Positions 1 to 64,000 of a stretch of 64,000 nucleotides of DNA are shown here, piece by piece; within the stretch, counting starts at the first letter, position 1; each line of letters begins with the position of its first letter. This DNA comes from Prochlorococcus sp. MIT 1341 (GTDB taxonomy: Bacteria > Cyanobacteriota > Cyanobacteriia > PCC-6307 > Cyanobiaceae). The translations under genes and the position numbers were made by a program. The notes under the pieces are model-generated. The model was not told the origin of the DNA. It saw only the letters and a program-made list of their open reading frames with translations, and searched no databases. The DNA is taken from NCBI RefSeq assembly GCF_034092415.1, contig NZ_CP139304.1:976001-1040000 (forward strand). Direction: 5' to 3'.

Positions 1-203
1 CGAACCATCTCGTCAAAGCTGCCTCTAGTAGCCTCAAGAGTCTGCTTGGCTACATCCGGCCAACGTTCTTGAATCCTTGGCAAGAGGCTTTCGAAACGAT
101 CAGCAAATGACTGTTCAGAAAAACTTGTCTTTGGCGATGGAGCCGCCTCTACTGAGGCCTGAGGATCTAGCGGTGAGGAATTCGTAGATTCCATTTGATC
201 CAT
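1..203 (-). CDS. Unknown protein, N-terminal part only (runs off the left edge)
   Basis: Reading leftward from an ATG at 203 gives 67 codons with no stop before the edge. The first 30 residues are rich in Ser, Pro and Ala (MDQMESTNSS start) and look disordered; residues 35-67 look like an amphipathic helix (FADRFESLLP, ERWPDVAKQT). A second in-frame ATG lies three codons in. It resembles the start of cyanobacterial membrane-anchored helical proteins of the DUF883/ElaB kind, but the part that would prove this is outside the window. No clear Shine-Dalgarno is visible. Confidence 0.55.
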   Translation of the reverse strand, partial: MDQMESTNSSPLDPQASVEAAPSPKTSFSEQSFADRFESLLPRIQERWPDVAKQTLEATRGSFDEMV

Positions 204-349
204 TTGATTATTCAAAGCCTAGAGAGATATTTGCAACAAAGAAACCCCTTGCTTTCGTTTTGCTTCCAAGACAAAACAATAGTTCTTGACTCAAATAGAG
301 GCGTTAAGTTCCCCTAAGAATCAAGTCCATGGGCTACCGATGAAACTAA

Positions 350-571
350 GTGAAAAGTTCATTTATCTTCAAGCTTATCGCCAAAGAAATACCTCTAGTG
401 CTAAAAGTTTGCAGAACTAACCCAATTTCACTCATGGAAGTCGGATTGTCTGCACTGTTTTTTGCTTCAAGCATGCTGCCTAACACGAATCAACAGATGG
501 GGGTCGCTTTTGCTGGTGCTGCAGGACTTCTAGCTATTGCATTGTGGTTTACCAGGCCCTCGAAAACCTAA
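350..571 (+). CDS. Small membrane protein of unknown function
   Basis: Open frame of 73 codons from a GTG. The region after the internal ATG at 434 (MEVGLSALFF) holds two short hydrophobic stretches separated by SSMLPNTNQQ, and the protein ends in a basic tail (WFTRPSKT). Use of the internal ATG would give about 45 residues. Neither start has a convincing ribosome binding site. No family is recognised. The hydrophobic pattern favours a real small membrane protein; the start is unsure. Confidence 0.45.
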   Translation: MKSSFIFKLIAKEIPLVLKVCRTNPISLMEVGLSALFFASSMLPNTNQQMGVAFAGAAGLLAIALWFTRPSKT

Positions 572-680
572 GGGGAACGCATTAAATCAACTTCTAAGAA
601 TTAAGCCAGAGCTGTCTTTATTTTTATCAAGGACCTCCGCACGAGGTTGTTGATTAAATTTTTATATTTACTTGTCTCAC

Positions 681-707
681 TCACCTAGGTTTTAGGTGAA
701 ATTTTTT
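681..707 (+). terminator. Terminator-like hairpin after the 350-571 ORF
   Basis: TCACCTA (681-687) pairs perfectly with TAGGTGA (693-699) across a 5-base loop and is followed by AATTTTTT. A 7-bp stem plus T-run is the classic Rho-independent form for the + strand. It lies about 110 bases past the small membrane ORF. Confidence 0.55.
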
Positions 708-753
708 AAATTCTCTTACTTGCTTAAAAGAGCTCTTCCATTGTCTATTAATT

Positions 754-888
754 GTGAGAATAAATTACCCCATAGACCCATTGCTTAATGTCGCCTTGAA
801 AGTGAAAAAGCTTATAACAACAATTCAAGTATATGAAGACATATTTACACTAAGCGCATTGGCTCAAGGGCTATTGCAATTACATTAA
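754..888 (+). CDS. Doubtful 44-codon frame or gene remnant
   Basis: From a GTG at 754 a 44-codon frame runs to TAA at 888 (MRINYPIDPL start, ALAQGLLQLH end). The frame is open further upstream to a stop near 700, and coding-like sequence seems to continue in another frame past the stop (around 888-945). It has no recognisable family and no clear ribosome binding site. It may be a decayed gene or chance. Confidence 0.2.
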   Translation: MRINYPIDPLLNVALKVKKLITTIQVYEDIFTLSALAQGLLQLH

Positions 889-1108
889 CAAAAAAGCGTC
901 ATGTTCCAATGGAAGCAATAGAGAAAAGCGGAAGCTGAAGTAATTTTCATCACCAAATCTATTGGCTTAGAATAACCATTATGACGTATTGACTTTAGCT
1001 TAATCAAGAAGCTAATCTACAAGATAAATCACCTTTTCTTGATTACTTAACTCCTCTAATTACCCCTTTAAGCTTGCAATAGTAAAAACAATGCGTTTTC
1101 TTTTAGCA

Positions 1109-1130
1109 AATTAACCTTACAAGGTTAATT
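1109..1130. promoter_or_regulatory. Perfect inverted repeat before the 1198 gene
   Basis: AATTAACCTT (1109-1118), two bases, then AAGGTTAATT (1121-1130): perfect 10-bp arms, 68 bases before the ATG at 1198. There is no T-run after it and the loop is too short for a good RNA hairpin, so a protein-binding dyad is more likely than a terminator. The binding factor is unknown. One such repeat in 64 kb of A+T-rich DNA could be chance. Confidence 0.35.
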
Positions 1131-1197
1131 ACAAAAGGAAAGGAAATCTTATATATTTGAATCAATATATTGAAAAATTTATTTCCGCAAATTCCTA

Positions 1198-1584
1198 ATG
1201 ATTATCAAATCAAATAGATGGGTGATTCTAGAGCACCTGGAAGATCCCAATGATCCAATTGGAAGACACTTTGATCTTCTCCTCGAAGATGGCACAAGTT
1301 GTCGCAGTTGGCGACTGAAAACCCTCCCTTCAAAAGAATCTCAGTACGTTCAATGCACTCTTCTGCCATCCCATAATCTCAAGTGGCTAGACATAGATGA
1401 AAGTGTGGTTTCAGGAGGTCGAGGGAAAGCAAAACGATTCCTTACAGGTATTTACAAGGGATTTCTGCCAAATGATAGATCTAAGCCTCTCAGGATTCAT
1501 CTGGAAGGCAAGGAATGGCAAGGGTTTCTGGAAATTGACAAAATAATTAGTCGCCTATCAACCACAACACAAGGTCTCCCCTAA
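1198..1584 (+). CDS. LigD 3'-phosphoesterase-like protein
   Basis: 128 residues from ATG. The N-terminus (RWVILEH, then RHFDLLLEDG, then SWRLKTLP) follows the order of the small phosphoesterase domain found at the N-terminus of bacterial LigD, where a His followed by a [FY]D[FL] strand and a Trp form the core. The later part (GGRGKAKRF, YKGFLP, WQGFLEI) completes a beta-rich single domain. No ligase or polymerase domain is attached. In LigD this domain trims 3' ends during break repair; a DNA or RNA end-processing role here is inference. The gene lies 68 bases before smc on the same strand. Confidence 0.5.
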   Translation: MIIKSNRWVILEHLEDPNDPIGRHFDLLLEDGTSCRSWRLKTLPSKESQYVQCTLLPSHNLKWLDIDESVVSGGRGKAKRFLTGIYKGFLPNDRSKPLRIHLEGKEWQGFLEIDKIISRLSTTTQGLP

Positions 1585-1652
1585 CAACAATGATCAGTCT
1601 TGAGTTTCTCGAAAAGTTCGCTAATCTTCGACAGCTCACAGGCTGAGTCCTG

Positions 1653-4600
1653 TTGGTTTACATAAATCAAGTCGGGCTAACGAATTTCAAATCCTTCGGG
1701 GGGTCAATGACCATACCCCTCGAGGAAAATTTCACTGTGGTTACTGGTCCGAATGGATCAGGTAAAAGCAATATTCTTGATGGAGTCCTCTTCTGCCTTG
1801 GGTTAGCAACAAGCAGAGGAATGAGAGCCGATAGACTGCCTGACCTTGTCAATAGCAATGTTTTACGTGATGGCAAATCGGCAGAAACCCTGGTAAGTGT
1901 TCGATTTGATCTCACTGATTGGCAGCCAGATTTAGCCGAAGAAGGATTAGAGGCTCCTAAGGATGGGCCTTGGATTAAAAAGGGACAGAAAGAATGGACT
2001 GTCTCCAGACGATTGCGAGTTATGCCAGGCGGCTCATATAGTTCGAGCTATACCTGCGATGACGAGCCCTGCTCTCTGCAACAACTTCAAACTCAACTAA
2101 GAAGACTTCGTATTGATCCCGAGGGAAGCAATGTAGTAATGCAAGGAGATGTCACAAGAATTGTCTCCATGAGTAACCGCGATAGACGTGGGCTTATAGA
2201 CGAACTGGCAGGTATAGCTCTTTTCGACAACCGTATAGAACAAAGTCGTAAAAAACTTGATGCTGTACAAGAAAAAGAGGATCGATGTCGAATAGTTGAA
2301 CAAGAATTGATAGTCGGCAAACAAAAACTAGAAAGAGACTGCGCTAAAGCTCGCAAATATCAAGAACTCAAAGAGAAGTTTTTAATTGCTCGGCAGCATG
2401 AACAAATACTTTCTTTTGAAGCCGAAGAAAAAAGTTTAGTTGTTCTTCAAAATAAGCAACAGGAATTAATACTAAAAGAAAGCAAAGATGCAAAGAATAT
2501 TTCTGCTGAGGAGGGAAAGTTAACCCTTGCTGCAAATCAACTAAAGTTACTCCAAGAAAATGTTAAGGCTCTTGGTGAAGATCAACTAATAAAAGTTCAA
2601 GCTGAGCTGGCTGGTCTAGATACACAATCTCGTGAACTAGATCGTCAAGCGACACAACATAAAGAGGAAGGTCAAGGCCTTCAAAGGCTTCGGCATGAAC
2701 TTGGAAACCGGCGACAAAACCTTTTGGATGAAAATAACCATGCCAGCAAGTCGTCTGCACCTAAAGAGCTTGAGGAAGTAGAAGCACGTTGCAAGTCTGC
2801 TCTAGCAGCTGTTGAAGTTTCTCGGCGCAGGCTTGGAGATGTAGCAGGAAAATCAGGTGAATTACTCAAAACCCAACAATTGCGCAGCGAGCGTCGGCAG
2901 AGTCTCCAAAAAGAAATTTTTCCTTTGCAAGAAGAACAACAAACACTCCAAGAGCGAATAATCCAAGATCAATATAGAGAAACAGAACTTGAATTAGACC
3001 AAAAAAGAGATCAGGAAGAAAATCAGCAAGTGCATAAACACTTAGATCTTCTAGAAACTGAATGGGCAGAGCTGCTAGAAAAAATTTCTAGTCAAAAGAA
3101 ACAACTTTCAGAAAAAGGTGAAAATTTAGAAATACAGCAAAGAACACGTATAAGACTTGAAAACGAAAAATCCAAGCTCGAGAAAGATATAGCGCGGATA
3201 GAAAGTCGATCGGAAGCACTTCACGAAAGTCGTGGTACCAGTGCTTTGCAATTACTTTTAAAGAACGGTTTAGAAGGCATTCATGGTCCAGTCTCTCAGT
3301 TAGGAGAAGTAGATGAAATTCATCGGTTAGCTCTTGAAGTCGCTGCCGGAGCCAGGTTAGGTCAAGTTGTTGTAGAAAACGATCACATAGCAGCAAAGGC
3401 TATCGAAATCCTCAAAAAGAATCGTGCAGGAAGACTTACATTCTTACCACTCAATCGAATAAGAAAAGCTGGAACAAGTTCTAACAAAGCACTATTAAGA
3501 ACAAAACAAGTCAACTCTTCTAAAAACCCTGAAGGTCTGATTGGAAAAGCAGTTGATCTTGTACGCTTCGATTCAGTTTACGAAGATGTCTTCTCATACG
3601 TATTTGGCGAAACTCTAGTTTTCAAAGAATTATCTTCTGCTAGGCAGGAACTTGGGAAAAATCGTTCCGTAACTTTGGATGGAGAACTACTTGAAAAAAG
3701 TGGTGCTATGACTGGAGGGAGCTTCTCCCGCAAAGGCAATGGTCTCTCATTTGGGACTACTCAAGATAAAGATGAAGCAGCACCATTAAGGAAAAGGCTA
3801 CTTGAACTAGGGGAAACACTAGTGGCATGTCACCAGAAAGAAGCCCATCAGAATCAAGAGCTAAATCATTTAAGACCTTTACTAAGAAAACTAGAACAAA
3901 GACAGGCAGGTCTAGATGCTGAGCGAGCAACTGCTCTAAAGGCTAATGCTCCTGTTATTGAGCGAAATCGCAAAACATCTGAGAGGTTAACTAATCTCCA
4001 AGCAGAAAAAATGAAACAAGAAGCTCGACTCAAGCAAATAAAAATACAATTAAAGCCTCTTCTTACTGAATTCGAGAAGATCAACCAGGATGAACATTTA
4101 ACAAAACCAAAGGGTAGTGGTGAAACATGGCAAAAACTTGAGCTGGAGCTTCAAGAAGCTGATGCTTCTCTAACAAGTGTAAGGAAAGAAAGAGATGAGT
4201 TGATGAACAAAGAGAGGCTTCGTCAACTTAATTTGGAAAGGTTTAAAGATCAAAAACAAACTCTTGATAAAGAAGAAAATAGGCTAAAAGAAGCAATCCA
4301 AAATCTTTCCAAAGCTCATATTCAATGGAAAGACCAACAAAAAACTCTTTTTGATCGACGAAAAAAGCTTGAAGAAGAACAAAAGTATTTGCATGAAAGG
4401 CTAGGTGAACAGCGCAGGTCAAGAGATTTAGCTGAAACTGAACTAGCCTCTAAACGTGAGGAATTGCAAGAAGCAAAATGGAATCTTCAACGCCTAAAAG
4501 ATGATTTAATTTCCCTGAAGGAAGAATTAAGAAATGGTGAGATAAGAGTAAAAGAACTTCGCAAAGAACTGCCAGAGAAATTTCCTGAAGTGCCTAATGA

Positions 4601-5261
4601 AATCAGAGAAATCAGCTTAGATGAATTCAGAAGTCAAATACAAAAAATTCAGAACCATATAGAAGAGCTAGAACCAGTCAATATGCTTGCACTTGAAGAA
4701 CTGGAAGAACTTGAAAATCGTCTAGCTGATCTTGGGGAAAAATTAGAAGTCTTAAGTCAAGAAAGAGCAGAATTGCTTCTTCGAATAGAAAATGTTGCGA
4801 CTCTCCGACAGGAGGCATTTATGGAAGCTTTTGATGCTGTAGACAAGCATTTTCGGGAAATCTTCGCAAACCTTTCGGATGGTGATGGTCACCTCCAATT
4901 AGAAAATCGTGAAGATCCTTTAGAGGGGGGTTTAACGCTAGTAGCCCATCCAAAAGGGAAAACTGTTAGGCGATTGGCAGCAATGTCAGGTGGAGAAAAA
5001 TCTCTAACAGCTCTGAGCTTTTTATTTGCGCTGCAAAGATTTAGGCCATCACCATTTTATGCCCTTGATGAAGTAGATAGTTTTCTTGATGGTATCAACG
5101 TAGAGCGACTAGCTTCACTAATATCTCGCCAAGCTGAAGAGGCTCAGTTTCTTGTTGTAAGTCATCGTCGTCCCATGATTGGAGCATCAAATCGCACCAT
5201 TGGAGTAACACAAGCTAGAGGGGCCAATACACAAGTAGTTGGTTTGCCACAGGCTGCTTGA
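1653..5261 (+). CDS. smc: Chromosome segregation protein SMC
   Basis: Condensin-type ATPase of 1202 residues, the usual bacterial length. Walker A GPNGSGKS is at residues 32-39; long charged coiled-coil arms span about 170-530 and 690-1030; the hinge (GIHGP to GAMTGGS) lies at about 535-685; the ABC signature MSGGEKS starts at 1111 and Walker B (YALDEVD) has D1139 and E1140, with VVSHRR near the end. The protein dimerises at the hinge and organises the nucleoid with ScpA/ScpB, which are not in this window. The start is TTG; an in-frame TGA at 1644 leaves only CTG or TTG upstream of the conserved strand VYINQVGLTNF. Confidence 0.97.
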   Translation: MVYINQVGLTNFKSFGGSMTIPLEENFTVVTGPNGSGKSNILDGVLFCLGLATSRGMRADRLPDLVNSNVLRDGKSAETLVSVRFDLTDWQPDLAEEGLEAPKDGPWIKKGQKEWTVSRRLRVMPGGSYSSSYTCDDEPCSLQQLQTQLRRLRIDPEGSNVVMQGDVTRIVSMSNRDRRGLIDELAGIALFDNRIEQSRKKLDAVQEKEDRCRIVEQELIVGKQKLERDCAKARKYQELKEKFLIARQHEQILSFEAEEKSLVVLQNKQQELILKESKDAKNISAEEGKLTLAANQLKLLQENVKALGEDQLIKVQAELAGLDTQSRELDRQATQHKEEGQGLQRLRHELGNRRQNLLDENNHASKSSAPKELEEVEARCKSALAAVEVSRRRLGDVAGKSGELLKTQQLRSERRQSLQKEIFPLQEEQQTLQERIIQDQYRETELELDQKRDQEENQQVHKHLDLLETEWAELLEKISSQKKQLSEKGENLEIQQRTRIRLENEKSKLEKDIARIESRSEALHESRGTSALQLLLKNGLEGIHGPVSQLGEVDEIHRLALEVAAGARLGQVVVENDHIAAKAIEILKKNRAGRLTFLPLNRIRKAGTSSNKALLRTKQVNSSKNPEGLIGKAVDLVRFDSVYEDVFSYVFGETLVFKELSSARQELGKNRSVTLDGELLEKSGAMTGGSFSRKGNGLSFGTTQDKDEAAPLRKRLLELGETLVACHQKEAHQNQELNHLRPLLRKLEQRQAGLDAERATALKANAPVIERNRKTSERLTNLQAEKMKQEARLKQIKIQLKPLLTEFEKINQDEHLTKPKGSGETWQKLELELQEADASLTSVRKERDELMNKERLRQLNLERFKDQKQTLDKEENRLKEAIQNLSKAHIQWKDQQKTLFDRRKKLEEEQKYLHERLGEQRRSRDLAETELASKREELQEAKWNLQRLKDDLISLKEELRNGEIRVKELRKELPEKFPEVPNEIREISLDEFRSQIQKIQNHIEELEPVNMLALEELEELENRLADLGEKLEVLSQERAELLLRIENVATLRQEAFMEAFDAVDKHFREIFANLSDGDGHLQLENREDPLEGGLTLVAHPKGKTVRRLAAMSGGEKSLTALSFLFALQRFRPSPFYALDEVDSFLDGINVERLASLISRQAEEAQFLVVSHRRPMIGASNRTIGVTQARGANTQVVGLPQAA

Positions 5262-5334
5262 GAATGCTTTAGAAAGCCCCTGAACCCAGCCAATGATCCA
5301 ATAAGCTAATACCTCCCCTTCGAAATTTCTGCCT

Positions 5335-6390
5335 TTGACCACAACCCAGCCCTCTAATGATCCTCTAGCAACAGTGCCTAGTGACCGCCTCTGGCTTAGA
5401 TCAGAGTTAATGGGGACGCAGGTCATCACACGAGACACGGGTAGACGGCTTGGAGTAGTTGGTGAGGTTGTAGTCGATATTGATCGCAGAGAAGTAATAG
5501 CACTTGGTTTGCGTGATAATCCCCTAACCAGGTTCCTTCCAGGTCTTCCGCGCTGGATGCCTCTTGAGCAAATTAAGCAAGTCGGAGATGTAATTCTCGT
5601 TGATTCAGCTGACTCTTTAAGCGAAGGCTTTACTCCAGAACGTTTTAGCCGAGTCATCAATTGCCAGGTGATAACTGAATCAGGAGAACAACTAGGCAGA
5701 GTGCTGGGATTCGCCTTTGACATTGAGACTGGAGAACTCACTACACTAGTAATGGGAGCTTTAGGGGTTCCCCTTTTGGGAGAAGGTGTCCTGAGCACAT
5801 GGGAGATACCAGTAGAAGAAATTGTAAGTAGCGGCACAGACCGAATAATTGTTTATGAGGGAGCAGAAGAAAAGCTCAAGCAACTAAACAGTGGTGTTTT
5901 AGAAAAGCTTGGAGTTGGTGGATCAAGTTGGGAAGAACAAGAAAGAGAAAGATATAGAGTCAACCTAGTTCCTGTCGAAAACCAACTGTCTTCTGGTCAA
6001 GCAAATGATGATGAGCAGCTAAGGATTGAAGCTTCAACTTCACAAACTTTTCAACCAGAGGAGGAGCTGGAATATGTAGAACTCAACAGGCCAATTGAAG
6101 AGACACGTTTTCAGCAAAGATATTTAGATGAAATGCCACCAACTAGAACACAATCTGGCTACGACAATTATGAAGAGGAGAGCCAATTCTTAGATGATGG
6201 CTTTCAATCCAAAAGCAGGTCGCCTCAAGATGAAAAAGATCAACAAAGAAAGTCTCCTTCTGAAAGAGAAATTAGAAGTAATGAAGACCTTTTAGATGTT
6301 GAACCTTTGGACTTTAACAGCGACAAGAATAAAAAAGCAAATAACCCTAAGCAAAGGTCTAGAGTAAATGAATTGGAAGACCCATGGTGA
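5335..6390 (+). CDS. Protein with two PRC-barrel domains
   Basis: 351 residues from a TTG. Two PRC-barrel repeats occupy about residues 20-95 (GTQVITRDTGRRLGVVGEV) and 105-185 (NCQVITESGEQLGRVLG), each a six-strand barrel of the type also found in RimM and photosynthetic reaction-centre subunit H. The remaining 150 residues are acidic, Gln/Ser-rich and probably disordered, ending in NELEDPW. It lies 73 bases after smc, and the two are probably co-transcribed. PRC barrels bind protein or RNA partners; the partner here is unknown. The first in-frame ATG lies inside the first barrel, so the TTG is preferred. Confidence 0.85.
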   Translation: MTTTQPSNDPLATVPSDRLWLRSELMGTQVITRDTGRRLGVVGEVVVDIDRREVIALGLRDNPLTRFLPGLPRWMPLEQIKQVGDVILVDSADSLSEGFTPERFSRVINCQVITESGEQLGRVLGFAFDIETGELTTLVMGALGVPLLGEGVLSTWEIPVEEIVSSGTDRIIVYEGAEEKLKQLNSGVLEKLGVGGSSWEEQERERYRVNLVPVENQLSSGQANDDEQLRIEASTSQTFQPEEELEYVELNRPIEETRFQQRYLDEMPPTRTQSGYDNYEEESQFLDDGFQSKSRSPQDEKDQQRKSPSEREIRSNEDLLDVEPLDFNSDKNKKANNPKQRSRVNELEDPW

Positions 6391-6619
6391 GTAAAATGAT
6401 GGTGATGAATTAACCATTATTTCTCGTTATTCTAAGGCCAAGATTATACCCCTTTAGTTAAAAGATTTTCTAACTAGAAGATTTAATTTAAGAATAAGAA
6501 TAACCTTAAACCAATTTCCACTCTTGCATGAAAGATTGAATACTTTCAAAGTTAAAAATCTTTTTCTAACCAAATTAATTAAATAACTTGAATTTCAAAA
6601 GATTAGATTTCCATGAACA

Positions 6620-7921
6620 CTAATCTTCCCTATAAGTTTTAGGCAAAAAACTACAAACCTCATTAGTTAACGCTTTAACTGCGCCAGGCTTCCCTCTCAG
6701 GCTTCTCAGGTCCTCCCTTTGTCCAGAAAGCCTTTCCGGAGAAGCAAGCCAAGCTGCCGCCTCTTCCGCTATTAATCGAGGTGTAATTCTGCCTATTCTT
6801 TCAGGAACAACCATTCGAGATGCAGAAATATTTGGCCAAGCTAAAAACCCCCTTCGACTTAATCGCCAAAAACTTAAAAGGGCACCAATACACCATTTAA
6901 GTCCTGGAAGCCTACCCAAGAGCCCCAGGAAGCCATCCCAAGCCTGCATCACAGCTAAATGCTGCGTAGGCAGAATTACAATCATAGGGACAGAGAGAGC
7001 GCCTAGTTCAGCCGTATTTGCGCCGACTGTTGTGAGAGCTAAATCGCACTGACTCAACGAACCATAGGCAGGTTGCTCTTCCTCCAAAAAGATTTCGGTA
7101 CCAGCAACGGTAAAGATTCTTCTGCCTAGAGAGGAGGCTAAACTTGGCCGGACGGAATCAATTCTTGATGAATAGAACGCAGTAATAGGATTAGTTGGAG
7201 TTGAAAGTCTTTGGATCTCTTCCAGGCTTGTAGTAGGAGCAATAGGCAACAAAAAATTACAACCTGGTCTAAGGGATGAAAGATGATCAGCCACCTCTAA
7301 AAGAAAAGGAACTCCAACACAAAGTTTGCTTTTTTTAGACCCAGGCATTAAGGCAATCCATTCACCTTTTGGCAAGGATGCTTTCGCTCTTGGCGAAGTT
7401 GAAAGATCGGCCATTAAATCCCCAACGACTGTGCAACGAGATTGCAAGTTTCGAGGAACTCCTTTAATGGCAGCCGCTGACATGGCAGCTATTCGATCAT
7501 TCCAAGCTGGCCAGCGTGCTATCCACTCGGCATAAGTCAAATGTTTATAGCCAAGTCGAGCTGAAAGCAAAACAGTCCAAAACTGATCTCCTCCCAAAAA
7601 AACAACCAAGCCTTTTCGAGGCAAAGACAGGTAGCGTTTTGGTCGAAGTAATAAATCCCAAAATTGACTGGGTTCGTTCACCGATTCAAAATATCCCCAT
7701 TTTTTGGCAGTATCAGCCTCTTTCCCAGTTGCATTTGGACAAGGTACCAAAACCAAGTGCAGAGAAGTTTCAGCAGAAAAAACAAGGGGGCGCATCAAAA
7801 GCCTGGTATGCAAACTTTCTGCAAGAGGACGAACCCACGTAGCCAATTCACCAGGTCCATTGGAAACCAAGACCACTGAAAAAGAGTTGTCTTGCCTAGA
7901 AGCGGAATCTAATTCAATCAA
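6620..7921 (-). CDS. Lipid-A-disaccharide synthase-related protein
   Basis: About 433 residues related to LpxB. The N-terminal strand VVLVSNGPGELATWV matches the start of this cyanobacterial LpxB-like family, followed by GLVVFLGGD, ALMPGSKKSK and the acceptor-side TTVGANTAELGAL. LpxB joins two UDP-sugar acyl units in lipid A synthesis; whether this paralog does the same is not known. The frame stays open into the tRNA-Leu gene, so the start must be inside 7921: either TTG at 7921 or GTG at 7876 (the latter directly before the conserved strand). The gene is preceded by about 230 A+T-rich bases without features at its 3' side. Confidence 0.8.
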   Translation of the reverse strand: MIELDSASRQDNSFSVVLVSNGPGELATWVRPLAESLHTRLLMRPLVFSAETSLHLVLVPCPNATGKEADTAKKWGYFESVNEPSQFWDLLLRPKRYLSLPRKGLVVFLGGDQFWTVLLSARLGYKHLTYAEWIARWPAWNDRIAAMSAAAIKGVPRNLQSRCTVVGDLMADLSTSPRAKASLPKGEWIALMPGSKKSKLCVGVPFLLEVADHLSSLRPGCNFLLPIAPTTSLEEIQRLSTPTNPITAFYSSRIDSVRPSLASSLGRRIFTVAGTEIFLEEEQPAYGSLSQCDLALTTVGANTAELGALSVPMIVILPTQHLAVMQAWDGFLGLLGRLPGLKWCIGALLSFWRLSRRGFLAWPNISASRMVVPERIGRITPRLIAEEAAAWLASPERLSGQREDLRSLRGKPGAVKALTNEVCSFLPKTYRED

Positions 7922-7936
7922 GCTTTCATAAAGAAA

Positions 7937-8018
7937 TGCGGATGGCGAGACTTGAACTCGCAAGGCCGAAGCCACACGCTCCTTAGACGTGCGTGTCTAC
8001 CAATTCCACCACATCCGC
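7937..8018 (-). tRNA. tRNA-Leu, anticodon reads AAG
   Basis: Acceptor stem GCGGATG pairs with CATCCGC; D-arm GTGGAATTGGTAGACAC is typical of leucine tRNA; anticodon stem CACGT/GCGTG encloses the loop CTAAGGA, so positions 34-36 are AAG after T33; a long variable arm TGGCTTCGGCCT marks a class II tRNA; T-arm is GCGAG TTCAAGT CTCGC. The discriminator base is A and CCA is not encoded. The long variable arm and D-loop fit leucine. The A at wobble position 34 is unusual in bacteria. Confidence 0.95.
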
Positions 8019-8139
8019 CTAAAAGACTGGCCTTAGTGACTAAGTCTTTTTTAATCATAATCCTACGAAGGAAATTAATCTGATAAGCAAAGGGGTCAGT
8101 AGCGCTGATACGATCCGCCCAAAGCCTGGACAATGCAGG

Positions 8140-9486
8140 ATGCCTATCGGCAAAGTACTCATCGCCAATCGTGGCGAAATTGCCCTAAGAATTCTCCGTA
8201 GCTGCAGAGAACTAGGGATAGGGACAGTTGCTGTTTACAGCACTGTCGATCGCAACGCCCTTCATGTCCAACTCGCAGATGAAGCTGTTTGTGTCGGAGA
8301 TTCTCCTAGCAACAAGAGTTATTTAAATGTTCCCAACATTCTTGCTGCAGCGACATCTCGCGGAGTTGATGCAATACATCCCGGTTATGGGTTTCTCGCA
8401 GAAAATGATCGTTTTGCAGAAATCTGTACAGACCACAACATCACCTTTATTGGACCTTCTCCTGAATCAATTCGTTCAATGGGTGACAAGTCGACAGCAA
8501 AAGCAACTATGCAAAACGTCGGCGTTCCAACTGTTCCAGGCAGCAAAGGGTTATTAAAAAGTCCAGAAGAAGCTGCTGAATTGGCTAAAGGGATGGGATA
8601 TCCCGTAATGATTAAAGCCACTGCTGGTGGGGGTGGAAGAGGAATGAGACTTGTAAACAAACCAGAACAACTTGAAAACCTTTATAAAGCTGCACAGGGC
8701 GAAGCAGAAGCTGCCTTTGGGAATTCTGGCCTATATATGGAAAAATTCATTGACCGACCAAGACACGTAGAAGTTCAGGTTCTCGCAGATAGACATGGCA
8801 ACGTGGTGCATTTAGGTGAACGTGATTGCTCAATCCAAAGAAGACATCAGAAGCTTCTAGAGGAATCACCTAGTCCAGCACTTGACCCTGAACTAAGGCT
8901 TCGTATGGGCAACGCAGCTGTTTCCGCAGCTAAGAGTATTAATTACGAAGGTGCTGGCACTGTGGAATTCCTACTTGACCGCAACGGCAATTTCTATTTC
9001 ATGGAAATGAATACGCGCATTCAAGTAGAGCACCCTGTCACAGAAATGGTTACTGGCATTGACCTGATCGCTGAGCAGCTCAGAATCGCTGGCGGTGAAG
9101 CAATCAGTTTCAAACAATCGGATGTAAACCTAAACGGCCATGCAATTGAATGTCGCATCAATGCTGAAGACTCGTCTCACAACTTCCGCCCTTCACCTGG
9201 TCGAATAACTGGTTGGCTTCCCCCAGGAGGTCCAGGAGTGCGAGTTGATAGTCACGTTTATACGGGTTATGAGATTCCGCCCTTTTATGACTCTCTCATT
9301 GGGAAAGTAATTGTTTGGGGTCACGATAGAGAAACAGCACTAAAGAGAATGCAACGCGCACTAAACGAATGTGCTGTTACTGGAATTCCAACAACTATTG
9401 ACTTTCATCTGGTTTTACTCAATCGGGATGAATTCCTCAAAGGAGATGTGCACACTAAATTCGTTGAGCAGGAGATGCTTCCTTAA
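8140..9486 (+). CDS. accC: Acetyl-CoA carboxylase, biotin carboxylase subunit
   Basis: 448 residues, normal length. It carboxylates biotin on AccB with ATP and bicarbonate, the first half-reaction of malonyl-CoA synthesis for fatty acids. The N-terminal Rossmann-like domain begins [12 protein letters not shown]; the ATP-grasp glycine loop GGGGRGM is at 163-169; the catalytic segment [12 protein letters not shown] contains E289, N291, R293 and E297. It reads from ATG and diverges from the tRNA-Leu gene. accB, accA and accD are not here, as usual for cyanobacteria where they are scattered. Confidence 0.97.
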
Positions 9487-9499
9487 TCGAAGACAAACA

Positions 9500-9817
9500 C
9501 TATTTCCCCAACAAAATTTGCGACAAGACTCCTTGCTGCCCTACCAATAATTCTCTAGCCAAGCTTACTAAGCCCAACCAAATAACCGGCGTAACATCGA
9601 CACCACCAATTGGAGGAACAATTCTTCTTGTAAGAGCCAAAAAAGGCTCTGTTGGTAATCCAATCAAGGGCCAAAAGCCCTTACTGAGATTGACCTGTGG
9701 ATACCAAGTCATAACAATTCTCACTAAGAAGGTCAAAGTCCAAATAGCCAAGGCAATACCAAGGACTACATGCAATATTGGAAGACCTTGGAGGATGAAG
9801 GGAGTCACAAAGCTCAA
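9500..9817 (-). CDS. YggT family membrane protein
   Basis: 105 residues with hydrophobic segments near 8-35 and 75-95 and the family core MTWYPQVN...FWPLIGLPTEPFL followed by RRIVPPIGGVD. YggT proteins (Ycf19/CCB3 kin) are small inner- or thylakoid-membrane proteins; plastid relatives help cytochrome b6 maturation or nucleoid arrangement. Its end converges on accC with a 13-base gap. Specific role here unknown. Confidence 0.88.
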   Translation of the reverse strand: MSFVTPFILQGLPILHVVLGIALAIWTLTFLVRIVMTWYPQVNLSKGFWPLIGLPTEPFLALTRRIVPPIGGVDVTPVIWLGLVSLARELLVGQQGVLSQILLGK

Positions 9818-9896
9818 AAAGATCCGTTAATTAATCGTAGAAAAGTGCACTTCTATCTTTAGGATTGGTTTGGTCTTGCCCAAGTAAACCACTGCC

Positions 9897-10010
9897 ATGA
9901 CACCTTCTCTAATAAACCTCTTGCTAAGCCTAGTCGGCGCGATAGTTCTTCTTGTCCCAGCGGCTAGTGCACTGATTTGGGTAAGCCAAAAAGATCAAGT
10001 CTCAAGATAG
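9897..10010 (+). CDS. psbX: Photosystem II protein PsbX
   Basis: 37 residues: MTPSLINLL start, one membrane helix (SLVGAIVLLVPAASALIWV) and the short stromal end SQKDQVSR. The N-terminal MTPSL and the SQKD after the helix are the conserved features of PsbX, a single-helix subunit of photosystem II near cytochrome b559 that affects quinone exchange. Length matches the family (about 39). Divergent from the YggT gene with an 79-base gap that must hold its promoter. Confidence 0.93.
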   Translation: MTPSLINLLLSLVGAIVLLVPAASALIWVSQKDQVSR

Positions 10011-10025
10011 GTAAAAAAACCTATC
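10006..10025 (+). terminator. Stem-loop across the psbX stop codon
   Basis: GATAGGT (10006-10012) pairs perfectly with ACCTATC (10019-10025) over a loop of six A; the TAG stop of psbX is in the left arm. A second weaker stem AGAACT/AGTTCT follows (10041-10060). Neither is followed by a good T-run, so an mRNA 3'-end stabiliser is as likely as a terminator. Confidence 0.35.
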
Positions 10026-10124
10026 AAGAGAGCCCCCTTGAGAACTACTAGCGCAGTTCTTAAACTTATAAGCAATAGGGAGGTTTAGAACCCTGCCTTA
10101 CGTACTTTTTTAGGGGACCAAACA

Positions 10125-11096
10125 TTGGTCAATGCCAGTCTTAATTGGGCAAGCATAGTCGGCATAGTGCTGGCTGTATGTGGTGCTGGCCTTTATTTCA
10201 TGCGTTCATGGAAACCAGCATTAGCACGAGATTACGATGTCTTTTTTGCTGCTATAGGTCTCCTTTGTGGTGGGATTCTATTTTTTCAAGGCTGGCGATT
10301 AGATCCTATTCTGCAATTTGGACAATTCCTTCTTGCTGGAACAACAGTCTTTTTCGGTTACGAAAGTGTTCGCCTAAGAGGCATCGCCGCAGACCAAGCC
10401 AGGAGATCTTCATATTTTGATGAAGACCCACTCCCTGCATCAATGCCTGGCAGAAGAAATTCTGAGGGTTGGGACGAATCATTTGAACCGTATGAAAGAT
10501 TTGACGAGCCCAGTCCTGTCAAACGACGCTTCACTGGCCAAGGTCCTGCTCAATCTGATGAAAGAGAGGAAGATTCATACCGCTCGAGAAGAACATCACG
10601 AGCAGCCATTCCTGAAGAAGCAGCAAGCAGAATCAGGAATAACAGAGGGAGCAGTCAGGCAAACAACTGGAGTGAAAGCACTGAGCGATCTAGGCGTATG
10701 TCGAGATTCAGAGGTGGGGATGAAAGTTTAAGCCAAGAAACATTTGGAGAACGACGTAATGCAAGGCAATCTCAAAGGAGAGGGAGTCGCCCATCTGCAA
10801 ACCCTCAAAGAAACCGTGGGGAGTCTTTCGAGCAAAAAACACAATCATCAACACTTCAGAACGAGAATTCCTCAGCGATGGGAAGAAGAAGAGTGCCTCA
10901 AGGGTCTCCTATCAGACCAGAACCAGAAGACGCTGCATTCACTCAAAGTAGGCCAAGATCAGTAGCACCCCAAAACCAAAACTCCGATAGAGCAAACAGA
11001 GGTCAATCTGGTAGCGGCTATTCAAAACGTCCTTCTCCAAGAAAAACACCTCGTCCCTCTAAGCCAAGGGATAACAATGCTCGCTTTGACGATTAA
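10125..11096 (+). CDS. ycf66: Ycf66 family protein with long disordered tail
   Basis: 323 residues from a TTG. Residues 1-95 form the conserved Ycf66 membrane part: NWASIVGIVLAV helix, the loop RSWKPALARDYDVFFAAIGLLCGGIL, FQGWRLDPILQFGQ, then a third helix. The other 220 residues are extremely rich in Arg, Ser, Gln and Glu (many RR, RRxS and SxR groups) and should be disordered. Ycf66 occurs in cyanobacteria and some plastids and its function is unknown. Its end overlaps the next frame by 20 bases, suggesting co-transcription. Confidence 0.85.
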   Translation: MVNASLNWASIVGIVLAVCGAGLYFMRSWKPALARDYDVFFAAIGLLCGGILFFQGWRLDPILQFGQFLLAGTTVFFGYESVRLRGIAADQARRSSYFDEDPLPASMPGRRNSEGWDESFEPYERFDEPSPVKRRFTGQGPAQSDEREEDSYRSRRTSRAAIPEEAASRIRNNRGSSQANNWSESTERSRRMSRFRGGDESLSQETFGERRNARQSQRRGSRPSANPQRNRGESFEQKTQSSTLQNENSSAMGRRRVPQGSPIRPEPEDAAFTQSRPRSVAPQNQNSDRANRGQSGSGYSKRPSPRKTPRPSKPRDNNARFDD

Positions 11097-11631
11097 TTAT
11101 TTCCACAAAAGAGGAAAGTTTTTAATCTCATTTGTCCTCAGCTTTGGACTTTCTAGCTGCACATCATCTTTAGAAGGTTCAATTAGCGATGGTTTCATCC
11201 AAAGCAAACAGGAACCAGCATTAAGTGGCAACGGCGAGAAGCTCGCTTTCATCATTGATAAACTCGGCCGACCAACTATCCAGCTACGCGATATTAAAAG
11301 TGGTCAAATTCATTCTTTAAGACATTTTTCTAGAAACCAACCACATAGCTCACCTTCACTCAGCTGGAGTGGGCGTTATTTAGCCGTAATCATTCAACGA
11401 GGAAATCGTCGCTTGGTAACAATAGAAGATCGTTTAACAGGAAAGCTTTATTCCTTTCCCCTTATCGGGGAAAGGACTCCTATTCGAGTCAATCTCTCAC
11501 CTGATGCAAGCACCTTAGCCATACAACTCGCACATCAAGGTAAATGGAAGGTCGAAGTGTTTGACCTAAGGCATTTTCTTAGCCCTGATATTTCCAACAA
11601 TAGATCTTTAAGTAATTCAAATACTAAATAA
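11077..11631 (+). CDS. TolB-like beta-propeller lipoprotein (first copy)
   Basis: 184 residues. A hydrophobic segment (KFLISFVLSFG) ends in a lipobox-like LSSC, so it is probably a lipid-anchored periplasmic protein. Blades of a WD40/TolB-type propeller follow: EPALSGNGEKLAFI, SPSLSWSGRYLAVI, VNLSPDASTLAIQLA. There is room for only two to three blades, so a full propeller would need a partner. The ATG lies inside the 3' end of ycf66. The next gene is a divergent paralog. Function unknown. Confidence 0.75.
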   Translation: MLALTINYFHKRGKFLISFVLSFGLSSCTSSLEGSISDGFIQSKQEPALSGNGEKLAFIIDKLGRPTIQLRDIKSGQIHSLRHFSRNQPHSSPSLSWSGRYLAVIIQRGNRRLVTIEDRLTGKLYSFPLIGERTPIRVNLSPDASTLAIQLAHQGKWKVEVFDLRHFLSPDISNNRSLSNSNTK

Positions 11632-12120
11632 ATGAGGATTTCTCGTTTCTTAATAAGTGCAACAATACTGCTAAGCATTAGCTCATGTAGCAAAACATTA
11701 CTGAGACCAATTCCAATTATAAATAGTTTACTGCTAAAAACAGCTACAACTCATAGGGAACCATCTCTTGGGAATGATTTATTGGTCACACTAGCTAATA
11801 AACAGGGTAAAGAAATTATTGAATTAATAAATATAAGAAATGGGAAAAAAATTGCCTTGCCAGGCGCCAACAAATCTGATGCACAAGTCATCAGTATAAG
11901 TGTTAATTCTGATGGAGAACGAATGGCACTAATAAGACAACGTGGATCAAAAACAGAACTTTTGATTTATCGACGAAGATCAGGAACTATTCAAAAGTTA
12001 GAACTCATTCCACAAGGAGTGCCAAAACAAGTTTCTATAGATGCAGAAGGGAGAGTCTTGGCAGTACAAGTTAGTCGCAATGGAAGGTGGGATATTGACC
12101 TAATTCAAGTCAAAAGTTAA
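11632..12120 (+). CDS. TolB-like beta-propeller lipoprotein (second copy)
   Basis: 162 residues starting at the base after the stop of the preceding gene (TAA followed directly by ATG). The signal segment FLISATILLSISSC ends in a lipobox Cys. Propeller-like strands follow: EPSLGNDLLVTLA, ISISVNSDGERMALI, VSIDAEGRVLAVQVS. It is similar in layout to the upstream protein, so the pair probably arose by duplication. The two may be made together and could assemble into one propeller; that is inference. Confidence 0.75.
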   Translation: MRISRFLISATILLSISSCSKTLLRPIPIINSLLLKTATTHREPSLGNDLLVTLANKQGKEIIELINIRNGKKIALPGANKSDAQVISISVNSDGERMALIRQRGSKTELLIYRRRSGTIQKLELIPQGVPKQVSIDAEGRVLAVQVSRNGRWDIDLIQVKS

Positions 12121-12124
12121 ATGA

Positions 12125-12364
12125 TCAGCGCAAAAAGCCTGCCCAATGAAGAAAAGCTTGACCACTCAAGACTTCAATCATCAAAACACTAACAAGACCA
12201 AGCATTGCGAAACGGCCATTTACTCTTTCTGCATAGGCACTCCATCCAAAGGCTGGAATGTCGTCGGTTGTTGCACTTGGGGCTGAGTCTGGTGCCTCTA
12301 CATTTGAGTCTTCCAATGGTTCTTTGCCATTAGCATGTTCTTTTGAATCACTTGATTGGGTCAT
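12125..12364 (-). CDS. hli: High-light-inducible protein with acidic N-terminal extension
   Basis: 79 residues. The C-terminal helix has the chlorophyll-binding motif AERVNGRFAMLG followed by a membrane span and the end LHWAGFLR, as in Hli/Scp proteins that protect photosystems and chlorophyll-synthesis enzymes. The N-terminal 38 residues are acidic and Ser/Pro-rich. The ATG at 12364 overlaps the last 17 bases of the ABC transporter gene upstream, so the two are probably translated from one message. Confidence 0.92.
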   Translation of the reverse strand: MTQSSDSKEHANGKEPLEDSNVEAPDSAPSATTDDIPAFGWSAYAERVNGRFAMLGLVSVLMIEVLSGQAFLHWAGFLR

Positions 12365-14375
12365 TTTGTAAGGGGTTATCAATGTTGAAGTTATAGCCAG
12401 AGGCCGGGAAGAGCTCCCAACCACCATAACCATCGAGTTCTAAGACGGTATCGTGAAAATCCCTAAGTGTAGGCCTATGCCCAACACTCACAAATGCCAT
12501 TTCACGATTCGAAAGAAGCTTATATAAATGCCTTTCAGTACTAACGTCTAAAGCACTGGTAGCCTCATCAAGAACTACAAAGCTTGGGGAATTTAAAAGC
12601 AGTCTTGCAAAGGCTAACCTTTGCTGTTCCCCTAGAGATAGCAATCTTTGCCAATCCTGTTTAACATCAAAATCTGGATAGCGATCATTAATTTCTGGCA
12701 ATCTAACTTCTTCTAAAACAGACCTCAGATGTTGATTACTAAATCGACTGGCATCTTGGGGATAACATAATTGTTCTCTCAGAGTTCCAAGAATCATATA
12801 TGGCTTCTGAGGTATAAATAATAGCTCTGATAGAGAAGGCCTTTGCACTTCTCCTTTATAAGGCGGCCAAAGCCCACTGACCAATCTAAGAAATGAGGTT
12901 TTACCACAACCACTAGGGCCTACAACTAAAACCTTCTGCTCACGCCCAACTTCAAGTGATAAATCTTTAATCAGGCAACGTTCACTTTGAGGAGGAACTA
13001 ACTGTATGTTTTTCAATACAATTGATTCACTCTGAAGACCATTATCGGTATCCACATTAGTCAAATCAGAGCTTATTTCCTCAACTTTCCCTTGGAAGGC
13101 TTCTAATCTACTAATCGAGGCAGAAAAGGCAGCTAATCGATCTATATTATTTACTATATAACTCACAGATCCCAAAACCTGACTAAACGCTATGAATGCC
13201 TGTCCAAAAACTCCAAAGTCAACTTGTCTTGCAAAATAAATCGGTGCAATCACTAACCAAGGTAAAAACCTTGAGAAATAATCATATGAACGCTGGATAA
13301 CACTAATAAGAGCCTCCCATACAATCAATTTATTGTAGTTATCAATTGCACCATTCAGTCTTCTTTGAGCTTCTTTCGCTTCTTGTTTTTCACCTCTATA
13401 AAAAGCAATAGACTCCGCATTGTCCCGAATATGAACCAAGCCATAGCGAAAATCAGCCTCAAGTCTCAACTGCTGATTGTTAAGTGCAACCAGCTTTCGA
13501 CTTGCAAATATAACTAATGCAGTTCCCCCAAACGAATAAATCAAAAGCCATAAAGCAAGTTTTGAACTAATACTCCAAAGGACAATAATAAAACTAAAAA
13601 AAGTGAGTAATGCAGCTAATATTTCTACAGTAACGCTTAGGCTAGTACTAGTAAAACTTGCCGTATCTTGAGAGATTCTTTGGTCTGGATTATCAATTTC
13701 CTCGGCTTCCTCGTCATTAGGCGTCAACAAATAATATGCACGATTACTCATATAACGATTAAGCATTCTGCCGCTTAACCACTTTCTCCATAAAAGGCCT
13801 AAACGCGGGACCAAATAACTTTGTAAAGCTCGAATAGGTAAAGCAAGAACAAGGCAAAAAGCATAAATGGCTACTACTTTCCAAAAGCCATCTTGGTCAT
13901 AGCCTACAAGAGCATTTTCAACATTTCTAGCTACAAAGCTAATTCCTACATTGATGCCATTGATCACAAGAATTAGCAACAAAATGCTCCCGAGGATTAC
14001 CCAAGGGACCCATCTACCGCCTCTCAATTTTGTACGGGACAAAGCAAAGCAAAGCATGCCCCCAAGCATAAGAATAGTAATAATTGAGCCCGCCGGACTG
14101 CTCCAAACCCCCAAAACCTTTTCGGGTACACCAGGTAAAAATCTTCCTTGAAATTCAGGCGCAAATGAGCCGAGGCCAGACACTAACACTGTCAAAAGGA
14201 ATAATGTCAGGCCAACAACAACCGTCAACAAGGAAAATATCAGCAACAAAAACTGCCAAGCACTTGTCTCCTCAACAGGAAGGAAATAGGGTTGAGCAAG
14301 TCTTCGCAGCTTTCCAAGCTGTTGCCTAAAACCTTGGAAAGGTTTTGAAATTGAAGCACTCTTAGATATAGACAT
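12348..14375 (-). CDS. SbmA/BacA-type ABC transporter (membrane and ATPase fused)
   Basis: 675 residues. About six hydrophobic spans fill residues 40-420, with the family segment DNPDQRISQD typical of the SbmA/YddA/ABCD membrane domain. The ATPase follows: Walker A GPSGCGKTS near 485, signature LSLGEQQRLAFARLLL and Walker B FVVLDEATSALD, then an H-loop VGHRP. YddA-like half-transporters work as homodimers; substrates in cyanobacteria are not established (cobalamin, peptides and fatty acids are known for relatives). Followed by hli with overlap and preceded by a HIT gene 9 bases away. Confidence 0.9.
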   Translation of the reverse strand: MSISKSASISKPFQGFRQQLGKLRRLAQPYFLPVEETSAWQFLLLIFSLLTVVVGLTLFLLTVLVSGLGSFAPEFQGRFLPGVPEKVLGVWSSPAGSIITILMLGGMLCFALSRTKLRGGRWVPWVILGSILLLILVINGINVGISFVARNVENALVGYDQDGFWKVVAIYAFCLVLALPIRALQSYLVPRLGLLWRKWLSGRMLNRYMSNRAYYLLTPNDEEAEEIDNPDQRISQDTASFTSTSLSVTVEILAALLTFFSFIIVLWSISSKLALWLLIYSFGGTALVIFASRKLVALNNQQLRLEADFRYGLVHIRDNAESIAFYRGEKQEAKEAQRRLNGAIDNYNKLIVWEALISVIQRSYDYFSRFLPWLVIAPIYFARQVDFGVFGQAFIAFSQVLGSVSYIVNNIDRLAAFSASISRLEAFQGKVEEISSDLTNVDTDNGLQSESIVLKNIQLVPPQSERCLIKDLSLEVGREQKVLVVGPSGCGKTSFLRLVSGLWPPYKGEVQRPSLSELLFIPQKPYMILGTLREQLCYPQDASRFSNQHLRSVLEEVRLPEINDRYPDFDVKQDWQRLLSLGEQQRLAFARLLLNSPSFVVLDEATSALDVSTERHLYKLLSNREMAFVSVGHRPTLRDFHDTVLELDGYGGWELFPASGYNFNIDNPLQNDPIK

Positions 14376-14384
14376 TTCGAGAGG

Positions 14385-14726
14385 TTAGCCAGGAGGCCAC
14401 GTTAAAGGACGGCCGCCAATTAAATGAACATGCAGATGAAAAACAGTCTGACCTGCACCTTCCCCACAATTAATAACTGTCCTCCAATCCTCTAGCCCTT
14501 CTTGCTTAGCAACAAGATTTGCGACCAAAATCAAATGCCCCAAAAGCTCAGCATCCTCTGGCAATGCCTCCTTAAGACTAGGAAGGGGCTTCCTGGGTAT
14601 CACTAAAACATGAACAGGAGCCTGAGGCTCAATATCACGAAACGCCAAACATTTGTCATCACTATAAACCTCATCACAAGGAATTGCTCCGGAAAGGATT
14701 CTGCCAAAAATTGTGTCGTTGGTCAT
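14385..14726 (-). CDS. HIT family nucleotide hydrolase (Hint type)
   Basis: 113 residues, normal for Hint proteins. The histidine triad HLHVHL has H97, H99 and H101; the N-terminal MTNDTIFGRILSGAIP and the GEGAGQTV loop are characteristic. Hint enzymes split AMP-linked phosphoramidates. The gene lies 9 bases before the ABC transporter on the same strand. Confidence 0.93.
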   Translation of the reverse strand: MTNDTIFGRILSGAIPCDEVYSDDKCLAFRDIEPQAPVHVLVIPRKPLPSLKEALPEDAELLGHLILVANLVAKQEGLEDWRTVINCGEGAGQTVFHLHVHLIGGRPLTWPPG

Positions 14727-14917
14727 AGCAAAACAAGCTCTAGGGGCTTAAGGGGGAAGAGCTATAGCTACTTAAAAGAAAGCAAACTAATCAGAAAGGC
14801 ATCCACTTGATAACTTGATACTGTCTAAAAGGACCATGAAGCTCATCAATTGATTTAAGACAAGGTTGCACAAGACCTTTTAACCAGCTCACCAAAAAGC
14901 ATTACTGGCTTATTGAA

Positions 14918-15088
14918 TCAACGCCTTCGTCTTCTTTGTTGAGCCTTTCGCTTGTATTTCTCTATTGGGGTCTCATGATGGCGAAGACGCTTTAAATCAG
15001 CAAAAATTCCTGCTTTAGAGACCTGCCTCTTAAAGCGCCGCAGCGCAGATTCAATTCCCTCATTTTCGCCGACTGTTACCTGGGTCAT
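14918..15088 (-). CDS. rpsU: 30S ribosomal protein S21
   Basis: 56 residues beginning [20 protein letters not shown] and ending in a run of five Arg. The pattern (two basic helices, KAGIF, RRHHE-like LRHHETP) is the S21 family, a small-subunit protein that helps initiation. Too short to be obvious in a standard scan. It sits alone between the HIT gene and def, with about 190 feature-less bases on the HIT side. Confidence 0.95.
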
Positions 15089-15323
15089 AAAAAGTTCTTG
15101 GAAGCATACGAATTTAGCAAGATGCCTTCCTGATTAGGCAAAGAACGAAGCTACTAGAAACTTTTTTAAGTGGCTATCACTCAAAGGAATACAAAAAAAC
15201 CTTTTGAAAACTTCTAAAAATCCAAGCATGAATCCTTGGGAAGGCCTTGTCACGATAAGAAAATAAATTACGTTTAAGCAACCCAAAAAACAAGGGCAAA
15301 TCAAGTAAATATAAATGAAGTAA

Positions 15324-15932
15324 TCACGCACTTATCGGGGTCACATGCTGTGCACTAAATCCATGATCATCCAGTTCTTTAGTAAGGCCATCCTTATCAG
15401 TTACACGATCAACAAAGAGAACTCCCTTTAAATGGTCCATCTCATGTTGGATTACTCTCCCTAAAAGACCATCTGCGTTCATTTTCCTCGGACGGCCCAT
15501 CTCATCGCGAAAACTTACTTTTATGGAAGCTGGTCGCACCACATCAAGATAAACACCTGGAATACTCAAACAACCCTCCTCATAAGTTTCCAGAGTTGCA
15601 CTAGATGTAATAATTTCAGGATTAATTAATACTATTGGTGGTGTTGAAGGCGTTTCATGTTCAATATCAATCACTAACAACTGCTGCTGAATTCCTACCT
15701 GTGGAGCAGCCAAACCAATACCCTTAGCCGTATACATGCTCCTAAGCATGTCTCTGACAACTTCTCTCACTGATTCATCAACCTTGCTTATCCTTTTGGC
15801 AGACTTGCGTAATTGATTATCGCCAAGAGTATGTATCTCTAAGGGGGGGCTTTCCAAGGGCTCTTTTTCAACAAGGATCGAAGCCTTCGCTTTCCCGGCA
15901 TGTCGAGCCAATTGAGCAAAGCTTCTAGACAA
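15324..15932 (-). CDS. def: Peptide deformylase
   Basis: 202 residues. The three metal-site motifs are present: GIGLAAPQVG (71-80), EGCLSIPG (119-126, metal Cys121) and QHEMDHL (162-168, metal His163 and His167, catalytic Glu164). It removes formyl groups from new proteins. The first 25 residues form a basic extension beyond the catalytic core. Divergent from the S9 peptidase gene with a 66-base gap. Confidence 0.97.
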   Translation of the reverse strand: MSRSFAQLARHAGKAKASILVEKEPLESPPLEIHTLGDNQLRKSAKRISKVDESVREVVRDMLRSMYTAKGIGLAAPQVGIQQQLLVIDIEHETPSTPPIVLINPEIITSSATLETYEEGCLSIPGVYLDVVRPASIKVSFRDEMGRPRKMNADGLLGRVIQHEMDHLKGVLFVDRVTDKDGLTKELDDHGFSAQHVTPISA

Positions 15933-15998
15933 AACAACCCCTGTGCATCAGAACAAGATCTTAAGCATTGATTAGCACAATTCAGCAATCAGCATTTC

Positions 15999-17942
15999 AT
16001 GAACAGTAAAGAAAGGCCTCTAGGACTCTCAGCAGAGCTTGCTGCGGGCAAAGCAAAAGAATTAAAAGAGCCACACGTAATTGGTGAATGGGTTTTATGG
16101 CTAGAACAGCGCCCAACAGAAGGAGGACGAACTACTGCATTAATAAGGCGTTTTGGAAATCCAAAACAAGTTCCTCAGGAGCTAACAGAAAAACCAATCA
16201 ACTTAAGAAGTCGGATTCATGGTTATGGAGGGGGGGTGCTTGCGCAGGCTAAAAAAGGGAACGAATTAATTATCACGTGGGTTGACGATCAAGACGGTTG
16301 CATCTGGAAACAGAGTTGGCTAGGGCTACTAGATACAAATCAAAACAAATCAAACAATTGGTTATGTAAAAAAGGTCATGCTTTAAGGCTTAGCAAACCC
16401 AGCAACATCTCACTAGCCGGTGGAGTCATAACACTTACGGAAAATCTTTGGTTAGGAATTATGGAAAAGGATGGTAAAGATTTCATAGTCAGCCTTTCAC
16501 TTGACAAAGAGAATCAAACTCCGAATATCATTCATGAGCCAAAAGATTTTGCTGGTTATTTAGCATTAAGCCCTAAGGAAGATCAACTGGTTTGGGTAGA
16601 GTGGCAAAGACCTCTTATGCCTTGGGATGCCAGTCAACTTTGGTGGGGAGAATTGAATAATTCAAAAGTCATTACTAATAAAAAATTCTTAAAAGGAACG
16701 CACTCGAATGAAGCACATAAAATATCTGTCTTCCAACCAATATGGACTGGGGATAATGAGATCTTAATAAGCGAAGATAGCTCTGGTTGGTGGAACTTAA
16801 TCAAGTCAAATTCAGATCAAGTCAAAAAAGAATATTCAAATTGGACTTCCTTATCCCCGATGGAAGCTGAAACCGCAATGCCTCAATGGGTTAATGGAAT
16901 GAGAACAACAGCAATAGCCAATAATGGTATCCTTGTATCAGTATGTCAAGAAGGCCAATGGCATATAAAGTTGATAAATAAAAATGGAAATGTTTCTAAT
17001 ATTGAGCAACCATTTAATGATATTTCAGGGTTGAACTCTCAGGAAGAAAAAGCCGTCGCAATTGCAAAAGGTAGAAAAACTAGTGTTGGTTTATTAGAAA
17101 TTGATCTGAGAAATAAAACTTGGACACATACACCTGCATCGGATGCATTTCTAGAGGAAAATCAAATCAGTGTCGCCGAGCCATTTTGGTTTAAGGGATC
17201 CAACAAACAACAAACGCATGCATGGTATTACCCCCCGATTGGGAATAGTACAAAGGCCTCACCTTTGTTAGTTAAAAGTCATAGTGGGCCAACAGGTATG
17301 GCAACTTGCGGTTTTGATCTAAGTATACAGTTCTGGACATCAAAGGGCTGGGGGGTTGTTGATGTCAATTATGGTGGATCTACAGGGTTTGGAAGGAGGT
17401 ATAGAGAAAGACTAAATAACAAATGGGGACTTGTAGATGTATTTGACTGTATTTCTGCAGTAAAAGCATTAATTGAATTAGGCAAGGCAAATGAGGAGCT
17501 AATTGCAATAGAAGGAGGCAGTGCTGGAGGTTTTACAACCCTATCTTGCCTGTGTTCTTCAAAACTCTTTAAGGCCGCAGCCTGTCGATATGCAGTCAGT
17601 GATCTAGTGTCTCTTGCCAACAACACTACACATAGATTTGAGGAAACTTACCTCGATAATTTAATTGGAGAATGGCCAAAGAAAAAGAAAATTTATGAAG
17701 AGCGCTCTCCCTTGCTAAAGGTTAATAAAATAAATTGTCCAATAATTTTTTTTCAAGGATTAAAAGATCATGTGGTTACCCCGGAACAAACTTTTCAAAT
17801 GGCAGAAGCTTTAAAAGCGAATAAGATTCCAATCGAAGTCTATAAATTCCCCAAGGAAGGGCATGGCTTTAAAGATGGCAATGTAAAGATCAAGGTCTTA
17901 AAAGAGACAGAGAAGTTTTTCAACAAGCACTTGGGCCTTTAA
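15999..17942 (+). CDS. S9 family prolyl oligopeptidase-like hydrolase
   Basis: 647 residues. A beta-propeller-like N-terminal half (many W-rich strands, LALSPKEDQLVWVEW) is followed by an alpha/beta hydrolase domain from about 410. The nucleophile is in EGGSAGGF (Ser508), with Asp590 in LKDHVV and His622 in EGHGF completing the triad. It belongs with dipeptidyl-peptidase/acylaminoacyl-peptidase enzymes, probably cytosolic since no signal peptide is seen. Its last 4 bases overlap the convergent sufS stop. Confidence 0.9.
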   Translation: MNSKERPLGLSAELAAGKAKELKEPHVIGEWVLWLEQRPTEGGRTTALIRRFGNPKQVPQELTEKPINLRSRIHGYGGGVLAQAKKGNELIITWVDDQDGCIWKQSWLGLLDTNQNKSNNWLCKKGHALRLSKPSNISLAGGVITLTENLWLGIMEKDGKDFIVSLSLDKENQTPNIIHEPKDFAGYLALSPKEDQLVWVEWQRPLMPWDASQLWWGELNNSKVITNKKFLKGTHSNEAHKISVFQPIWTGDNEILISEDSSGWWNLIKSNSDQVKKEYSNWTSLSPMEAETAMPQWVNGMRTTAIANNGILVSVCQEGQWHIKLINKNGNVSNIEQPFNDISGLNSQEEKAVAIAKGRKTSVGLLEIDLRNKTWTHTPASDAFLEENQISVAEPFWFKGSNKQQTHAWYYPPIGNSTKASPLLVKSHSGPTGMATCGFDLSIQFWTSKGWGVVDVNYGGSTGFGRRYRERLNNKWGLVDVFDCISAVKALIELGKANEELIAIEGGSAGGFTTLSCLCSSKLFKAAACRYAVSDLVSLANNTTHRFEETYLDNLIGEWPKKKKIYEERSPLLKVNKINCPIIFFQGLKDHVVTPEQTFQMAEALKANKIPIEVYKFPKEGHGFKDGNVKIKVLKETEKFFNKHLGL

Positions 17943-19189
17943 GCATTCTTCTTCAAAAAGGAAATCGCTGTGGAAAGTTCATCTATAAAACAATCAATTT
18001 CTTCAGTCGTAGAAGTAAAACTAAGACTCACACGTGCAGTCCCTGACAAACCATAATACCTGTGCAATGGTTGACAACAATGATGGCCACTTCTAATACA
18101 AATTCCAGCAAGATCTAATAGAGCTGCAATATCATTAGGGTGCGTATTCTCGACACTAAATGTTGCCAAGGCTCCTCTCATCATTTGCCTAGATGGGGTT
18201 GGCCCTAAAACATTTAGACCGTTAATTGATTGAAGCTTTTCAAATAAGTGCTCCAAAAGAATTGTCTCCCAACTTTTAATATTTTCAAGTCCAATTGATT
18301 CTAAATATTGAATAGCAGAACCCATCGCAATTGCCTCTCCGATAGGAGGAGTACCAGCCTCAAATTTATGAGGTATTTCAGCCGGTGTGAAATGGTCTAG
18401 AAAAACATCTTGAATCATTTCGCCACCTCCGAGGAATGGAGGCATCTTGTCTAGAAGATCTTCTCGGCCCCAAAGAAAACCTACGCCGGTAGGTCCACAA
18501 ATTTTGTGTGAAGAACCCACAAGAAAGTCAATACCAAGTGAACTAACATCTACAGGTTGATGTGCAAGGCTCTGACAAGCATCCACCAAAACCAAGGAAC
18601 CAAAACTATGGGCCAAGTCAGCCACTTCTTGAATAGGGTTGGAACAGCCCAAAGTATTACTTACATGAACCAAGCTAACCAGTTTTGTTCTTTGATTTAA
18701 TTTTGAATAAAAGTCATCAAGATCAAATTCACCTGATAAGGTTACTTTGACATATCGAAGAACACAACCAGTACGTTTTGCTAACAACTGCCAAGGGATA
18801 AGATTACTGTGATGCTCCATAATTGTTAGCAAAATCTCATCATCCTTCTTAAGATTCAGTTCACCCCAAGAACGCGCAATTAGGTTTATACCCTCAGTTG
18901 CATTTCTTGTAAATATTATTTCTTTTGAGGACCTTGCTCGAACAAAGTTTTGAACTATTTCTCTGGAACCTTCGAAAGCCTCAGTTGCTTTGGCACTTAG
19001 TTGATGAGCACCACGATGCACATTTGCATTTATCTGACAATAGTAATCATTCAATCTATTAATTACCTGACAAGGTTTCTGACTAGTCGCAGCATGATCT
19101 AAATAAATCAGTTGTTTATCTTCTGAGATACTTTTACTAAGGAGAGGAAAGTCTCCACGTGTTTTATCTGCAAGAGTTTGTGAGGGCAC
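17939..19189 (-). CDS. sufS: Cysteine desulfurase SufS
   Basis: 416 residues, type II desulfurase. PLP Lys229 is in GSSHKICGP; the active-site Cys371 is in RSGHHC, a short lobe typical of SufS rather than IscS; HHSNLIPW is also present. It takes sulfur from cysteine for Fe-S clusters built on SufBCD. Last gene of sufBCDS; its start shares a base with the sufD stop. Confidence 0.96.
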   Translation of the reverse strand: MPSQTLADKTRGDFPLLSKSISEDKQLIYLDHAATSQKPCQVINRLNDYYCQINANVHRGAHQLSAKATEAFEGSREIVQNFVRARSSKEIIFTRNATEGINLIARSWGELNLKKDDEILLTIMEHHSNLIPWQLLAKRTGCVLRYVKVTLSGEFDLDDFYSKLNQRTKLVSLVHVSNTLGCSNPIQEVADLAHSFGSLVLVDACQSLAHQPVDVSSLGIDFLVGSSHKICGPTGVGFLWGREDLLDKMPPFLGGGEMIQDVFLDHFTPAEIPHKFEAGTPPIGEAIAMGSAIQYLESIGLENIKSWETILLEHLFEKLQSINGLNVLGPTPSRQMMRGALATFSVENTHPNDIAALLDLAGICIRSGHHCCQPLHRYYGLSGTARVSLSFTSTTEEIDCFIDELSTAISFLKKNA

Positions 19190-20439
19190 TATTCTACTCG
19201 TAGATTTTTGAGAACTTGATCAAGCACCTTCCATCTTCCAGCCGAAATAGGCAAGCTATAAGTTATCTCCTGACAAAAACCTTTCAGTAACAACTTTGTT
19301 GCATCAGTCTGCCCTATGCCTCTACTAAGCATATAAAAAAGCTCTTCTTCTTGTAACTGGGTAACAGTTGCTCCATGAGTACACTTGACATCATCCGCAA
19401 TAATCTTTAATTCAGGCTTTGCATCTATTCTGGCACGATTAGATAGCAATAAATTTCTACTTAACTGCGCAGCATTAGTTCGTTGTGCAGCTTGAGGTAC
19501 CTCAATAGAACCATTAAAAATACTATGTGATGTCCCTGCAGCAATTCCTTTCTGAATTTGATGCAAATGTCCTTCTGGACCATCAAATCTAATTTTGGAA
19601 TTTGTTGATATTTGATTCCCATGGTCTGCCACTTGAAGACCTCGCAATTTTGTATTGGCTCTTCCACCAAGTTGAACTATATAAGGTTCTAAACGACTAA
19701 AGCTCCATCCCTGCTGAACACAAGTTAAAGCATATTCACTTTGTGGCTCTTGCTCGATCGCTATATTTGCTAAGCAACTTGCTTCCCCTCCTCCCAATGC
19801 CAGCCACTCATGATTCAAAGAAGCATTGCAACCAACAAAAATTTCAATTAAATGGCTATGTGCAGACTGATCTAAACCCAAACAAACCTGAAGAAGGTTT
19901 AACTGAGTATTTTCCTCAAGCAGCAAAATCACTCTTGACGAAGCCAACTCTCCACTAAAACCCTGAAGGACTAATTCCAACGAGGGCAAATCAGAGCCTT
20001 TTACACGTAAAGCAAGAACATTATCCGTACAAGAATTATTCAAAATAACTGGCCAGTCCTGACTACATCCACAACGCTTTAAGGTCCTGCCTAAGGTTTT
20101 TTCTAATTCTGAAGAATCGAGAAGACTAAAACCATCTGGCAAAGGTCGGAGACTTAAAGGGTCTAAACCTGGATAAAGAGCCAAACGAAAGCCATCTTTC
20201 GGTGGAGATGGCATTGCAAATTCCTTAACATGATGGAGATTCGAGCTCCTAGACAAGGCTGAAAAATTAAAAATCTCTTCGATGAGTTTTAAATCTGTTA
20301 AACGCCAAGCCTCTTCGGAGGAAACTGGGAAGCCAATACTCTCAAGGGATTTGCGAGCCTTTGACTGCAGACCAGCGAGTGGGCCTTGTGGTAGTGGTAA
20401 TGATTCCCAAAGTTTTGACTTTTGAAGAGTCATACTCAT
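19189..20439 (-). CDS. sufD: Fe-S scaffold subunit SufD
   Basis: 416 residues. The C-terminal part carries the SufB/SufD beta-helix features: [24 protein letters not shown] and [10 protein letters not shown]. The Cys and His in KCTHG correspond to conserved positions in SufD. It pairs with SufB and SufC to form the scaffold. The start overlaps the sufC stop by 4 bases. Confidence 0.95.
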
Positions 20440-21224
20440 ACATCCCCCTTACCCAAATTTTCTTGCTCTACCCACTCATAACCAGATTCTTCCAACTCCA
20501 GTGCAAGTTCACTTCCTCCGGTTCTCAAAATTCTCCCAGCAGACATAACATGAACGAAATCTGGCGTGATCTCATTCAGAAGTCTTTGATAATGGGTAAT
20601 TAAAAGGGTTGCTGTTTCTGGCTTAGAGAGTTGGTTAACACCACCAGCAACTATTCTCAATGCATCAATGTCTAAACCAGAATCCGTCTCGTCAAGGATG
20701 GAAAGTATTGGCTCCAAGAGAGCCATTTGCAAAATCTCATTCCGTTTCTTCTCTCCACCAGAAAATCCCTCATTGACACTCCGCTCTAGAAATGAAGGAT
20801 CCATTTGGACTAGTCTCAAACGAGAGTGAACAAAGTCCTCGAAAGCAAAAGTATCCAATTCCTCTTCTCCGAGCTGCTTTCGCCTTGAATTCGTCGATAC
20901 GCGCAAAAACTCCATATTGCTTACTCCAGGAATTTCAACTGGATACTGAAAACCAAGAAAAAGACCTAAACGAGCCCTCTCTTCTGGTTCATAAGAAAGA
21001 AGATTTTCTCCTAAATAAGAAACTTTCCCTTTTGTAACTGTGTAAGCAGGATGCCCTGCCAAGACTTTCGAGAGTGTACTTTTCCCACTCCCATTTCTTC
21101 CCATTATTGCGTGTATCTCTCCTTTTTTTACTGTGAGTGTGACACCATTCAATATCATCTGGTCACCCACCTGAGCATGAAGATCAGAGATCTCTAGAAT
21201 TGACTCAGAGCCAGGATTAATCAC
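20436..21224 (-). CDS. sufC: Fe-S assembly ATPase SufC
   Basis: 262 residues. Walker A GRNGSGKS at 42-49, signature [11 protein letters not shown] starting at 154 and Walker [13 protein letters not shown] at about 174-185. SufC drives conformational change of the SufBCD scaffold by ATP hydrolysis. The distinctive GGEKKRNE signature separates it from transporter ATPases. Second gene of the operon, 53 bases after sufB. Confidence 0.97.
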
Positions 21225-21277
21225 AACAGAAAGATTCGGGTTTAGAACAGATTTTGAAGAAAAAAGGAGTCAGGAAA

Positions 21278-22720
21278 TTACCCAACTGACCCTTCTAGCT
21301 TTAAAGCCAGAAGCTTATCGGCTTCTGCTGCAAATTCCATAGGTAGTTGGTTAAATACATCCCTACAAAAACCACTTACAACCATAGAAACAGCCTCTTC
21401 TAAGCCAATCCCTCTACTTTGCAAATAAAACAACTGATCCTCTGAGATACGACAAGTACTTGCCTCATGTTCAATACTTGAATTGGGCTGTTGTGATCGA
21501 ATATAAGGATAAGTATTAGCAGCAGCTGAGTCGCCAATCAACATAGAATCACACTGGCTATAGTTTCTTGATTGCAGAGCCTTAGTTCCAATTTGCACTA
21601 AACCACGATAACTATTAGATGAGTTTCCTGAGCTTATTCCTTTACTAACAATTGTAGATCTCGTTCTAGGGCCAACATGAATCATTTTAGTACCTGTATC
21701 TGCCTTTTGGTAATTATTAGTGAGCGCAACAGAATAAAACTCACCAATCGAATCAGCTCCTTGAAGGATACAACTTGGGTACTTCCATGTAATCGCTGAT
21801 CCTGTCTCAACTTGTGACCAGCTTATTTTGCTTCGATCACCTCTACAAAGTCCTCTCTTAGTAACAAAGTTATAGATACCGCCTACTCCATTTTTATCGC
21901 CAGCATACCAATTCTGGACAGTTGAATATTTAATAGAGGAATCATCAAGTGCGACAATTTCTACAACAGCAGCATGAAGAGTATTTGTATCAAACATTGG
22001 TGCTGTGCAACCCTCTAGATAGCTCACAGATGCGGACTCTTCGGCAATGATCAAAGTTCTCTCAAACTGTCCAATATCTCCGGAGTTTATTCTAAAGTAG
22101 GAAGAGAGTTCCATTGGGCAATCAATACCTTTAGGTACAAACACAAAAGAACCGTCAGAAAATACAGCTGAATTCAAAGCAGCAAAAAAGTTATCATTGA
22201 TTGGAACAACAGTGCCAAGATATTTCTCTATTAGTTCGGGATATTCAGCAACAGCCTCTGTTATTGAGCAAAATATGACTCCATGTTCAGCAAGCTTCTC
22301 TTTATAGGTTGTCGCTATTGAAACACTATCAAAAACTGCATCAACAGCAACATTAGAAAGTCTCTTCTGCTCGCTTAAAGGTATACCTAATTTATCAAAT
22401 GTCTCTAATAATTTTGGATCTACTTCATCTAAGCTTGATTTTTTTTCATTTTGCTTCGGTGCAGCATAATAAATAATATCCTGATAATTCAATTGAGGGT
22501 AGCCGAGATCAGCCCAATTGGGTTCTGTCATTTTCAACCAGTGTTTATATGCTCTTAAACGAAAATCCAAGAGAAACTTAGGTTCTTGTTTCTTTGCAGA
22601 AATTTGACGTACAACATCTTCGGTCAGACCCTTTGAGATCTTCTCAGTTTCTATATCAGTAACGAAACCATACTTATAGGGTTTAGAGACGAGTTCTCCA
22701 ACAAGGTTTTGGCTTGTCAT
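21278..22720 (-). CDS. sufB: Fe-S scaffold subunit SufB
   Basis: 480 residues, normal length. Contains the conserved segments [38 protein letters not shown] and [21 protein letters not shown]; the Cys residues of the later segments are candidates for cluster binding. First gene of the sufBCDS operon, read away from sufR across a 338-base control region that holds three dyads. Confidence 0.97.
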
Positions 22721-22786
22721 TTCATAGATCCATTCAAATGAGCTTTTAACCAGACTGATGGTAGTGAAGCAACTTCTCTTGAAAGC

Positions 22787-22801
22787 ATTAGAAGTTCTAA
22801 T
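22787..22801. promoter_or_regulatory. Dyad near sufB (ATTAGAA-N1-TTCTAAT)
   Basis: A perfect 7-bp inverted repeat with a single central base, 66 bases upstream of the sufB ATG. Its position suits an operator or promoter element for the leftward suf operon. It does not match the CAAC-N6-GTTG form reported for SufR. Binding protein unknown. Confidence 0.3.
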
Positions 22802-22924
22802 TACGACAGAGACCTAATGCACTCATACTTAGCGCACTGACCCGAGATCTTTAAGAACTTAGTGGAGGAAAATCATGCTTAAGGAATGGCTTCATAATCT
22901 ATAGAAGTCGTAGTGCTGTCAGGG

Positions 22925-22946
22925 TAGTTTGTAGGAAAACAAACTA
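22925..22946. promoter_or_regulatory. Dyad in the sufB-sufR region (TAGTTTGT-N6-ACAAACTA)
   Basis: Perfect 8-bp arms with a 6-base spacer, about 113 bases before the sufR start and 205 before sufB. The spacer equals that reported for SufR operators, but the half-sites are in opposite orientation to CAAC/GTTG. It could also fold as an RNA hairpin in the sufR leader. Confidence 0.4.
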
Positions 22947-22961
22947 GCTAGGCACAAGTAA

Positions 22962-22979
22962 CGAAACGATTAGGTTTCG
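22962..22979. promoter_or_regulatory. Candidate SufR operator (CGAAAC-N6-GTTTCG)
   Basis: Perfect 6-bp arms with a 6-base spacer. The inner half-sites AAAC/GTTT match three of four bases in each half of the SufR site CAAC-N6-GTTG known from Synechocystis. It lies 79 bases before the sufR ATG and could control sufR itself and, from a distance, sufB. Confidence 0.5.
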
Positions 22980-23058
22980 AAATACAACTTAGCGTAAGCA
23001 ATATGGGTTCCCTAATGGGGTCTTGGCATGTCATCTTTGTCATATAGCTTTAATTGCT

Positions 23059-23700
23059 ATGAGCCTTCAAGCTCCAATCCATACAAAAGAAGCCGCGCTG
23101 AATCTGCTCTTACGCATGGGGAAGTGCAATGCAACGAAACTTGCTTCTGAGCTAGGCATTTCAGTTCAGGCTATGAGAAGACATCTACGTACTCTAGAAC
23201 AAAAGGGATTAGTCAAATCCAGTCCTCTATCACCAGGGCCAGGTAGGCCTTTCAATGTATGGGAACTTACTCAAAAAGGGAAGCTTTCTTTCAATATAAA
23301 GTCACAAGATTTTGCCCTAACTCTCTTGGATTCTATAAGTTCAACACTTGAAGAAAAAAGCTTCAAAGAGATTCTTCAAACCCAAGCAAAAAAAAAGGAA
23401 CTTCTCTATAAATCCAAAATTGGAACAAGCAGTTTTCTGAAAACACGACTTGAGGAACTAATAAAATTGAGAAGAGAGGAGGGATTTTTCTCAGAGTTGA
23501 AAAAGGCCACTAATGGCAAAGGATGGCAAATTATTGAATACAGCTGTTCAATCAAAAAAATTGCAGAGGCATATCCCACATTTTGTGAGGAAGAATTGGA
23601 CTTAATCCGACAAATCTTTCCTGAATGCAAAGTCGAACGAAAACAATGGTGCATTGAAGATGGTCATTGCTGCGGTTTCCTAATCTCTCCTTCAAATTAA
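23059..23700 (+). CDS. sufR: Fe-S-sensing transcriptional repressor SufR
   Basis: 213 residues from ATG at 23059. An N-terminal winged helix (residues 10-75, ATKLASELGISVQAMRRHL) binds DNA. The C-terminal cysteines C163, C176, C190 and C205 have the exact spacing CX12CX13CX14C known for cyanobacterial SufR, which holds a [4Fe-4S] cluster and represses the suf operon when clusters are plentiful. Two further Cys (198, 204) are present. The frame extends 12 codons upstream to a TTG, but the homologous start is the ATG. Divergent from sufB. Confidence 0.95.
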   Translation: MSLQAPIHTKEAALNLLLRMGKCNATKLASELGISVQAMRRHLRTLEQKGLVKSSPLSPGPGRPFNVWELTQKGKLSFNIKSQDFALTLLDSISSTLEEKSFKEILQTQAKKKELLYKSKIGTSSFLKTRLEELIKLRREEGFFSELKKATNGKGWQIIEYSCSIKKIAEAYPTFCEEELDLIRQIFPECKVERKQWCIEDGHCCGFLISPSN

Positions 23701-24068
23701 TGGAGGAAGTATCTCAACAATTTGAGAGCCCTTTAACTGGTGAAGATATAGAACTAATTGCCGCAACATCTCTACCAACCCTTGAACAACACCATCTAAG
23801 GCTCCTTGCTCATTGCCTAGCTTGCTTTAAAACAATGAGCAGCACAAACCAACAAGGAGCCTTACCCAATGAAAGCGTTCGGATGGAATGGTGCCTCAAC
23901 CATCCAGCACTAAAAGATCAAAAGCCCTTTATTCCTATCTTGCTAGAACAGCTATCTAGCGCAGGCGAGCAACTTGAAGATATTGCCAAAGAATTAGGAA
24001 TCTCCTGCTTAGAGCTGAGTCTTCAAGACCTAATCCAAATCAGCATGACCAGAAGAAACGATGTTTAA
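23700..24068 (+). CDS. Conserved small protein following sufR
   Basis: 122 residues. The ATG overlaps the sufR stop by one base (TAATG), so the two are translationally coupled. The protein looks soluble and helical, with LEQHHLRLLAHCLACF in the first half and LEQLSSAGEQLEDIAKEL in the second. It is commonly found next to sufR in picocyanobacteria, from memory. No motif of known function is seen; a role linked to Fe-S regulation is only suggested by position. Confidence 0.75.
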   Translation: MEEVSQQFESPLTGEDIELIAATSLPTLEQHHLRLLAHCLACFKTMSSTNQQGALPNESVRMEWCLNHPALKDQKPFIPILLEQLSSAGEQLEDIAKELGISCLELSLQDLIQISMTRRNDV

Positions 24069-24069
24069 C

Positions 24070-24092
24070 AGGGACATTTCAAATATGTCCCT
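24070..24092 (+). terminator. Hairpin directly after the sufR-122aa operon
   Basis: AGGGACAT (24070-24077) pairs with ATGTCCCT (24085-24092), 8 bp with a 7-base loop, starting two bases past the stop codon. A strong T-run is missing (CTTCTCCC follows), so it is a likely transcript end or stabiliser rather than a textbook terminator. Confidence 0.45.
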
Positions 24093-24329
24093 CTTCTCCC
24101 TGTATCCATTAGCCCCAAATACACAGCTAAGAAAAGAAAACAAATTGAAAGCGATATCAATCCTTCACTTCATCTTTGCAAAAGCCATATCTTGCAAGGC
24201 CTTTGAAGGTCTTGGGTCATTGGGAAACCGAAATTAACCGTCAGTAGATCCTGACCACAGGAACACTTCTTGATCAGAGTCTGAAAAAATAAATTCAATG
24301 ATCCCAAACAAAAACGGAGTATTTTTGAC

Positions 24330-25424
24330 GTGACTCAAGCCCAAGAATTTCTGTCACGTCTAACACTTCGCCAACTACGGCTAATGGCGAGTGATCTAGG
24401 AGTACCTTTATACAGCAGAAAAAGCAAAGCATCTCTTGTCAAGCAGATATCAATCAAACAAGAGAAAAAAACGCAGATTGAGGAATCTAAGGCTGAAAAA
24501 AGAGGTTCTCAAAAAGACCTAGAAGCCAATACTCAAAATAATGGAACACGGGTAGTCTTTGTCCCAAGAGATCCAGAATGGGCATATGTTTTCTGGGAAA
24601 TCTCAGAATCTGACAAGCAAAGAGCCAGCGATAGCGGCGCTATTCGCCTATGCATCCGACTAACAGATGTAACCAAAGAAAACAACTCAGATTCTCAGCG
24701 ACATACCTTGCAGGAAGTCGTAGTAGACAGCCACAGCACGGAATGGTACTTACCAATTCCAATGTGTGACAGAGACTATAGAGTTGAACTTGGATATAAG
24801 TCCAGAAATAACTGGATTTCTCTTGCTTACTCTTCTATTGCAAGAGTCCCATCTCTTCACCCAAGTGAAAAAATCCTAGATCAATTTGTACCCTTTAGCC
24901 TCGAGGTAAACCCAACTGAAAGTAATTCAAATAACATCATCACTGAGAAACCTGCTTTTCACGATCGAGGAGCGCTACATGAGCGTCTTTATCAGCGCGC
25001 GACAGCTCATTACTACAAAACTAGAGTTGGATCTGAAGAATTCCAAGAAACTAAAGAAACAACACAGAGCTTCCCTAACTTTAACGATTCAGGCATAGGG
25101 CTTTGGGCTAGTGGTCGTAATGAATCTGGAATAGGTTCAATCACTCCTCGTGAAAAACCATTTTGGTTAATTGCAGACGCAGAGTTAATTGTTTATGGCT
25201 CAACTGATCCAAATGCACGTTTAACAATCGCTGGGGAAGAAGTTCCTCTCTCTAATGATGGTACATTTCGTCTTCAAGTACCTTTCCGTGATGGGCAACA
25301 AAACTACCCAATAGAGGCAATAGCAGCTGATGGCGTTCAACGTAGAAATATCAGACTAGAGTTTGAAAGAGTCACACCAGAAGATAATACTAGTCCCAAA
25401 ATTAACACTTCCGACTGGTTCTAA
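24330..25424 (+). CDS. DUF4912 protein with a Rho-N/SAP-like N-terminus
   Basis: 364 residues from GTG. Residues 8-45 (LTLRQLRLMASDLGVPLYSRKSKASLVKQI) look like the Rho N-terminal or SAP fold that binds nucleic acid. A charged linker follows, then the DUF4912 core at about 70-180 (VFVPRDPEWAYVFWEIS, CDRDYRVELGY). The C-terminal 100 residues (LIADAELIVYGSTDPNARLTIAG) resemble an Ig-like domain. Such proteins are widespread in cyanobacteria and uncharacterised. The gene is preceded by about 260 bases without a gene. Confidence 0.85.
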   Translation: MTQAQEFLSRLTLRQLRLMASDLGVPLYSRKSKASLVKQISIKQEKKTQIEESKAEKRGSQKDLEANTQNNGTRVVFVPRDPEWAYVFWEISESDKQRASDSGAIRLCIRLTDVTKENNSDSQRHTLQEVVVDSHSTEWYLPIPMCDRDYRVELGYKSRNNWISLAYSSIARVPSLHPSEKILDQFVPFSLEVNPTESNSNNIITEKPAFHDRGALHERLYQRATAHYYKTRVGSEEFQETKETTQSFPNFNDSGIGLWASGRNESGIGSITPREKPFWLIADAELIVYGSTDPNARLTIAGEEVPLSNDGTFRLQVPFRDGQQNYPIEAIAADGVQRRNIRLEFERVTPEDNTSPKINTSDWF

Positions 25425-25433
25425 TTAGAGATT

Positions 25434-25604
25434 ATGTTGAAGAGATTAGTTGCAATAACTCCCCTTACGGGTGCAATACTAATCCCCCTTATTGTGCCCA
25501 TAGCTATATCACGAGCTGGAATAAGTACTGGAGTAACTCTAGTGCTTATTCTTTGCTGTGTTTGGTTCATTGCAATGCTACGTACATCAGAAATGCCACA
25601 TTGA
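25434..25604 (+). CDS. Small two-helix membrane protein
   Basis: 56 residues from ATG: MLKRLVAITP, a first hydrophobic stretch (TGAILIPLIVPIAIS), RAGIST, then a second (GVTLVLILCCVWFIAML) and the polar end RTSEMPH. It lies 9 bases after the DUF4912 gene and one base before the next gene, so all three are likely one operon. No family recognised. Confidence 0.7.
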   Translation: MLKRLVAITPLTGAILIPLIVPIAISRAGISTGVTLVLILCCVWFIAMLRTSEMPH

Positions 25605-25605
25605 T

Positions 25606-26001
25606 ATGAAAAGATTTTCATTATTATTTGGGATGCCTTGCCTGTTTTTGATAGGCAGTTTAGTCTCGGCAAATCAATCAGATGAGTACATAACAATGCC
25701 AACCAGAGATGACCTAAATGAAATAGTTTTAAAGGCATATGAATGTTCAAGTACTAACAAAGCAAAGTCCTGTGGGGAATTAAGAAATCTTGCTGACCCA
25801 TTGATGGATAACCCGCTACCATCTGCAGTTTGCAAAGATCTAGTCTGGGAATTATTGCAAAGTGCAAAAACATCAAAAATTAATAGTTTAGAGAGAAGAG
25901 ACTCTATAGACATTCCCGCTAGAAAGATAAGTAATGCATGCCTTAAAAAAACAAAGGCTATAAATAGTCCTAGAGGAAATCAACCACGAATAAAAACATG
26001 A
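25606..26001 (+). CDS. Secreted Cys-containing small protein
   Basis: 131 residues. An N-terminal signal peptide (KRFSLLFGMPCLFLIGSLVSA) is followed by a soluble part with four cysteines (ECSSTNKAKSC, SAVCKDL, SNACLKK) that could form two disulfides outside the cytoplasm. It starts one base after the stop of the preceding gene. Not recognised; likely periplasmic or lumenal. Confidence 0.7.
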   Translation: MKRFSLLFGMPCLFLIGSLVSANQSDEYITMPTRDDLNEIVLKAYECSSTNKAKSCGELRNLADPLMDNPLPSAVCKDLVWELLQSAKTSKINSLERRDSIDIPARKISNACLKKTKAINSPRGNQPRIKT

Positions 26002-26150
26002 CATTATTTTCTAAATTAAAACTCCTTGATCCTGAACAACCAAAGAAGCATTGAAAAATCTACTTAATTCTTTCTTTCTTTCAACAAGCTAAATCAAAAT
26101 CAGCTTTCTTCCAAACACTTTAATTAACCACAGCTCGGTTCTCCGTAGAA

Positions 26151-27809
26151 ATGAAAACTCCAGAAGAAGCAACTACCCTTCAACGTACAGTAAAACTAAA
26201 GGCATCCTTCGAAGATCAGAAGCCAGGGACTTCAGGCCTCCGCAAAAGCATCTGCAAATTCTCGGAGCCACATTACCTAGAAAGTTTTATTGAAGCTATC
26301 TTTCAAACCCTGCCTAATGTTAAAGGGGGGACTTTAGTCCTAGGTGGAGATGGGCGCTATGGAAATGAAAAGGCAATTCAAACAATCTTGAAGATTGGTG
26401 CAGCCCATAATCTGGACAGAATCATTACTACTACAAACGGAATACTCTCCACTCCAGCAGCATCAAATCTCATTAGAAACAGAAAAGCAATTGGAGGAAT
26501 CATCCTTTCCGCTAGTCATAACCCAGGCGGACCAGATGGTGATTTTGGCGTCAAGGTAAATGGTGCAAATGGTGGGCCAGCCTCAGAATCATTAACAAAT
26601 TCTATCTATTCCTGCACAAAAGAACTTAATGAATACATCTTTTTAGAAAGCCCTAATGTCTCAATAAATGCGCAAGGGGAGAAGCCATTAGGTGGAATGA
26701 TTGTTGAAGTAATAGATGGAGTTGAAGACTACGTAATGCTAATGAAAAAGCTCTTCAATTTTGAAAGTATAAAACAACTTTTAAATGACGATTTTACACT
26801 TATTTTTGATGCAATGAATGCAGTCACAGGACCATATGCGCATCGTCTCCTGGAACAACTCTTAAAGGCTCCACAAGGGACTGTAATTAATGGTTTACCA
26901 CTAGAAGACTTTGGCGGATGTCATCCTGACCCAAACCTAACCTACGCGAGCGGGCTTGCCGAACTTTTACTGAAAAAGAAAAAATATTCGTTTGGAGCTG
27001 CTTGCGATGGTGATGGAGATAGAAATATGATTCTTGGCAAAGGTTGCTTTGTAAACCCAAGTGACAGTCTTGCAGTGATAACTGCTAATGCACATTTTAT
27101 ACCTGGCTATGCCAACGGAATAAAAGGGGTTGCCCGCTCAATGCCAACTAGTTCTGCTGTAGATGCTGTAGCAAAAGATTTGGGAATAAACTGTTTTGAA
27201 ACACCCACTGGCTGGAAATTCTTTGGAAATCTTCTTGATGCAAACATGATCACACTTTGCGGAGAAGAAAGTTTCGGAACTGGAAGCAATCATGTAAGAG
27301 AAAAGGATGGATTATGGGCAGTCCTGTGTTGGCTTCAAATACTTTCCAAGAGACGCCTTTCAGTCGCAGAAATCATGAAGGATCATTGGCAAAAATATGG
27401 GAGGCACTACTACTCACGCCATGACTATGAAGGGGTTGAAAGTAATGTTGCTATTGCATTATTCGATCGATTAGAAAAATTACTGCCAACACTAATTGGT
27501 AATCAGTTTGCTGGAAGCATTGTCAAAATAGCTGACAACTTTGCATATACCGATCCTATAGATAAATCAGTTTCTAAAAACCAAGGACTAAGAATAATTC
27601 TTGAAGATAATAGTAGGCTAATTATTAGGATGTCTGGCACTGGAACAAAAGGTGCGACATTAAGAGTCTACCTAGAGAGTTATGTCGCTACAGGTGGGAG
27701 ACTTGATCTAGATCCACAAGAAGCTCTAAAGCCTCTAATAAATGAAATAAACTCCCTAGCAGAGATTGAAGAAAGAACTGGCATGAAAAAACCAACTGTA
27801 ATAACATAA
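26151..27809 (+). CDS. pgm: Phosphoglucomutase (alpha-D-glucose phosphate specific)
   Basis: 552 residues. The phosphoserine loop SASHNPGG is at about 120-127, the Mg-binding loop DGDGDRN at about 286-292 and the sugar loop GEESFGTGS in the second half. It interconverts glucose-1-phosphate and glucose-6-phosphate, linking glycogen and sucrose metabolism to glycolysis. Length and GDFGVK segment fit the Pgm type rather than ManB or GlmM. A long A+T hairpin follows. Confidence 0.95.
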   Translation: MKTPEEATTLQRTVKLKASFEDQKPGTSGLRKSICKFSEPHYLESFIEAIFQTLPNVKGGTLVLGGDGRYGNEKAIQTILKIGAAHNLDRIITTTNGILSTPAASNLIRNRKAIGGIILSASHNPGGPDGDFGVKVNGANGGPASESLTNSIYSCTKELNEYIFLESPNVSINAQGEKPLGGMIVEVIDGVEDYVMLMKKLFNFESIKQLLNDDFTLIFDAMNAVTGPYAHRLLEQLLKAPQGTVINGLPLEDFGGCHPDPNLTYASGLAELLLKKKKYSFGAACDGDGDRNMILGKGCFVNPSDSLAVITANAHFIPGYANGIKGVARSMPTSSAVDAVAKDLGINCFETPTGWKFFGNLLDANMITLCGEESFGTGSNHVREKDGLWAVLCWLQILSKRRLSVAEIMKDHWQKYGRHYYSRHDYEGVESNVAIALFDRLEKLLPTLIGNQFAGSIVKIADNFAYTDPIDKSVSKNQGLRIILEDNSRLIIRMSGTGTKGATLRVYLESYVATGGRLDLDPQEALKPLINEINSLAEIEERTGMKKPTVIT

Positions 27810-27865
27810 TTTCCCAGACATAAATCCTACAAGTAAATGACTTAAAGCAATTTCATTTCTTTGCT

Positions 27866-27898
27866 AAAACTTTTAATATGTTTCACTTTAAAAGTTTT
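27866..27898. terminator. 11-bp A+T stem-loop between pgm and the RarA gene
   Basis: AAAACTTTTAA (27866-27876) pairs perfectly with TTAAAAGTTTT (27888-27898) over an 11-base loop, 57 bases past the pgm stop. The right arm ends in TTTT and is followed by GATAATT. The stem has little G+C, so termination strength is doubtful. Confidence 0.4.
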
Positions 27899-27950
27899 GA
27901 TAATTAATGAAGGAGTACAAGCTTTAAAGTTAAATATTTAAGAGGCTCCC

Positions 27951-30152
27951 TTGAGCCAGAATATTTTCGAATATCAAGCTGGTCTCGAACTTCTCCGAAA
28001 TGCTCCATTAGCAGATCGAATGAGACCAAAAACTCTTGATGAGTTTGAGGGTCAAAGCGGAATCGTTGGGGAAGGGAGACTTCTACGTCGAGCAATTAAA
28101 GCTGATAAAGTTGGGAACTTATTACTACACGGTCCTCCTGGCGTTGGGAAAACGACTCTTGCAAGAATCATTGCAGGACAAACACGTTCCCACTTCGCCA
28201 CCTTAAATGCAGTCTTAGCGGGAGTAAAAGATATCCGTACAGAAGTAGATGCCGCAAAAAAAAGATTAGAGCTTCATAATTTACGCTCAATACTTTTTAT
28301 CGATGAAGTCCACAGATTTAATAGTTCTCAACAAGATGCACTGCTTCCCTGGGTTGAAAATGGAACAATTTCACTAATTGGAGCAACTACAGAAAACCCC
28401 TATTTTGAAGTCAACAAAGCACTATTAAGTCGCTCAAGAATTTTTAGACTAAAACCCTTAGAACCAGCGAACCTTCATCAACTTTTAAAAAGAGCAATAA
28501 GCGATAGGGAAAGAGGTTATGGCCAACTGCAAATTACAATAAGTAGCGAAGCTGCTTCCCATTTAGTAGACATCTCAAATGGTGATGCAAGAAGCCTCCT
28601 AAATGCCTTAGAATTAGCTGTCGAGAGTACTAAAAAAGATGGCAACGGTGATATATCTATTGATCTAGAAACAGCAGAAGAGTCAATCCAAGAAAGAGCT
28701 GTTCTTTATGACAAGCAAGGTGATTCTCACTACGACACAATCAGTGCATTTATTAAATCTCTAAGAGGATCAGATGCTGATGCATCGCTATTTTGGCTTG
28801 CAAAAATGATTGAAGCGGGTGAAAGCCCTAGATTTATCTTTCGTCGGATGCTGATTGCAGCAGGTGAAGATGTTGGCCTTGCAGACCCCCAAGCCATAGT
28901 TGTTGTCGAAGCATGCTCAGCAGCATTCGAAAGAGTGGGACTTCCTGAGGGGCTATATCATCTGGCTCAAGCAGCACTATATCTTGCATGTGCAGAGAAA
29001 AGTAATACATTGATCGGCTTTTTTGACGCTCTAGAAAGTATTCGGCGAGATGGTATTCACGAGATTCCAAGCCATCTTCGTGATCCTAATCGTGATCAAA
29101 AAGGCTTTGGTGATGGAGCCAATTATCGCTATCCACATACATTTAAAGAGCACTGGGTAGCTCAACAATATCTTCCCAAGAAATTGCAGGGAAAAGTCTT
29201 CTGGAAACCAAGCCGAAATGGGTGGGAAGGGGGTCGTCGCAAGGTCATTCTCGAACGAAAAGCCGCGCAACTAGCTGCAGCAGAAAAGTCAGAGCAAAGC
29301 GATCAACTTTTTATAAGCAACTCACCTAAAGACCCATTGTTAGAGAGATGGTTTCAAAGACAAATCAACCAAATCAGTGAAAGGATGTTACTTCTCAATA
29401 GAAAGTTATGGTCCGATTTAAAATGTAATCGAGAAGATCGTATACTAGTAGTATCTGGAAGATCTTTACTTTGGGCATTAGAACCAATCAAAGCAGTTCC
29501 AGAAGGTGGGGTAACAATGATAACAGATACTTTCGAAGAAAAATCCTATTTGGAAGATCAAATAGAACTAATCGAACCAATAAAAAGACCTCTTATAGTT
29601 AATGGAGGAAGTAATGCTTTAAAAGAATTACCCAAAGAGCTTCAGTTCGAATTTGTAGGCGGGCGCTTATCAAGGCAAATGTTCAAAAATGAAAGTTTAA
29701 AAAATTTCTGCAAAAGTATTAATAGTAAATGTAATAAAAACGCTCAAATCAGATTTCTGATTAGTGATGCATGTATTGGGCCAGCTGAATCACTAAATGA
29801 ATTTATGAAAGAAAAAAATATAGAAATCAAATCTAAAGTCAACCTAAGGAATCTAATTCAAATCGAAAAAGAATGGCTTCAGAAGCAGAGCATCAAAGAG
29901 GAACTGTGCAATGAGCTTATCTCTCTTGGCTGGACGGTTAAGATCGAGCAATGGGAGGAGAGTCTATCTTTAGATATAGATCAAGAACTAATAAATCGTT
30001 GGTTAAGTGAAGGCAGTACCTACAGGAGTTTAATCGACAAGACTTGCAAATTGGAAGAGCTGTCTTTGATTAAAAAAATAATTAAGAAATTACAAGGTGA
30101 AAAGCTACCTCAAAAACTAAATCACCAAAAATTGATTTGCTTAAGAATATAA
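27951..30152 (+). CDS. rarA: RarA/MgsA-type AAA+ ATPase with extra C-terminal domain
   Basis: 733 residues from TTG. Residues 1-430 are the replication-associated recombination ATPase: ADRMRPKTLDEFEGQ, Walker A GPPGVGKT (61-68), Walker B LFIDEVHRF (115-123), sensor TTENPYF, and the tetramerisation part with AGEDVGLADP. RarA acts at stalled forks. Ordinary RarA ends near residue 430-450; here about 290 more residues follow (ILVVSGRSLLWALEPI, VTMITDTFEEKSYLEDQ), resembling a Rossmann or methyltransferase-like fold without a clear cofactor motif. Such long forms are known in cyanobacteria. Confidence 0.9.
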   Translation: MSQNIFEYQAGLELLRNAPLADRMRPKTLDEFEGQSGIVGEGRLLRRAIKADKVGNLLLHGPPGVGKTTLARIIAGQTRSHFATLNAVLAGVKDIRTEVDAAKKRLELHNLRSILFIDEVHRFNSSQQDALLPWVENGTISLIGATTENPYFEVNKALLSRSRIFRLKPLEPANLHQLLKRAISDRERGYGQLQITISSEAASHLVDISNGDARSLLNALELAVESTKKDGNGDISIDLETAEESIQERAVLYDKQGDSHYDTISAFIKSLRGSDADASLFWLAKMIEAGESPRFIFRRMLIAAGEDVGLADPQAIVVVEACSAAFERVGLPEGLYHLAQAALYLACAEKSNTLIGFFDALESIRRDGIHEIPSHLRDPNRDQKGFGDGANYRYPHTFKEHWVAQQYLPKKLQGKVFWKPSRNGWEGGRRKVILERKAAQLAAAEKSEQSDQLFISNSPKDPLLERWFQRQINQISERMLLLNRKLWSDLKCNREDRILVVSGRSLLWALEPIKAVPEGGVTMITDTFEEKSYLEDQIELIEPIKRPLIVNGGSNALKELPKELQFEFVGGRLSRQMFKNESLKNFCKSINSKCNKNAQIRFLISDACIGPAESLNEFMKEKNIEIKSKVNLRNLIQIEKEWLQKQSIKEELCNELISLGWTVKIEQWEESLSLDIDQELINRWLSEGSTYRSLIDKTCKLEELSLIKKIIKKLQGEKLPQKLNHQKLICLRI

Positions 30153-30203
30153 TATACATCCCTTAAATAATTAAAAATTCTAGTATTTTTGCGTCCATTT
30201 CTA

Positions 30204-30860
30204 TTAGACACATACACATAGGACCGGGTCTCTATAGAAAGCATCTTCTTCAGCAGCGACTGCAATACCCCAATCAAGATAATTCTGTCGATAAACACTT
30301 AAGGAATAACCAAACTTATCATGAAAAATCACATTTGATTCTTGATCACATTGCCAATTCAGTAGATCGATGGCTAATTTTCCACGTTGCCATTTAATTG
30401 CAGCTTCCTTTCTTAACCATCTATCAAGAACCTCAGTTCGCAATATTTCATGAGGCATATCCGCAATCTCTTCTTTTTCCTTACTAGAGAAATAGCGACA
30501 AGCAACTTGCGATGCAGAAAAAGAACGGTCCATGCGTTCAAGATCAATGCCGATCCGCTTCAAAGACCAACCAATCAAAACCGCGTCTCTACAATGGCTG
30601 AGGCTGATATAACCCCATCCTGCTTTTAGTTCAGGTGGCTTGCCTGGGGGAGCAAATAATGGGATTTCAAGCGGCTTTAGATTGTACAAACCTGCTAAGG
30701 CTTGTCTCAAATAACCTCTTGAATGACGAAAAGCCCTTGACCTTAAAGAAGGCAACTCACCAGATATCCTTTCTTCTTGAAGGGTTATTGGCATAAAAGG
30801 CGCATCTAACGAAATCAGCCATAGCGCAACTACGCTTGGTGTATTGACCTCATTTGACAT
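30204..30860 (-). CDS. 4'-phosphopantetheinyl transferase (Sfp/HetI type)
   Basis: 218 residues from ATG. The family motif is present: WGYISLSHCRDAVLIG, GIDLERMDR (Mg-binding D and E), then RWLRKEAAIKW. It moves phosphopantetheine from CoA to acyl carrier protein and similar carriers. The start codon lies two bases from the divergent bcp start, so the promoters must lie inside the neighbouring coding sequence. An in-frame upstream start within bcp is less likely. Confidence 0.9.
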   Translation of the reverse strand: MSNEVNTPSVVALWLISLDAPFMPITLQEERISGELPSLRSRAFRHSRGYLRQALAGLYNLKPLEIPLFAPPGKPPELKAGWGYISLSHCRDAVLIGWSLKRIGIDLERMDRSFSASQVACRYFSSKEKEEIADMPHEILRTEVLDRWLRKEAAIKWQRGKLAIDLLNWQCDQESNVIFHDKFGYSLSVYRQNYLDWGIAVAAEEDAFYRDPVLCVCV

Positions 30861-30862
30861 CA

Positions 30863-31330
30863 ATGGCACTTCAAATTGGCGATCAAGCACCAGACTTCAC
30901 TCTCCCGAATCAAGACGGAAAACCAATAAAGCTTTCATCATTTAAAGACCAAAGGGTAATCCTTTACTTTTATCCCAAGGATGACACTCCTGGTTGCACA
31001 AAAGAAGCTTGTAACTTTCGTGATCAGTGGCAAATTTTAAAGAGGAACGGGGTCCAAGTACTTGGGATAAGTAAAGACGAGGCAAAATCACATGCCAAGT
31101 TTATAGACAAGTATCAACTCCCCTTCACCCTACTTACAGATGCCGAACCATGTCCCGTTGCTAGCTCTTACAACAGTTATGGTTTGAAAAAATTCATGGG
31201 TCGTGAATATATGGGAATGATGAGACATACCTATGTGATCAATTCAACAGGAAAGATTGAAATGATCTACTTAAAAGTCAAAGCAGCAACTATGGCTGAT
31301 GAAATCATCAGCGATCTAAACCTGAGCTAA
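30863..31330 (+). CDS. bcp: Peroxiredoxin Q / bacterioferritin comigratory protein
   Basis: 155 residues. Peroxidatic Cys45 and resolving Cys50 are in DTPGCTKEAC, the spacing of the PrxQ group; YFYPKDDTP and the LLTD strand follow. It reduces peroxides with thioredoxin. It begins two bases from the divergent phosphopantetheinyl transferase and its end overlaps the convergent coaX by 23 bases. Confidence 0.95.
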   Translation: MALQIGDQAPDFTLPNQDGKPIKLSSFKDQRVILYFYPKDDTPGCTKEACNFRDQWQILKRNGVQVLGISKDEAKSHAKFIDKYQLPFTLLTDAEPCPVASSYNSYGLKKFMGREYMGMMRHTYVINSTGKIEMIYLKVKAATMADEIISDLNLS

Positions 31331-32018
31331 TGCGGGCACAAACATCAACCATTCCTTCAAGAACAAGGTTGGGGTATAGGGCCAGCGGAATCTGCCGATG
31401 TCTTAAATAATCAAATAATAAAGACGAGTCTCCTCCACAAAGCCAAATAGGGAGTTGGGAATCTATCTGAGCTTCAATAAGAGCCCCGATCAATGATTGA
31501 AGGCTCCCTCGCCGCATTGCATGTGATGTTTCGAGAGGAAATTTAGAATCGACAACTTTACCTATGCCGGGATTTTGCAATGCTTGGGCTCTCTCAGCCA
31601 TTGAAGCGAGCTGCAAGCCTAGCCCTGGGAGCAATTGACCACCAGCAAATTCCCCATCTGCATTCAATCTTGTCAAACTCAAAACTGTGCCTGCATCGGC
31701 CACAAGAATCCCATCGAACTTCATTGGTTCCTTCTTCGCCCTCCTCAAAGCTCCCCAAGCTGCCAATGCACGATCAATCCCTAGCCAAGGAGGCAAGCAT
31801 TTGATAGGCACATCATCTAAAGCAAGATTAGTTCCAGGTTCTAAAAAAACTCCTTCAGGAATTGGGCCTACTGATGCCCAAGCAGCCAAACGATCTTTCA
31901 TTCTCAACAATTCCATGGAATCTGGGGAAGTATGAGAAAAATTCCACTCTCCACTATGTTCTTCAGCCCAATGCCAACGAGTATTACCAATTAGCAAACA
32001 AAGTCTCCCACTGCTCAC
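31308..32018 (-). CDS. coaX: Type III pantothenate kinase
   Basis: 236 residues from GTG at 32018. The ASKHA-fold P-loop region is LCLLIGNTRWHW (N and T near 11-13), followed by GIDRALAAWGA, DAGTVLSLT and LLPGLGLQLASM, all typical of CoaX, which phosphorylates pantothenate for CoA. The usual DxGNT reads IGNT here, without the Asp. The GTG lies two bases past the cysH stop; an upstream ATG would run into cysH. Confidence 0.9.
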   Translation of the reverse strand: MSSGRLCLLIGNTRWHWAEEHSGEWNFSHTSPDSMELLRMKDRLAAWASVGPIPEGVFLEPGTNLALDDVPIKCLPPWLGIDRALAAWGALRRAKKEPMKFDGILVADAGTVLSLTRLNADGEFAGGQLLPGLGLQLASMAERAQALQNPGIGKVVDSKFPLETSHAMRRGSLQSLIGALIEAQIDSQLPIWLCGGDSSLLFDYLRHRQIPLALYPNLVLEGMVDVCARISSGLDR

Positions 32019-32020
32019 GT

Positions 32021-32806
32021 TTAGATTCCTTCCCCCATTACTCCTGGAAGATGAATACCACACTCTTCTTTAAGCCCACCAAAGCGTGTTCCCCGACCTT
32101 TGGTTTCACCTGAGTCAGCAGAACTTGAATGCCAATCGCCTACGGTTGAATATCCCTTCTCAAAGAGCGGATGTTGAGGGAGATCATTTTCCTGCATGTA
32201 ATAAAAAACATCTTTCGGTGTCCACTCCAGAAGCGGTCTTAAAGAAAACCTTCCTCTAATTAAATCCAATACATTCATTGTTCCACGATGTTGTGTTTGC
32301 CCCCCTCTAACACCACTAGCCCAACACAAAGCCTTGTTGTCATCAAAGGCCTTTTCTAAAGGCTGAACTTTCCTGATTAAGTGGTATCTCTCAATATCGT
32401 CAACACATCCTGTCTCCCATAAGCAACCATACAAAGCTTCCATCCGTGCAGGAGACATTGGACTTTGAACAGGCCTAATATCCAATCCGAATTGTTGAGT
32501 TAATTCTTCAGCATAACGATAAGTTTCAGAGGGCAAATAACCCGTATCAACCCAAATGACTGGTACATCTAACCCTCCCTGAAGCAAAAAAAGCATGTGA
32601 AGCAATACAGAAGACTGGATTCCAAAACTCGTTGTTAAAACAAACCCAGAGCCAAATTTATCTAGAGCCCAAGCCAGCCGCTCCTTGGCCGGCATCCCTG
32701 TCAATAAAGCTCTAACCTCTTCAATAGAAGCATCCAAATACAGGGTCAAGTCCTGATTAGTTATGAGACCTAAGCCTTCAGAAGGTTTTGGAGACAAATC
32801 TTTCAT
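32021..32806 (-). CDS. cysH: Phosphoadenylylsulfate (PAPS) reductase
   Basis: 261 residues. ATP-pyrophosphatase-like fold with SFGIQSSVLLHML, WVDTGYLPSETYRYAEEL and the catalytic Cys249 in ECGIH. The region where APS reductases have Cys pairs (a CC before RKVQPL and a later CxxC) has only one Cys (GCVDDIER), so PAPS with thioredoxin is the expected substrate. It makes sulfite for cysteine synthesis. Operon with coaX. Confidence 0.93.
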   Translation of the reverse strand: MKDLSPKPSEGLGLITNQDLTLYLDASIEEVRALLTGMPAKERLAWALDKFGSGFVLTTSFGIQSSVLLHMLFLLQGGLDVPVIWVDTGYLPSETYRYAEELTQQFGLDIRPVQSPMSPARMEALYGCLWETGCVDDIERYHLIRKVQPLEKAFDDNKALCWASGVRGGQTQHRGTMNVLDLIRGRFSLRPLLEWTPKDVFYYMQENDLPQHPLFEKGYSTVGDWHSSSADSGETKGRGTRFGGLKEECGIHLPGVMGEGI

Positions 32807-32924
32807 TTAACAATCATCAAATTCGAATTTATTAAAGGGGATTGGAGAAGCAAGCTTAACGAGTCATTAGGGAAAAATCGCGAACTCAATCGAATTCAAA
32901 ATAAGGAAATGGTTTAGATCTCAA

Positions 32925-32956
32925 GGTTGCCTAAACTTCTCTTTGGTTGCACAAAC
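32925..32956 (+). promoter_or_regulatory. Tandem direct repeat GGTTGC-N2-AAAC, period 20
   Basis: GGTTGCCTAAAC (32925-32936) and GGTTGCACAAAC (32945-32956) match at 10 of 12 positions and are 20 bases apart, close to two DNA turns. They lie about 50 bases before the SLC13-type transporter start and 120 bases from cysH. This is the form of an activator or repressor site; no known cyanobacterial box is matched. Confidence 0.35.
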
Positions 32957-33002
32957 CTCAGCTTCTGGCTTCTGATGAAAGTCTTATTAGGCAAAGCAAA
33001 AG

Positions 33003-34826
33003 ATGAATGAGCTAATGGCTGTACTTCAAAACCCTGAGGCAGTTATCACACTAGCCATTTTAGTTCTAGCAATAGTGCTATTCATAAGTGGTGCCTTGGC
33101 ACCTGAACTTACTGGACTACTTAGTGTCGGATTATTAATAGGTAGTGGAATTCTCACTCCTCAAAAAGCACTTGCAGGATTTGGGAGCCCAGCTCTCATT
33201 ACCCTCATGGGATTATTTGCAGTGTCAGCGGCATTGTTTAAAAGCGGAGCTTTAGATCGCCTTAGAGAGTTAATTGCCTCAGAGCGCATACGCACACCAC
33301 GTCGATTAATTGCTCTTTTAGCACTAGTAGTGGCTCCTATCTCTGGTGTGGTACCAAATACTCCGGTTGTTGCATCTTTACTGCCAGTCATTGAAGCATG
33401 GTGCCATCGTCGGCGTCTTTCACCTTCAAGAGTTTTACTACCTTTATCTTTCGCTACTGTTCTTGGAGGAACGCTAACGCTTCTAGGAAGTTCCGTAAAT
33501 CTTTTAGTGAGTGATATCAGTGAACAACTTGGCTATGGCTCACTAAAATTATTTAGCTTTACCTCTATTGGCATCCCAATATGGCTAATAGGAACTTGCT
33601 ATCTTTTGCTTGCGCCTGAATCATTGTTGCCTGATCGTGGCCGAAATATTAATGAACTAGGTGTTAACAAAGAACAAACTGGTTACTTCACAGAAGTAAC
33701 AATTCCATCAGACTCTAATCTCGTAGGTCAATCACTTCATAACAGTCGCCTACAAAGAAGATTTGATGTTGATGTACTTGAACTTCAAAGAGGCAAAGAA
33801 CGTTTCTTACCACCTCTAGCTGACCGCAAACTAGAACCAGGCGACAGATTGCTTCTTAGAGTTACTAGATCAGACTTGTTACGTTTACAACAGGAACATA
33901 CTGTTCAATTAGCTACTAAAAGCTCAAAGGATGTTTCACCAAAAAAAACATCCGGAGACTCAGATGAATGTCAAAAAACTGTTGAAGTCCTTCTACCAGC
34001 AGGATCAACCTTAGCTGGAGCAAACCTTCGAGAATTACGCTTTAGGCAACGACATAATTCAACAGTTCTTGCCTTGAGAAGAGGACAACAAACCGTCCAA
34101 GAAAGAATTGGGCAGGCAGTTTTAAGAGAAGGTGATGTGCTACTACTTCAAGCCCCACTAGATGCAATCAGAGGTCTACAAGCCAATAATGATCTTCTGG
34201 TCCTAGATCAACTAGAAAATGACCTTCCAACTGTCCCTAAAAAACCTATCGCCATTGGGATTGCATTGGCAATGCTTATTTTGCCTTCAGTGACCTCTAT
34301 TCCTCTTGTGGCAAGTGTTCTTTTGGCTGCTGTTGCAATGGTTGTTGGAGGATGTATTCGACCAAGAGAATTGCAAAAGTCAATTCGTCTAGATGTAATT
34401 TTACTTCTGGGATCGCTCTCAAGCTTCAGTGTTGCTATGCAGACTACAGGTTTAGCAAATGCTTTAGCTCAAGGAATGGAATATTGGCTGAAAGGATGGC
34501 CAAATTATGCAGCTTTGCTAATCATCTTCCTCTCAACAACAATTCTCACTCAAGTGATTAGTAATGCTGCATCCGTTGCCCTTTTTGTCCCTGTAGCAAT
34601 ACAACTTGCTCCAGGGATGAATCTCCCCCCTAGTGCTTTATTAGTAACAGTACTGTTTGGGGCAAGCCAATCTTTCCTCACACCTATGGGTTACCAAACT
34701 AACCTTATGGTTTTTGGCCCAGGACGTTACAAATTCCTAGATGTAACTCGCTACGGGGCTGGTCTTACTGCACTAATGACAATCTTTGTGCCTGCTCTTG
34801 TTCTCTTGAAATACAACAACTTCTAA
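33003..34826 (+). CDS. SLC13/DASS-type anion transporter with two TrkA-C domains
   Basis: 607 residues. Hydrophobic helices (residues 10-215 and 410-605) surround a soluble centre (220-400) with two RCK_C/TrkA-C repeats (SNLVGQSLHNSRLQRRFDVDVLEL and STLAGANLRELRFRQRHNSTVLAL). The conserved motifs PNTPVV and SNAASVALF, with TPMGYQTN near the end, fit the divalent anion:Na+ symporter family. Related proteins move sulfate or dicarboxylates. Position next to cysH and direct adjacency to KtrBA suggest sulfate or Na+-coupled uptake; the substrate is inference. Confidence 0.88.
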   Translation: MNELMAVLQNPEAVITLAILVLAIVLFISGALAPELTGLLSVGLLIGSGILTPQKALAGFGSPALITLMGLFAVSAALFKSGALDRLRELIASERIRTPRRLIALLALVVAPISGVVPNTPVVASLLPVIEAWCHRRRLSPSRVLLPLSFATVLGGTLTLLGSSVNLLVSDISEQLGYGSLKLFSFTSIGIPIWLIGTCYLLLAPESLLPDRGRNINELGVNKEQTGYFTEVTIPSDSNLVGQSLHNSRLQRRFDVDVLELQRGKERFLPPLADRKLEPGDRLLLRVTRSDLLRLQQEHTVQLATKSSKDVSPKKTSGDSDECQKTVEVLLPAGSTLAGANLRELRFRQRHNSTVLALRRGQQTVQERIGQAVLREGDVLLLQAPLDAIRGLQANNDLLVLDQLENDLPTVPKKPIAIGIALAMLILPSVTSIPLVASVLLAAVAMVVGGCIRPRELQKSIRLDVILLLGSLSSFSVAMQTTGLANALAQGMEYWLKGWPNYAALLIIFLSTTILTQVISNAASVALFVPVAIQLAPGMNLPPSALLVTVLFGASQSFLTPMGYQTNLMVFGPGRYKFLDVTRYGAGLTALMTIFVPALVLLKYNNF

Positions 34827-34847
34827 ATACTCACAATTAGCAACCAA

Positions 34848-36254
34848 GTGAAATTATTCCCGAAAGCCGTATATCGAACTCAAGGTTGGTACCGACGACT
34901 AACGGTTCCTCAATTCACCGTGGTTACAGGCTTATTGGTGATTTTTGCAGGCACCCTAATTATATCCACCCCAATTTGTTCCAGCGCAAAAGTAGGTTTT
35001 TGGGAAGCCCTATTTACCTCAACCTCAGCGGTAACAGTAACAGGACTAACTGTGATTGATATCGGTGAAGATCTGACCACTTTCGGCCAAGTCATTCTCG
35101 CGGCAATGCTACTCATTGGTGGGCTTGGTTTAATGGCAATAACAACCTTTCTTCAAGGCTTTGTAGTAAGGGGAACTGAGCTCCGCTGCAGATTAGATCG
35201 AGGAAAAACACTTGATGAATTCGGAGTCGGCGGGGTAGGAAGAACTTTTCGTGGAATTGCTATTACAGCAACCGTTCTAATCCTCCTTGGAGCAACGGTC
35301 CTATATCTCTTTGGATTCAATGAAATCCCTAACTCAGGAGAAAGATTATGGGTTTCGATTTTTCACAGCATCTCTGCATATAACAATGCTGGTTTTGGAC
35401 TCTGGTCAGAAAGCCTACAAAACTATCGAAGTAACTGGGTAGTCAATCTTGTCATTATGACTCTAGTTGTTCTAGGGGGTTTGGGATGGAGAGTTACAAG
35501 TGACCTATGGTCTAATCGTAAACAACTTCAAAGAAAGAATCTCAGCCTTCATACACGCTTAGTCCTCAGAACCTCATTTTTATTAACTCTAGTTGGAGCA
35601 ATTGGACTGTTAATCACGGAATCTTTAAGTCAAGGAAATTTCTTTAGTCAAATTGATTGGCCAGAAAGGATAATTACTGCGATTTTCGAATCAATAAGTT
35701 CAAGAACAGCTGGTTTCACTACCGTGCCACTCTCTTTGGAAAATATTTCCGATTCTGGTCTCCTCTTACTTATGACGTTGATGTTTATTGGAGCAAGTCC
35801 AGGTGGTACCGGTGGAGGCATTAAAACAACAACCCTGGCCGCTCTAATGGCAGCAACACGTTCAACATTAAGAGGTCAAAAAGATGTTGTTATCAAGAAC
35901 CGACAGATATCTGACAAAGTAGTTCTTAAAGCTGTAGGGATCACCTTGGGTTCCTTGCTGTTTGTTTTAGCAATGACATTGTTGCTAGGAATAGCAAACA
36001 ACTTTGCAGAAGAGAATACATTTTCATTTCTAGAAATGCTTTTCACCTCTATTTCAGCTTTCGCAACGGTAGGTTTTGATGTAGGTGTAACCCATCACCT
36101 TGGGCATTTCGGACAACTAATTTTAATTTTAGGCATGTTTGTTGGAAGATTAGGTATTCTTTTACTGCTTAGCGCAATCTGGGAAGCTATTAACAAAGAG
36201 CGAATCCAACGCCAAAATCGAATTAGATACCCACGCGAGGATCTTTATGTTTGA
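34848..36254 (+). CDS. ktrB: K+ transporter membrane subunit KtrB/TrkH
   Basis: 468 residues from GTG. Four pore-like repeats are seen: TSTSAVTVTGLTV, HSISAYNNAGFG, ESISSRTAGFTTV and TSISAFATVGFDVG, each with the filter glycine. GGTGGGIKTTT between them is also typical. Ktr systems in cyanobacteria take up K+ with Na+ and help osmotic response. 21 bases after the SLC13 gene; followed by its regulatory subunit. Confidence 0.95.
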   Translation: MKLFPKAVYRTQGWYRRLTVPQFTVVTGLLVIFAGTLIISTPICSSAKVGFWEALFTSTSAVTVTGLTVIDIGEDLTTFGQVILAAMLLIGGLGLMAITTFLQGFVVRGTELRCRLDRGKTLDEFGVGGVGRTFRGIAITATVLILLGATVLYLFGFNEIPNSGERLWVSIFHSISAYNNAGFGLWSESLQNYRSNWVVNLVIMTLVVLGGLGWRVTSDLWSNRKQLQRKNLSLHTRLVLRTSFLLTLVGAIGLLITESLSQGNFFSQIDWPERIITAIFESISSRTAGFTTVPLSLENISDSGLLLLMTLMFIGASPGGTGGGIKTTTLAALMAATRSTLRGQKDVVIKNRQISDKVVLKAVGITLGSLLFVLAMTLLLGIANNFAEENTFSFLEMLFTSISAFATVGFDVGVTHHLGHFGQLILILGMFVGRLGILLLLSAIWEAINKERIQRQNRIRYPREDLYV

Positions 36255-36280
36255 CCTTAAAAGCCATAGGAGAAACGAAC

Positions 36281-36985
36281 ATGGGTGAATGGTGGAGATG
36301 GTCACCTCAACGAGAGGCTAACGACCTAGGGTTTGCCGTAGTGGGAATCGGTCGCTTCGGCAGCGCAGTATGTAGAGAACTAATTAAAAATGGGGCAGAT
36401 GTTCTTGCCGTTGACAACTCAGAAAGGGCTATAGACGAACTCCGTCAACTCGAGCCGTCAATCGAAGCAAGAGTGGTTGACTGTACCGATGAAGAATCAA
36501 TGCGAGAAGCAGGGGTTCTTGAAATGGGAACTGTTGTAGTTGGGATAAGTGAGCCGATAGAGGCAAGCATTACCACAACTCTTCTCGCAAAAGATAGTGA
36601 AGGAAGTCGTGTTCAAGAGGTTATTGCTAGAGCTACAAGTGATCTTCACGAAAAAATGTTAAAACGTGTCGGAGCAGATCGTGTTGTGTTCCCTTCCAGA
36701 ATGCAAGGAGAACGTCTTGGACTGGAATTAATACGCCCTAATTTGATTGAAAGATTAGAACTAGATGATCAAACTGGTATAGATGAAATCAAGGTTCCAG
36801 ATATTTTTGTAGGACACTCCTTAAGAGATTTAAACCTGCGAAAAAATTACAGAGTTAATGTTCTTGCAGCTGGTCCAATAAAAGGGCTAAATGTCAATCC
36901 ACCAGCGACATATGTACTCGAGTCAGACCATGTTCTTGTCATTATGGGTTTAGTAGGCGATCTCCAAAAACTTCCAAAGACCTAG
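36281..36985 (+). CDS. ktrA: K+ transporter regulatory subunit KtrA/TrkA
   Basis: 234 residues. The RCK N domain has GIGRFGSAVCREL (GxGxxG) and VDCTDEESM; the RCK C domain follows (DIFVGHSLRDLNLRKNYRVNV). It gates KtrB by binding nucleotide. The ATG at 36281 has a strong AGGAG 9-13 bases ahead and is preferred over a TTG at 36251 that overlaps the ktrB stop. Confidence 0.95.
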   Translation: MGEWWRWSPQREANDLGFAVVGIGRFGSAVCRELIKNGADVLAVDNSERAIDELRQLEPSIEARVVDCTDEESMREAGVLEMGTVVVGISEPIEASITTTLLAKDSEGSRVQEVIARATSDLHEKMLKRVGADRVVFPSRMQGERLGLELIRPNLIERLELDDQTGIDEIKVPDIFVGHSLRDLNLRKNYRVNVLAAGPIKGLNVNPPATYVLESDHVLVIMGLVGDLQKLPKT

Positions 36986-36988
36986 ACA

Positions 36989-38137
36989 ATGATGGTACTT
37001 GGCCTAATGAGCGGCACAAGTGCTGATGGAGTCGACGCTGTGCTAGCTAAGTTCTATGGATCTCCTAAGAGACCTAGATGGAAATTAATAAACACCTCAA
37101 ACACTAGATATCCCGAAGATCTAAGGAAGCAAATTATTCAGGTAGAACAAGGTCTACCAACTACCCATCAAGCATGGTCTGAACTTGCAGAGTTAATAAC
37201 TGATGTTCATGCAAAAGCAGCTTTAACATGTGACCCGGAAGGGGACTCTAAAGTTATAGGTTGTCATGGACAAACTCTCTGGCACAAACCCCCTACAAAA
37301 AGTACTCGAGGTCAAAGCCTGCAAATAATTAAAGCTCCATTACTTGCCGAACTTCTTCAGAAAACAGTTGTATATGATTTTCGTGCTGCGGATATTGCTC
37401 TAGGAGGCCAAGGTGCACCATTGGTTCCTCTAGCTGATGAAGCACTAATTGGAAGAAGCAATGGCTGGTGTGGCTTGCTCAATGTTGGCGGTATTGCAAA
37501 TATCACTCTTATCCCTCCACAAAAAGGCCCAGATACTGGCTCACCAGTCCTCGGGTGGGACTGTGGCCCAGGGAATAGTCTTATAGATCTAGCGGTTTAC
37601 AGTTTCACCGAAGGAAAACTTTTATTCGATCATGATGGAGCAATAGCTCAATCTGGCATCCCAAACGAAGAAATAATCAAAGGCTGGATCAAAGAACCTT
37701 TTTTCCAACAAGCTCCACCAAAATCTACTGGGCGAGAAAAATATGGACTACGTGACCTAAAACGTCGCCTCAAAGAAACCTCAGACCTGTCCCAAAAGGA
37801 TCAAATTGCTACTCTGACTGCTTTTACGGCAGCAGTTGTAGCTCAAGATATAGAAAAGCTTCCCTCTAGAAACCTAGTACGTCCAATAAATCTTCTTGTA
37901 GCGGGAGGTGGTCAGAAAAATATACAAATGATGCAAGAGCTAAAAAGACGATGTCTAGGGACAAGAGTATCGACAATCGAAGAAAAAGGTGTTCCTTCTC
38001 AGTCAAGAGAAGCTTTAGCTTTCGCTTTACTAGCCTGGTGGCATGTTCTCAAAGTTAAATCAAAAACCCCATCAATTACTGGGGCAAAACATCCAGCAGT
38101 ATTAGGAATCAAAGTCGAGCCAAACCGAGCCTTTTGA
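36989..38137 (+). CDS. anmK: Anhydro-N-acetylmuramic acid kinase
   Basis: 382 residues. The ATP-binding GLMSGTSADGVD is at residues 5-16; GCHGQTLWH, DFRAADIALGGQGAPLVP and NVGGIANIT follow. AnmK opens and phosphorylates anhydroMurNAc released from peptidoglycan, feeding it back to precursors through MurQ. 3 bases after ktrA, so it is in the same transcript; the metabolic link with K+ transport is not obvious. Confidence 0.95.
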   Translation: MMVLGLMSGTSADGVDAVLAKFYGSPKRPRWKLINTSNTRYPEDLRKQIIQVEQGLPTTHQAWSELAELITDVHAKAALTCDPEGDSKVIGCHGQTLWHKPPTKSTRGQSLQIIKAPLLAELLQKTVVYDFRAADIALGGQGAPLVPLADEALIGRSNGWCGLLNVGGIANITLIPPQKGPDTGSPVLGWDCGPGNSLIDLAVYSFTEGKLLFDHDGAIAQSGIPNEEIIKGWIKEPFFQQAPPKSTGREKYGLRDLKRRLKETSDLSQKDQIATLTAFTAAVVAQDIEKLPSRNLVRPINLLVAGGGQKNIQMMQELKRRCLGTRVSTIEEKGVPSQSREALAFALLAWWHVLKVKSKTPSITGAKHPAVLGIKVEPNRAF

Positions 38138-38158
38138 GGAAATAAAAAGCAAAATTTT

Positions 38159-38458
38159 TTACGAGGGTCGATTAATCCGAATTCGCCTAGGAGCCCCTCT
38201 CAACCGTCTTGTTTTCTGAGCCTCCAATGCTGAGCGAAAGCCCTCAGTACTGGAAATTGTTTCGTGCTGATCGTTAAGGTCAACCCCTTTCTCATAAAGC
38301 ATTACGCCTTTTTGTATAAGCACCTTTGCCATATTGCTTACCGTCCGCGACTCTTGCTCAGCTAAAGAAGTCAAGCGAGCACATAGATCTTCAGGAAGGA
38401 CAACCTGAATTCTGGGGGACTTTGGTCTTCCGCTAGCTGAAGTTTGGCGAGTTGCCAT
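38159..38458 (-). CDS. Ribbon-helix-helix (CopG-like) protein
   Basis: 99 residues. After a basic N-terminus, the segment SPRIQVVLPEDLCARLTSLAEQESRTVSNMAKVLIQKGV matches the beta-strand, helix, helix plan of CopG/Arc repressors. The C-terminal 35 residues are basic (KTRRLRGAPRRIRINRPS). Probably a small DNA-binding dimer; target unknown. Two short palindromes lie in the divergent region ahead of it. Confidence 0.8.
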   Translation of the reverse strand: MATRQTSASGRPKSPRIQVVLPEDLCARLTSLAEQESRTVSNMAKVLIQKGVMLYEKGVDLNDQHETISSTEGFRSALEAQKTRRLRGAPRRIRINRPS

Positions 38459-38505
38459 TACCCAAAAAAGGTAACCGTTAATATTTAGTGTACAGAGGTG
38501 TGCAA

Positions 38506-38558
38506 GGATAGTATCCGTAACTATGCTAATTCAAAAGAGATGTGACCTGTGAAGGTCA
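38506..38558. promoter_or_regulatory. Two short palindromes before the ribbon-helix-helix gene
   Basis: GGATA-G-TATCC (38506-38516) and TGACC-TGTGAA-GGTCA (38543-38558) lie between the leftward RHH gene and the rightward 38616 ORF. RHH repressors commonly bind short dyads before their own gene, which makes these candidate operators, but arms of 5 bp are weak evidence. Confidence 0.25.
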
Positions 38559-38615
38559 AAATCCAAGTCCCCTAGCACCTTCGGAAATGGGGGCCGAAAC
38601 AAACGCAAAAAAACC

Positions 38616-38969
38616 ATGAAAGAGCCACTTCTTCCATCCTCATTTAAATCAAAAACAAACAACACCATTGAACGCAAAATGAACGCTCCTAATCGCCGAA
38701 GAAAATTCCGGAGATCCTCTGAGAAAAGCGATGTCCTGGTATCGGCAGTTCTAAGCACCTATTTACTAACGCATCTTCACCATGTTCTTCAAAGAGCAGA
38801 GTTTGGAGCAGAGAAAGAGGGGCGAAAATCACAAGCCAAAAACTTTGCACAATTACGCAAAGTTCTATGCATGGATGCAAGAAGCATGAAGGATGCATCA
38901 GCTCTAGGGCTAGAAGACTCAGAATTAGATCCACGAATAACTCCACAAAACAGGTCAGATGCTGCATAG
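38616..38969 (+). CDS. Unknown basic protein
   Basis: 117 residues from ATG 38616, or 96 from the later ATG at 38679 (MNAPNRRRKFRR). The N-terminus is strongly basic, the middle is helical (VLVSAVLSTYLLTHLHHVLQRAEFG) and the end is acidic. No membrane span or known motif. It probably exists in other picocyanobacteria, but the family was not recognised. Confidence 0.55.
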   Translation: MKEPLLPSSFKSKTNNTIERKMNAPNRRRKFRRSSEKSDVLVSAVLSTYLLTHLHHVLQRAEFGAEKEGRKSQAKNFAQLRKVLCMDARSMKDASALGLEDSELDPRITPQNRSDAA

Positions 38970-39005
38970 ATGAATATTGTTCTTTAAAGAATGTCTTGAA
39001 ACCCC

Positions 39006-39236
39006 ATGAGCACAAATGCTGCAGAACTATATAAAAGGATTCAAAAAGATCCAGAACATACCCAAGTTCTTTTTCGACAAGCTCTCCAAGACCCCCAAGG
39101 CGCTATTGAAACGATTTGCGAATTAGGTAAAAGTATTGGATTACCCGTTACTCCTGACGAGGTAAAAAATCACCTTGCCAGTCTTGATGACGAAGACACA
39201 AAACAATGGCTTATTAAAGCTAGGGGAGGTCTTTAG
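39006..39236 (+). CDS. Nif11-like leader-type small protein
   Basis: 76 residues: AELYKRIQKDPEHTQVLFRQALQDPQGAIETICELG, then GLPVTPDEVKNHLASLDDEDTKQWLIKARGGL. The two-helix plan, the I.DPE...L..A pattern and the final GG are those of Nif11-type leader peptides, some of which precede lanthipeptide or thiopeptide cores (prochlorosins). Here only one residue follows the GG, so there is no core peptide. Its end overlaps the convergent small membrane gene by 17 bases. Confidence 0.7.
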   Translation: MSTNAAELYKRIQKDPEHTQVLFRQALQDPQGAIETICELGKSIGLPVTPDEVKNHLASLDDEDTKQWLIKARGGL

Positions 39237-39399
39237 GTACTTGAACTTCATTCTCTAAAAGCTTATTCGTAGGCACTATTTCCTTAAAGCCACGCCGGTC
39301 ATAACCTCCACCACCCGCCAAGCTCCAAAAAAAGACATAGCTAGGGATGGCGAGACCTGCAGCAAGAACCAGAGCAGCAATTTGTTCTAGTTTGACCAT
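39220..39399 (-). CDS. Small single-helix membrane protein
   Basis: 59 residues from ATG at 39399: MVKLEQ, a hydrophobic helix (IAALVLAAGLAIPSYVFFWSLA), GGGGYDRRGF and a polar end (NKLLENEVQVPKDLP). The layout resembles small thylakoid subunits but no family was recognised. Its last 17 bases overlap the end of the Nif11-like gene on the opposite strand. Confidence 0.65.
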   Translation of the reverse strand: MVKLEQIAALVLAAGLAIPSYVFFWSLAGGGGYDRRGFKEIVPTNKLLENEVQVPKDLP

Positions 39400-39475
39400 G
39401 GTCTCATTCGAAGAAGATAAAATTGAGTCATACCTACTTAAAAGCGGGTATATAACCTAAAGATTCCCACTCATC

Positions 39476-41203
39476 GTGTTGCGACTTGAGCGAATCTCCA
39501 AGCTGTACCCCAATAGCGAAGTCCTTAAAGACATCAATTGGGAGATTAAGTCAGGAGATCGTATAGGACTTGTTGGAGTTAATGGAGCAGGCAAGTCAAC
39601 ACAACTAAAAATTATCGCAGGCATTGAAGAAGCAACCACTGGGCAGGTTGTTCGTCAAGGCAATCCTCGTATTGCTTTTCTAAAACAAGAATTTGACGTA
39701 GATCCAGAACATACCGTCAGAGAAGAGCTCTTTCAAGCCTTCGCTGATGCAGCAAAAATCCTCCTAGAGCAACAATCTGTAGAACTGGCCATGTCTTCAG
39801 ACATGGCGAAAACTGATCCTGATCATCTAAATAATCTCATCAAAAAATTAGGCGTTCTTCATACTCAATTCGAGGCTCTCCAAGGCTACGAAATCGAAGC
39901 ACAAATTGAAAAGATTTTACCAACAATTGGATTCGAGTCTAAAGATGCAAATGAACTCGTAGGCAAGTTTTCTGGTGGATGGCAAATGCGTATCGCATTA
40001 GGAAAAATTCTTCTGCAAGAGCCAGATCTTCTTCTACTGGATGAACCTACAAATCATCTTGATATTGAAACTATTCAATGGCTAGAAGATTATTTAGTAA
40101 AGCAAACTGCCGCAATAGTAGTCATAAGTCATGATCGAGCTTTTTTAGATAAAATCTGTACCCAGATAGTCTCTACTGAGAGCGGGGTATCCCATACTTA
40201 TCTTGGTAATTACACCGCTCATCTTGCACAGAAAGAAATAGACAAAGCTGCAAACTTGTCGACCTTTGAAAGACAACAAAAAGAACTCGCTACTCAACAA
40301 GCATATATTGACAGATTTCGGGCTAGTGCCACAAGAAGCACACAAGCAAAAAGCCGAGAAAAGCTTCTAGAGAAAGTCGAGCTGATTGAAGCTCCTATTG
40401 GGGAGATTAGTAGCCCTAAATTTAGCTTCCCCGCCGCCCCACGATCTGGAAGACAAGTTGTTTTGGTAAATGATCTAAGTCATACCTTTGGAGAAAAAAT
40501 ACTCTTCCTTGGGGCAAACTTAGAAGTCGAACCTGGAGACAAAATTGCCTTTATTGGACCAAATGGATCTGGAAAATCAACACTTTTTAGACTGATCCTA
40601 GGAATTGAAGAACCTGATGATGGTAAAGCTGAAATCGGAAAGCATAATATTTTCCCTGGATATTTTGAGCAAAATCAGGCAGAAGCGCTCGACCTAGAGA
40701 AAACCGTTATCAACACAATGTTTGAGGTTGTTCCTAACTGGACCCAAACAGAAGTCAGATCTCTTTTAGGAAGTTTTTGCCTAAGCAAAGAAGCGGTTTT
40801 TAAAGAAGTCGGTCTACTGAGTGGTGGCGAAAAAGCACGACTAGCACTAGCTTTAATGCTAATCAAACCTTGCAATCTACTAATCCTTGATGAACCCACA
40901 AACCACTTAGATATCCCAGCCAAAGAAATGCTTGAGGATGCTCTTCGAGAATATGAAGGTTCTGCTTTGCTGATTTCTCATGATCGATACTTCATTTCAA
41001 GAGTAGCCAACCGAATTGTTGAACTCAAAGACGGTGAACTTGTTCTATATAAAGGAAATTACACATACTACAAAGAAAAAAAAGAAGAAGAAAAGAAAGC
41101 CTCTTTAGATGCAATGGTACTTGCCAAGAAAGAAGCAAAACGCCTCTTGAACCGAGACCGTCAAAGAAAACGTAAAGCAATCAAGAAAACCACTGGTAAA
41201 TAA
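39476..41203 (+). CDS. ABC-F family ATPase
   Basis: 575 residues from GTG, two ABC ATPase domains in one chain and no membrane spans. Walker A sites GVNGAGKS (34-41) and GPNGSGKS (about 361-368); signatures FSGGWQMR and LSGGEKAR; both halves have the LLLLDEPTNHLD/LLILDEPTNHLD form typical of ABC-F. The linker between (residues about 240-320) carries an Arg/Lys-rich P-site-tRNA-interaction-like helix. Such proteins act on the ribosome. The C-terminus is a basic coiled coil. Confidence 0.93.
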   Translation: MLRLERISKLYPNSEVLKDINWEIKSGDRIGLVGVNGAGKSTQLKIIAGIEEATTGQVVRQGNPRIAFLKQEFDVDPEHTVREELFQAFADAAKILLEQQSVELAMSSDMAKTDPDHLNNLIKKLGVLHTQFEALQGYEIEAQIEKILPTIGFESKDANELVGKFSGGWQMRIALGKILLQEPDLLLLDEPTNHLDIETIQWLEDYLVKQTAAIVVISHDRAFLDKICTQIVSTESGVSHTYLGNYTAHLAQKEIDKAANLSTFERQQKELATQQAYIDRFRASATRSTQAKSREKLLEKVELIEAPIGEISSPKFSFPAAPRSGRQVVLVNDLSHTFGEKILFLGANLEVEPGDKIAFIGPNGSGKSTLFRLILGIEEPDDGKAEIGKHNIFPGYFEQNQAEALDLEKTVINTMFEVVPNWTQTEVRSLLGSFCLSKEAVFKEVGLLSGGEKARLALALMLIKPCNLLILDEPTNHLDIPAKEMLEDALREYEGSALLISHDRYFISRVANRIVELKDGELVLYKGNYTYYKEKKEEEKKASLDAMVLAKKEAKRLLNRDRQRKRKAIKKTTGK

Positions 41204-41318
41204 AAGGATCTTTTGATCTGTCGCAAGAAAACTTCATATACCTTTAGGCAGGAAGACTTATTTTTCTTTACCTTGGCAAAACGTGAGCATATGCTGATAG
41301 AACTGCACTTGCTCAAAC

Positions 41319-41480
41319 ATGCGTATGAAGCCGCAAAAAAACACAAATTTGTTTAACCAAAGCGAATCGTCTAATAAAACAGATGCTATTGATAGTTATT
41401 TCGAATGCATAACAACTTGCTCGATCGACGATAACGAGTGCATAACTCGATGTGTAGAGGTGCTAAAGACTCATAAATAA
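41319..41480 (+). CDS. Twin-CX3C miniprotein
   Basis: 53 residues from ATG at 41319 (a second ATG is at 41325). After a polar N-terminus, the core is SYFECITTC, six residues, then CITRCVEVLK: the spacing CX3C-X6-CX3C would bring two Cys pairs together in a helical hairpin, or bind a metal. The mirrored CIT[TR]C repeats strengthen the case for a real gene. No signal peptide or membrane span. Conserved small picocyanobacterial proteins with this look are recalled, without known function. Confidence 0.65.
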   Translation: MRMKPQKNTNLFNQSESSNKTDAIDSYFECITTCSIDDNECITRCVEVLKTHK

Positions 41481-41537
41481 GCAATCAAGAATCAACACAT
41501 AATTACAGTTCTAAACTGATAAACAAAAGGAGTACAT

Positions 41538-41587
41538 TATAAGAGCCATTAACTTAATGAAGTAATTCACATTTAATAGCTCTTATA
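41538..41587. repeat. Long inverted repeat between the CX3C gene and htrA
   Basis: TATAAGAGC-C-ATTAA (41538-41552) and TTAAT-A-GCTCTTATA (41573-41587) form arms of 15 with one mismatch around a 20-base loop. No T-run follows. It lies between the ends of the rightward miniprotein gene and the leftward protease gene, so it may serve as a two-way transcript end or be part of a small RNA. Confidence 0.4.
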
Positions 41588-41650
41588 GAAATGATCCATT
41601 TCCTATATTTAAAATCTATTTTTTTATTGGGTTAGATAAGTCAAAAACGC

Positions 41651-42820
41651 TCAGAAACCTCTCATAGAAGACATTTCAACAGGAGTAACTAATAATTCAA
41701 AGCGCCTACTCCCTCTCCTAATCCCAAAACTAAGCAGAGTTCCTACCCCAAAATTATTAATTGCACTAACTACATCAGCCGGTCCCTCAATTCGCTCTCT
41801 TCCTATAGAGACAATGATATCGCCAACTTTTAATCCACCCTTTTCCGCAGGGCCTCTTGGAACAACATAAGTTATCTCCGCTCCAGGTAAAAACCCCGCT
41901 CCAGGCTGTTTAGAAGACACAGGTGCAAGACCTATCCCCACCATTGGATGACTAGCCCTTCCCTTCTCAACAAGCTGCTTAGCAATGGTCCTTGCCCTAT
42001 TGATTGGTATAGCAAAACCAAGTCCTGCCCCTGGGCCGGACCTGACCAGAGTATTGATACCTATAACCTCCCCTTCTGCATTAAGCAAGGGGCCGCCAGA
42101 GTTTCCAGGGTTTATTGCAGCATCAGTCTGGATTAAATCAAGGCGCTTTCCAGATATACCTAACTGCGACACATTCCTATTCAAATTGCTAATAATCCCA
42201 AGAGTGACTGTGTTTTCCAACCCAAAAGGATTACCAACAGCTATTGCCCAATCCCCAACCAAAAGTTTATCCGAGTCGCCCAGAGAGGCTATGGGCCATG
42301 GCCCAGACCCATCAAGACGAACAACAGCTAGGTCCGTAAGGGAATCCAAGCCAACCACCCTTCCTGAAACACGTCGACCATCCGAAAGGCCAACGATCAA
42401 TTGATCCGTTTTCTCAACTACATGAGCATTTGTTAAAACAAGGCCTTCCTTAGCAAAAATAACCCCGCTTCCTTGACTGCTCTCAACTCTTCTACGTGGC
42501 GTGGGGGTAATTTGTAAACCGAAAAAACGGCGAAAATAAGGATCAAATACAAGTCCTGGCGGCAAACCAGAAGTGCCTCTTGTACTAATGGTACGTTGCG
42601 TCTCCAGAGTGACGACGGCAGGTCCTGTTCGCGCAACTGCTTCTGACACGAACGATTTTCTTGAAAGAAGACCTTTTATCAAAGGCGTCGCTTCCAGATT
42701 GCGAGAAGGCACGCATTCGATAAAAGGAAGACAAAGTAAAGCTCCCGAAACGACAAGACCTCTTCGCAAAGAAAGCAAAGCTTGTTTTAAATGAAAGATT
42801 GACCTATCGCTGGCTTGCAT
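41651..42820 (-). CDS. HtrA/Deg-type serine protease with PDZ domain
   Basis: 389 residues from ATG 42820. A signal or anchor segment (RRGLVVSGALLCLPFI) is followed by a trypsin-like domain: His in TNAHVV, Asp in SLTDLAVVRLD, Ser in NPGNSGGPL. One PDZ domain (VGIGLAPV to VSAINNFGVG) follows. Works outside the cytoplasm in protein quality control and light stress repair. A further ATG 13 codons upstream is possible. Exact paralog (HhoA, HhoB, HtrA) not assigned. Confidence 0.93.
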   Translation of the reverse strand: MQASDRSIFHLKQALLSLRRGLVVSGALLCLPFIECVPSRNLEATPLIKGLLSRKSFVSEAVARTGPAVVTLETQRTISTRGTSGLPPGLVFDPYFRRFFGLQITPTPRRRVESSQGSGVIFAKEGLVLTNAHVVEKTDQLIVGLSDGRRVSGRVVGLDSLTDLAVVRLDGSGPWPIASLGDSDKLLVGDWAIAVGNPFGLENTVTLGIISNLNRNVSQLGISGKRLDLIQTDAAINPGNSGGPLLNAEGEVIGINTLVRSGPGAGLGFAIPINRARTIAKQLVEKGRASHPMVGIGLAPVSSKQPGAGFLPGAEITYVVPRGPAEKGGLKVGDIIVSIGRERIEGPADVVSAINNFGVGTLLSFGIRRGSRRFELLVTPVEMSSMRGF

Positions 42821-43104
42821 AAACTTTGAAGGGGTTAGCAGGCATAGCAAAATCAACAAAAAAAGCCTTGCAACCTATTTTAGGAATGATCGGACAGGTT
42901 TAATAGCAAAAAATCAGAAAAGCCGAGTGAAATGACTGAAGAATGAGAATTGAAATCTCAAGATCAGCTTAAGCGGTCTAACATCAATTAATTGTTGTGA
43001 CAAATCTCTCAGTGACAAAAAGCACTCCTTTCACAAGCTGATTCCGATCAACAGGTTTAAGAAACCCTTATTACAGCTTTCATCCCATAGACAGGTAAAG
43101 CATC

Positions 43105-43392
43105 TTGAACTCACTCTTTTTCTTCCTCTATGCCAGCGTCTTCCTAATCGTTTTATGGCAAGCATTCAATGTGATTAGGAAAGGACATTCCGCCGCACAA
43201 CAGATCAATAATCAAAGATTTGGCGGTACCAGAAAAAATTTGAATCAAGACAGAACAGGCAAATTAACTGTTCACCCAGAAATTCTGGACAAGAAAGGAC
43301 GTATTACTGATGAGGAGCTTCTCACGGTACGTTTCTCAAGCGATAATGAGCAACCACCTTCTACTTCGTCCGAAGAAACCTCGGCTGAATAA
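43105..43392 (+). CDS. DUF2973 family small membrane protein
   Basis: 95 residues from TTG, with AGGTAAA about 6 bases ahead. One N-terminal helix (SLFFFLYASVFLIVLWQAF) followed by the conserved soluble part (DRTGKLTVHPEILDKKGRITDEELLTVRF). The DUF2973 family is cyanobacteria-specific with unknown function. 63 bases before the next gene on the same strand. Confidence 0.85.
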   Translation: MNSLFFFLYASVFLIVLWQAFNVIRKGHSAAQQINNQRFGGTRKNLNQDRTGKLTVHPEILDKKGRITDEELLTVRFSSDNEQPPSTSSEETSAE

Positions 43393-43455
43393 ATTAGGAG
43401 GTGAAAGGAAAGTGTCTCCTAAGACACGCTAATAGGAACTGAAGGGGGAAACCTG

Positions 43456-43839
43456 GTGGAACAAAGAACGCGAATCGTTGCTGCAGTGCTCAAATCATTG
43501 AAATTGCCACCGCGTTTTCGACTGCGTCTTTTAAAAGAAGACCCAGTCAGACTCGAACTAAGTCTTACACCCGCATACGGCAAGAAGCCTGTGCAGGTGG
43601 GACTTGTTGAATCCTTAGATCTAGTTGCGAGACGTGACCGAGAGGGAAGAATTCCTAGAGACCTTCAAGGCACATGGGATTGGACAGTAAGGCATGGTGA
43701 TGTCAGCACAGGAGGATGGAATCCACTATTAAAGGAAGCCCTGCAAACTATGTTTGAGACTGGGCTCCCTGCGATCATCTATGAAGAACTAACCGGAGAG
43801 ACCTACCACCCCGTTGATGGAACAAAGCACGTGCGCTAA
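43456..43839 (+). CDS. Conserved cyanobacterial protein, unknown function
   Basis: 127 residues from GTG. Soluble, Arg-rich, with the segments RIVAAVLKSLKLPPRFRLRLL, RDLQGTWDWTVRHGD and GLPAIIYEELTGE. No known motif. It follows the DUF2973 gene by 63 bases and precedes an hli gene by 128, suggesting a photosynthesis-related neighbourhood only by position. Confidence 0.75.
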   Translation: MEQRTRIVAAVLKSLKLPPRFRLRLLKEDPVRLELSLTPAYGKKPVQVGLVESLDLVARRDREGRIPRDLQGTWDWTVRHGDVSTGGWNPLLKEALQTMFETGLPAIIYEELTGETYHPVDGTKHVR

Positions 43840-43967
43840 TGCTTTCACAAAAGACTCAAAAAATTATTTCAATGCTGAGCACCTGAAAAATCTCATAAAT
43901 TGACTGCAATCCATTTAGGATTGCCTCATCAATCAATTCCCTTGGTGAAATTCAGAGGTTATTCTTC

Positions 43968-44114
43968 ATGTCAGAGCAAACAGATCAAAGATTTGGCTTC
44001 GTTAATTTCGCAGAAACCTGGAATGGTCGTCTAGCGATGCTGGGAATATTGATTGGTCTGGCGACAGAAATACTTACTGGACAAGGAATTTTAGGCCAAA
44101 TCGGCTTAGGCTAA
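43968..44114 (+). CDS. hli: High-light-inducible protein, short form
   Basis: 48 residues from ATG: acidic N-terminus, then FVNFAETWNGRLAMLG with the chlorophyll-binding ExxNGRxAM motif, one membrane helix and the end LTGQGILGQIGLG. It binds chlorophyll and carotenoid in stressed thylakoids. Second hli in the window; the first has a longer acidic tail. Confidence 0.94.
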   Translation: MSEQTDQRFGFVNFAETWNGRLAMLGILIGLATEILTGQGILGQIGLG

Positions 44115-44226
44115 TGAAGTAGAGAGCCAATCTGCATGTCAAAATTTCACAAGACTTTTGAATTAAACCTCAAAGGATTAATTTCAAAGAAGGCAATAAT
44201 TAATAATTGAGGGATCTGTCACTACC

Positions 44227-44403
44227 TTGGCTCCTCTTTTCGCCAATAACAAGCGTGATGCAGCAAGAATGCTGAGCTTTGCTATTTCTGTCTTAACCAT
44301 CACAGCACACCAAATCCAAAACTCCATTGGGTTATTTTGTACTTTATTAATAGGTTTATTATGCCTTTATTGGATAGTGGCTTATAGAAACCTTGATAAA
44401 TGA
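44227..44403 (+). CDS. Small membrane protein before xseA
   Basis: 58 residues from TTG: APLFANNKRDAARML, then two hydrophobic stretches (SFAISVLTITAHQIQ and IGLFCTLLIGLLCLYWIVAY) and the end RNLDK. Its stop overlaps the xseA start by 11 bases. No standard start codon is nearby, so the start is unsure. Family not recognised. Confidence 0.5.
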   Translation: MAPLFANNKRDAARMLSFAISVLTITAHQIQNSIGLFCTLLIGLLCLYWIVAYRNLDK

Positions 44404-45547
44404 ATCGATACCGCGGTTTTCAATCCGTGAATTAAATGCTTCTATTGGCAACCTTCTTGAGAGAGGGTTTGCCCCTAGATTCCTCTTAGATGCAACTGTT
44501 TCAAAACCACAAATAAAAAAAGGTCATCTTTGGTTAACTCTTACCGATGGAGAAGCAAGTATTGGCTCTGTCGTTTGGTCATCCCGTCTTAATCAACTCA
44601 ATTACAAACCTAATGATGGGGATGGAGTAACAGTCATAGGAAAACTTAATTTTTGGACAACAAGAGCCACATTAAACGTACAGATCCTTGATATTCGGCC
44701 AAATCTATCAACTGTTCTACGTCAATTCGAGATCGTTAGAGACCTTCTTCTTCGAGATGGTGTAATAAATGAAGCTACGAAAAAATCTCTACCTAAGTAT
44801 CCAAGAGCAATAGCGATTCTTACGAGCGCACCAAGCTCTGCACTTGCAGACATGATCAAAACTGCTTCTGATCGATGGCCTATTAGTAAATTATTTATTA
44901 TTCCAATACCAGTGCAAGGGAACGTTTCTCTAAAAATCCAGCAAACTCTCTCTCTTTTAATAAATCAATTTCAAAGGCTTGAGATTGATGCCCTCGTCAT
45001 TGCAAGAGGAGGAGGAAGTAGAGAAGATCTAATCGTATTTGACGACGAAAATCTTTGTAGAGCTATTGCTAAACTCCCTATCCCAATCATCACTGGCATA
45101 GGGCATGAAGATGATATTACCGTTGCAGATTTGGTAGCAGATTTGAGGGCCTCAACTCCAACTGCAGCAATAGTTTCATTACTTCCAAATAGAGAAAATG
45201 CCAAAAGAGAACTCAAACATATTAAACAAAATATAAATGAAAATTTAAATTGGATAATCAAAAAGGAACACCGCACATTGCAAGAACTAAATGAAAGCCT
45301 TAATACTTACTCCCCGCAAAATATTTTTCAGCAAAGGCGTATTCATTTAAAGGAAAAAGCAAAGCTACTAGAAGCACACTCCCCAGAAAAATGGCTAAGC
45401 AGAGGGTTCTGTATTGTCCAAAATCACCTAGGCAAAAGTATACTTACTATTACAGATATTTCAATTCCAGAAAAACTAACCATTAAGGTCAGCGATGGTC
45501 AGATCATTGCTTCAACGGAATCAGTTGCTAAAAAGAAGAAACTCTAA
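44393..45547 (+). CDS. xseA: Exodeoxyribonuclease VII large subunit
   Basis: 384 residues from TTG. The N-terminal OB-fold (FSIRELNASIGNLLERGFAP, HLWLTLTDGEASI) precedes the catalytic region with IARGGGSREDLIVFDDENL, ITGIGHEDDITVAD and DLRASTPTAA. It degrades single-stranded DNA with XseB. The C-terminal coiled coil is shorter than in E. coli (456 residues). Confidence 0.95.
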   Translation: MINESIPRFSIRELNASIGNLLERGFAPRFLLDATVSKPQIKKGHLWLTLTDGEASIGSVVWSSRLNQLNYKPNDGDGVTVIGKLNFWTTRATLNVQILDIRPNLSTVLRQFEIVRDLLLRDGVINEATKKSLPKYPRAIAILTSAPSSALADMIKTASDRWPISKLFIIPIPVQGNVSLKIQQTLSLLINQFQRLEIDALVIARGGGSREDLIVFDDENLCRAIAKLPIPIITGIGHEDDITVADLVADLRASTPTAAIVSLLPNRENAKRELKHIKQNINENLNWIIKKEHRTLQELNESLNTYSPQNIFQQRRIHLKEKAKLLEAHSPEKWLSRGFCIVQNHLGKSILTITDISIPEKLTIKVSDGQIIASTESVAKKKKL

Positions 45548-45874
45548 ATGTCAAAGCAACCTTTGAATTCAAACAAAAACAAAACTGCCCGGATTCCAAA
45601 AGGCAAAGATTCCAATTCAAAAGTGCCTACAAAGACAAGGGAAGATGCATTATCGAGACTCAAAAAAACAATAGAGTCACTTCCTTATGAGGAATCACTA
45701 ACAAAGTTAGAGGTCATTCTGGATGAACTTAAGAATGACAATATGCCAATTGAGGAAGTGCAGAAATCTTACCTAGAAGCCAAGGTTTACCTTGAACATT
45801 GCGAGACTCTATTAACTAAGTTAGAGCAATCAGTTTGTCAACTAGATTTAGAAGGTGGTGGCGAAGAAATCTAG
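45548..45874 (+). CDS. xseB: Exodeoxyribonuclease VII small subunit
   Basis: 108 residues, beginning at the base after the xseA stop. The helical core LPYEESLTKLEVILDELKN followed by PIEEVQKSYLEAKVYLEHCETLL is the XseB family. A basic, probably disordered 40-residue N-terminus precedes it. Operon with xseA. Confidence 0.95.
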   Translation: MSKQPLNSNKNKTARIPKGKDSNSKVPTKTREDALSRLKKTIESLPYEESLTKLEVILDELKNDNMPIEEVQKSYLEAKVYLEHCETLLTKLEQSVCQLDLEGGGEEI

Positions 45875-45899
45875 CTTGAAAGAACAAGAAAAGTGATTA

Positions 45900-46253
45900 T
45901 TACTCGCTCTCAACATCTTCTGCCGTTATATCAATAGTTGCAGAACTTGCAGGGATAGAGCTCGATCCTGAAGAATTAGCATCATTGACATCTGCGTCTC
46001 GAAAACTAGACGACCCACAAATGGGGCACTGCACCGACTTGCTAAATATTCGATTTCCACACCCTTGGCATGTAACGATATTGGATTGAAGAATTTTCCA
46101 ACCAACCCAGCCAATTCCGCCAAGTAAAACAGGTATTGCCAAACTCAATACCATTAGTCCACCGACCAAATCAAGCAAGACCCTCCCAGCAGCCGTCGGC
46201 AACAGCAATAGGAAGGCTAAAGCGATCCATAAAAATGCATTGGATCTTTGCAT
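45900..46253 (-). CDS. Membrane protein with C-terminal zinc ribbon
   Basis: 117 residues. Two hydrophobic spans (residues 8-25 and 30-53) are followed by a ribbon CQGCGNRIFSKSVQCPICG (CxxC...CxxC) likely to hold zinc, then an acidic Ser-rich tail. Convergent with xseB. Function unknown; conserved in cyanobacteria by impression. Confidence 0.75.
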   Translation of the reverse strand: MQRSNAFLWIALAFLLLLPTAAGRVLLDLVGGLMVLSLAIPVLLGGIGWVGWKILQSNIVTCQGCGNRIFSKSVQCPICGSSSFRDADVNDANSSGSSSIPASSATIDITAEDVESE

Positions 46254-46394
46254 TTCAAAAATAATCCCGGATTTTGAAATAACTATTGGTAAACCTCATT
46301 TTAAATAATAAAAAATAGATTTTAAGATTACTATTAAAAAAGAGTAATTTAGCAATCTTAAGCGAGAAATCTAGGGAAAAATGATTTACTAATC

Positions 46395-47339
46395 TTATAG
46401 ATTCTTCACTTCTAAACCAGTACTCCGTCTCCTTGACATGCTTGCGAGGACAATACTCCAACATTGTCCATAGTAAATAATTACACCAATCATCCAAACC
46501 CAAAGCGTTAAAACAAGAACACCACCAATGAAGCCATATGCCTGAAAACGGGACCCAAGAGAGAAAATACTTCGACTAACTGCTGAATTTAAAATAGTCA
46601 ATAAAGTCCCAATCAATAAAGCTCCAGGGACTAGTGGCCTCAAAGGGACTCGCCGACTTGGCAAGAAAAGTTGCATTAACAATGCCATAAAGGAAAGGCC
46701 CAAAAGTGGGATAACAAACTGTCCAACCTCCAGAACAGGGAATCTAGATAAAAGGTCTGCAACCCAAGGTGAACTCCGAGTTAAATCATCTAAAACAACC
46801 CCTGGCAAATTACGTAGATTGGTACTTATTTGGTCCACAACTAGTAATAGACCTACAACGACGACGACTAAAAAGGCCTCTAAACGAGCTCGTAAGAATC
46901 TAAAAGCCTTAATCCTCAATGGATATGGTGAATCTGGGGCCGGCAAAAAGTCTTCCCATAAACGATCCGTTCCGCGCTGCAAAGTTAAATAAGCATTACC
47001 TGAAGTAATCACAAGAAAAACGGCACCCAACAGGCCTGCTCCAAAGCCCTGATTCACAAGCTTGACCAAAGTTGAATCCACCAAGCCCACAACTGAAGCC
47101 GGCAAAGCCTGCGCCGCAAAATTAATAATCTGCTGATCTAGACCACTTTGGCGACCTAAAAACCAAGAGGCGACTGAAAGCGAAATCAATAAAATAGGAA
47201 AGAATGACTGGAGGGTGTAATAGGCAAAAGCAGCACTGAGATCGACGCAGTCACATCTTGTCCATTTTTCATAAGCTCGCCATAAGCTTCCTATCAACCA
47301 CCTAAGCTGCCTTTGCAATCGAAATACCACCTTACGCAA
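46395..47339 (-). CDS. YihY/BrkB family membrane protein
   Basis: 314 residues with six hydrophobic spans. Family segments are DLSAAFAYYTLQSFFPILL, GNAYLTLQRGTDRLW, RRVPLRPLVPGALLIG and FIGGVLVLTLWVWMIGVIIYYG. Once called ribonuclease BN by mistake; its transport role is unsettled. Confidence 0.9.
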   Translation of the reverse strand: MRKVVFRLQRQLRWLIGSLWRAYEKWTRCDCVDLSAAFAYYTLQSFFPILLISLSVASWFLGRQSGLDQQIINFAAQALPASVVGLVDSTLVKLVNQGFGAGLLGAVFLVITSGNAYLTLQRGTDRLWEDFLPAPDSPYPLRIKAFRFLRARLEAFLVVVVVGLLLVVDQISTNLRNLPGVVLDDLTRSSPWVADLLSRFPVLEVGQFVIPLLGLSFMALLMQLFLPSRRVPLRPLVPGALLIGTLLTILNSAVSRSIFSLGSRFQAYGFIGGVLVLTLWVWMIGVIIYYGQCWSIVLASMSRRRSTGLEVKNL

Positions 47340-47473
47340 AAATATTTCTAAATAGAACAGTAGCTACAAGTAGATGTGATAACTAGTGCTCATAACTCAA
47401 GAAAAATTTTTATCAATAACTGCGCAACTATTAAAACTTTTTTCAAAAATGAACGCCCAATTCCTAAAACTGT

Positions 47474-48271
47474 TTAACCCATTAAAGCCTTCCCCCAAGG
47501 AAGAAGGCTTTGCAACTCTTTAGACGAGGAGGCCGTCAACAAAGGGAAGTCAACTGACGTCAAATTTTGTCCCGGAAGCAGCTGAGAAGGGTCGGAATCC
47601 AACCAAACTATCGGGCACATCAGCTCTGAAAGAATCAACCAAGCAGAAGCAATGTCCCAAATTTTTGGAGTAGCTTCTAAAGCTGCAATAGTCTGTCCAA
47701 TCGCAACACTCACCATATTTAAACTGGAAACTCCTAAGAGTCGAATCTTCCCAGGGAAAGGATGATCAGCTCTCTGTTGCAGAACACGAATAGATCTACT
47801 GCACAATGAAACACACTCACTGTGTTTCGAAAAACGAGTTTCAACAGTAAGTGGTTCGCCATTCAACCAAACCCCCTTCCCCCGAATAGCGACAATTCTC
47901 TGCTTAAGAACAGGCAAATCCAAAAAAGCTGATTGAGGTTTCCCTTCTACAAAACGAGCAACCGATATTGCCCAGTGAGGTATACCTGCTGCGAAATTCG
48001 TAGTCCCATCCAAAGGATCAACCACCCAAAAGGCCTTAGAGATGGGGACAGATTTAGAGCCTTCCTCACTAAGCACCTCTTCGCCCTGAGCTATTCGCGC
48101 TAGGCCTTTAACTAGGGTCTCATCACTCCATTGGTCACATTCAGTAATTAATGTCCCGTCAGGTTTTAAGTCAGTAAGAACGTTGCCAAAATCTTTGCAT
48201 TGCTGATGAGAAACTTCATCCAAGAGTTGATGAAGTTGAGAAACCTGGGAGGAGCTAAGTGAGTCAGTCAA
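47474..48271 (-). CDS. Inositol monophosphatase family protein
   Basis: 265 residues. Metal-binding motifs: LSEEGS (Glu pair), DPLDGTTNFAAGIPHW and the C-terminal WDIASAWLI. The family includes SuhB, histidinol-phosphatase HisN and fructose-bisphosphatase-like forms; substrate cannot be told from sequence. 17 bases before the TolC-like gene end. Confidence 0.92.
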   Translation of the reverse strand: MTDSLSSSQVSQLHQLLDEVSHQQCKDFGNVLTDLKPDGTLITECDQWSDETLVKGLARIAQGEEVLSEEGSKSVPISKAFWVVDPLDGTTNFAAGIPHWAISVARFVEGKPQSAFLDLPVLKQRIVAIRGKGVWLNGEPLTVETRFSKHSECVSLCSRSIRVLQQRADHPFPGKIRLLGVSSLNMVSVAIGQTIAALEATPKIWDIASAWLILSELMCPIVWLDSDPSQLLPGQNLTSVDFPLLTASSSKELQSLLPWGKALMG

Positions 48272-48288
48272 AATTTTTTCACTCGTTT

Positions 48289-49935
48289 TTAAAGGCTACT
48301 CAAAACCGCCTCGCAAAGACCATTAATAATTGAAGGGAGTGGTTTGTCAGCTCTCTTCTTTCCATCTTTTTGGTTAGGCAAAGATAAATTATATTCTTCA
48401 CAAGACATTGTCTGATCCAAACCAGTACGTCGTCTTAACTGAGCAAGACTAGTGTTATAGGAAGAAATTGCATCTGCATAATTAATTTCAGCCTGTCGTA
48501 AATCTCTCTGATTCTCAAGCACCTCTCTTTGGTTTGAAACACCAGAATTAAACCTTAATCTAGCCAAACGTAACACTTCTCTTTGCGCAATTATCTCATC
48601 TCTAGTGGATGAAACAGCATCTTTAGCAGCAATAAGGCTAAAGTAGCTCTCTTCAACTTGTTGTCTAATTTTATTCCTTTCTAATATAAAATTAATCTCT
48701 TTCTCCCTAGCACGTTGTTTATTTAAGCGATAAAGAGATTTTGCACTTCCGCCATCAAAGATCTTCCAAGTTGCTGTCAATCCGATTGTATTGGTCGATG
48801 TCCATGAATAATCTTTTTCACTAGGTTCAGAAACATTTAACTGGCCCTGTGTCCTTGAAGCATTATATGTATTTACCAAGCTCAGGACTGGCTGCGCGGC
48901 AGCCAATGCCTCATTAGCTTTGCTATTGTCGATGGATATCTCTAAAAGATATTTATCTAATTCCTCACGAAATGAATAAGCAGAAACAATACTTTCTTCA
49001 AGAGATGTTTGCCATATACCTATTGGTGTAAGGGGGGTAGAAGCAATAGGGATGACATTTTGTGGAAGATTTATCAATTCAGCAAGAGATCTTCGAGCAA
49101 TCTCCTGATCTCGTAAAGCATTTTTTAATAACCTATTATCTCTTGCGAGCTGTGTTTTTGCCTCAAGAGTCTCAAATTTACTAGCCAAACCTGCATCAAA
49201 ACGTGCATTAGCATCCTTCTGGCTTAACAAAGAAGCTTTTAAAGATTTCTTTCCAACAAGAACACCTTGATCTGCACGTTGAAGCTCAAAGAACTTAATT
49301 GAAGCTTGCAAACGTACATCTCGTAAAGAAATCAGATAAGTCTCTCTAGACCTCTCAAAACTATCTCTTGCAGAAGCAATTTGAGGAACCCGCGCAGGGT
49401 CAACAATATTCCATTTTACCTTGGCTGTGAAATCAGTTTTCCATTGACTGCTTCTTGTATTCGGGGAAGTTGAATAATCAGGATTTCTGTATGAATCAGC
49501 CATTAGATATTGCGGTAAACCGTTAGCAGTCAAATCAACACTTGGGTACCAAGAAGCAATTGCAGATCGAAGTTTGGAACGCTCTTGTTCAATTTGAATT
49601 GATGCTGCTTTAAGAGAAGGATTATTTAATTCCACTAATTTCTCTACTTCTACAAGTGTTAATGGACGAAACTCCTTAACCTTCAGCTCATTTGGGTCTT
49701 CTGGCAGAAAAAGTGAACTAGATCTACTAACAGACTTTTGTTTAACCATCAAAAAATCTAAATGCAACATCCTTGTCGCATTCTGACTTAGACCATTACT
49801 AGCCAAAGATGAGTATGCAGAAGTAACAGAAACTACTTCTGACAAAGCCTGATCAAGGATCTTCGCTCTAACAGAATTGAATCCTGTAGTTAGAACGCCT
49901 GCAAGCAAAAAATTTCTTGCGTGTATCCAGCGCAC
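48289..49935 (-). CDS. TolC-like outer membrane efflux protein
   Basis: 548 residues. A signal peptide-like start (NFLLAGVLTTGFNSVRA) and two TolC repeats: PSLKAASIQIEQERSKLRSA with SWYPSVDLTA, and DLRQAEINYADAISSYNTSLAQLRRRTG near the end. It forms the trimeric outer membrane channel for type I secretion or multidrug export. No inner membrane pump is in the window. Confidence 0.92.
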   Translation of the reverse strand: MRWIHARNFLLAGVLTTGFNSVRAKILDQALSEVVSVTSAYSSLASNGLSQNATRMLHLDFLMVKQKSVSRSSSLFLPEDPNELKVKEFRPLTLVEVEKLVELNNPSLKAASIQIEQERSKLRSAIASWYPSVDLTANGLPQYLMADSYRNPDYSTSPNTRSSQWKTDFTAKVKWNIVDPARVPQIASARDSFERSRETYLISLRDVRLQASIKFFELQRADQGVLVGKKSLKASLLSQKDANARFDAGLASKFETLEAKTQLARDNRLLKNALRDQEIARRSLAELINLPQNVIPIASTPLTPIGIWQTSLEESIVSAYSFREELDKYLLEISIDNSKANEALAAAQPVLSLVNTYNASRTQGQLNVSEPSEKDYSWTSTNTIGLTATWKIFDGGSAKSLYRLNKQRAREKEINFILERNKIRQQVEESYFSLIAAKDAVSSTRDEIIAQREVLRLARLRFNSGVSNQREVLENQRDLRQAEINYADAISSYNTSLAQLRRRTGLDQTMSCEEYNLSLPNQKDGKKRADKPLPSIINGLCEAVLSSL

Positions 49936-49974
49936 AGTAAACGTAAAACTTTTAGAAGCTTAGGAAGTGAGGTG

Positions 49975-51408
49975 TCATTCTTCTATTAAAGCAGCCACGA
50001 TGTCAGCCGCTCCATTCACAATCCGAATAGGGACTCTTAAGGAAGTCCTAAGGTTATCCAAAGTCATATCATCCAAAAAGATAGCTTCGTCTTGACGCAA
50101 GGTAATTGAGGGCAATAAAAGTTGATCTCCTAAATCCTGTTCTCCCAAGCCTTCCAAAAGATCCGCACCTGTTAATAAACCAGTTACAACTTGTTTCTGC
50201 CCCCAATATGAACTTGGCAACCCATGCAAATTAAGCTGCAAGCCTGATATCTCATTCAGCCTAGAACACACAGGAGCAAGTGCTTCAAGAACAAGACTCC
50301 CAACTACCCAACTACATTTCTTAGGTTTTTCTAATGACTTAGGAAGATTGGCTGTGACCTGTTCAAGGTCTTCCAAAAAAGACCTTATGCTTCCAACTCC
50401 ATTCTCTTGTTGAGGGTAATCCTCATAACTAGCTCGTGGCGGAAGGTCCTCACCTGCAATCAGATACCACTCGTCAGAAAGCCAAGCAAAACGTGTTCCA
50501 AGTTGAGAATTGAACACACTCTGAAGTTTCTCAACCTGTTTTATAACCTTTAAGGCACAACAACGATCTACAGGGGTCAACTCATCACCACTAGGTCGAA
50601 AACGCGTTAACCCAACAGGAACTACAGCCGCTGAAAGTACTGCTGGCCAATCACCTATGGCAAACATCGCCAAGTCTGACAATGTTTTCTCTAAGGCCTC
50701 TCCATCATTCAAGCCTGGGCAAACAACAATCTGTGCATGAATTTGAAGATTACGCTTATCAAACCAAGACAATTGCTCCATAAAAAGGCCTGCCCGGGGG
50801 TTTTTGAGAAGCCTTGCCCTTAAGAGAGAGTCTGTGGCATGTACAGAAACATAAAGAGGGGAAAGACGCTGGTCTTCAATTCGCTGCCAATCTGAATCCA
50901 AAAGATTTGTAAGTGTCAAATAAGACCCGTATAGAAAGCTCAAGCGATAATCATCATCCTTGAGGTATAAAGTCTCACGTTTCCCTGGCGGTTGTTGATC
51001 AATAAAACAAAAGGGACATTGATTATTACACTGTCTCAATCCATCAAATAATGACTCAGTAAAAGCAATCCCAAGAGATTCATCTAAGTCTTTCTCTATC
51101 TCAATTTCATGAAATTCACCTGCTAAAGATATTACCTCAACATGCAATTCTTCATTAACAATTAAAAATTGATAGTCAATTAAATCTCGCGGACGAATTC
51201 CATTGATACTTATAAGTTTATCTCCAACTTCAAAACCTATTTCCTCTCCAATAGAATCCTTCTCCACAAATTGAATTTCAGCAGGAGTTGGCTGCCTTAA
51301 TTGTGACTCATTGGCATTGCGGTCTGTCCCAATGCCTATAAATGACTCATCCCACACTTTTGAAAAGAGATTGTTCTGAATTTGATTAAAAACTCGCCCA
51401 GGAAGCAA
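49975..51408 (-). CDS. Cyanobacterial DUF512 Fe-S oxidoreductase with PDZ domain
   Basis: 477 residues. A PDZ-like segment (VEKDSIGEEIGFEVGDKLISING) is followed by a radical-SAM-type triad C127, C131, C134 (CNNQCPFC), then the DUF512 region (HAQIVVCPGLNDG, VPVGLTRFR). The start overlaps uppP by 23 bases; the first 40 residues before the PDZ look poorly conserved, so a later start is possible. The family is conserved in cyanobacteria; the reaction is unknown. Confidence 0.88.
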   Translation of the reverse strand: MLPGRVFNQIQNNLFSKVWDESFIGIGTDRNANESQLRQPTPAEIQFVEKDSIGEEIGFEVGDKLISINGIRPRDLIDYQFLIVNEELHVEVISLAGEFHEIEIEKDLDESLGIAFTESLFDGLRQCNNQCPFCFIDQQPPGKRETLYLKDDDYRLSFLYGSYLTLTNLLDSDWQRIEDQRLSPLYVSVHATDSLLRARLLKNPRAGLFMEQLSWFDKRNLQIHAQIVVCPGLNDGEALEKTLSDLAMFAIGDWPAVLSAAVVPVGLTRFRPSGDELTPVDRCCALKVIKQVEKLQSVFNSQLGTRFAWLSDEWYLIAGEDLPPRASYEDYPQQENGVGSIRSFLEDLEQVTANLPKSLEKPKKCSWVVGSLVLEALAPVCSRLNEISGLQLNLHGLPSSYWGQKQVVTGLLTGADLLEGLGEQDLGDQLLLPSITLRQDEAIFLDDMTLDNLRTSLRVPIRIVNGAADIVAALIEE

Positions 51409-52237
51409 GTAATGCTATCCCAAAAAACATTCTATAACCTACAAAAATCCAAGTGCTATGACTTTGGAGATACTTCAACAGCCATCTAATTGAAAGCCAT
51501 GAAATAAAAGCAGCACTACCCATGCCAACTAGCAAAGGTAGAAGCTCTGAAACACTAGAGCCTTGCAAAACATCCTTAACTTCAACAAGACCAGCCATTG
51601 TTATCGCTGGGATTCCTAGTAAAAAAGAGAATCTTGCCGCATCCCTACGTTCCCACCCATTAAGCAATGCTGTTGACAAAGTAACTCCGGAACGAGAAAC
51701 ACCTGGAATTAAAGCCATTATTTGACTAAAGCCAACGATCAAGCCATCAACCGCCTTTACCTCCTTCAAGCTTTTGTGCCTATGGCCTTTTCGTTCAGCA
51801 AAAGCCAAAAACAGTGCCATTAAAATGGAAACCAGACCAATTGAAGGGGTACTTCTAAAGAATGAATCTTCATAGCCCTTCCAAAAAAATTTGATTAAAC
51901 CTCCGCAAAACAATATTGGAATAGTTCCCCAAAATATAGAAATTCCCAACCTGGCATCTGGATGATTCCATTGCCCATTCAAAAGTCCCATCAAAATGCC
52001 TTTCAAGACTTTGTTTAAATCCCTTCTGAAGTAGGCAAAAACCGCGAAGATACTTCCCAATTGGAGAACAGCCGTAACTGTGACTCCAGGATCAGGCCAT
52101 CCAAGAGCAACTGGAACAACTTTCAAGTGAGCTGTGCTACTGATTGGCAAAAACTCTGTAATGCCCTGAATAACCCCAAGTAACAAATACCTCCAAGAGA
52201 GCTCGAGAAGTCCAGGGGAAGTCGATATGTCAGTCAT
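51386..52237 (-). CDS. uppP: Undecaprenyl-diphosphatase
   Basis: 283 residues, about eight spans. The motifs GVIQGITEFLPISSTAHL and PGVSRSGVT are those of UppP/BacA, which recycles the lipid carrier for peptidoglycan. Overlaps the downstream DUF512 gene, suggesting translational coupling. Divergent from the DUF3120 gene. Confidence 0.96.
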   Translation of the reverse strand: MTDISTSPGLLELSWRYLLLGVIQGITEFLPISSTAHLKVVPVALGWPDPGVTVTAVLQLGSIFAVFAYFRRDLNKVLKGILMGLLNGQWNHPDARLGISIFWGTIPILFCGGLIKFFWKGYEDSFFRSTPSIGLVSILMALFLAFAERKGHRHKSLKEVKAVDGLIVGFSQIMALIPGVSRSGVTLSTALLNGWERRDAARFSFLLGIPAITMAGLVEVKDVLQGSSVSELLPLLVGMGSAAFISWLSIRWLLKYLQSHSTWIFVGYRMFFGIALLASWASF

Positions 52238-52355
52238 AGCAAGGTTAGTTTAATCTTAAAAGGATTCGTTCAGTTGCTAATTGATACCTAGATTCCATGA
52301 AAAGAAGCTGAGTAATATAAGGTTCATTGGGTTTTATCTATCTCGAGGAACTGTT

Positions 52356-53144
52356 TTGTCTAGTAGTTCAAGCAAAACAAGCTTCCTAAATCAGAAAAAT
52401 CTCTTCATAAGACAACCTCTGAATACCATCCAAGCTAGACCCTCGCCAGAAGTACCAAAGACAATTTTGTCTAACCCCGGCACTTTAAAGTTCTGGACAA
52501 GTGCAATGGTTGTGTTGCCAGTACTTATTCAAGCTCCTTGGGTTCGATTTAGTCCCATCTCGGCATGCCTTTTTAGTTTTGTAATTCTGGGTCTTGGGGT
52601 TGGGCTTATACAAAGAGATAAAGAGAGATGGACCAATGCAGGATCTCTAATAATTGGGGTGAGCGGAAGTTGGTTGGGAGGATGCCTTTTCTGGGGGTGG
52701 TTTAGAGCATATCCCTTATGGCATCTACCGATAGAAGCGATTGCTCTACCAATAGCCTTATGGGGGTTAACCTCTCACTGGAAATTGGGCTCAAGCTTTT
52801 ATATTTCATGCCTAGTAGGCACAGCCTTTACAGACATTTCAATAGTTCTCACTGGGGTCATGGATAAATGGCCAGCAGTTGTCAACGCAAATCTCTCCGA
52901 AGCGTCTCTTTTGCTTAGTGAGACTGCTGATCAACTCCTTCTCCCTAAACCACTTTGCTCATTAGCTCTTATTGGAATAGTGATACTGGCCTTATCAAAT
53001 GCTATGGAACGTCAGGCAAAAGTAAGCTCACAAAACCAAGACACCTGGTTAGTGGCTAGTGCAGCATTAAAAACAACTCTCTGGATAGATGGCCTTTTTC
53101 TCCTTACCGCTTTAATACAACCTGGACTAAGTGGATTGATCTGA
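52356..53144 (+). CDS. DUF3120 family membrane protein
   Basis: 262 residues from TTG with GAGGAA 7 bases ahead. After a Ser/Asn-rich start (SSSSSKTSFLNQKN), about six spans follow with conserved WGWFRAYPLWHLPIEAIALP and TDISIVLTGVMDKWP. The frame extends upstream to a TTG at 52281 without a ribosome site. Cyanobacteria-specific; function unknown. Confidence 0.85.
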   Translation: MSSSSSKTSFLNQKNLFIRQPLNTIQARPSPEVPKTILSNPGTLKFWTSAMVVLPVLIQAPWVRFSPISACLFSFVILGLGVGLIQRDKERWTNAGSLIIGVSGSWLGGCLFWGWFRAYPLWHLPIEAIALPIALWGLTSHWKLGSSFYISCLVGTAFTDISIVLTGVMDKWPAVVNANLSEASLLLSETADQLLLPKPLCSLALIGIVILALSNAMERQAKVSSQNQDTWLVASAALKTTLWIDGLFLLTALIQPGLSGLI

Positions 53145-53304
53145 CACGACTAAAGATTAGAAACTTAAAAAATCTTGTTAAGCATTAGTATGAGCATTGT
53201 TAGCCTAATGAATTGAGCAGTTTGAAATAACTTCAAAAGCCTTCTAAAAATAAGAAGGTAATCATGGCTCCATTAATTGAAACTGGGTTTTTTACAAGTT
53301 GCGA

Positions 53305-54972
53305 ATGCTTTCAGCACAACCCAATTCAATACCTTGCGAACATTGGGATGTGGTGGTGGTAGGTGCTGGTGCAGCAGGCCTAATGACATGCCTAGAACTA
53401 CCAAGGAACTTAAAAGTTCTCTTACTTAATCGGAACACTAGTAGCCGTTCTTCAAGCAGATGGGCCCAAGGAGGGATCTCTGCCGTAACACGACCTGAAG
53501 ACAGCATCGAAAGCCATGCTGAAGACACTCTCAAGGCAGGCAGAGGACTCTGCGATATTGATGCAGTCAATCTTCTAGTCAAAGAAGCTCCTAACTGTGT
53601 CAAAAGGCTGCAAAAGCTTGGGATGGTCTTTGACCATGATCAACAAGGTCTTTCAACAACTCTTGAGGCTGCACATAGCTTCAAGAGAGTTCTACATGTA
53701 AAAGACAGAACTGGTAGGGCCCTAATTGACGTTTTAAGAGATCGTGTTGAAGAGCGTGCGAACCTTTTTCATAAGAGAGGAGTGCGAGTGACCCAATTAT
53801 GGGTCGAAAACAATCGATGCTGCGGTGTTCAAGTCTTAGAGGGAGAAATGCTTCATTGGATAGCAGCCAGAGCAGTTGTACTCGCCACCGGTGGTGGTGG
53901 GCATTTATTTGCCAATACAACTAATCCTGCTCAAGCTTGTGGAGAGGGGTTAGTTCTCGCCTGGGAAGCAAATGCATCTATTGAAGATCTTGAGTTTATA
54001 CAATTTCATCCAACAGCTCTCAAGCTCGAGGGAGCTCCTTGCTTCTTGATTACAGAAGCCCTTCGCGGAGAAGGTGCTGTTTTGGTTGATAGTTATGGGA
54101 AAAGTCCTGTAGCAGATCTAGAACAACATGATTTAGCCCCAAGAGATCAAGTTAGTCGAGCATTATTCAACTCTATGCAGGAGCAAAATATTGATTATGT
54201 CGAATTAAACCTAAGAAATATTCCTCCTAAAATCATTGCAAATAGATTCCCAACGATCCTAAGTCGTTGTAGAGAGTTTGGCATTGACCCTCTCAAAAAA
54301 CCCATTCCTGTTGCACCTGCAGCTCATTACTGGATGGGTGGGGTAGCAACAAATTTAAATGCTGAAACATCACTTCCAGGACTTTATGCAGTAGGCGAGG
54401 TTGCATGCACTGGCCTACATGGTGCTAATCGATTGGCCAGCAACTCATTAATGGAATGCCTAGTTTTCGCTAGACAACTTTCCTCAATCGAATTACCTCC
54501 TTTTAGAAAAACCTTGTCCCAAAAACCTATAACCAAAAATATAAATCCTAAGAAAGACTTATATTTCAATGCCAATACTGATTGGTTAATCAAATCAATC
54601 ACAAACCTTCGAAGACTTTGCTGGGAGAAAGCAGGTGTAAGCCGAGAAGAAAAAAGCATGAAAAAGGCTCTAGATATAATTGAAACAGAAATAAATCAAC
54701 TCAAAAACCAAGCAGCATTGGACTTTTTACGCGAGCAAGAGAAAGATGTCCATACAATACTTGATGAGAATTCACGCAGGAATCTAAATCTTCTTTTAGA
54801 TCTTAGAAATAGGCAAAAAGCCAGTTTTTTATTGCTAAAAGCAAGTTTATTCAGGAAAGAAAGCCGAGGGGGTCATTTTCGAACCGACTCTCCTAAGGCA
54901 CTTCCACAATGGCAATGCCATAGCTCTCAAAAGAAAGGTAAAATTATCACCACAAGACCTTTAAGAGATTAA
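53305..54972 (+). CDS. nadB: L-aspartate oxidase
   Basis: 555 residues. FAD dinucleotide site VVVVGAGAAGLM, SSRWAQGGISAV, the catalytic region LEFIQFHPTAL and APAAHYWMGGV, then GEVACTGLHGANRLASNS. It makes iminoaspartate, which NadA turns to quinolinate for NAD. A TTG six bases upstream is an alternative start. Convergent with the VKOR fusion, 9 bases apart. Confidence 0.95.
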   Translation: MLSAQPNSIPCEHWDVVVVGAGAAGLMTCLELPRNLKVLLLNRNTSSRSSSRWAQGGISAVTRPEDSIESHAEDTLKAGRGLCDIDAVNLLVKEAPNCVKRLQKLGMVFDHDQQGLSTTLEAAHSFKRVLHVKDRTGRALIDVLRDRVEERANLFHKRGVRVTQLWVENNRCCGVQVLEGEMLHWIAARAVVLATGGGGHLFANTTNPAQACGEGLVLAWEANASIEDLEFIQFHPTALKLEGAPCFLITEALRGEGAVLVDSYGKSPVADLEQHDLAPRDQVSRALFNSMQEQNIDYVELNLRNIPPKIIANRFPTILSRCREFGIDPLKKPIPVAPAAHYWMGGVATNLNAETSLPGLYAVGEVACTGLHGANRLASNSLMECLVFARQLSSIELPPFRKTLSQKPITKNINPKKDLYFNANTDWLIKSITNLRRLCWEKAGVSREEKSMKKALDIIETEINQLKNQAALDFLREQEKDVHTILDENSRRNLNLLLDLRNRQKASFLLLKASLFRKESRGGHFRTDSPKALPQWQCHSSQKKGKIITTRPLRD

Positions 54973-54981
54973 AAATATAAT

Positions 54982-55917
54982 TTATTCCCTATAATTATAG
55001 CCAGTCAATTCAGATAACTGTTCTAATGATTTAACTCCAGAAGAAATTTGCCCATTAATTTCCCAACTAGGAAAGCCCTCTATTCCCTTTCTTACGCATA
55101 ACTCATGCTGGTTATTTTTCCCGTCAGAAGCACATTCGACGATACGCAACTCAGCAGCAGCCTCCCGCCCAAACATCTCTTTCTGCTCATGGCAATGAGG
55201 GCACCAATATGCACTGTATTGAACTATACCCTGAGAAGTTAAATACCTCGCAAAGTCGATCTTTGCAGGAGTACTTTTTGTAGTAACAATAGGGGGCATC
55301 CCAGGCCCAGTTGTGATTTGATTTTCAGATTTTGGATCCACTGCGGAAGACCAAATTAGTCCTCCCAAAAGTACCGCTAGTGAAATTAAAACACCTCGAA
55401 ATATCAATTTACCCATATCATCCCAACCTCCTCCAAATAAAGATAAAAATAATAAAGAGAAAGAAATTAATGAAGAAAGAACGCAAAAGAAACAAAAAGC
55501 TTCTATCTTGAAAAACATCAGCCATAATAAAACAAGGCTGAAAACAGACATTCCACAAGAAAGATAAAATAGCCCCCACCAGGTTCGACGTGATAAATCT
55601 AATTTCTTCTCTGAGATTACAGGTAATATGGGAGAAATTGACATTACTAGTATTGCAAAATAAGCAATTAATCCTGCAAATGACAAAGGGAGCTCTAAAC
55701 CATTTGAATCCACAAGGGTTCCCCATGGACTATTTAAAACCTTTTCACATCCATCGAGGCCTCCAGGACAAGATAATGAACCAATCCATCCCCAACGATT
55801 CAAAGTAATAGAGCCTGTGTCTATTACTCCAACTGTTGAGAGGATCGCCATTGTGATCCTTGCCCATTTAGACCCTTGATCTTGACGGCGGCGGCTAATA
55901 AGACGAGATGAACCCAT
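54982..55917 (-). CDS. VKOR-thioredoxin fusion (disulfide-forming enzyme)
   Basis: 311 residues. Four to five spans contain the VKOR cysteines C50, C57 and the CX2C pair C142, C145 (CFFC). A thioredoxin-like domain at the C-terminus has WCPHC (C239, C242) and a further Cys pair (ECASDGKNNQHELC). Such fusions introduce disulfides in the lumen or periplasm using quinone and support photosystem assembly. Full length for the family. Confidence 0.93.
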   Translation of the reverse strand: MGSSRLISRRRQDQGSKWARITMAILSTVGVIDTGSITLNRWGWIGSLSCPGGLDGCEKVLNSPWGTLVDSNGLELPLSFAGLIAYFAILVMSISPILPVISEKKLDLSRRTWWGLFYLSCGMSVFSLVLLWLMFFKIEAFCFFCVLSSLISFSLLFLSLFGGGWDDMGKLIFRGVLISLAVLLGGLIWSSAVDPKSENQITTGPGMPPIVTTKSTPAKIDFARYLTSQGIVQYSAYWCPHCHEQKEMFGREAAAELRIVECASDGKNNQHELCVRKGIEGFPSWEINGQISSGVKSLEQLSELTGYNYRE

Positions 55918-56064
55918 TTTCGGCAGAAACCTTTCCGCAATTGTGGCAGTCCTTCAATGATATATGCACCTCACTATTGTGATTAACAGAAACGAACTTT
56001 TGCGGAGGGGCTCCTTGCCACTCTTGATCTACTCCTCTAACAAGTTCAGCCGTACCCCCCTTCA

Positions 56065-57420
56065 ATGACAAGGCACCCTCAGAAAAACCCTCAAAAACCT
56101 TCTGTAGCATTTGCTCATCTCGGTTGCGAAAAAAATCGAGTAGACACAGAACATATGCTTGGTCTCCTTAATAAAGCTGGCTATAGAGTTACTGAAGAGG
56201 ACTCCGATGCATCCGTTGTAGTTGTAAACACATGCAGCTTTATCCAAGAGGCCAGAGAAGAATCTGTTAAGAAGCTAGTTGACTTAGCTGACCAAGGTAA
56301 AGAACTTATTATTGCTGGATGCCTAGCTCAACACTTTCGTGAAGACCTTTTAAGGTCTCTCCCTGAAGCCAAAGCGATAGTAGGTACAGGTGACTATCAA
56401 CACATTGTAGAAGTACTTAAAAAAGTCGAGAACGGGGAAAAAGTTACTCAGGTAACTGAAAATCCTACTTTCGTAGGAGATGAAAATTTACCACGTTTAC
56501 GAACAACCTCTAAATCAGTTGCCTACATCAAAATTGCCGAGGGGTGTGACTATAGATGTTCATTCTGTATTATCCCCAAGTTAAGAGGGAATAAACGAAG
56601 TCGACCCATTCAATCTATTGTTAATGAAGCAAAGGAACTCGCAAAAAATGGTGTCAAAGAACTAATTCTTATAAGCCAGATCTCAACAAACTATGGCATA
56701 GATCTTTATGGAAAACCAAAGCTAGCCGAATTACTTAGAGAGCTTGGTTCAGTGAACATACCGTGGATTAGAGTGCATTATGCATATCCGACAGGGCTCA
56801 CAAAAAAAGTACTGGAAGCATATCACGAAGTTCCAAATGTTTTGCCATATCTTGATCTCCCACTACAACATAGCCACCCAGAAGTTCTTAAAGCCATGAA
56901 TCGCCCATGGCAAACAAATATCAATGAATTTCTACTTGACCAAATTAGAGATCAACTCCCTAATGCAATACTCAGGACAACATTAATAGTTGGTTTTCCT
57001 GGAGAAACTTCAACTCATTTTGATCATCTCGTTTCATTCATAAAAAATCAAAAATTTGACCATATTGGTGTTTTCACTTTTTCAAAAGAAGAAGGAACCC
57101 CTTCAGCAACTATGCCAAATCAGATCCCAAAAGAAATTTCAAATGCACGTAAAGATCATTTGATGTCTATACAGCAGCCAATTGCAGCTGAATTAAACAG
57201 CAGATGGATAGGCAAAACTGTTGATGTATTGATCGAGCAAATTAATCCTCAAACTGGTGATCTGACAGGAAGGTGCTCTAGGTTCGCACCAGAAGTAGAT
57301 GGGAATGTGCATGTGAAAGCTTTAAAAGACTCCAAGGAAGCAAGTCTGGGAATGATGGTTCCTGTCTTAATAACTGACTCAGATATTTATGATCTAAGTG
57401 GAGAAATCATTGAGACTTAA
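56065..57420 (+). CDS. rimO: Ribosomal protein S12 methylthiotransferase
   Basis: 451 residues. The N-terminal cluster Cys are C21, C57 and C86; the radical SAM triad is C161, C165, C168 (CDYRCSFC). A TRAM domain ends the protein ([20 protein letters not shown]-like SRFAPEVDG). It adds a methylthio group to Asp of S12. [11 protein letters not shown] separates RimO from MiaB. Divergent from the VKOR gene with 147 bases between. Confidence 0.95.
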
Positions 57421-57491
57421 AAGGTAAATGATGTCCCTTCAAAGTGGAAGGCTTCCTTAATAGGAGCAAAAATGCAACTAGCAAGATCTTT

Positions 57492-57584
57492 CTAAATTAA
57501 CTTGACCCCTTTTAATAACCTTGTAAGCAAATAAGTCATTAGTAATCCACCAATGACAAGGATCAAATAAAAAACGATTCCCAT
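57492..57584 (-). CDS. petL: PetL-like 30-residue membrane peptide
   Basis: ATG at 57584 to TAG: 30 residues, one helix (GIVFYLILVIGGLLMTYLL) and the basic end TRLLKGVKLI. Size, a start near FY, one span and a final KLI resemble cytochrome b6f subunit 6 (PetL), but the family is too short and variable to be certain. PsbM, PetM, PsaM and PsaI fit less well. Confidence 0.5.
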   Translation of the reverse strand: MGIVFYLILVIGGLLMTYLLTRLLKGVKLI

Positions 57585-57653
57585 TTAAGAAATAGTGTCT
57601 AACAACTATTAGAACAGAAAGCGGGCCCATCGATGCCAAAAAGAGGATTTTTC

Positions 57654-58055
57654 TCAATCCTGAACATATTCTTCTCCAGTCACCAAACAATTCTCAGCCC
57701 GTTGCAACTCTCTACCCATATAGAGGGCATGATCCAACCGACCAAGGGGATAAGGCTTTTCTCCTTCAGTCAACTTTATGCCCATTTGCTTAGCGCTAAT
57801 TGCTCTGTAGCTTGCGATTGGCTTTCGTGGTTCTCCACCCCTACAGGCCAAGAGCTCGCCTGTCTCGGGATCAACAGCCCTCCCACGATCATCCAGGTTG
57901 TTGCTGTAATGTTCGACAATAATTTGACAAGCTGCATAATCAACCCTGATAAGAAAATATCCCCTTGGATCTAATGAGATAAATCGTTTAGAGAGTTCAT
58001 CATCAAGCTTACGAAGCTGATTAAAATCTGCTTTAGGAATACTTTTAGACATCAT
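57654..58055 (-). CDS. DUF4346 family protein
   Basis: 133 residues. ELSKRFISLDPRGYFLIRVD followed by YAACQIIVEHYSNNL and a C-terminal LDHALYMGRELQRAE; these match the cyanobacterial DUF4346 domain. Function unknown; in some proteins this domain sits next to a dihydropteroate-synthase-like enzyme. 17 bases after the acyltransferase gene on the same strand. Confidence 0.8.
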   Translation of the reverse strand: MMSKSIPKADFNQLRKLDDELSKRFISLDPRGYFLIRVDYAACQIIVEHYSNNLDDRGRAVDPETGELLACRGGEPRKPIASYRAISAKQMGIKLTEGEKPYPLGRLDHALYMGRELQRAENCLVTGEEYVQD

Positions 58056-58072
58056 TACATCAATTAAATGCT

Positions 58073-59242
58073 TCAGGCATGATCTTCAATCTCAAAGGGT
58101 AATTCAGCATTAACGGCATCAATCTCATTCAACATCAAAGTATTAACCTTCTTTACCCAAGAACGTAGCAAAGCATCAAAATCATTTTGATACCATCGAT
58201 GCAAACTTACGCGAGGAAGCACTTGAAAACCTCTTCTATGCTTATGAGAACCGCCTGCCCCTGGGGAGAAGCTTTTAATATTATTTTTCAAAGCCCACTC
58301 AATGGGGGAATAATAACAAGCTTCAAAATGTAAATATTCAATTTCCTCCTTTGCTCCCCAATAGCGACCCCAAAGATCATTACCATCCGTTACACATAAA
58401 GCCATTCCAACTGGCAAACGGGGGTCTTCAAAATGTGCACTGAACAGAACAATTTGATCCCTATGCTGAGGCTGAGCTAAAGCTTCAAAGAAAGCTTTAG
58501 CTAAATACTTACTACCCCAATGCCCCCAGCGAGAACAATGCTGCTCATAAAAACAGTACATTAGTCCCATAAGATCTACATCCAATTCTGCGCCGGTCAA
58601 AGGTGTTACCTTAATTCCAGCTTTAATAATTGCACTTCTTTCTCTCTTAATATTACGACGCTGATTTGCATTAAACATTGCAAGATATTCGTCAAAACTT
58701 TTCTTTTGATTTCTCAACCAAATACTTTGCTGATTAAACCACTGGCTCCACCCTAAACTTTCAAGAAGTTGGCCCCATTCTGAATCAACATATAGAAAAT
58801 TACAACTTAAAATTTGATTAGAGATAGCAAATTCATCAATAGCATTAATCATTAATTTTGTCACAGAGATCATATCCTCTTCTGGCAAAATAAAAAAACG
58901 ATATCCCTCTACTGGGCTTAGCGGGCTCATGCCCAATAATTTAGGGTAATAACTCAACCCCATGTCATTAGCAAGTTGAGCAAATGACTGGTCAAATACA
59001 AATTCACCATAGCTATGTATTTTTAGATATAACGGTGCAAAAGCAATGGGTAAAGAACCTCGCCTAACCACTAAGTGACATGGTTGCCACCCTTCCGAGG
59101 AAGTAATACTGCCGGAGCTTTCTAATAAAGAAAGCCATGAGCTTCTATAAAATGGAATAACATTTTCTCCAAGGAGCTTATACAAATGACGCTCTTCTAT
59201 GTCAGATATTGAGTTATACCAATTTATCGAGATGTTTTTCAT
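58073..59242 (-). CDS. FemAB-like N-acyltransferase (GNAT fold)
   Basis: 389 residues without spans. Segments FDEYLAMFNANQRRNIKRER, HFEACYYSPIEWALKNNIKSFSPGAGGSHKHRRGF and the N-terminal VRRGSLPIAFAPLYLK fit the predicted N-acyltransferase family (COG3146 type, related to FemAB). Substrate unknown. Same strand as its neighbours DUF4346 and the RibD_C gene. Confidence 0.85.
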   Translation of the reverse strand: MKNISINWYNSISDIEERHLYKLLGENVIPFYRSSWLSLLESSGSITSSEGWQPCHLVVRRGSLPIAFAPLYLKIHSYGEFVFDQSFAQLANDMGLSYYPKLLGMSPLSPVEGYRFFILPEEDMISVTKLMINAIDEFAISNQILSCNFLYVDSEWGQLLESLGWSQWFNQQSIWLRNQKKSFDEYLAMFNANQRRNIKRERSAIIKAGIKVTPLTGAELDVDLMGLMYCFYEQHCSRWGHWGSKYLAKAFFEALAQPQHRDQIVLFSAHFEDPRLPVGMALCVTDGNDLWGRYWGAKEEIEYLHFEACYYSPIEWALKNNIKSFSPGAGGSHKHRRGFQVLPRVSLHRWYQNDFDALLRSWVKKVNTLMLNEIDAVNAELPFEIEDHA

Positions 59243-59284
59243 TATTCGACCGATTTAATTTCTAGAGCTCAAAAGTGTCTGCAT

Positions 59285-60001
59285 TCAATCAATTAAAGTT
59301 GTTTTACTCGATTTATCTTTGCGATTGCGTAAATATTTAAGAAGCAGTTCCCCACCTCCTAATAGTTTATTCGAATGCAAAGTCCAAGAGTCTTGACGTG
59401 ATAGGTCACTAGGGATTTCTACACCATCAAGAGGAATCCAAGCATGATCTCCACCAAGCAACTTTGGAGAAAAAGTTAATTGCAGCTCATCAATGAGATC
59501 TTCTTTTAAAAACGATGCTGCCAAGTGAGCCCCTCCAAGCAAAGCAACTCTCAAAATACCCTTAGAAGCCAATGTCTCAAGAGTTGACATCCAAGTACCT
59601 GAAAAAGGCAATTCATTGTGAAATCCCTCTGGCACAGAAACAATTTGAGAGGGTGACTTAGCAGATTGAGGCGGTCTTACTAGCCATCTTTCTAATGGCT
59701 GTCGAAAGAAAGCAAAATCAAGATGATTAGCTCTCCAATGACTTGCAACAAGAGCTATTGGCTGCTCAGATCGTCCCTCAGAAAGTCGTTGCTTAATCAA
59801 ATCAGAGGACCTAATCAAACATGTAGTCCGATGTGTCCTAAGGGTATTCCCCCCCAGAAGGGCACAATCAGACCAAGCCAAAGCCTCCTCCAAGACTCTT
59901 CTATCGCCTTCACCACCTAGATGGCTATTCTCCATTGTGGAAATAGCAAGCCTGCCATCAAGGCTTACGACAAGGACTAAGCGTACCCAACACTTTGCCA
60001 A
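59285..60001 (-). CDS. Stand-alone RibD C-terminal (reductase) domain protein
   Basis: 238 residues. LVLVVSLDGRLAI, the NADPH-binding ALLGGAHLAASFLKEDLIDELQL and SPKLLGGDHAWIPL are the dihydrofolate-reductase-like RibD_C fold. The N-terminal zinc deaminase of full RibD is absent. It could be the riboflavin-pathway reductase or act on a pterin; its stop-to-start gap to the next (double PTPS) gene is 6 bases, favouring a link with pterins. Confidence 0.88.
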   Translation of the reverse strand: MAKCWVRLVLVVSLDGRLAISTMENSHLGGEGDRRVLEEALAWSDCALLGGNTLRTHRTTCLIRSSDLIKQRLSEGRSEQPIALVASHWRANHLDFAFFRQPLERWLVRPPQSAKSPSQIVSVPEGFHNELPFSGTWMSTLETLASKGILRVALLGGAHLAASFLKEDLIDELQLTFSPKLLGGDHAWIPLDGVEIPSDLSRQDSWTLHSNKLLGGGELLLKYLRNRKDKSSKTTLID

Positions 60002-60007
60002 TTGAGA

Positions 60008-60928
60008 TTAGTTAGCTACAAGGGAATTTATTGATTCAGGAGAAATAGTCAGTGGTACCTTTTCTGCATAGACCTCAGCTGCATTATTTGGACTTTCCTG
60101 AAGGCGAATTTTATGCAAATGTGCACCAATAGTTTCAACTGGTTCAGTCAAAATGTCAGATATATAGAGGGCAATGTTCTCAGCGGTAGGAACACATCTA
60201 GAGAAATATGAAATATCTTTATTTAAAAAAGTATGATCAAAAGGCTCAACGACTAAATCTTCAACCAGTTTATTCAATTTAGGTAGATCACAGACCATTC
60301 CAGTACGAGGGTCTATTTCACCACGCACAGTTACCTCTAGAAAGTAATTATGACCATGGCCATTAGTTCTGGCACATTTGCCATAAATTTTTTCATTCTC
60401 CTGTTGTGATAGTTCTGCTCTGGCAAGACGATGAGCTGCAGAAAAATGTGTGCGAATTGTCAAGAAAGCATTCATGGAGTCACCTAAGTAATCAACCCAA
60501 AGGTTCTCTGCCTCGTAAAGCCGCAGCGCCACAAGCGGCAACGAAGGGCTAAGTCGGGTCCAAATTGTTTTAACCAAAGCCTCAGTTGTTGGAAGACAGC
60601 CTTGAGGCTTCGTTACATCAAACTCTGACCAGACATCATTCAGGCATCGAAAATCAATCTGATCAGTAACTTCACTAAAGATTGCACGCTTTACCTCTGA
60701 AAGGTTAAGCACCATGCCATCAGCATCTAAATTACCCCCCATGGAAACAATCAATTCATAATTATGCCCATGGCCGGGGGAAATAGAACATTTTCCAAAA
60801 CATGCCTTGTTCTCCTCATTGGAAAGTTCAGGGAGCCAATAACGATGACTGGCACTAAAGCACGCACGTCTAGTGATGACACATCCACGCCCCATACCAT
60901 GTTGGGAGTGAGAAACAACCTCATTCAT
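60008..60928 (-). CDS. Double PTPS/QueD-domain protein
   Basis: 306 residues, two tandem 6-pyruvoyltetrahydropterin-synthase domains. Domain 1 (about 17-145): zinc ligands H28, H53 and H55 in FSASHRYW and PGHGHNY, Cys47. Domain 2 (about 153-290): H166, H191, H193 in FSAAHRLA and NGHGHNY, Cys185, and the catalytic D231-H232 in FDHTFLN. In domain 1 the matching site reads IDFRCLN (D92, F93), so the catalytic His is missing. Families of this fold make 6-pyruvoyl-tetrahydropterin or 6-carboxy-tetrahydropterin for biopterin or queuosine. Confidence 0.92.
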   Translation of the reverse strand: MNEVVSHSQHGMGRGCVITRRACFSASHRYWLPELSNEENKACFGKCSISPGHGHNYELIVSMGGNLDADGMVLNLSEVKRAIFSEVTDQIDFRCLNDVWSEFDVTKPQGCLPTTEALVKTIWTRLSPSLPLVALRLYEAENLWVDYLGDSMNAFLTIRTHFSAAHRLARAELSQQENEKIYGKCARTNGHGHNYFLEVTVRGEIDPRTGMVCDLPKLNKLVEDLVVEPFDHTFLNKDISYFSRCVPTAENIALYISDILTEPVETIGAHLHKIRLQESPNNAAEVYAEKVPLTISPESINSLVAN

Positions 60929-60978
60929 AACGGGGTATTAGCAAATCCATCCTAGTAAGAAGAGCAAGAAGCTGACTT

Positions 60979-61554
60979 ATGGGCACATTTTCAAGCAATC
61001 ACCCTCTTAAGGAAAGGCTAGGCGGTAGAAACCTCTATCTAATAGGGATGATGGGCAGTGGAAAAAGCTCTACCGCGGTTCCATTAGCAAAGATGCTGGA
61101 TTATAAATTTATCGACATCGATGAAATCATCGAAAAGTCAACAAAAAAATCCATCCAAAGGATCTTTGCAGAGGATGGGGAAAGCTCATTCAGAGCAATT
61201 GAGCATCAAGTTCTCAATGAAGTTGGACAACATCACTCTCTGATTGTTGCCACTGGAGGTGGTGTGGTGACCAATTCAGAAAACTGGGGTATTTTGCATC
61301 AAGGCATTGTTATCTGGCTAAAGCTACATAAATCAGACTTACTTAAGAGGCTAAAGGCAGATTCTAATGAAAGGCCCTTATTACAAGGCAAGGAATTAGC
61401 TTCACGACTTGACAAGCTACTTGAGGAACGTAACCAACAATATTCAGAAGCTGATTTACATATCTCGATCAAAAATGAGAGCCCCAAAGAAGTTGCTCTA
61501 ACAATATTGACCAAACTACCTTCCATTCTTAAGAGTCTTCATGATCTATCCTGA
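60979..61554 (+). CDS. aroK: Shikimate kinase
   Basis: 191 residues. Walker A GMMGSGKS at 23-30, FIDIDEII with the shikimate Asp, GESSFRAIEHQVL and ATGGGVV, then NERPLL. Aromatic amino-acid pathway. A 15-residue extension precedes the core. Its end overlaps the convergent CRR7-like gene by 26 bases. Confidence 0.95.
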   Translation: MGTFSSNHPLKERLGGRNLYLIGMMGSGKSSTAVPLAKMLDYKFIDIDEIIEKSTKKSIQRIFAEDGESSFRAIEHQVLNEVGQHHSLIVATGGGVVTNSENWGILHQGIVIWLKLHKSDLLKRLKADSNERPLLQGKELASRLDKLLEERNQQYSEADLHISIKNESPKEVALTILTKLPSILKSLHDLS

Positions 61555-61792
61555 CCGCAAACCACTGAAGAGAAAAACCTGGCTGTATCTCTAGTTCACA
61601 GGCTGTATCTAGCAATCTTTTAGCCGCAGAATCCATAGATGATTCAGTCTTTAGATCGTCAGGCCAATCATCAATTTCACCCAACCATTTTTGAAGCCAG
61701 TCAAGAGTTTCTTGTAAGGTCAATATTTTCTCAGCCTTTAAAGGCTCTAAAACCAAATAGTAATCACATTTACGAATTAAAGGGTTAGACAC
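61529..61792 (-). CDS. CRR7-like small protein
   Basis: 87 residues. CDYYLVLEPLKAEKILTLQETLDWLQKWL followed by a short acidic helical region and FSLQWFAVRIDHEDS. The pattern, with a V.LEP strand and LT..E helix, resembles the small CHLORORESPIRATORY REDUCTION 7 family, linked in plants with NDH complex assembly. Assigned from memory of the family; no catalytic motif exists to confirm it. Confidence 0.55.
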   Translation of the reverse strand: MSNPLIRKCDYYLVLEPLKAEKILTLQETLDWLQKWLGEIDDWPDDLKTESSMDSAAKRLLDTACELEIQPGFSLQWFAVRIDHEDS

Positions 61793-61826
61793 AAAGCAAT
61801 AAACTCTCCATTGGAGGTTAGATAGG

Positions 61827-61856
61827 CTTAAACAAACTTAGAGGCCCAAGTTTAAG
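61827..61856. promoter_or_regulatory. Two overlapping alternative hairpins before the DUF751 gene
   Basis: CTTAAAC (61827-61833) can pair with GTTTAAG (61850-61856), or AAACTT (61834-61839) with AAGTTT (61848-61853); the arms overlap so only one can form. They lie about 200 bases before DUF751, between divergent genes. The 257-base spacer holds no gene. Regulatory use is a guess. Confidence 0.2.
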
Positions 61857-62049
61857 AATAATAATTACTATACTTTTGGCTAAGACCCTAGCCTGAGCTG
61901 AATCAACTTATGTTGCAACGCCTTATCCTGCATAGGCATCCTGAGCCTTAAGTGGAAAGTAGAATATTTGAATTCATATAACTCCAAAATCTTCTGTTCG
62001 AGCAAAAAGGAGGCAGAGTAGCTGTTAAGTCGATTCTTTGAGGATCCCA

Positions 62050-62256
62050 ATGGGTGAGTTCTTTTCCAATGTGGCTAAGTATCCCAAATACCTCATCACA
62101 ATTATTCTTGGTGTGTTTGCAGCAGGTTTAGAACCCTTAGTTAATCGTAGTTCCAATCCTGTAACTGCTATTTCTTTGATCGGAGCACTTATCAGCGGGC
62201 TCATAACCATCGCACTAATTCTTCGTGCCATGGTTTCACCAACATCACTTACATAA
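62050..62256 (+). CDS. DUF751 (Ycf33) family membrane protein
   Basis: 68 residues from ATG 62050. MGEFFSNVAKYPKYLITIILGVF, then NPVTAISLIGALISGLITIALILRAM: two helices with the family core RYP-like KYPKYL and PVTAIxLIG. A start four codons upstream is less likely. Thylakoid or inner membrane; function unknown. 6 bases before rbfA. Confidence 0.85.
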   Translation: MGEFFSNVAKYPKYLITIILGVFAAGLEPLVNRSSNPVTAISLIGALISGLITIALILRAMVSPTSLT

Positions 62257-62262
62257 AGGAAA

Positions 62263-62661
62263 ATGATGCAAAGTCGTCGCCTTCAAAAAGTGGCTTCCCT
62301 AATTAAGAGAGAGGTCAGTGAATTGCTGGTCAACGGAATAAGAGATGCACGAATTCAAAAAACGATGGTCACGATCACTGAGGTTGAATTATCTGGAGAT
62401 TTGCAGCATTGCAAAATTTTTGTAAGTATTTTTGGGGAAGCAGGAGAAAAAGAACAAGCACTTGATGGTCTGCAGGCAGCACAAGGCTTCTTAAAAGGTG
62501 AACTAGGGAGAAGGCTAAAAATGAGACGTGCGCCAGAAGTAGTATTTCAGTTAGATCGAGGAATTGAAAAAGGTGCATCAATTTTGACTCTACTTAGCAA
62601 ACTGGAAGAAGAGAGAAAAGGAAAAGACGAAGTTCCTTATAGTTCTAACAATCAGCCATGA
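62263..62661 (+). CDS. rbfA: Ribosome-binding factor A
   Basis: 132 residues. [20 protein letters not shown], the KH-like core VEIT-type [23 protein letters not shown], then [27 protein letters not shown]. Binds 30S precursors and 16S 5' end during maturation and cold adaptation. Stop overlaps the GH3 start (ATGA). Confidence 0.95.
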
Positions 62662-64000
62662 ACATTGAGGAATACAAAACCCTTAGAGAAAAAGTTGCAG
62701 GACTATTAATAGTTCGAATAAGCGGTCATTCGCAAGATCAACATCGACAATATCCAAAATGGGAGCTTGACAATGAAAGTCTAAAGAAACTTATAAAAGA
62801 AGGTCTAGGAGGAGTGATAATTTTAGGTGGGAATATATATGAGCTTCAAGAAAGATGTACTGAACTTCAGAAATTAACAGCCAAAAAACTCATTTTCTGT
62901 GCAGATGTTGAAGAAGGAATTGGCCAAAGATTTGATGGGGGAACTTGGCTTCCTCCCCCTATGACAATTGGTAGGATCTACAAGAATGAACCTAAAAGAG
63001 CAATATCCCTCGCGGAGCATTATGGACATTGCGTTGGGGAACAAGCTAGAGAAAGTGGATTAAATCTAGTTCTTGCTCCTATATGTGATGTTAACACTAA
63101 TCCAGAAAATCCAGTGATCAATGTACGAGCTTGGGGGAGCAACCCATTAACAGTCTCTGAGCTAACATGCGCATTTCAAAGGGGTATCAATAGAGAAGGT
63201 GTTCTTACATGTGCTAAACACTTTCCTGGGCATGGTGACACTCAATTCGACTCACATTTAGAATTACCTATATTAAAACATAGCCTTAGAAGAATCAATA
63301 AAACTGAATTAGTACCTTTCAAATCAATAATTACCAAAGGAGTGGATAGCATTATGAGTGCCCATATCAAATTTAGTAATATTGACAATGAATATCCTGC
63401 TACTCTTTCTTATACCATTTTAACTAAATTACTGCGTCAAGAACTTAATTATAAAGGACTTGTTCTAACCGATGCATTAATCATGAGATCCATTGCAGAG
63501 CAATATGGGCCTGACGAAGCATCAGTCCTAGCAATTAAGGCTGGCGCAGATTTACTTCTCATGCCAGAAGAACCTTTTAAAGCAATCGAAGCTATTTGCA
63601 AAGCTGTTGAGAAGGGAGAAATCACTATGGAACGCATTAATCAATCAACTAATAGAAGAGCCATTGCTCTCGGAAAAATTTCTAATTATTGGATTCAGAA
63701 TCAAGCTAATAGCAAACAAAGAGTACATTATCTAAACAAACATAATGAGGGGGAAATGCTGGCAAAAGAACTTATTGATTCTTCTCTAGAAATTCAAAAC
63801 CCTGGAGGAATTAGATCTACTGATCGTGGTATTAATTTAGTCAGAGTAGATGATTCAATAAACTGCCCTATCCTAACCAGTCCATCTCCAGCACTTGAGC
63901 TACCACAAAAAGCTGGTTTTCAAAGGCTATTAGTAGATAAAAACAGAATATCTCCATGGCAACCAAAAAGAGAAGATCCCCTTAATTTGGTGCATATTGG
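62658..64000 (+). CDS. Glycoside hydrolase family 3 (NagZ-like), runs off the right edge
   Basis: 447 codons to the window edge, no stop. [12 protein letters not shown], the GH3 loop [18 protein letters not shown] (catalytic Asp-His dyad, as in NagZ) and LTDALIMRS with the nucleophile Asp. N-acetyl-beta-glucosaminidase of the NagZ kind releases GlcNAc from muropeptides. The frame extends well past the barrel (about residue 345), so it is longer than single-domain NagZ. ATG overlaps the rbfA stop by 4 bases. Confidence 0.9.

Follow-up and report, generated by a model that had tools for sequence, protein, structure and literature searches.

A frame of 53 codons, lying in a 64,000-nt stretch of DNA (the window), raises the question of whether so short an open reading frame is a gene and, if it is, what its four cysteines are for. 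The window corresponds to positions 976001-1040000 of the single 1.94 Mb contig (C1) of its genome, G000. The frame translates as MRMKPQKNTNLFNQSESSNKTDAIDSYFECITTCSIDDNECITRCVEVLKTHK followed by a stop codon, and a preliminary description had drawn attention to its cysteine spacing, CX3C-X6-CX3C, with the half-motifs CITTC and CITRC. Translation reproduces this arrangement exactly, the residues concerned being Cys30, Cys34, Cys41 and Cys45.

41319-41480, forward strand: coding sequence of the 53-aa miniprotein, a canonical copy of its family (homologues; pN/pS 0.18)
41406-41453, forward strand: twin CX3C core, with Cys30 at 41406-41408, Cys34 at 41418-41420, Cys41 at 41439-41441 and Cys45 at 41451-41453

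Evidence for a gene

Among window ORFs of at least 40 aa, the pattern CX3C-X6-CX3C is unique to the miniprotein, and 30 first-order Markov resamplings of the window gave an average chance expectation of 0.03 patterned ORFs per window. The start codon at 41319 is backed by alignment to the closest homologue, L001, and among named organisms it is Prochlorococcus sp. AG-363-P19 that has the nearest relative of the ORF, with 72% identity. The canonical core is under purifying selection: over 44 distinct orthologous core DNA sequences pN/pS is 0.18 (pN 0.14, pS 0.79), and L001 differs from the window core by 13 synonymous and 4 non-synonymous changes. Invariance of the cysteines within this 44-sequence set is uninformative, because the pattern used for selection demanded them. 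A spurious ORF that acquired its cysteine pattern by chance might be suspected from the tiny size of the gene and the lack of a Pfam or NCBIfam match, but this reading has practically no credence left and is ruled out by the homologues, which reach 249 of 251 high-quality Cyanobiaceae genomes, by synteny, by the pN/pS value and by the resampling; the miniprotein is confirmed as a genuine observation and not a chance motif. The protein had also been said to carry no signal peptide, and by eye its sequence indeed has no hydrophobic N-terminal stretch, so that a location in the reducing cytoplasm is probable.

Gene neighbourhood and upstream element

Host copies are of two kinds, of which one, to which the window copy belongs, is syntenic and has the X6 spacing. 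The surroundings of the window copy contain the following features.

39476-41203, forward strand: upstream syntenic neighbour, which we take from its motifs to be a gene for an ABC-F type ATPase (ORF list, synteny)
41227-41272, forward strand: conserved element AAcTTcAca-N6-TAGGCAggAagACTcATTT-N2-CTTTACC (in the window, GAAAACTTCATA ... TTAGGCAGGAAGACTTATTTTTCTTTACC), a putative activator site plus -35 region
41290-41295, forward strand: -10-like TATGCT, 17 nt past TTTACC, a TAnnnT box that is aligned in orthologues
41539-41586, no strand assigned: inverted repeat ATAAGAGC ... GCTCTTAT, terminator-like and situated between the convergent genes, its arms located by reading the sequence
41651-42859, reverse strand: convergent syntenic neighbour, presumably, again from motifs, a gene for an HtrA/Deg-type serine protease (ORF list, synteny)

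The ABC-F gene lies upstream in 52 of 97 core-bearing loci and the HtrA gene downstream in 46, counts that are not independent because several loci were retrieved twice (the HtrA cluster has 47 entries, with one locus double). The inverted repeat was not reported by the consensus scan, which allows loops of 3-8 only, and the TATGCT box was likewise unreported by it.

Canonical copies share the conserved element, then about 17 nt and then the TAnnnT box, a total of about 70 nt that corresponds to 41227-41295 in the window. With up to 7 substitutions, the 29-nt centre of the element was found in 36 of 48 canonical upstream sequences, and with a lax limit of 12 in 46 of them, the two lacking it being those of L060 and L067. 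A 28-nt version, again with up to 7 substitutions, was present at 15 of 127 other loci, at none of 63 phage loci, and nowhere when reversed as a control; all 15 of these non-phage loci have the ABC-F gene. RNAalifold detected no consensus RNA structure in the aligned element (45 distinct sequences) and Rfam gave no relevant match for it, so an RNA reading was set aside and the element is taken as DNA. Its 14-mer has a single exact occurrence in the G000 genome and, with up to 2 mismatches, 12 occurrences compared with 9 for the reversed control; counts so near the control do not support a regulon sharing the element. Judged from its sequence, the upstream region would be a promoter that serves this gene specifically and includes a site for an activator.

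Distribution of the family and conservation of its cysteines

A single-sequence search with the window protein (E <= 1) gave matches in 58 of 99 genomes, comprising 57 of 61 Cyanobiaceae and 1 of 38 others (E 0.56). A 22-row profile (E <= 0.01) matched 379 of 400 Cyanobiaceae genomes, with one to five copies per matching genome, and the 249 matches among 251 high-quality genomes (at least 90% complete, at most 5% contamination) mean that the family has been kept almost throughout a group that holds the ocean's dominant phototrophs. The preliminary description had made its case depend on conserved homologues with the four cysteines, and these exist. When genomes were drawn class-wide (291 genomes), 50 matched at E <= 0.1, namely 36 Cyanobiaceae and 14 others, and all 14 of the latter matches were partial, with E >= 0.002. 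An outlier match in G091, at locus L172 (examined as an ORF list), was also partial, falling within a frame of 201 aa, and was left out. On these searches the family, which has no name, appears to be restricted to Cyanobiaceae among the cellular genomes covered.

The four-Cys core is present in 144 of the 145 host and viral loci collected, the exception being L015, with Ser for Cys 2; several of the 145 are one place retrieved twice, and part of them were found with peptide patterns containing the first CX3C and are biased towards cysteine to that extent. The 60 loci found free of such bias gave 60 core matches, 51 of them distinct. Among 68 members, the loop between the CX3C motifs has 6 residues in 36, 8 in 24 and 9 in 8, and it reaches 10 in one divergent type, while the CX3C spacings are constant throughout. 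All four cysteines are retained from the window protein through remote paralogues to most phage forms. The losses seen among the translated members, from which other members may differ, hit inner cysteines only: Cys 2 in L015, and Cys 3 in the phages P-TIM68, S-B43 and RN05-S.

A coupled partner gene

The window copy has no adjoining partner gene. The other copies in G000 (L163, L164 and L165) are each directly followed by a second small gene, the stop and start codons overlapping as ATGA or TAATG, and from these overlaps the partner is judged to be translationally coupled to the miniprotein paralogues.

L163:3609-3998, reverse strand: partner gene
L164:4094-4474, forward strand: partner gene
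L165:3745-4008, reverse strand: partner gene

Two modules can be recognized in the partner. Module I reads YIS..GGSI.CF.GD.GRIFRSCS...C.YS.DLHSAK.YL..LE, and module T, which is usually present as well, reads QRKTTLKWN.DGELS.IDM.RIL...LT.CDLACD, mostly with a CX3C at the end; the latter module stands alone in some copies (e.g., L005 and L008). Directly downstream of a miniprotein match and on the same strand lie 34 of 50 partner matches (E <= 1e-18) and, viewed from the other side, a partner module was found no more than 450 nt downstream in 27 of 84 miniprotein matches (41 genomes, of 70 searched). At one locus of the Cyanobiaceae genome G032 (L166:3967-4566, reverse strand), module I and the miniprotein core share a 200-codon open frame, which suggests that the two act together.

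In Pfam and NCBIfam the partner had no match that passed a family cut-off; it matched nothing in PADLOC, gave only weak matches in PHROGs (best phrog_22770, at 0.0023), and was not confirmed in any viral contig. Cultured phages yielded only weak matches to module T, in P-SSM7 and in one single-cell virus; the P-SSM7 match (E 0.02) is an ORF at L265:1426-1701 on the forward strand (T4-like GC 722), away from the miniprotein gene. A structure model of the partner, with a mean pLDDT of 46, was too poor to use. Solo copies of module T were also seen elsewhere in the genome, at L247:2932-3123 (forward strand) and L249:2766-2990 (reverse strand), encoding 64 and 75 aa, each within about 1-2.5 kb of an antenna-like gene that, by its look, we assume to be of the Pcb/IsiA type.

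Homologues in cyanophages

The window protein weakly matches phrog_665 (E 9e-5), a set of hypothetical proteins of cyanomyoviruses known as T4-like gene cluster GC 363, which is in turn matched by the GC 363 protein of S-ShM2 at 8.3e-30 and by a viral bridging form at 7.8e-12. With the bridging form as query, tblastn at E <= 1 found 165 phage records, of which 164 had a query coverage of 80% or more. By their names, all are phages of Synechococcus or Prochlorococcus, cyanophages or marine viruses; many are near-identical isolates, and a single query may miss divergent members. Relaxing the limit to E <= 10 gave 172 records, including three Vibrio or Salmonella entries that presumably match by chance. 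A further 46 loci came from 50 stretches of IMG/VR.

Of 17 cultured-phage proteins that were translated, 14 have all four cysteines, with loops of 6, 7 or 9 residues, and the remaining three are those that lack Cys 3. The phage members of phrog_665/GC 363 resemble the window protein in length (about 50 aa) and in carrying, after a Y(F/Y)xC helix with YxxC(I/L), a pair of CX3C motifs that are for the most part 6 residues apart (7 or 9 in others), but they mostly read YYECLIEC...CKRIC and begin with MHNLISYNQL, which is absent from the window protein and from hosts. Alignment of the host profile to the 14 complete proteins by hhalign gave a probability of 96 (E 3e-9). HMM cross-searches between host and cultured-phage sets gave best E values of 5.4e-5 and 6.9e-6 unmasked and of 3.2 and 0.31 with the cysteines masked, and the direct link between the two profiles thus depends largely on the cysteines. 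Most of the bridging sequences keep a link to both sets even so: with Cys-masked profiles (<= 0.01), 17 of 27 match the host profile and 20 of 27 the phage profile, and L092 matches both (4.9e-6 and 1.5e-7, respectively), although the bridging set was found by the pattern YFECIT, which favours host-likeness (the N-terminal MHNLISYNNL, by which the set is tied to the phage family, lies outside that pattern).

The viral genes occur in differing surroundings. In the T4-like context, genes for the RegA translation repressor and Hsp20 flank the miniprotein gene in L072; in contigs with genes that are labelled T7-like here, an RNA polymerase gene lies upstream (L105), a primase/helicase gene just before (L094) or a DNA polymerase gene just after (L111). 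Cultured phages carry the gene after gp46 (S-ShM2, P-TIM68, S-SM2), near gp23 (P-RSM4, P-SSM7) or near psbA (P-TIM40, S-SKS1, ACG-2014f) and, since position varies in this way, phage neighbours give no function. The neighbourhood of psbA is suggestive only: it was seen at two host loci (L176:4836-5942, reverse strand; L182:4681-5760, forward strand) and at 3 of 17 cultured-phage loci (L153, L155 and L160), with flanks of differing length. The viral contigs with T7-like replication genes at L094, L105, L111 and L114 encode a distinct type of miniprotein, with a longer C-terminal tail and overlapping neighbouring ORFs, and no cyanophage in the cultured-phage collection matched this type. In the records of P-SSM2 and S-PRM1 the miniprotein gene is unannotated despite an intact ORF (L148:5001-5138 and L152:5001-5171, both on the forward strand). 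One of many nameless cyanophage genes is hereby supplied with a host counterpart.

Predicted fold and cysteine chemistry

The four cysteines had been proposed to sit on two facing helices. The AlphaFold2 model (62 rows) supports the helical hairpin, with a mean pLDDT of 72.6, a low-confidence N-terminus and block means of 87-92 over residues 21-50, but it places Cys34 in the loop and not in the first helix.

41373-41471, forward strand: predicted helix-loop-helix, residues 19-31 and 39-51 (AlphaFold2 model)

Fixed CX3C spacings combined with a loop of variable length are as expected of a hairpin pinned by facing cysteines, and on this model the miniprotein core is probably a two-helix hairpin of that sort. 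Structural searches found no close match: in PDB, Foldseek reached no better than E 2.9, and for the 58 chains compared by VIA-align 2 the highest Z was 3.7. The fold therefore offers no functional analogue. In BFVD there was nothing at E <= 0.001, the best match having E 0.2 and the P-SSM4 protein E2PTY9 appearing at E 2.4. The restriction of cysteine losses to inner positions slightly favours two pairings, the outer essential and the inner dispensable, over a four-ligand zinc site, but with four cases in all, one at a host locus and three among the 17 cultured-phage proteins, pairing and metal can hardly be told apart.

Possible function

The preliminary description had considered metal or cluster binding or redox sensing in a reducing cytoplasm. 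The reading preferred here, held with about even confidence, is that the miniprotein is a small, soluble, cytosolic adaptor or regulator whose hairpin is locked by thiols, with a redox lock favoured over zinc. A variable and probably disordered N-terminus would precede a helix-loop-helix core of about 33 residues, in which the two CX3C motifs may face each other across the hairpin and pair as Cys30-Cys45 and Cys34-Cys41. The four thiols would lock the hairpin, a reversible disulfide lock acting as a redox switch being somewhat likelier than a permanent zinc tetrathiolate, and a host target could then be engaged through a surface that is conserved in the locked form, D-x-YFECIT...CxxxCVExL. A canonical copy with its promoter-like region is retained by nearly every lineage, and many Prochlorococcus add copies co-translated with the second small, Cys-bearing protein; on the simplest view, the cyanophage version would address this same target in infected cells. 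Carriage by both Cyanobiaceae and at least two kinds of virus likely marks a control point that is important to host and virus alike. A wider proposal may be put forward tentatively, as a possibility to which we attach limited confidence, of a clade-wide thiol-hairpin control system, in which a near-universal miniprotein with its own promoter, joined in many Prochlorococcus by a co-translated partner, has been captured by T4-like and T7-like cyanophages, which would use it to seize control of the very process that it serves in the host. If true, the most abundant phototrophs would have a small-protein regulator of a new kind, targeted by phages. Once named and described by its fixed cysteine pattern, conserved upstream element and coupled partner, the family has a function that is open to direct tests in laboratory strains.

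The main rival to a redox-locked hairpin is a structural zinc hairpin, in which one Zn(II), bound constitutively, would staple the protein into an interaction module that does not sense redox state. Four nearly invariant cysteines in a probably reducing cytoplasm would suit such a site, and in the confidently predicted model the two CX3C motifs meet at one neck; members with three cysteines exist, however (L015, P-TIM68, S-B43 and RN05-S), and the window protein belongs to no Pfam zinc family, zf-Tim10_DDP being matched by 2 of 62 members with a best E of 0.029. We regard constitutive zinc as rather unlikely.

Cytosolic copper storage proteins bind Cu(I) through CX3C motifs borne on helices. 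A store or chaperone for Cu(I) or another soft metal could be read from the CX3C pairs, from the presence of up to 5 matches per genome and from a coupled partner that is Cys-bearing and usually ends in CX3C, but a protein with only four cysteines and two helices makes an improbable store, and the 18 families listed when 62 members were compared with Pfam (E <= 1) include neither a copper-storage family nor DUF326. The neighbouring ORFs, listed mostly without annotation, are neutral in this regard.

To be judged no more probable than copper is a CP12-like regulator, in which a WDAVE-type helix and the cysteine hairpin would bind a Calvin-cycle enzyme and phages would redirect carbon flow. In relatives with larger genomes, many of the canonical copies have (S/T)WDAVE(T/S)YFEC, which may be compared with AWD_VEEL of CP12 (as given in passages of PMC9406205), and both proteins have four cysteines and are phage-encoded; the absence of a Pfam CP12 match, the different cysteine spacing and the existence of a true CP12 elsewhere in G000 (C1:947278-947481) weigh against it. 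More doubtful still is a selfish, toxin-antitoxin-like cassette of two genes, of which the window copy would be a domesticated single gene. Two tiny overlapping genes at several genome sites, with related phage sequences, might be expected of a mobile coupled pair, but there was no PADLOC match, Pfam and NCBIfam yielded nothing above cut-off for the partner, and the canonical copy, unlike such a cassette, shows synteny and conservation of its upstream element.

Comparison with known systems

The window protein matched no Pfam or NCBIfam family at E <= 10, and searches of PADLOC and of PDB sequences gave no family-level match. The listings, abstract beginnings and passages of the literature that were covered, including PMC2602986, contain no description identified as that of the family or of GC 363, which does not establish its absence from print; in the main text of PMC3037559, '363' appears only in a reference.

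When 62 members were compared with Pfam (E <= 1), the 18 families listed included DUF7772, Defensin-like, Toxin_20, COX6B and zf-Tim10, weak matches that look to be driven by cysteine spacing, and in ten members re-scanned with the Pfam cut-offs every match fell under its cut-off. DUF7772 (PF24977) was matched by 9 of the 62 (best E 8.6e-4), L072, the one re-scanned member with a match to it, reaching 16.5 bits against a cut-off of 25, and not by the window protein. For COX6B/CHCH (PF02297), a twin CX9C family, the cut-off is 26 bits and the best member (L094) scored 18.7, and this family was rejected on score and spacing, the miniprotein having CX3C. Membership of zf-Tim10_DDP (PF02953) was rejected since the window protein has no match to that profile. 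The small TIM proteins, to which that profile belongs, and the alpha-hairpinins of plants, are twin-CX3C helical hairpins with longer loops that act in oxidised eukaryotic compartments. They share with the miniprotein, where the hairpin is predicted, two CX3C motifs facing across the helices, but differ from it in loop length and in their oxidised, eukaryotic setting.

Among small proteins of cyanobacteria, the NsiR6-type protein is similar in having four conserved cysteines and in the redox or metal role proposed for it, but it has C-X2-C (CPVC) as its first pair and is spread across the whole phylum, whereas the miniprotein has CX3C and appears confined to Cyanobiaceae (passages of PMC5126843). 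PSHCP, a hyper-conserved protein of 62 aa in Prochlorococcus and Synechococcus, is likewise tiny and universal in the same clade; according to passages of PMC4215834 it has no zinc-type Cys/His and lies beside rpl19 and tRNA-Trp, and identity with it was rejected because the window protein has four cysteines and different neighbours. CP12 (PF02672) resembles the miniprotein in general character, being small, with four cysteines, found in photosynthetic hosts and carried by cyanophages, and the WDAVE of many canonical members recalls its core. Its cysteine pairs, C-X7/8-C and CxxxPxxxxC, differ from the twin CX3C of the miniprotein (passages of PMC9406205), and Pfam CP12 was matched neither by six diverse members (E <= 10) nor by the 62 (E <= 1), so that membership was rejected and CP12 is kept as an analogy only. 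As such, it may serve as the precedent for a redox lock in a small protein that phages also carry (PMC9406205, in part).
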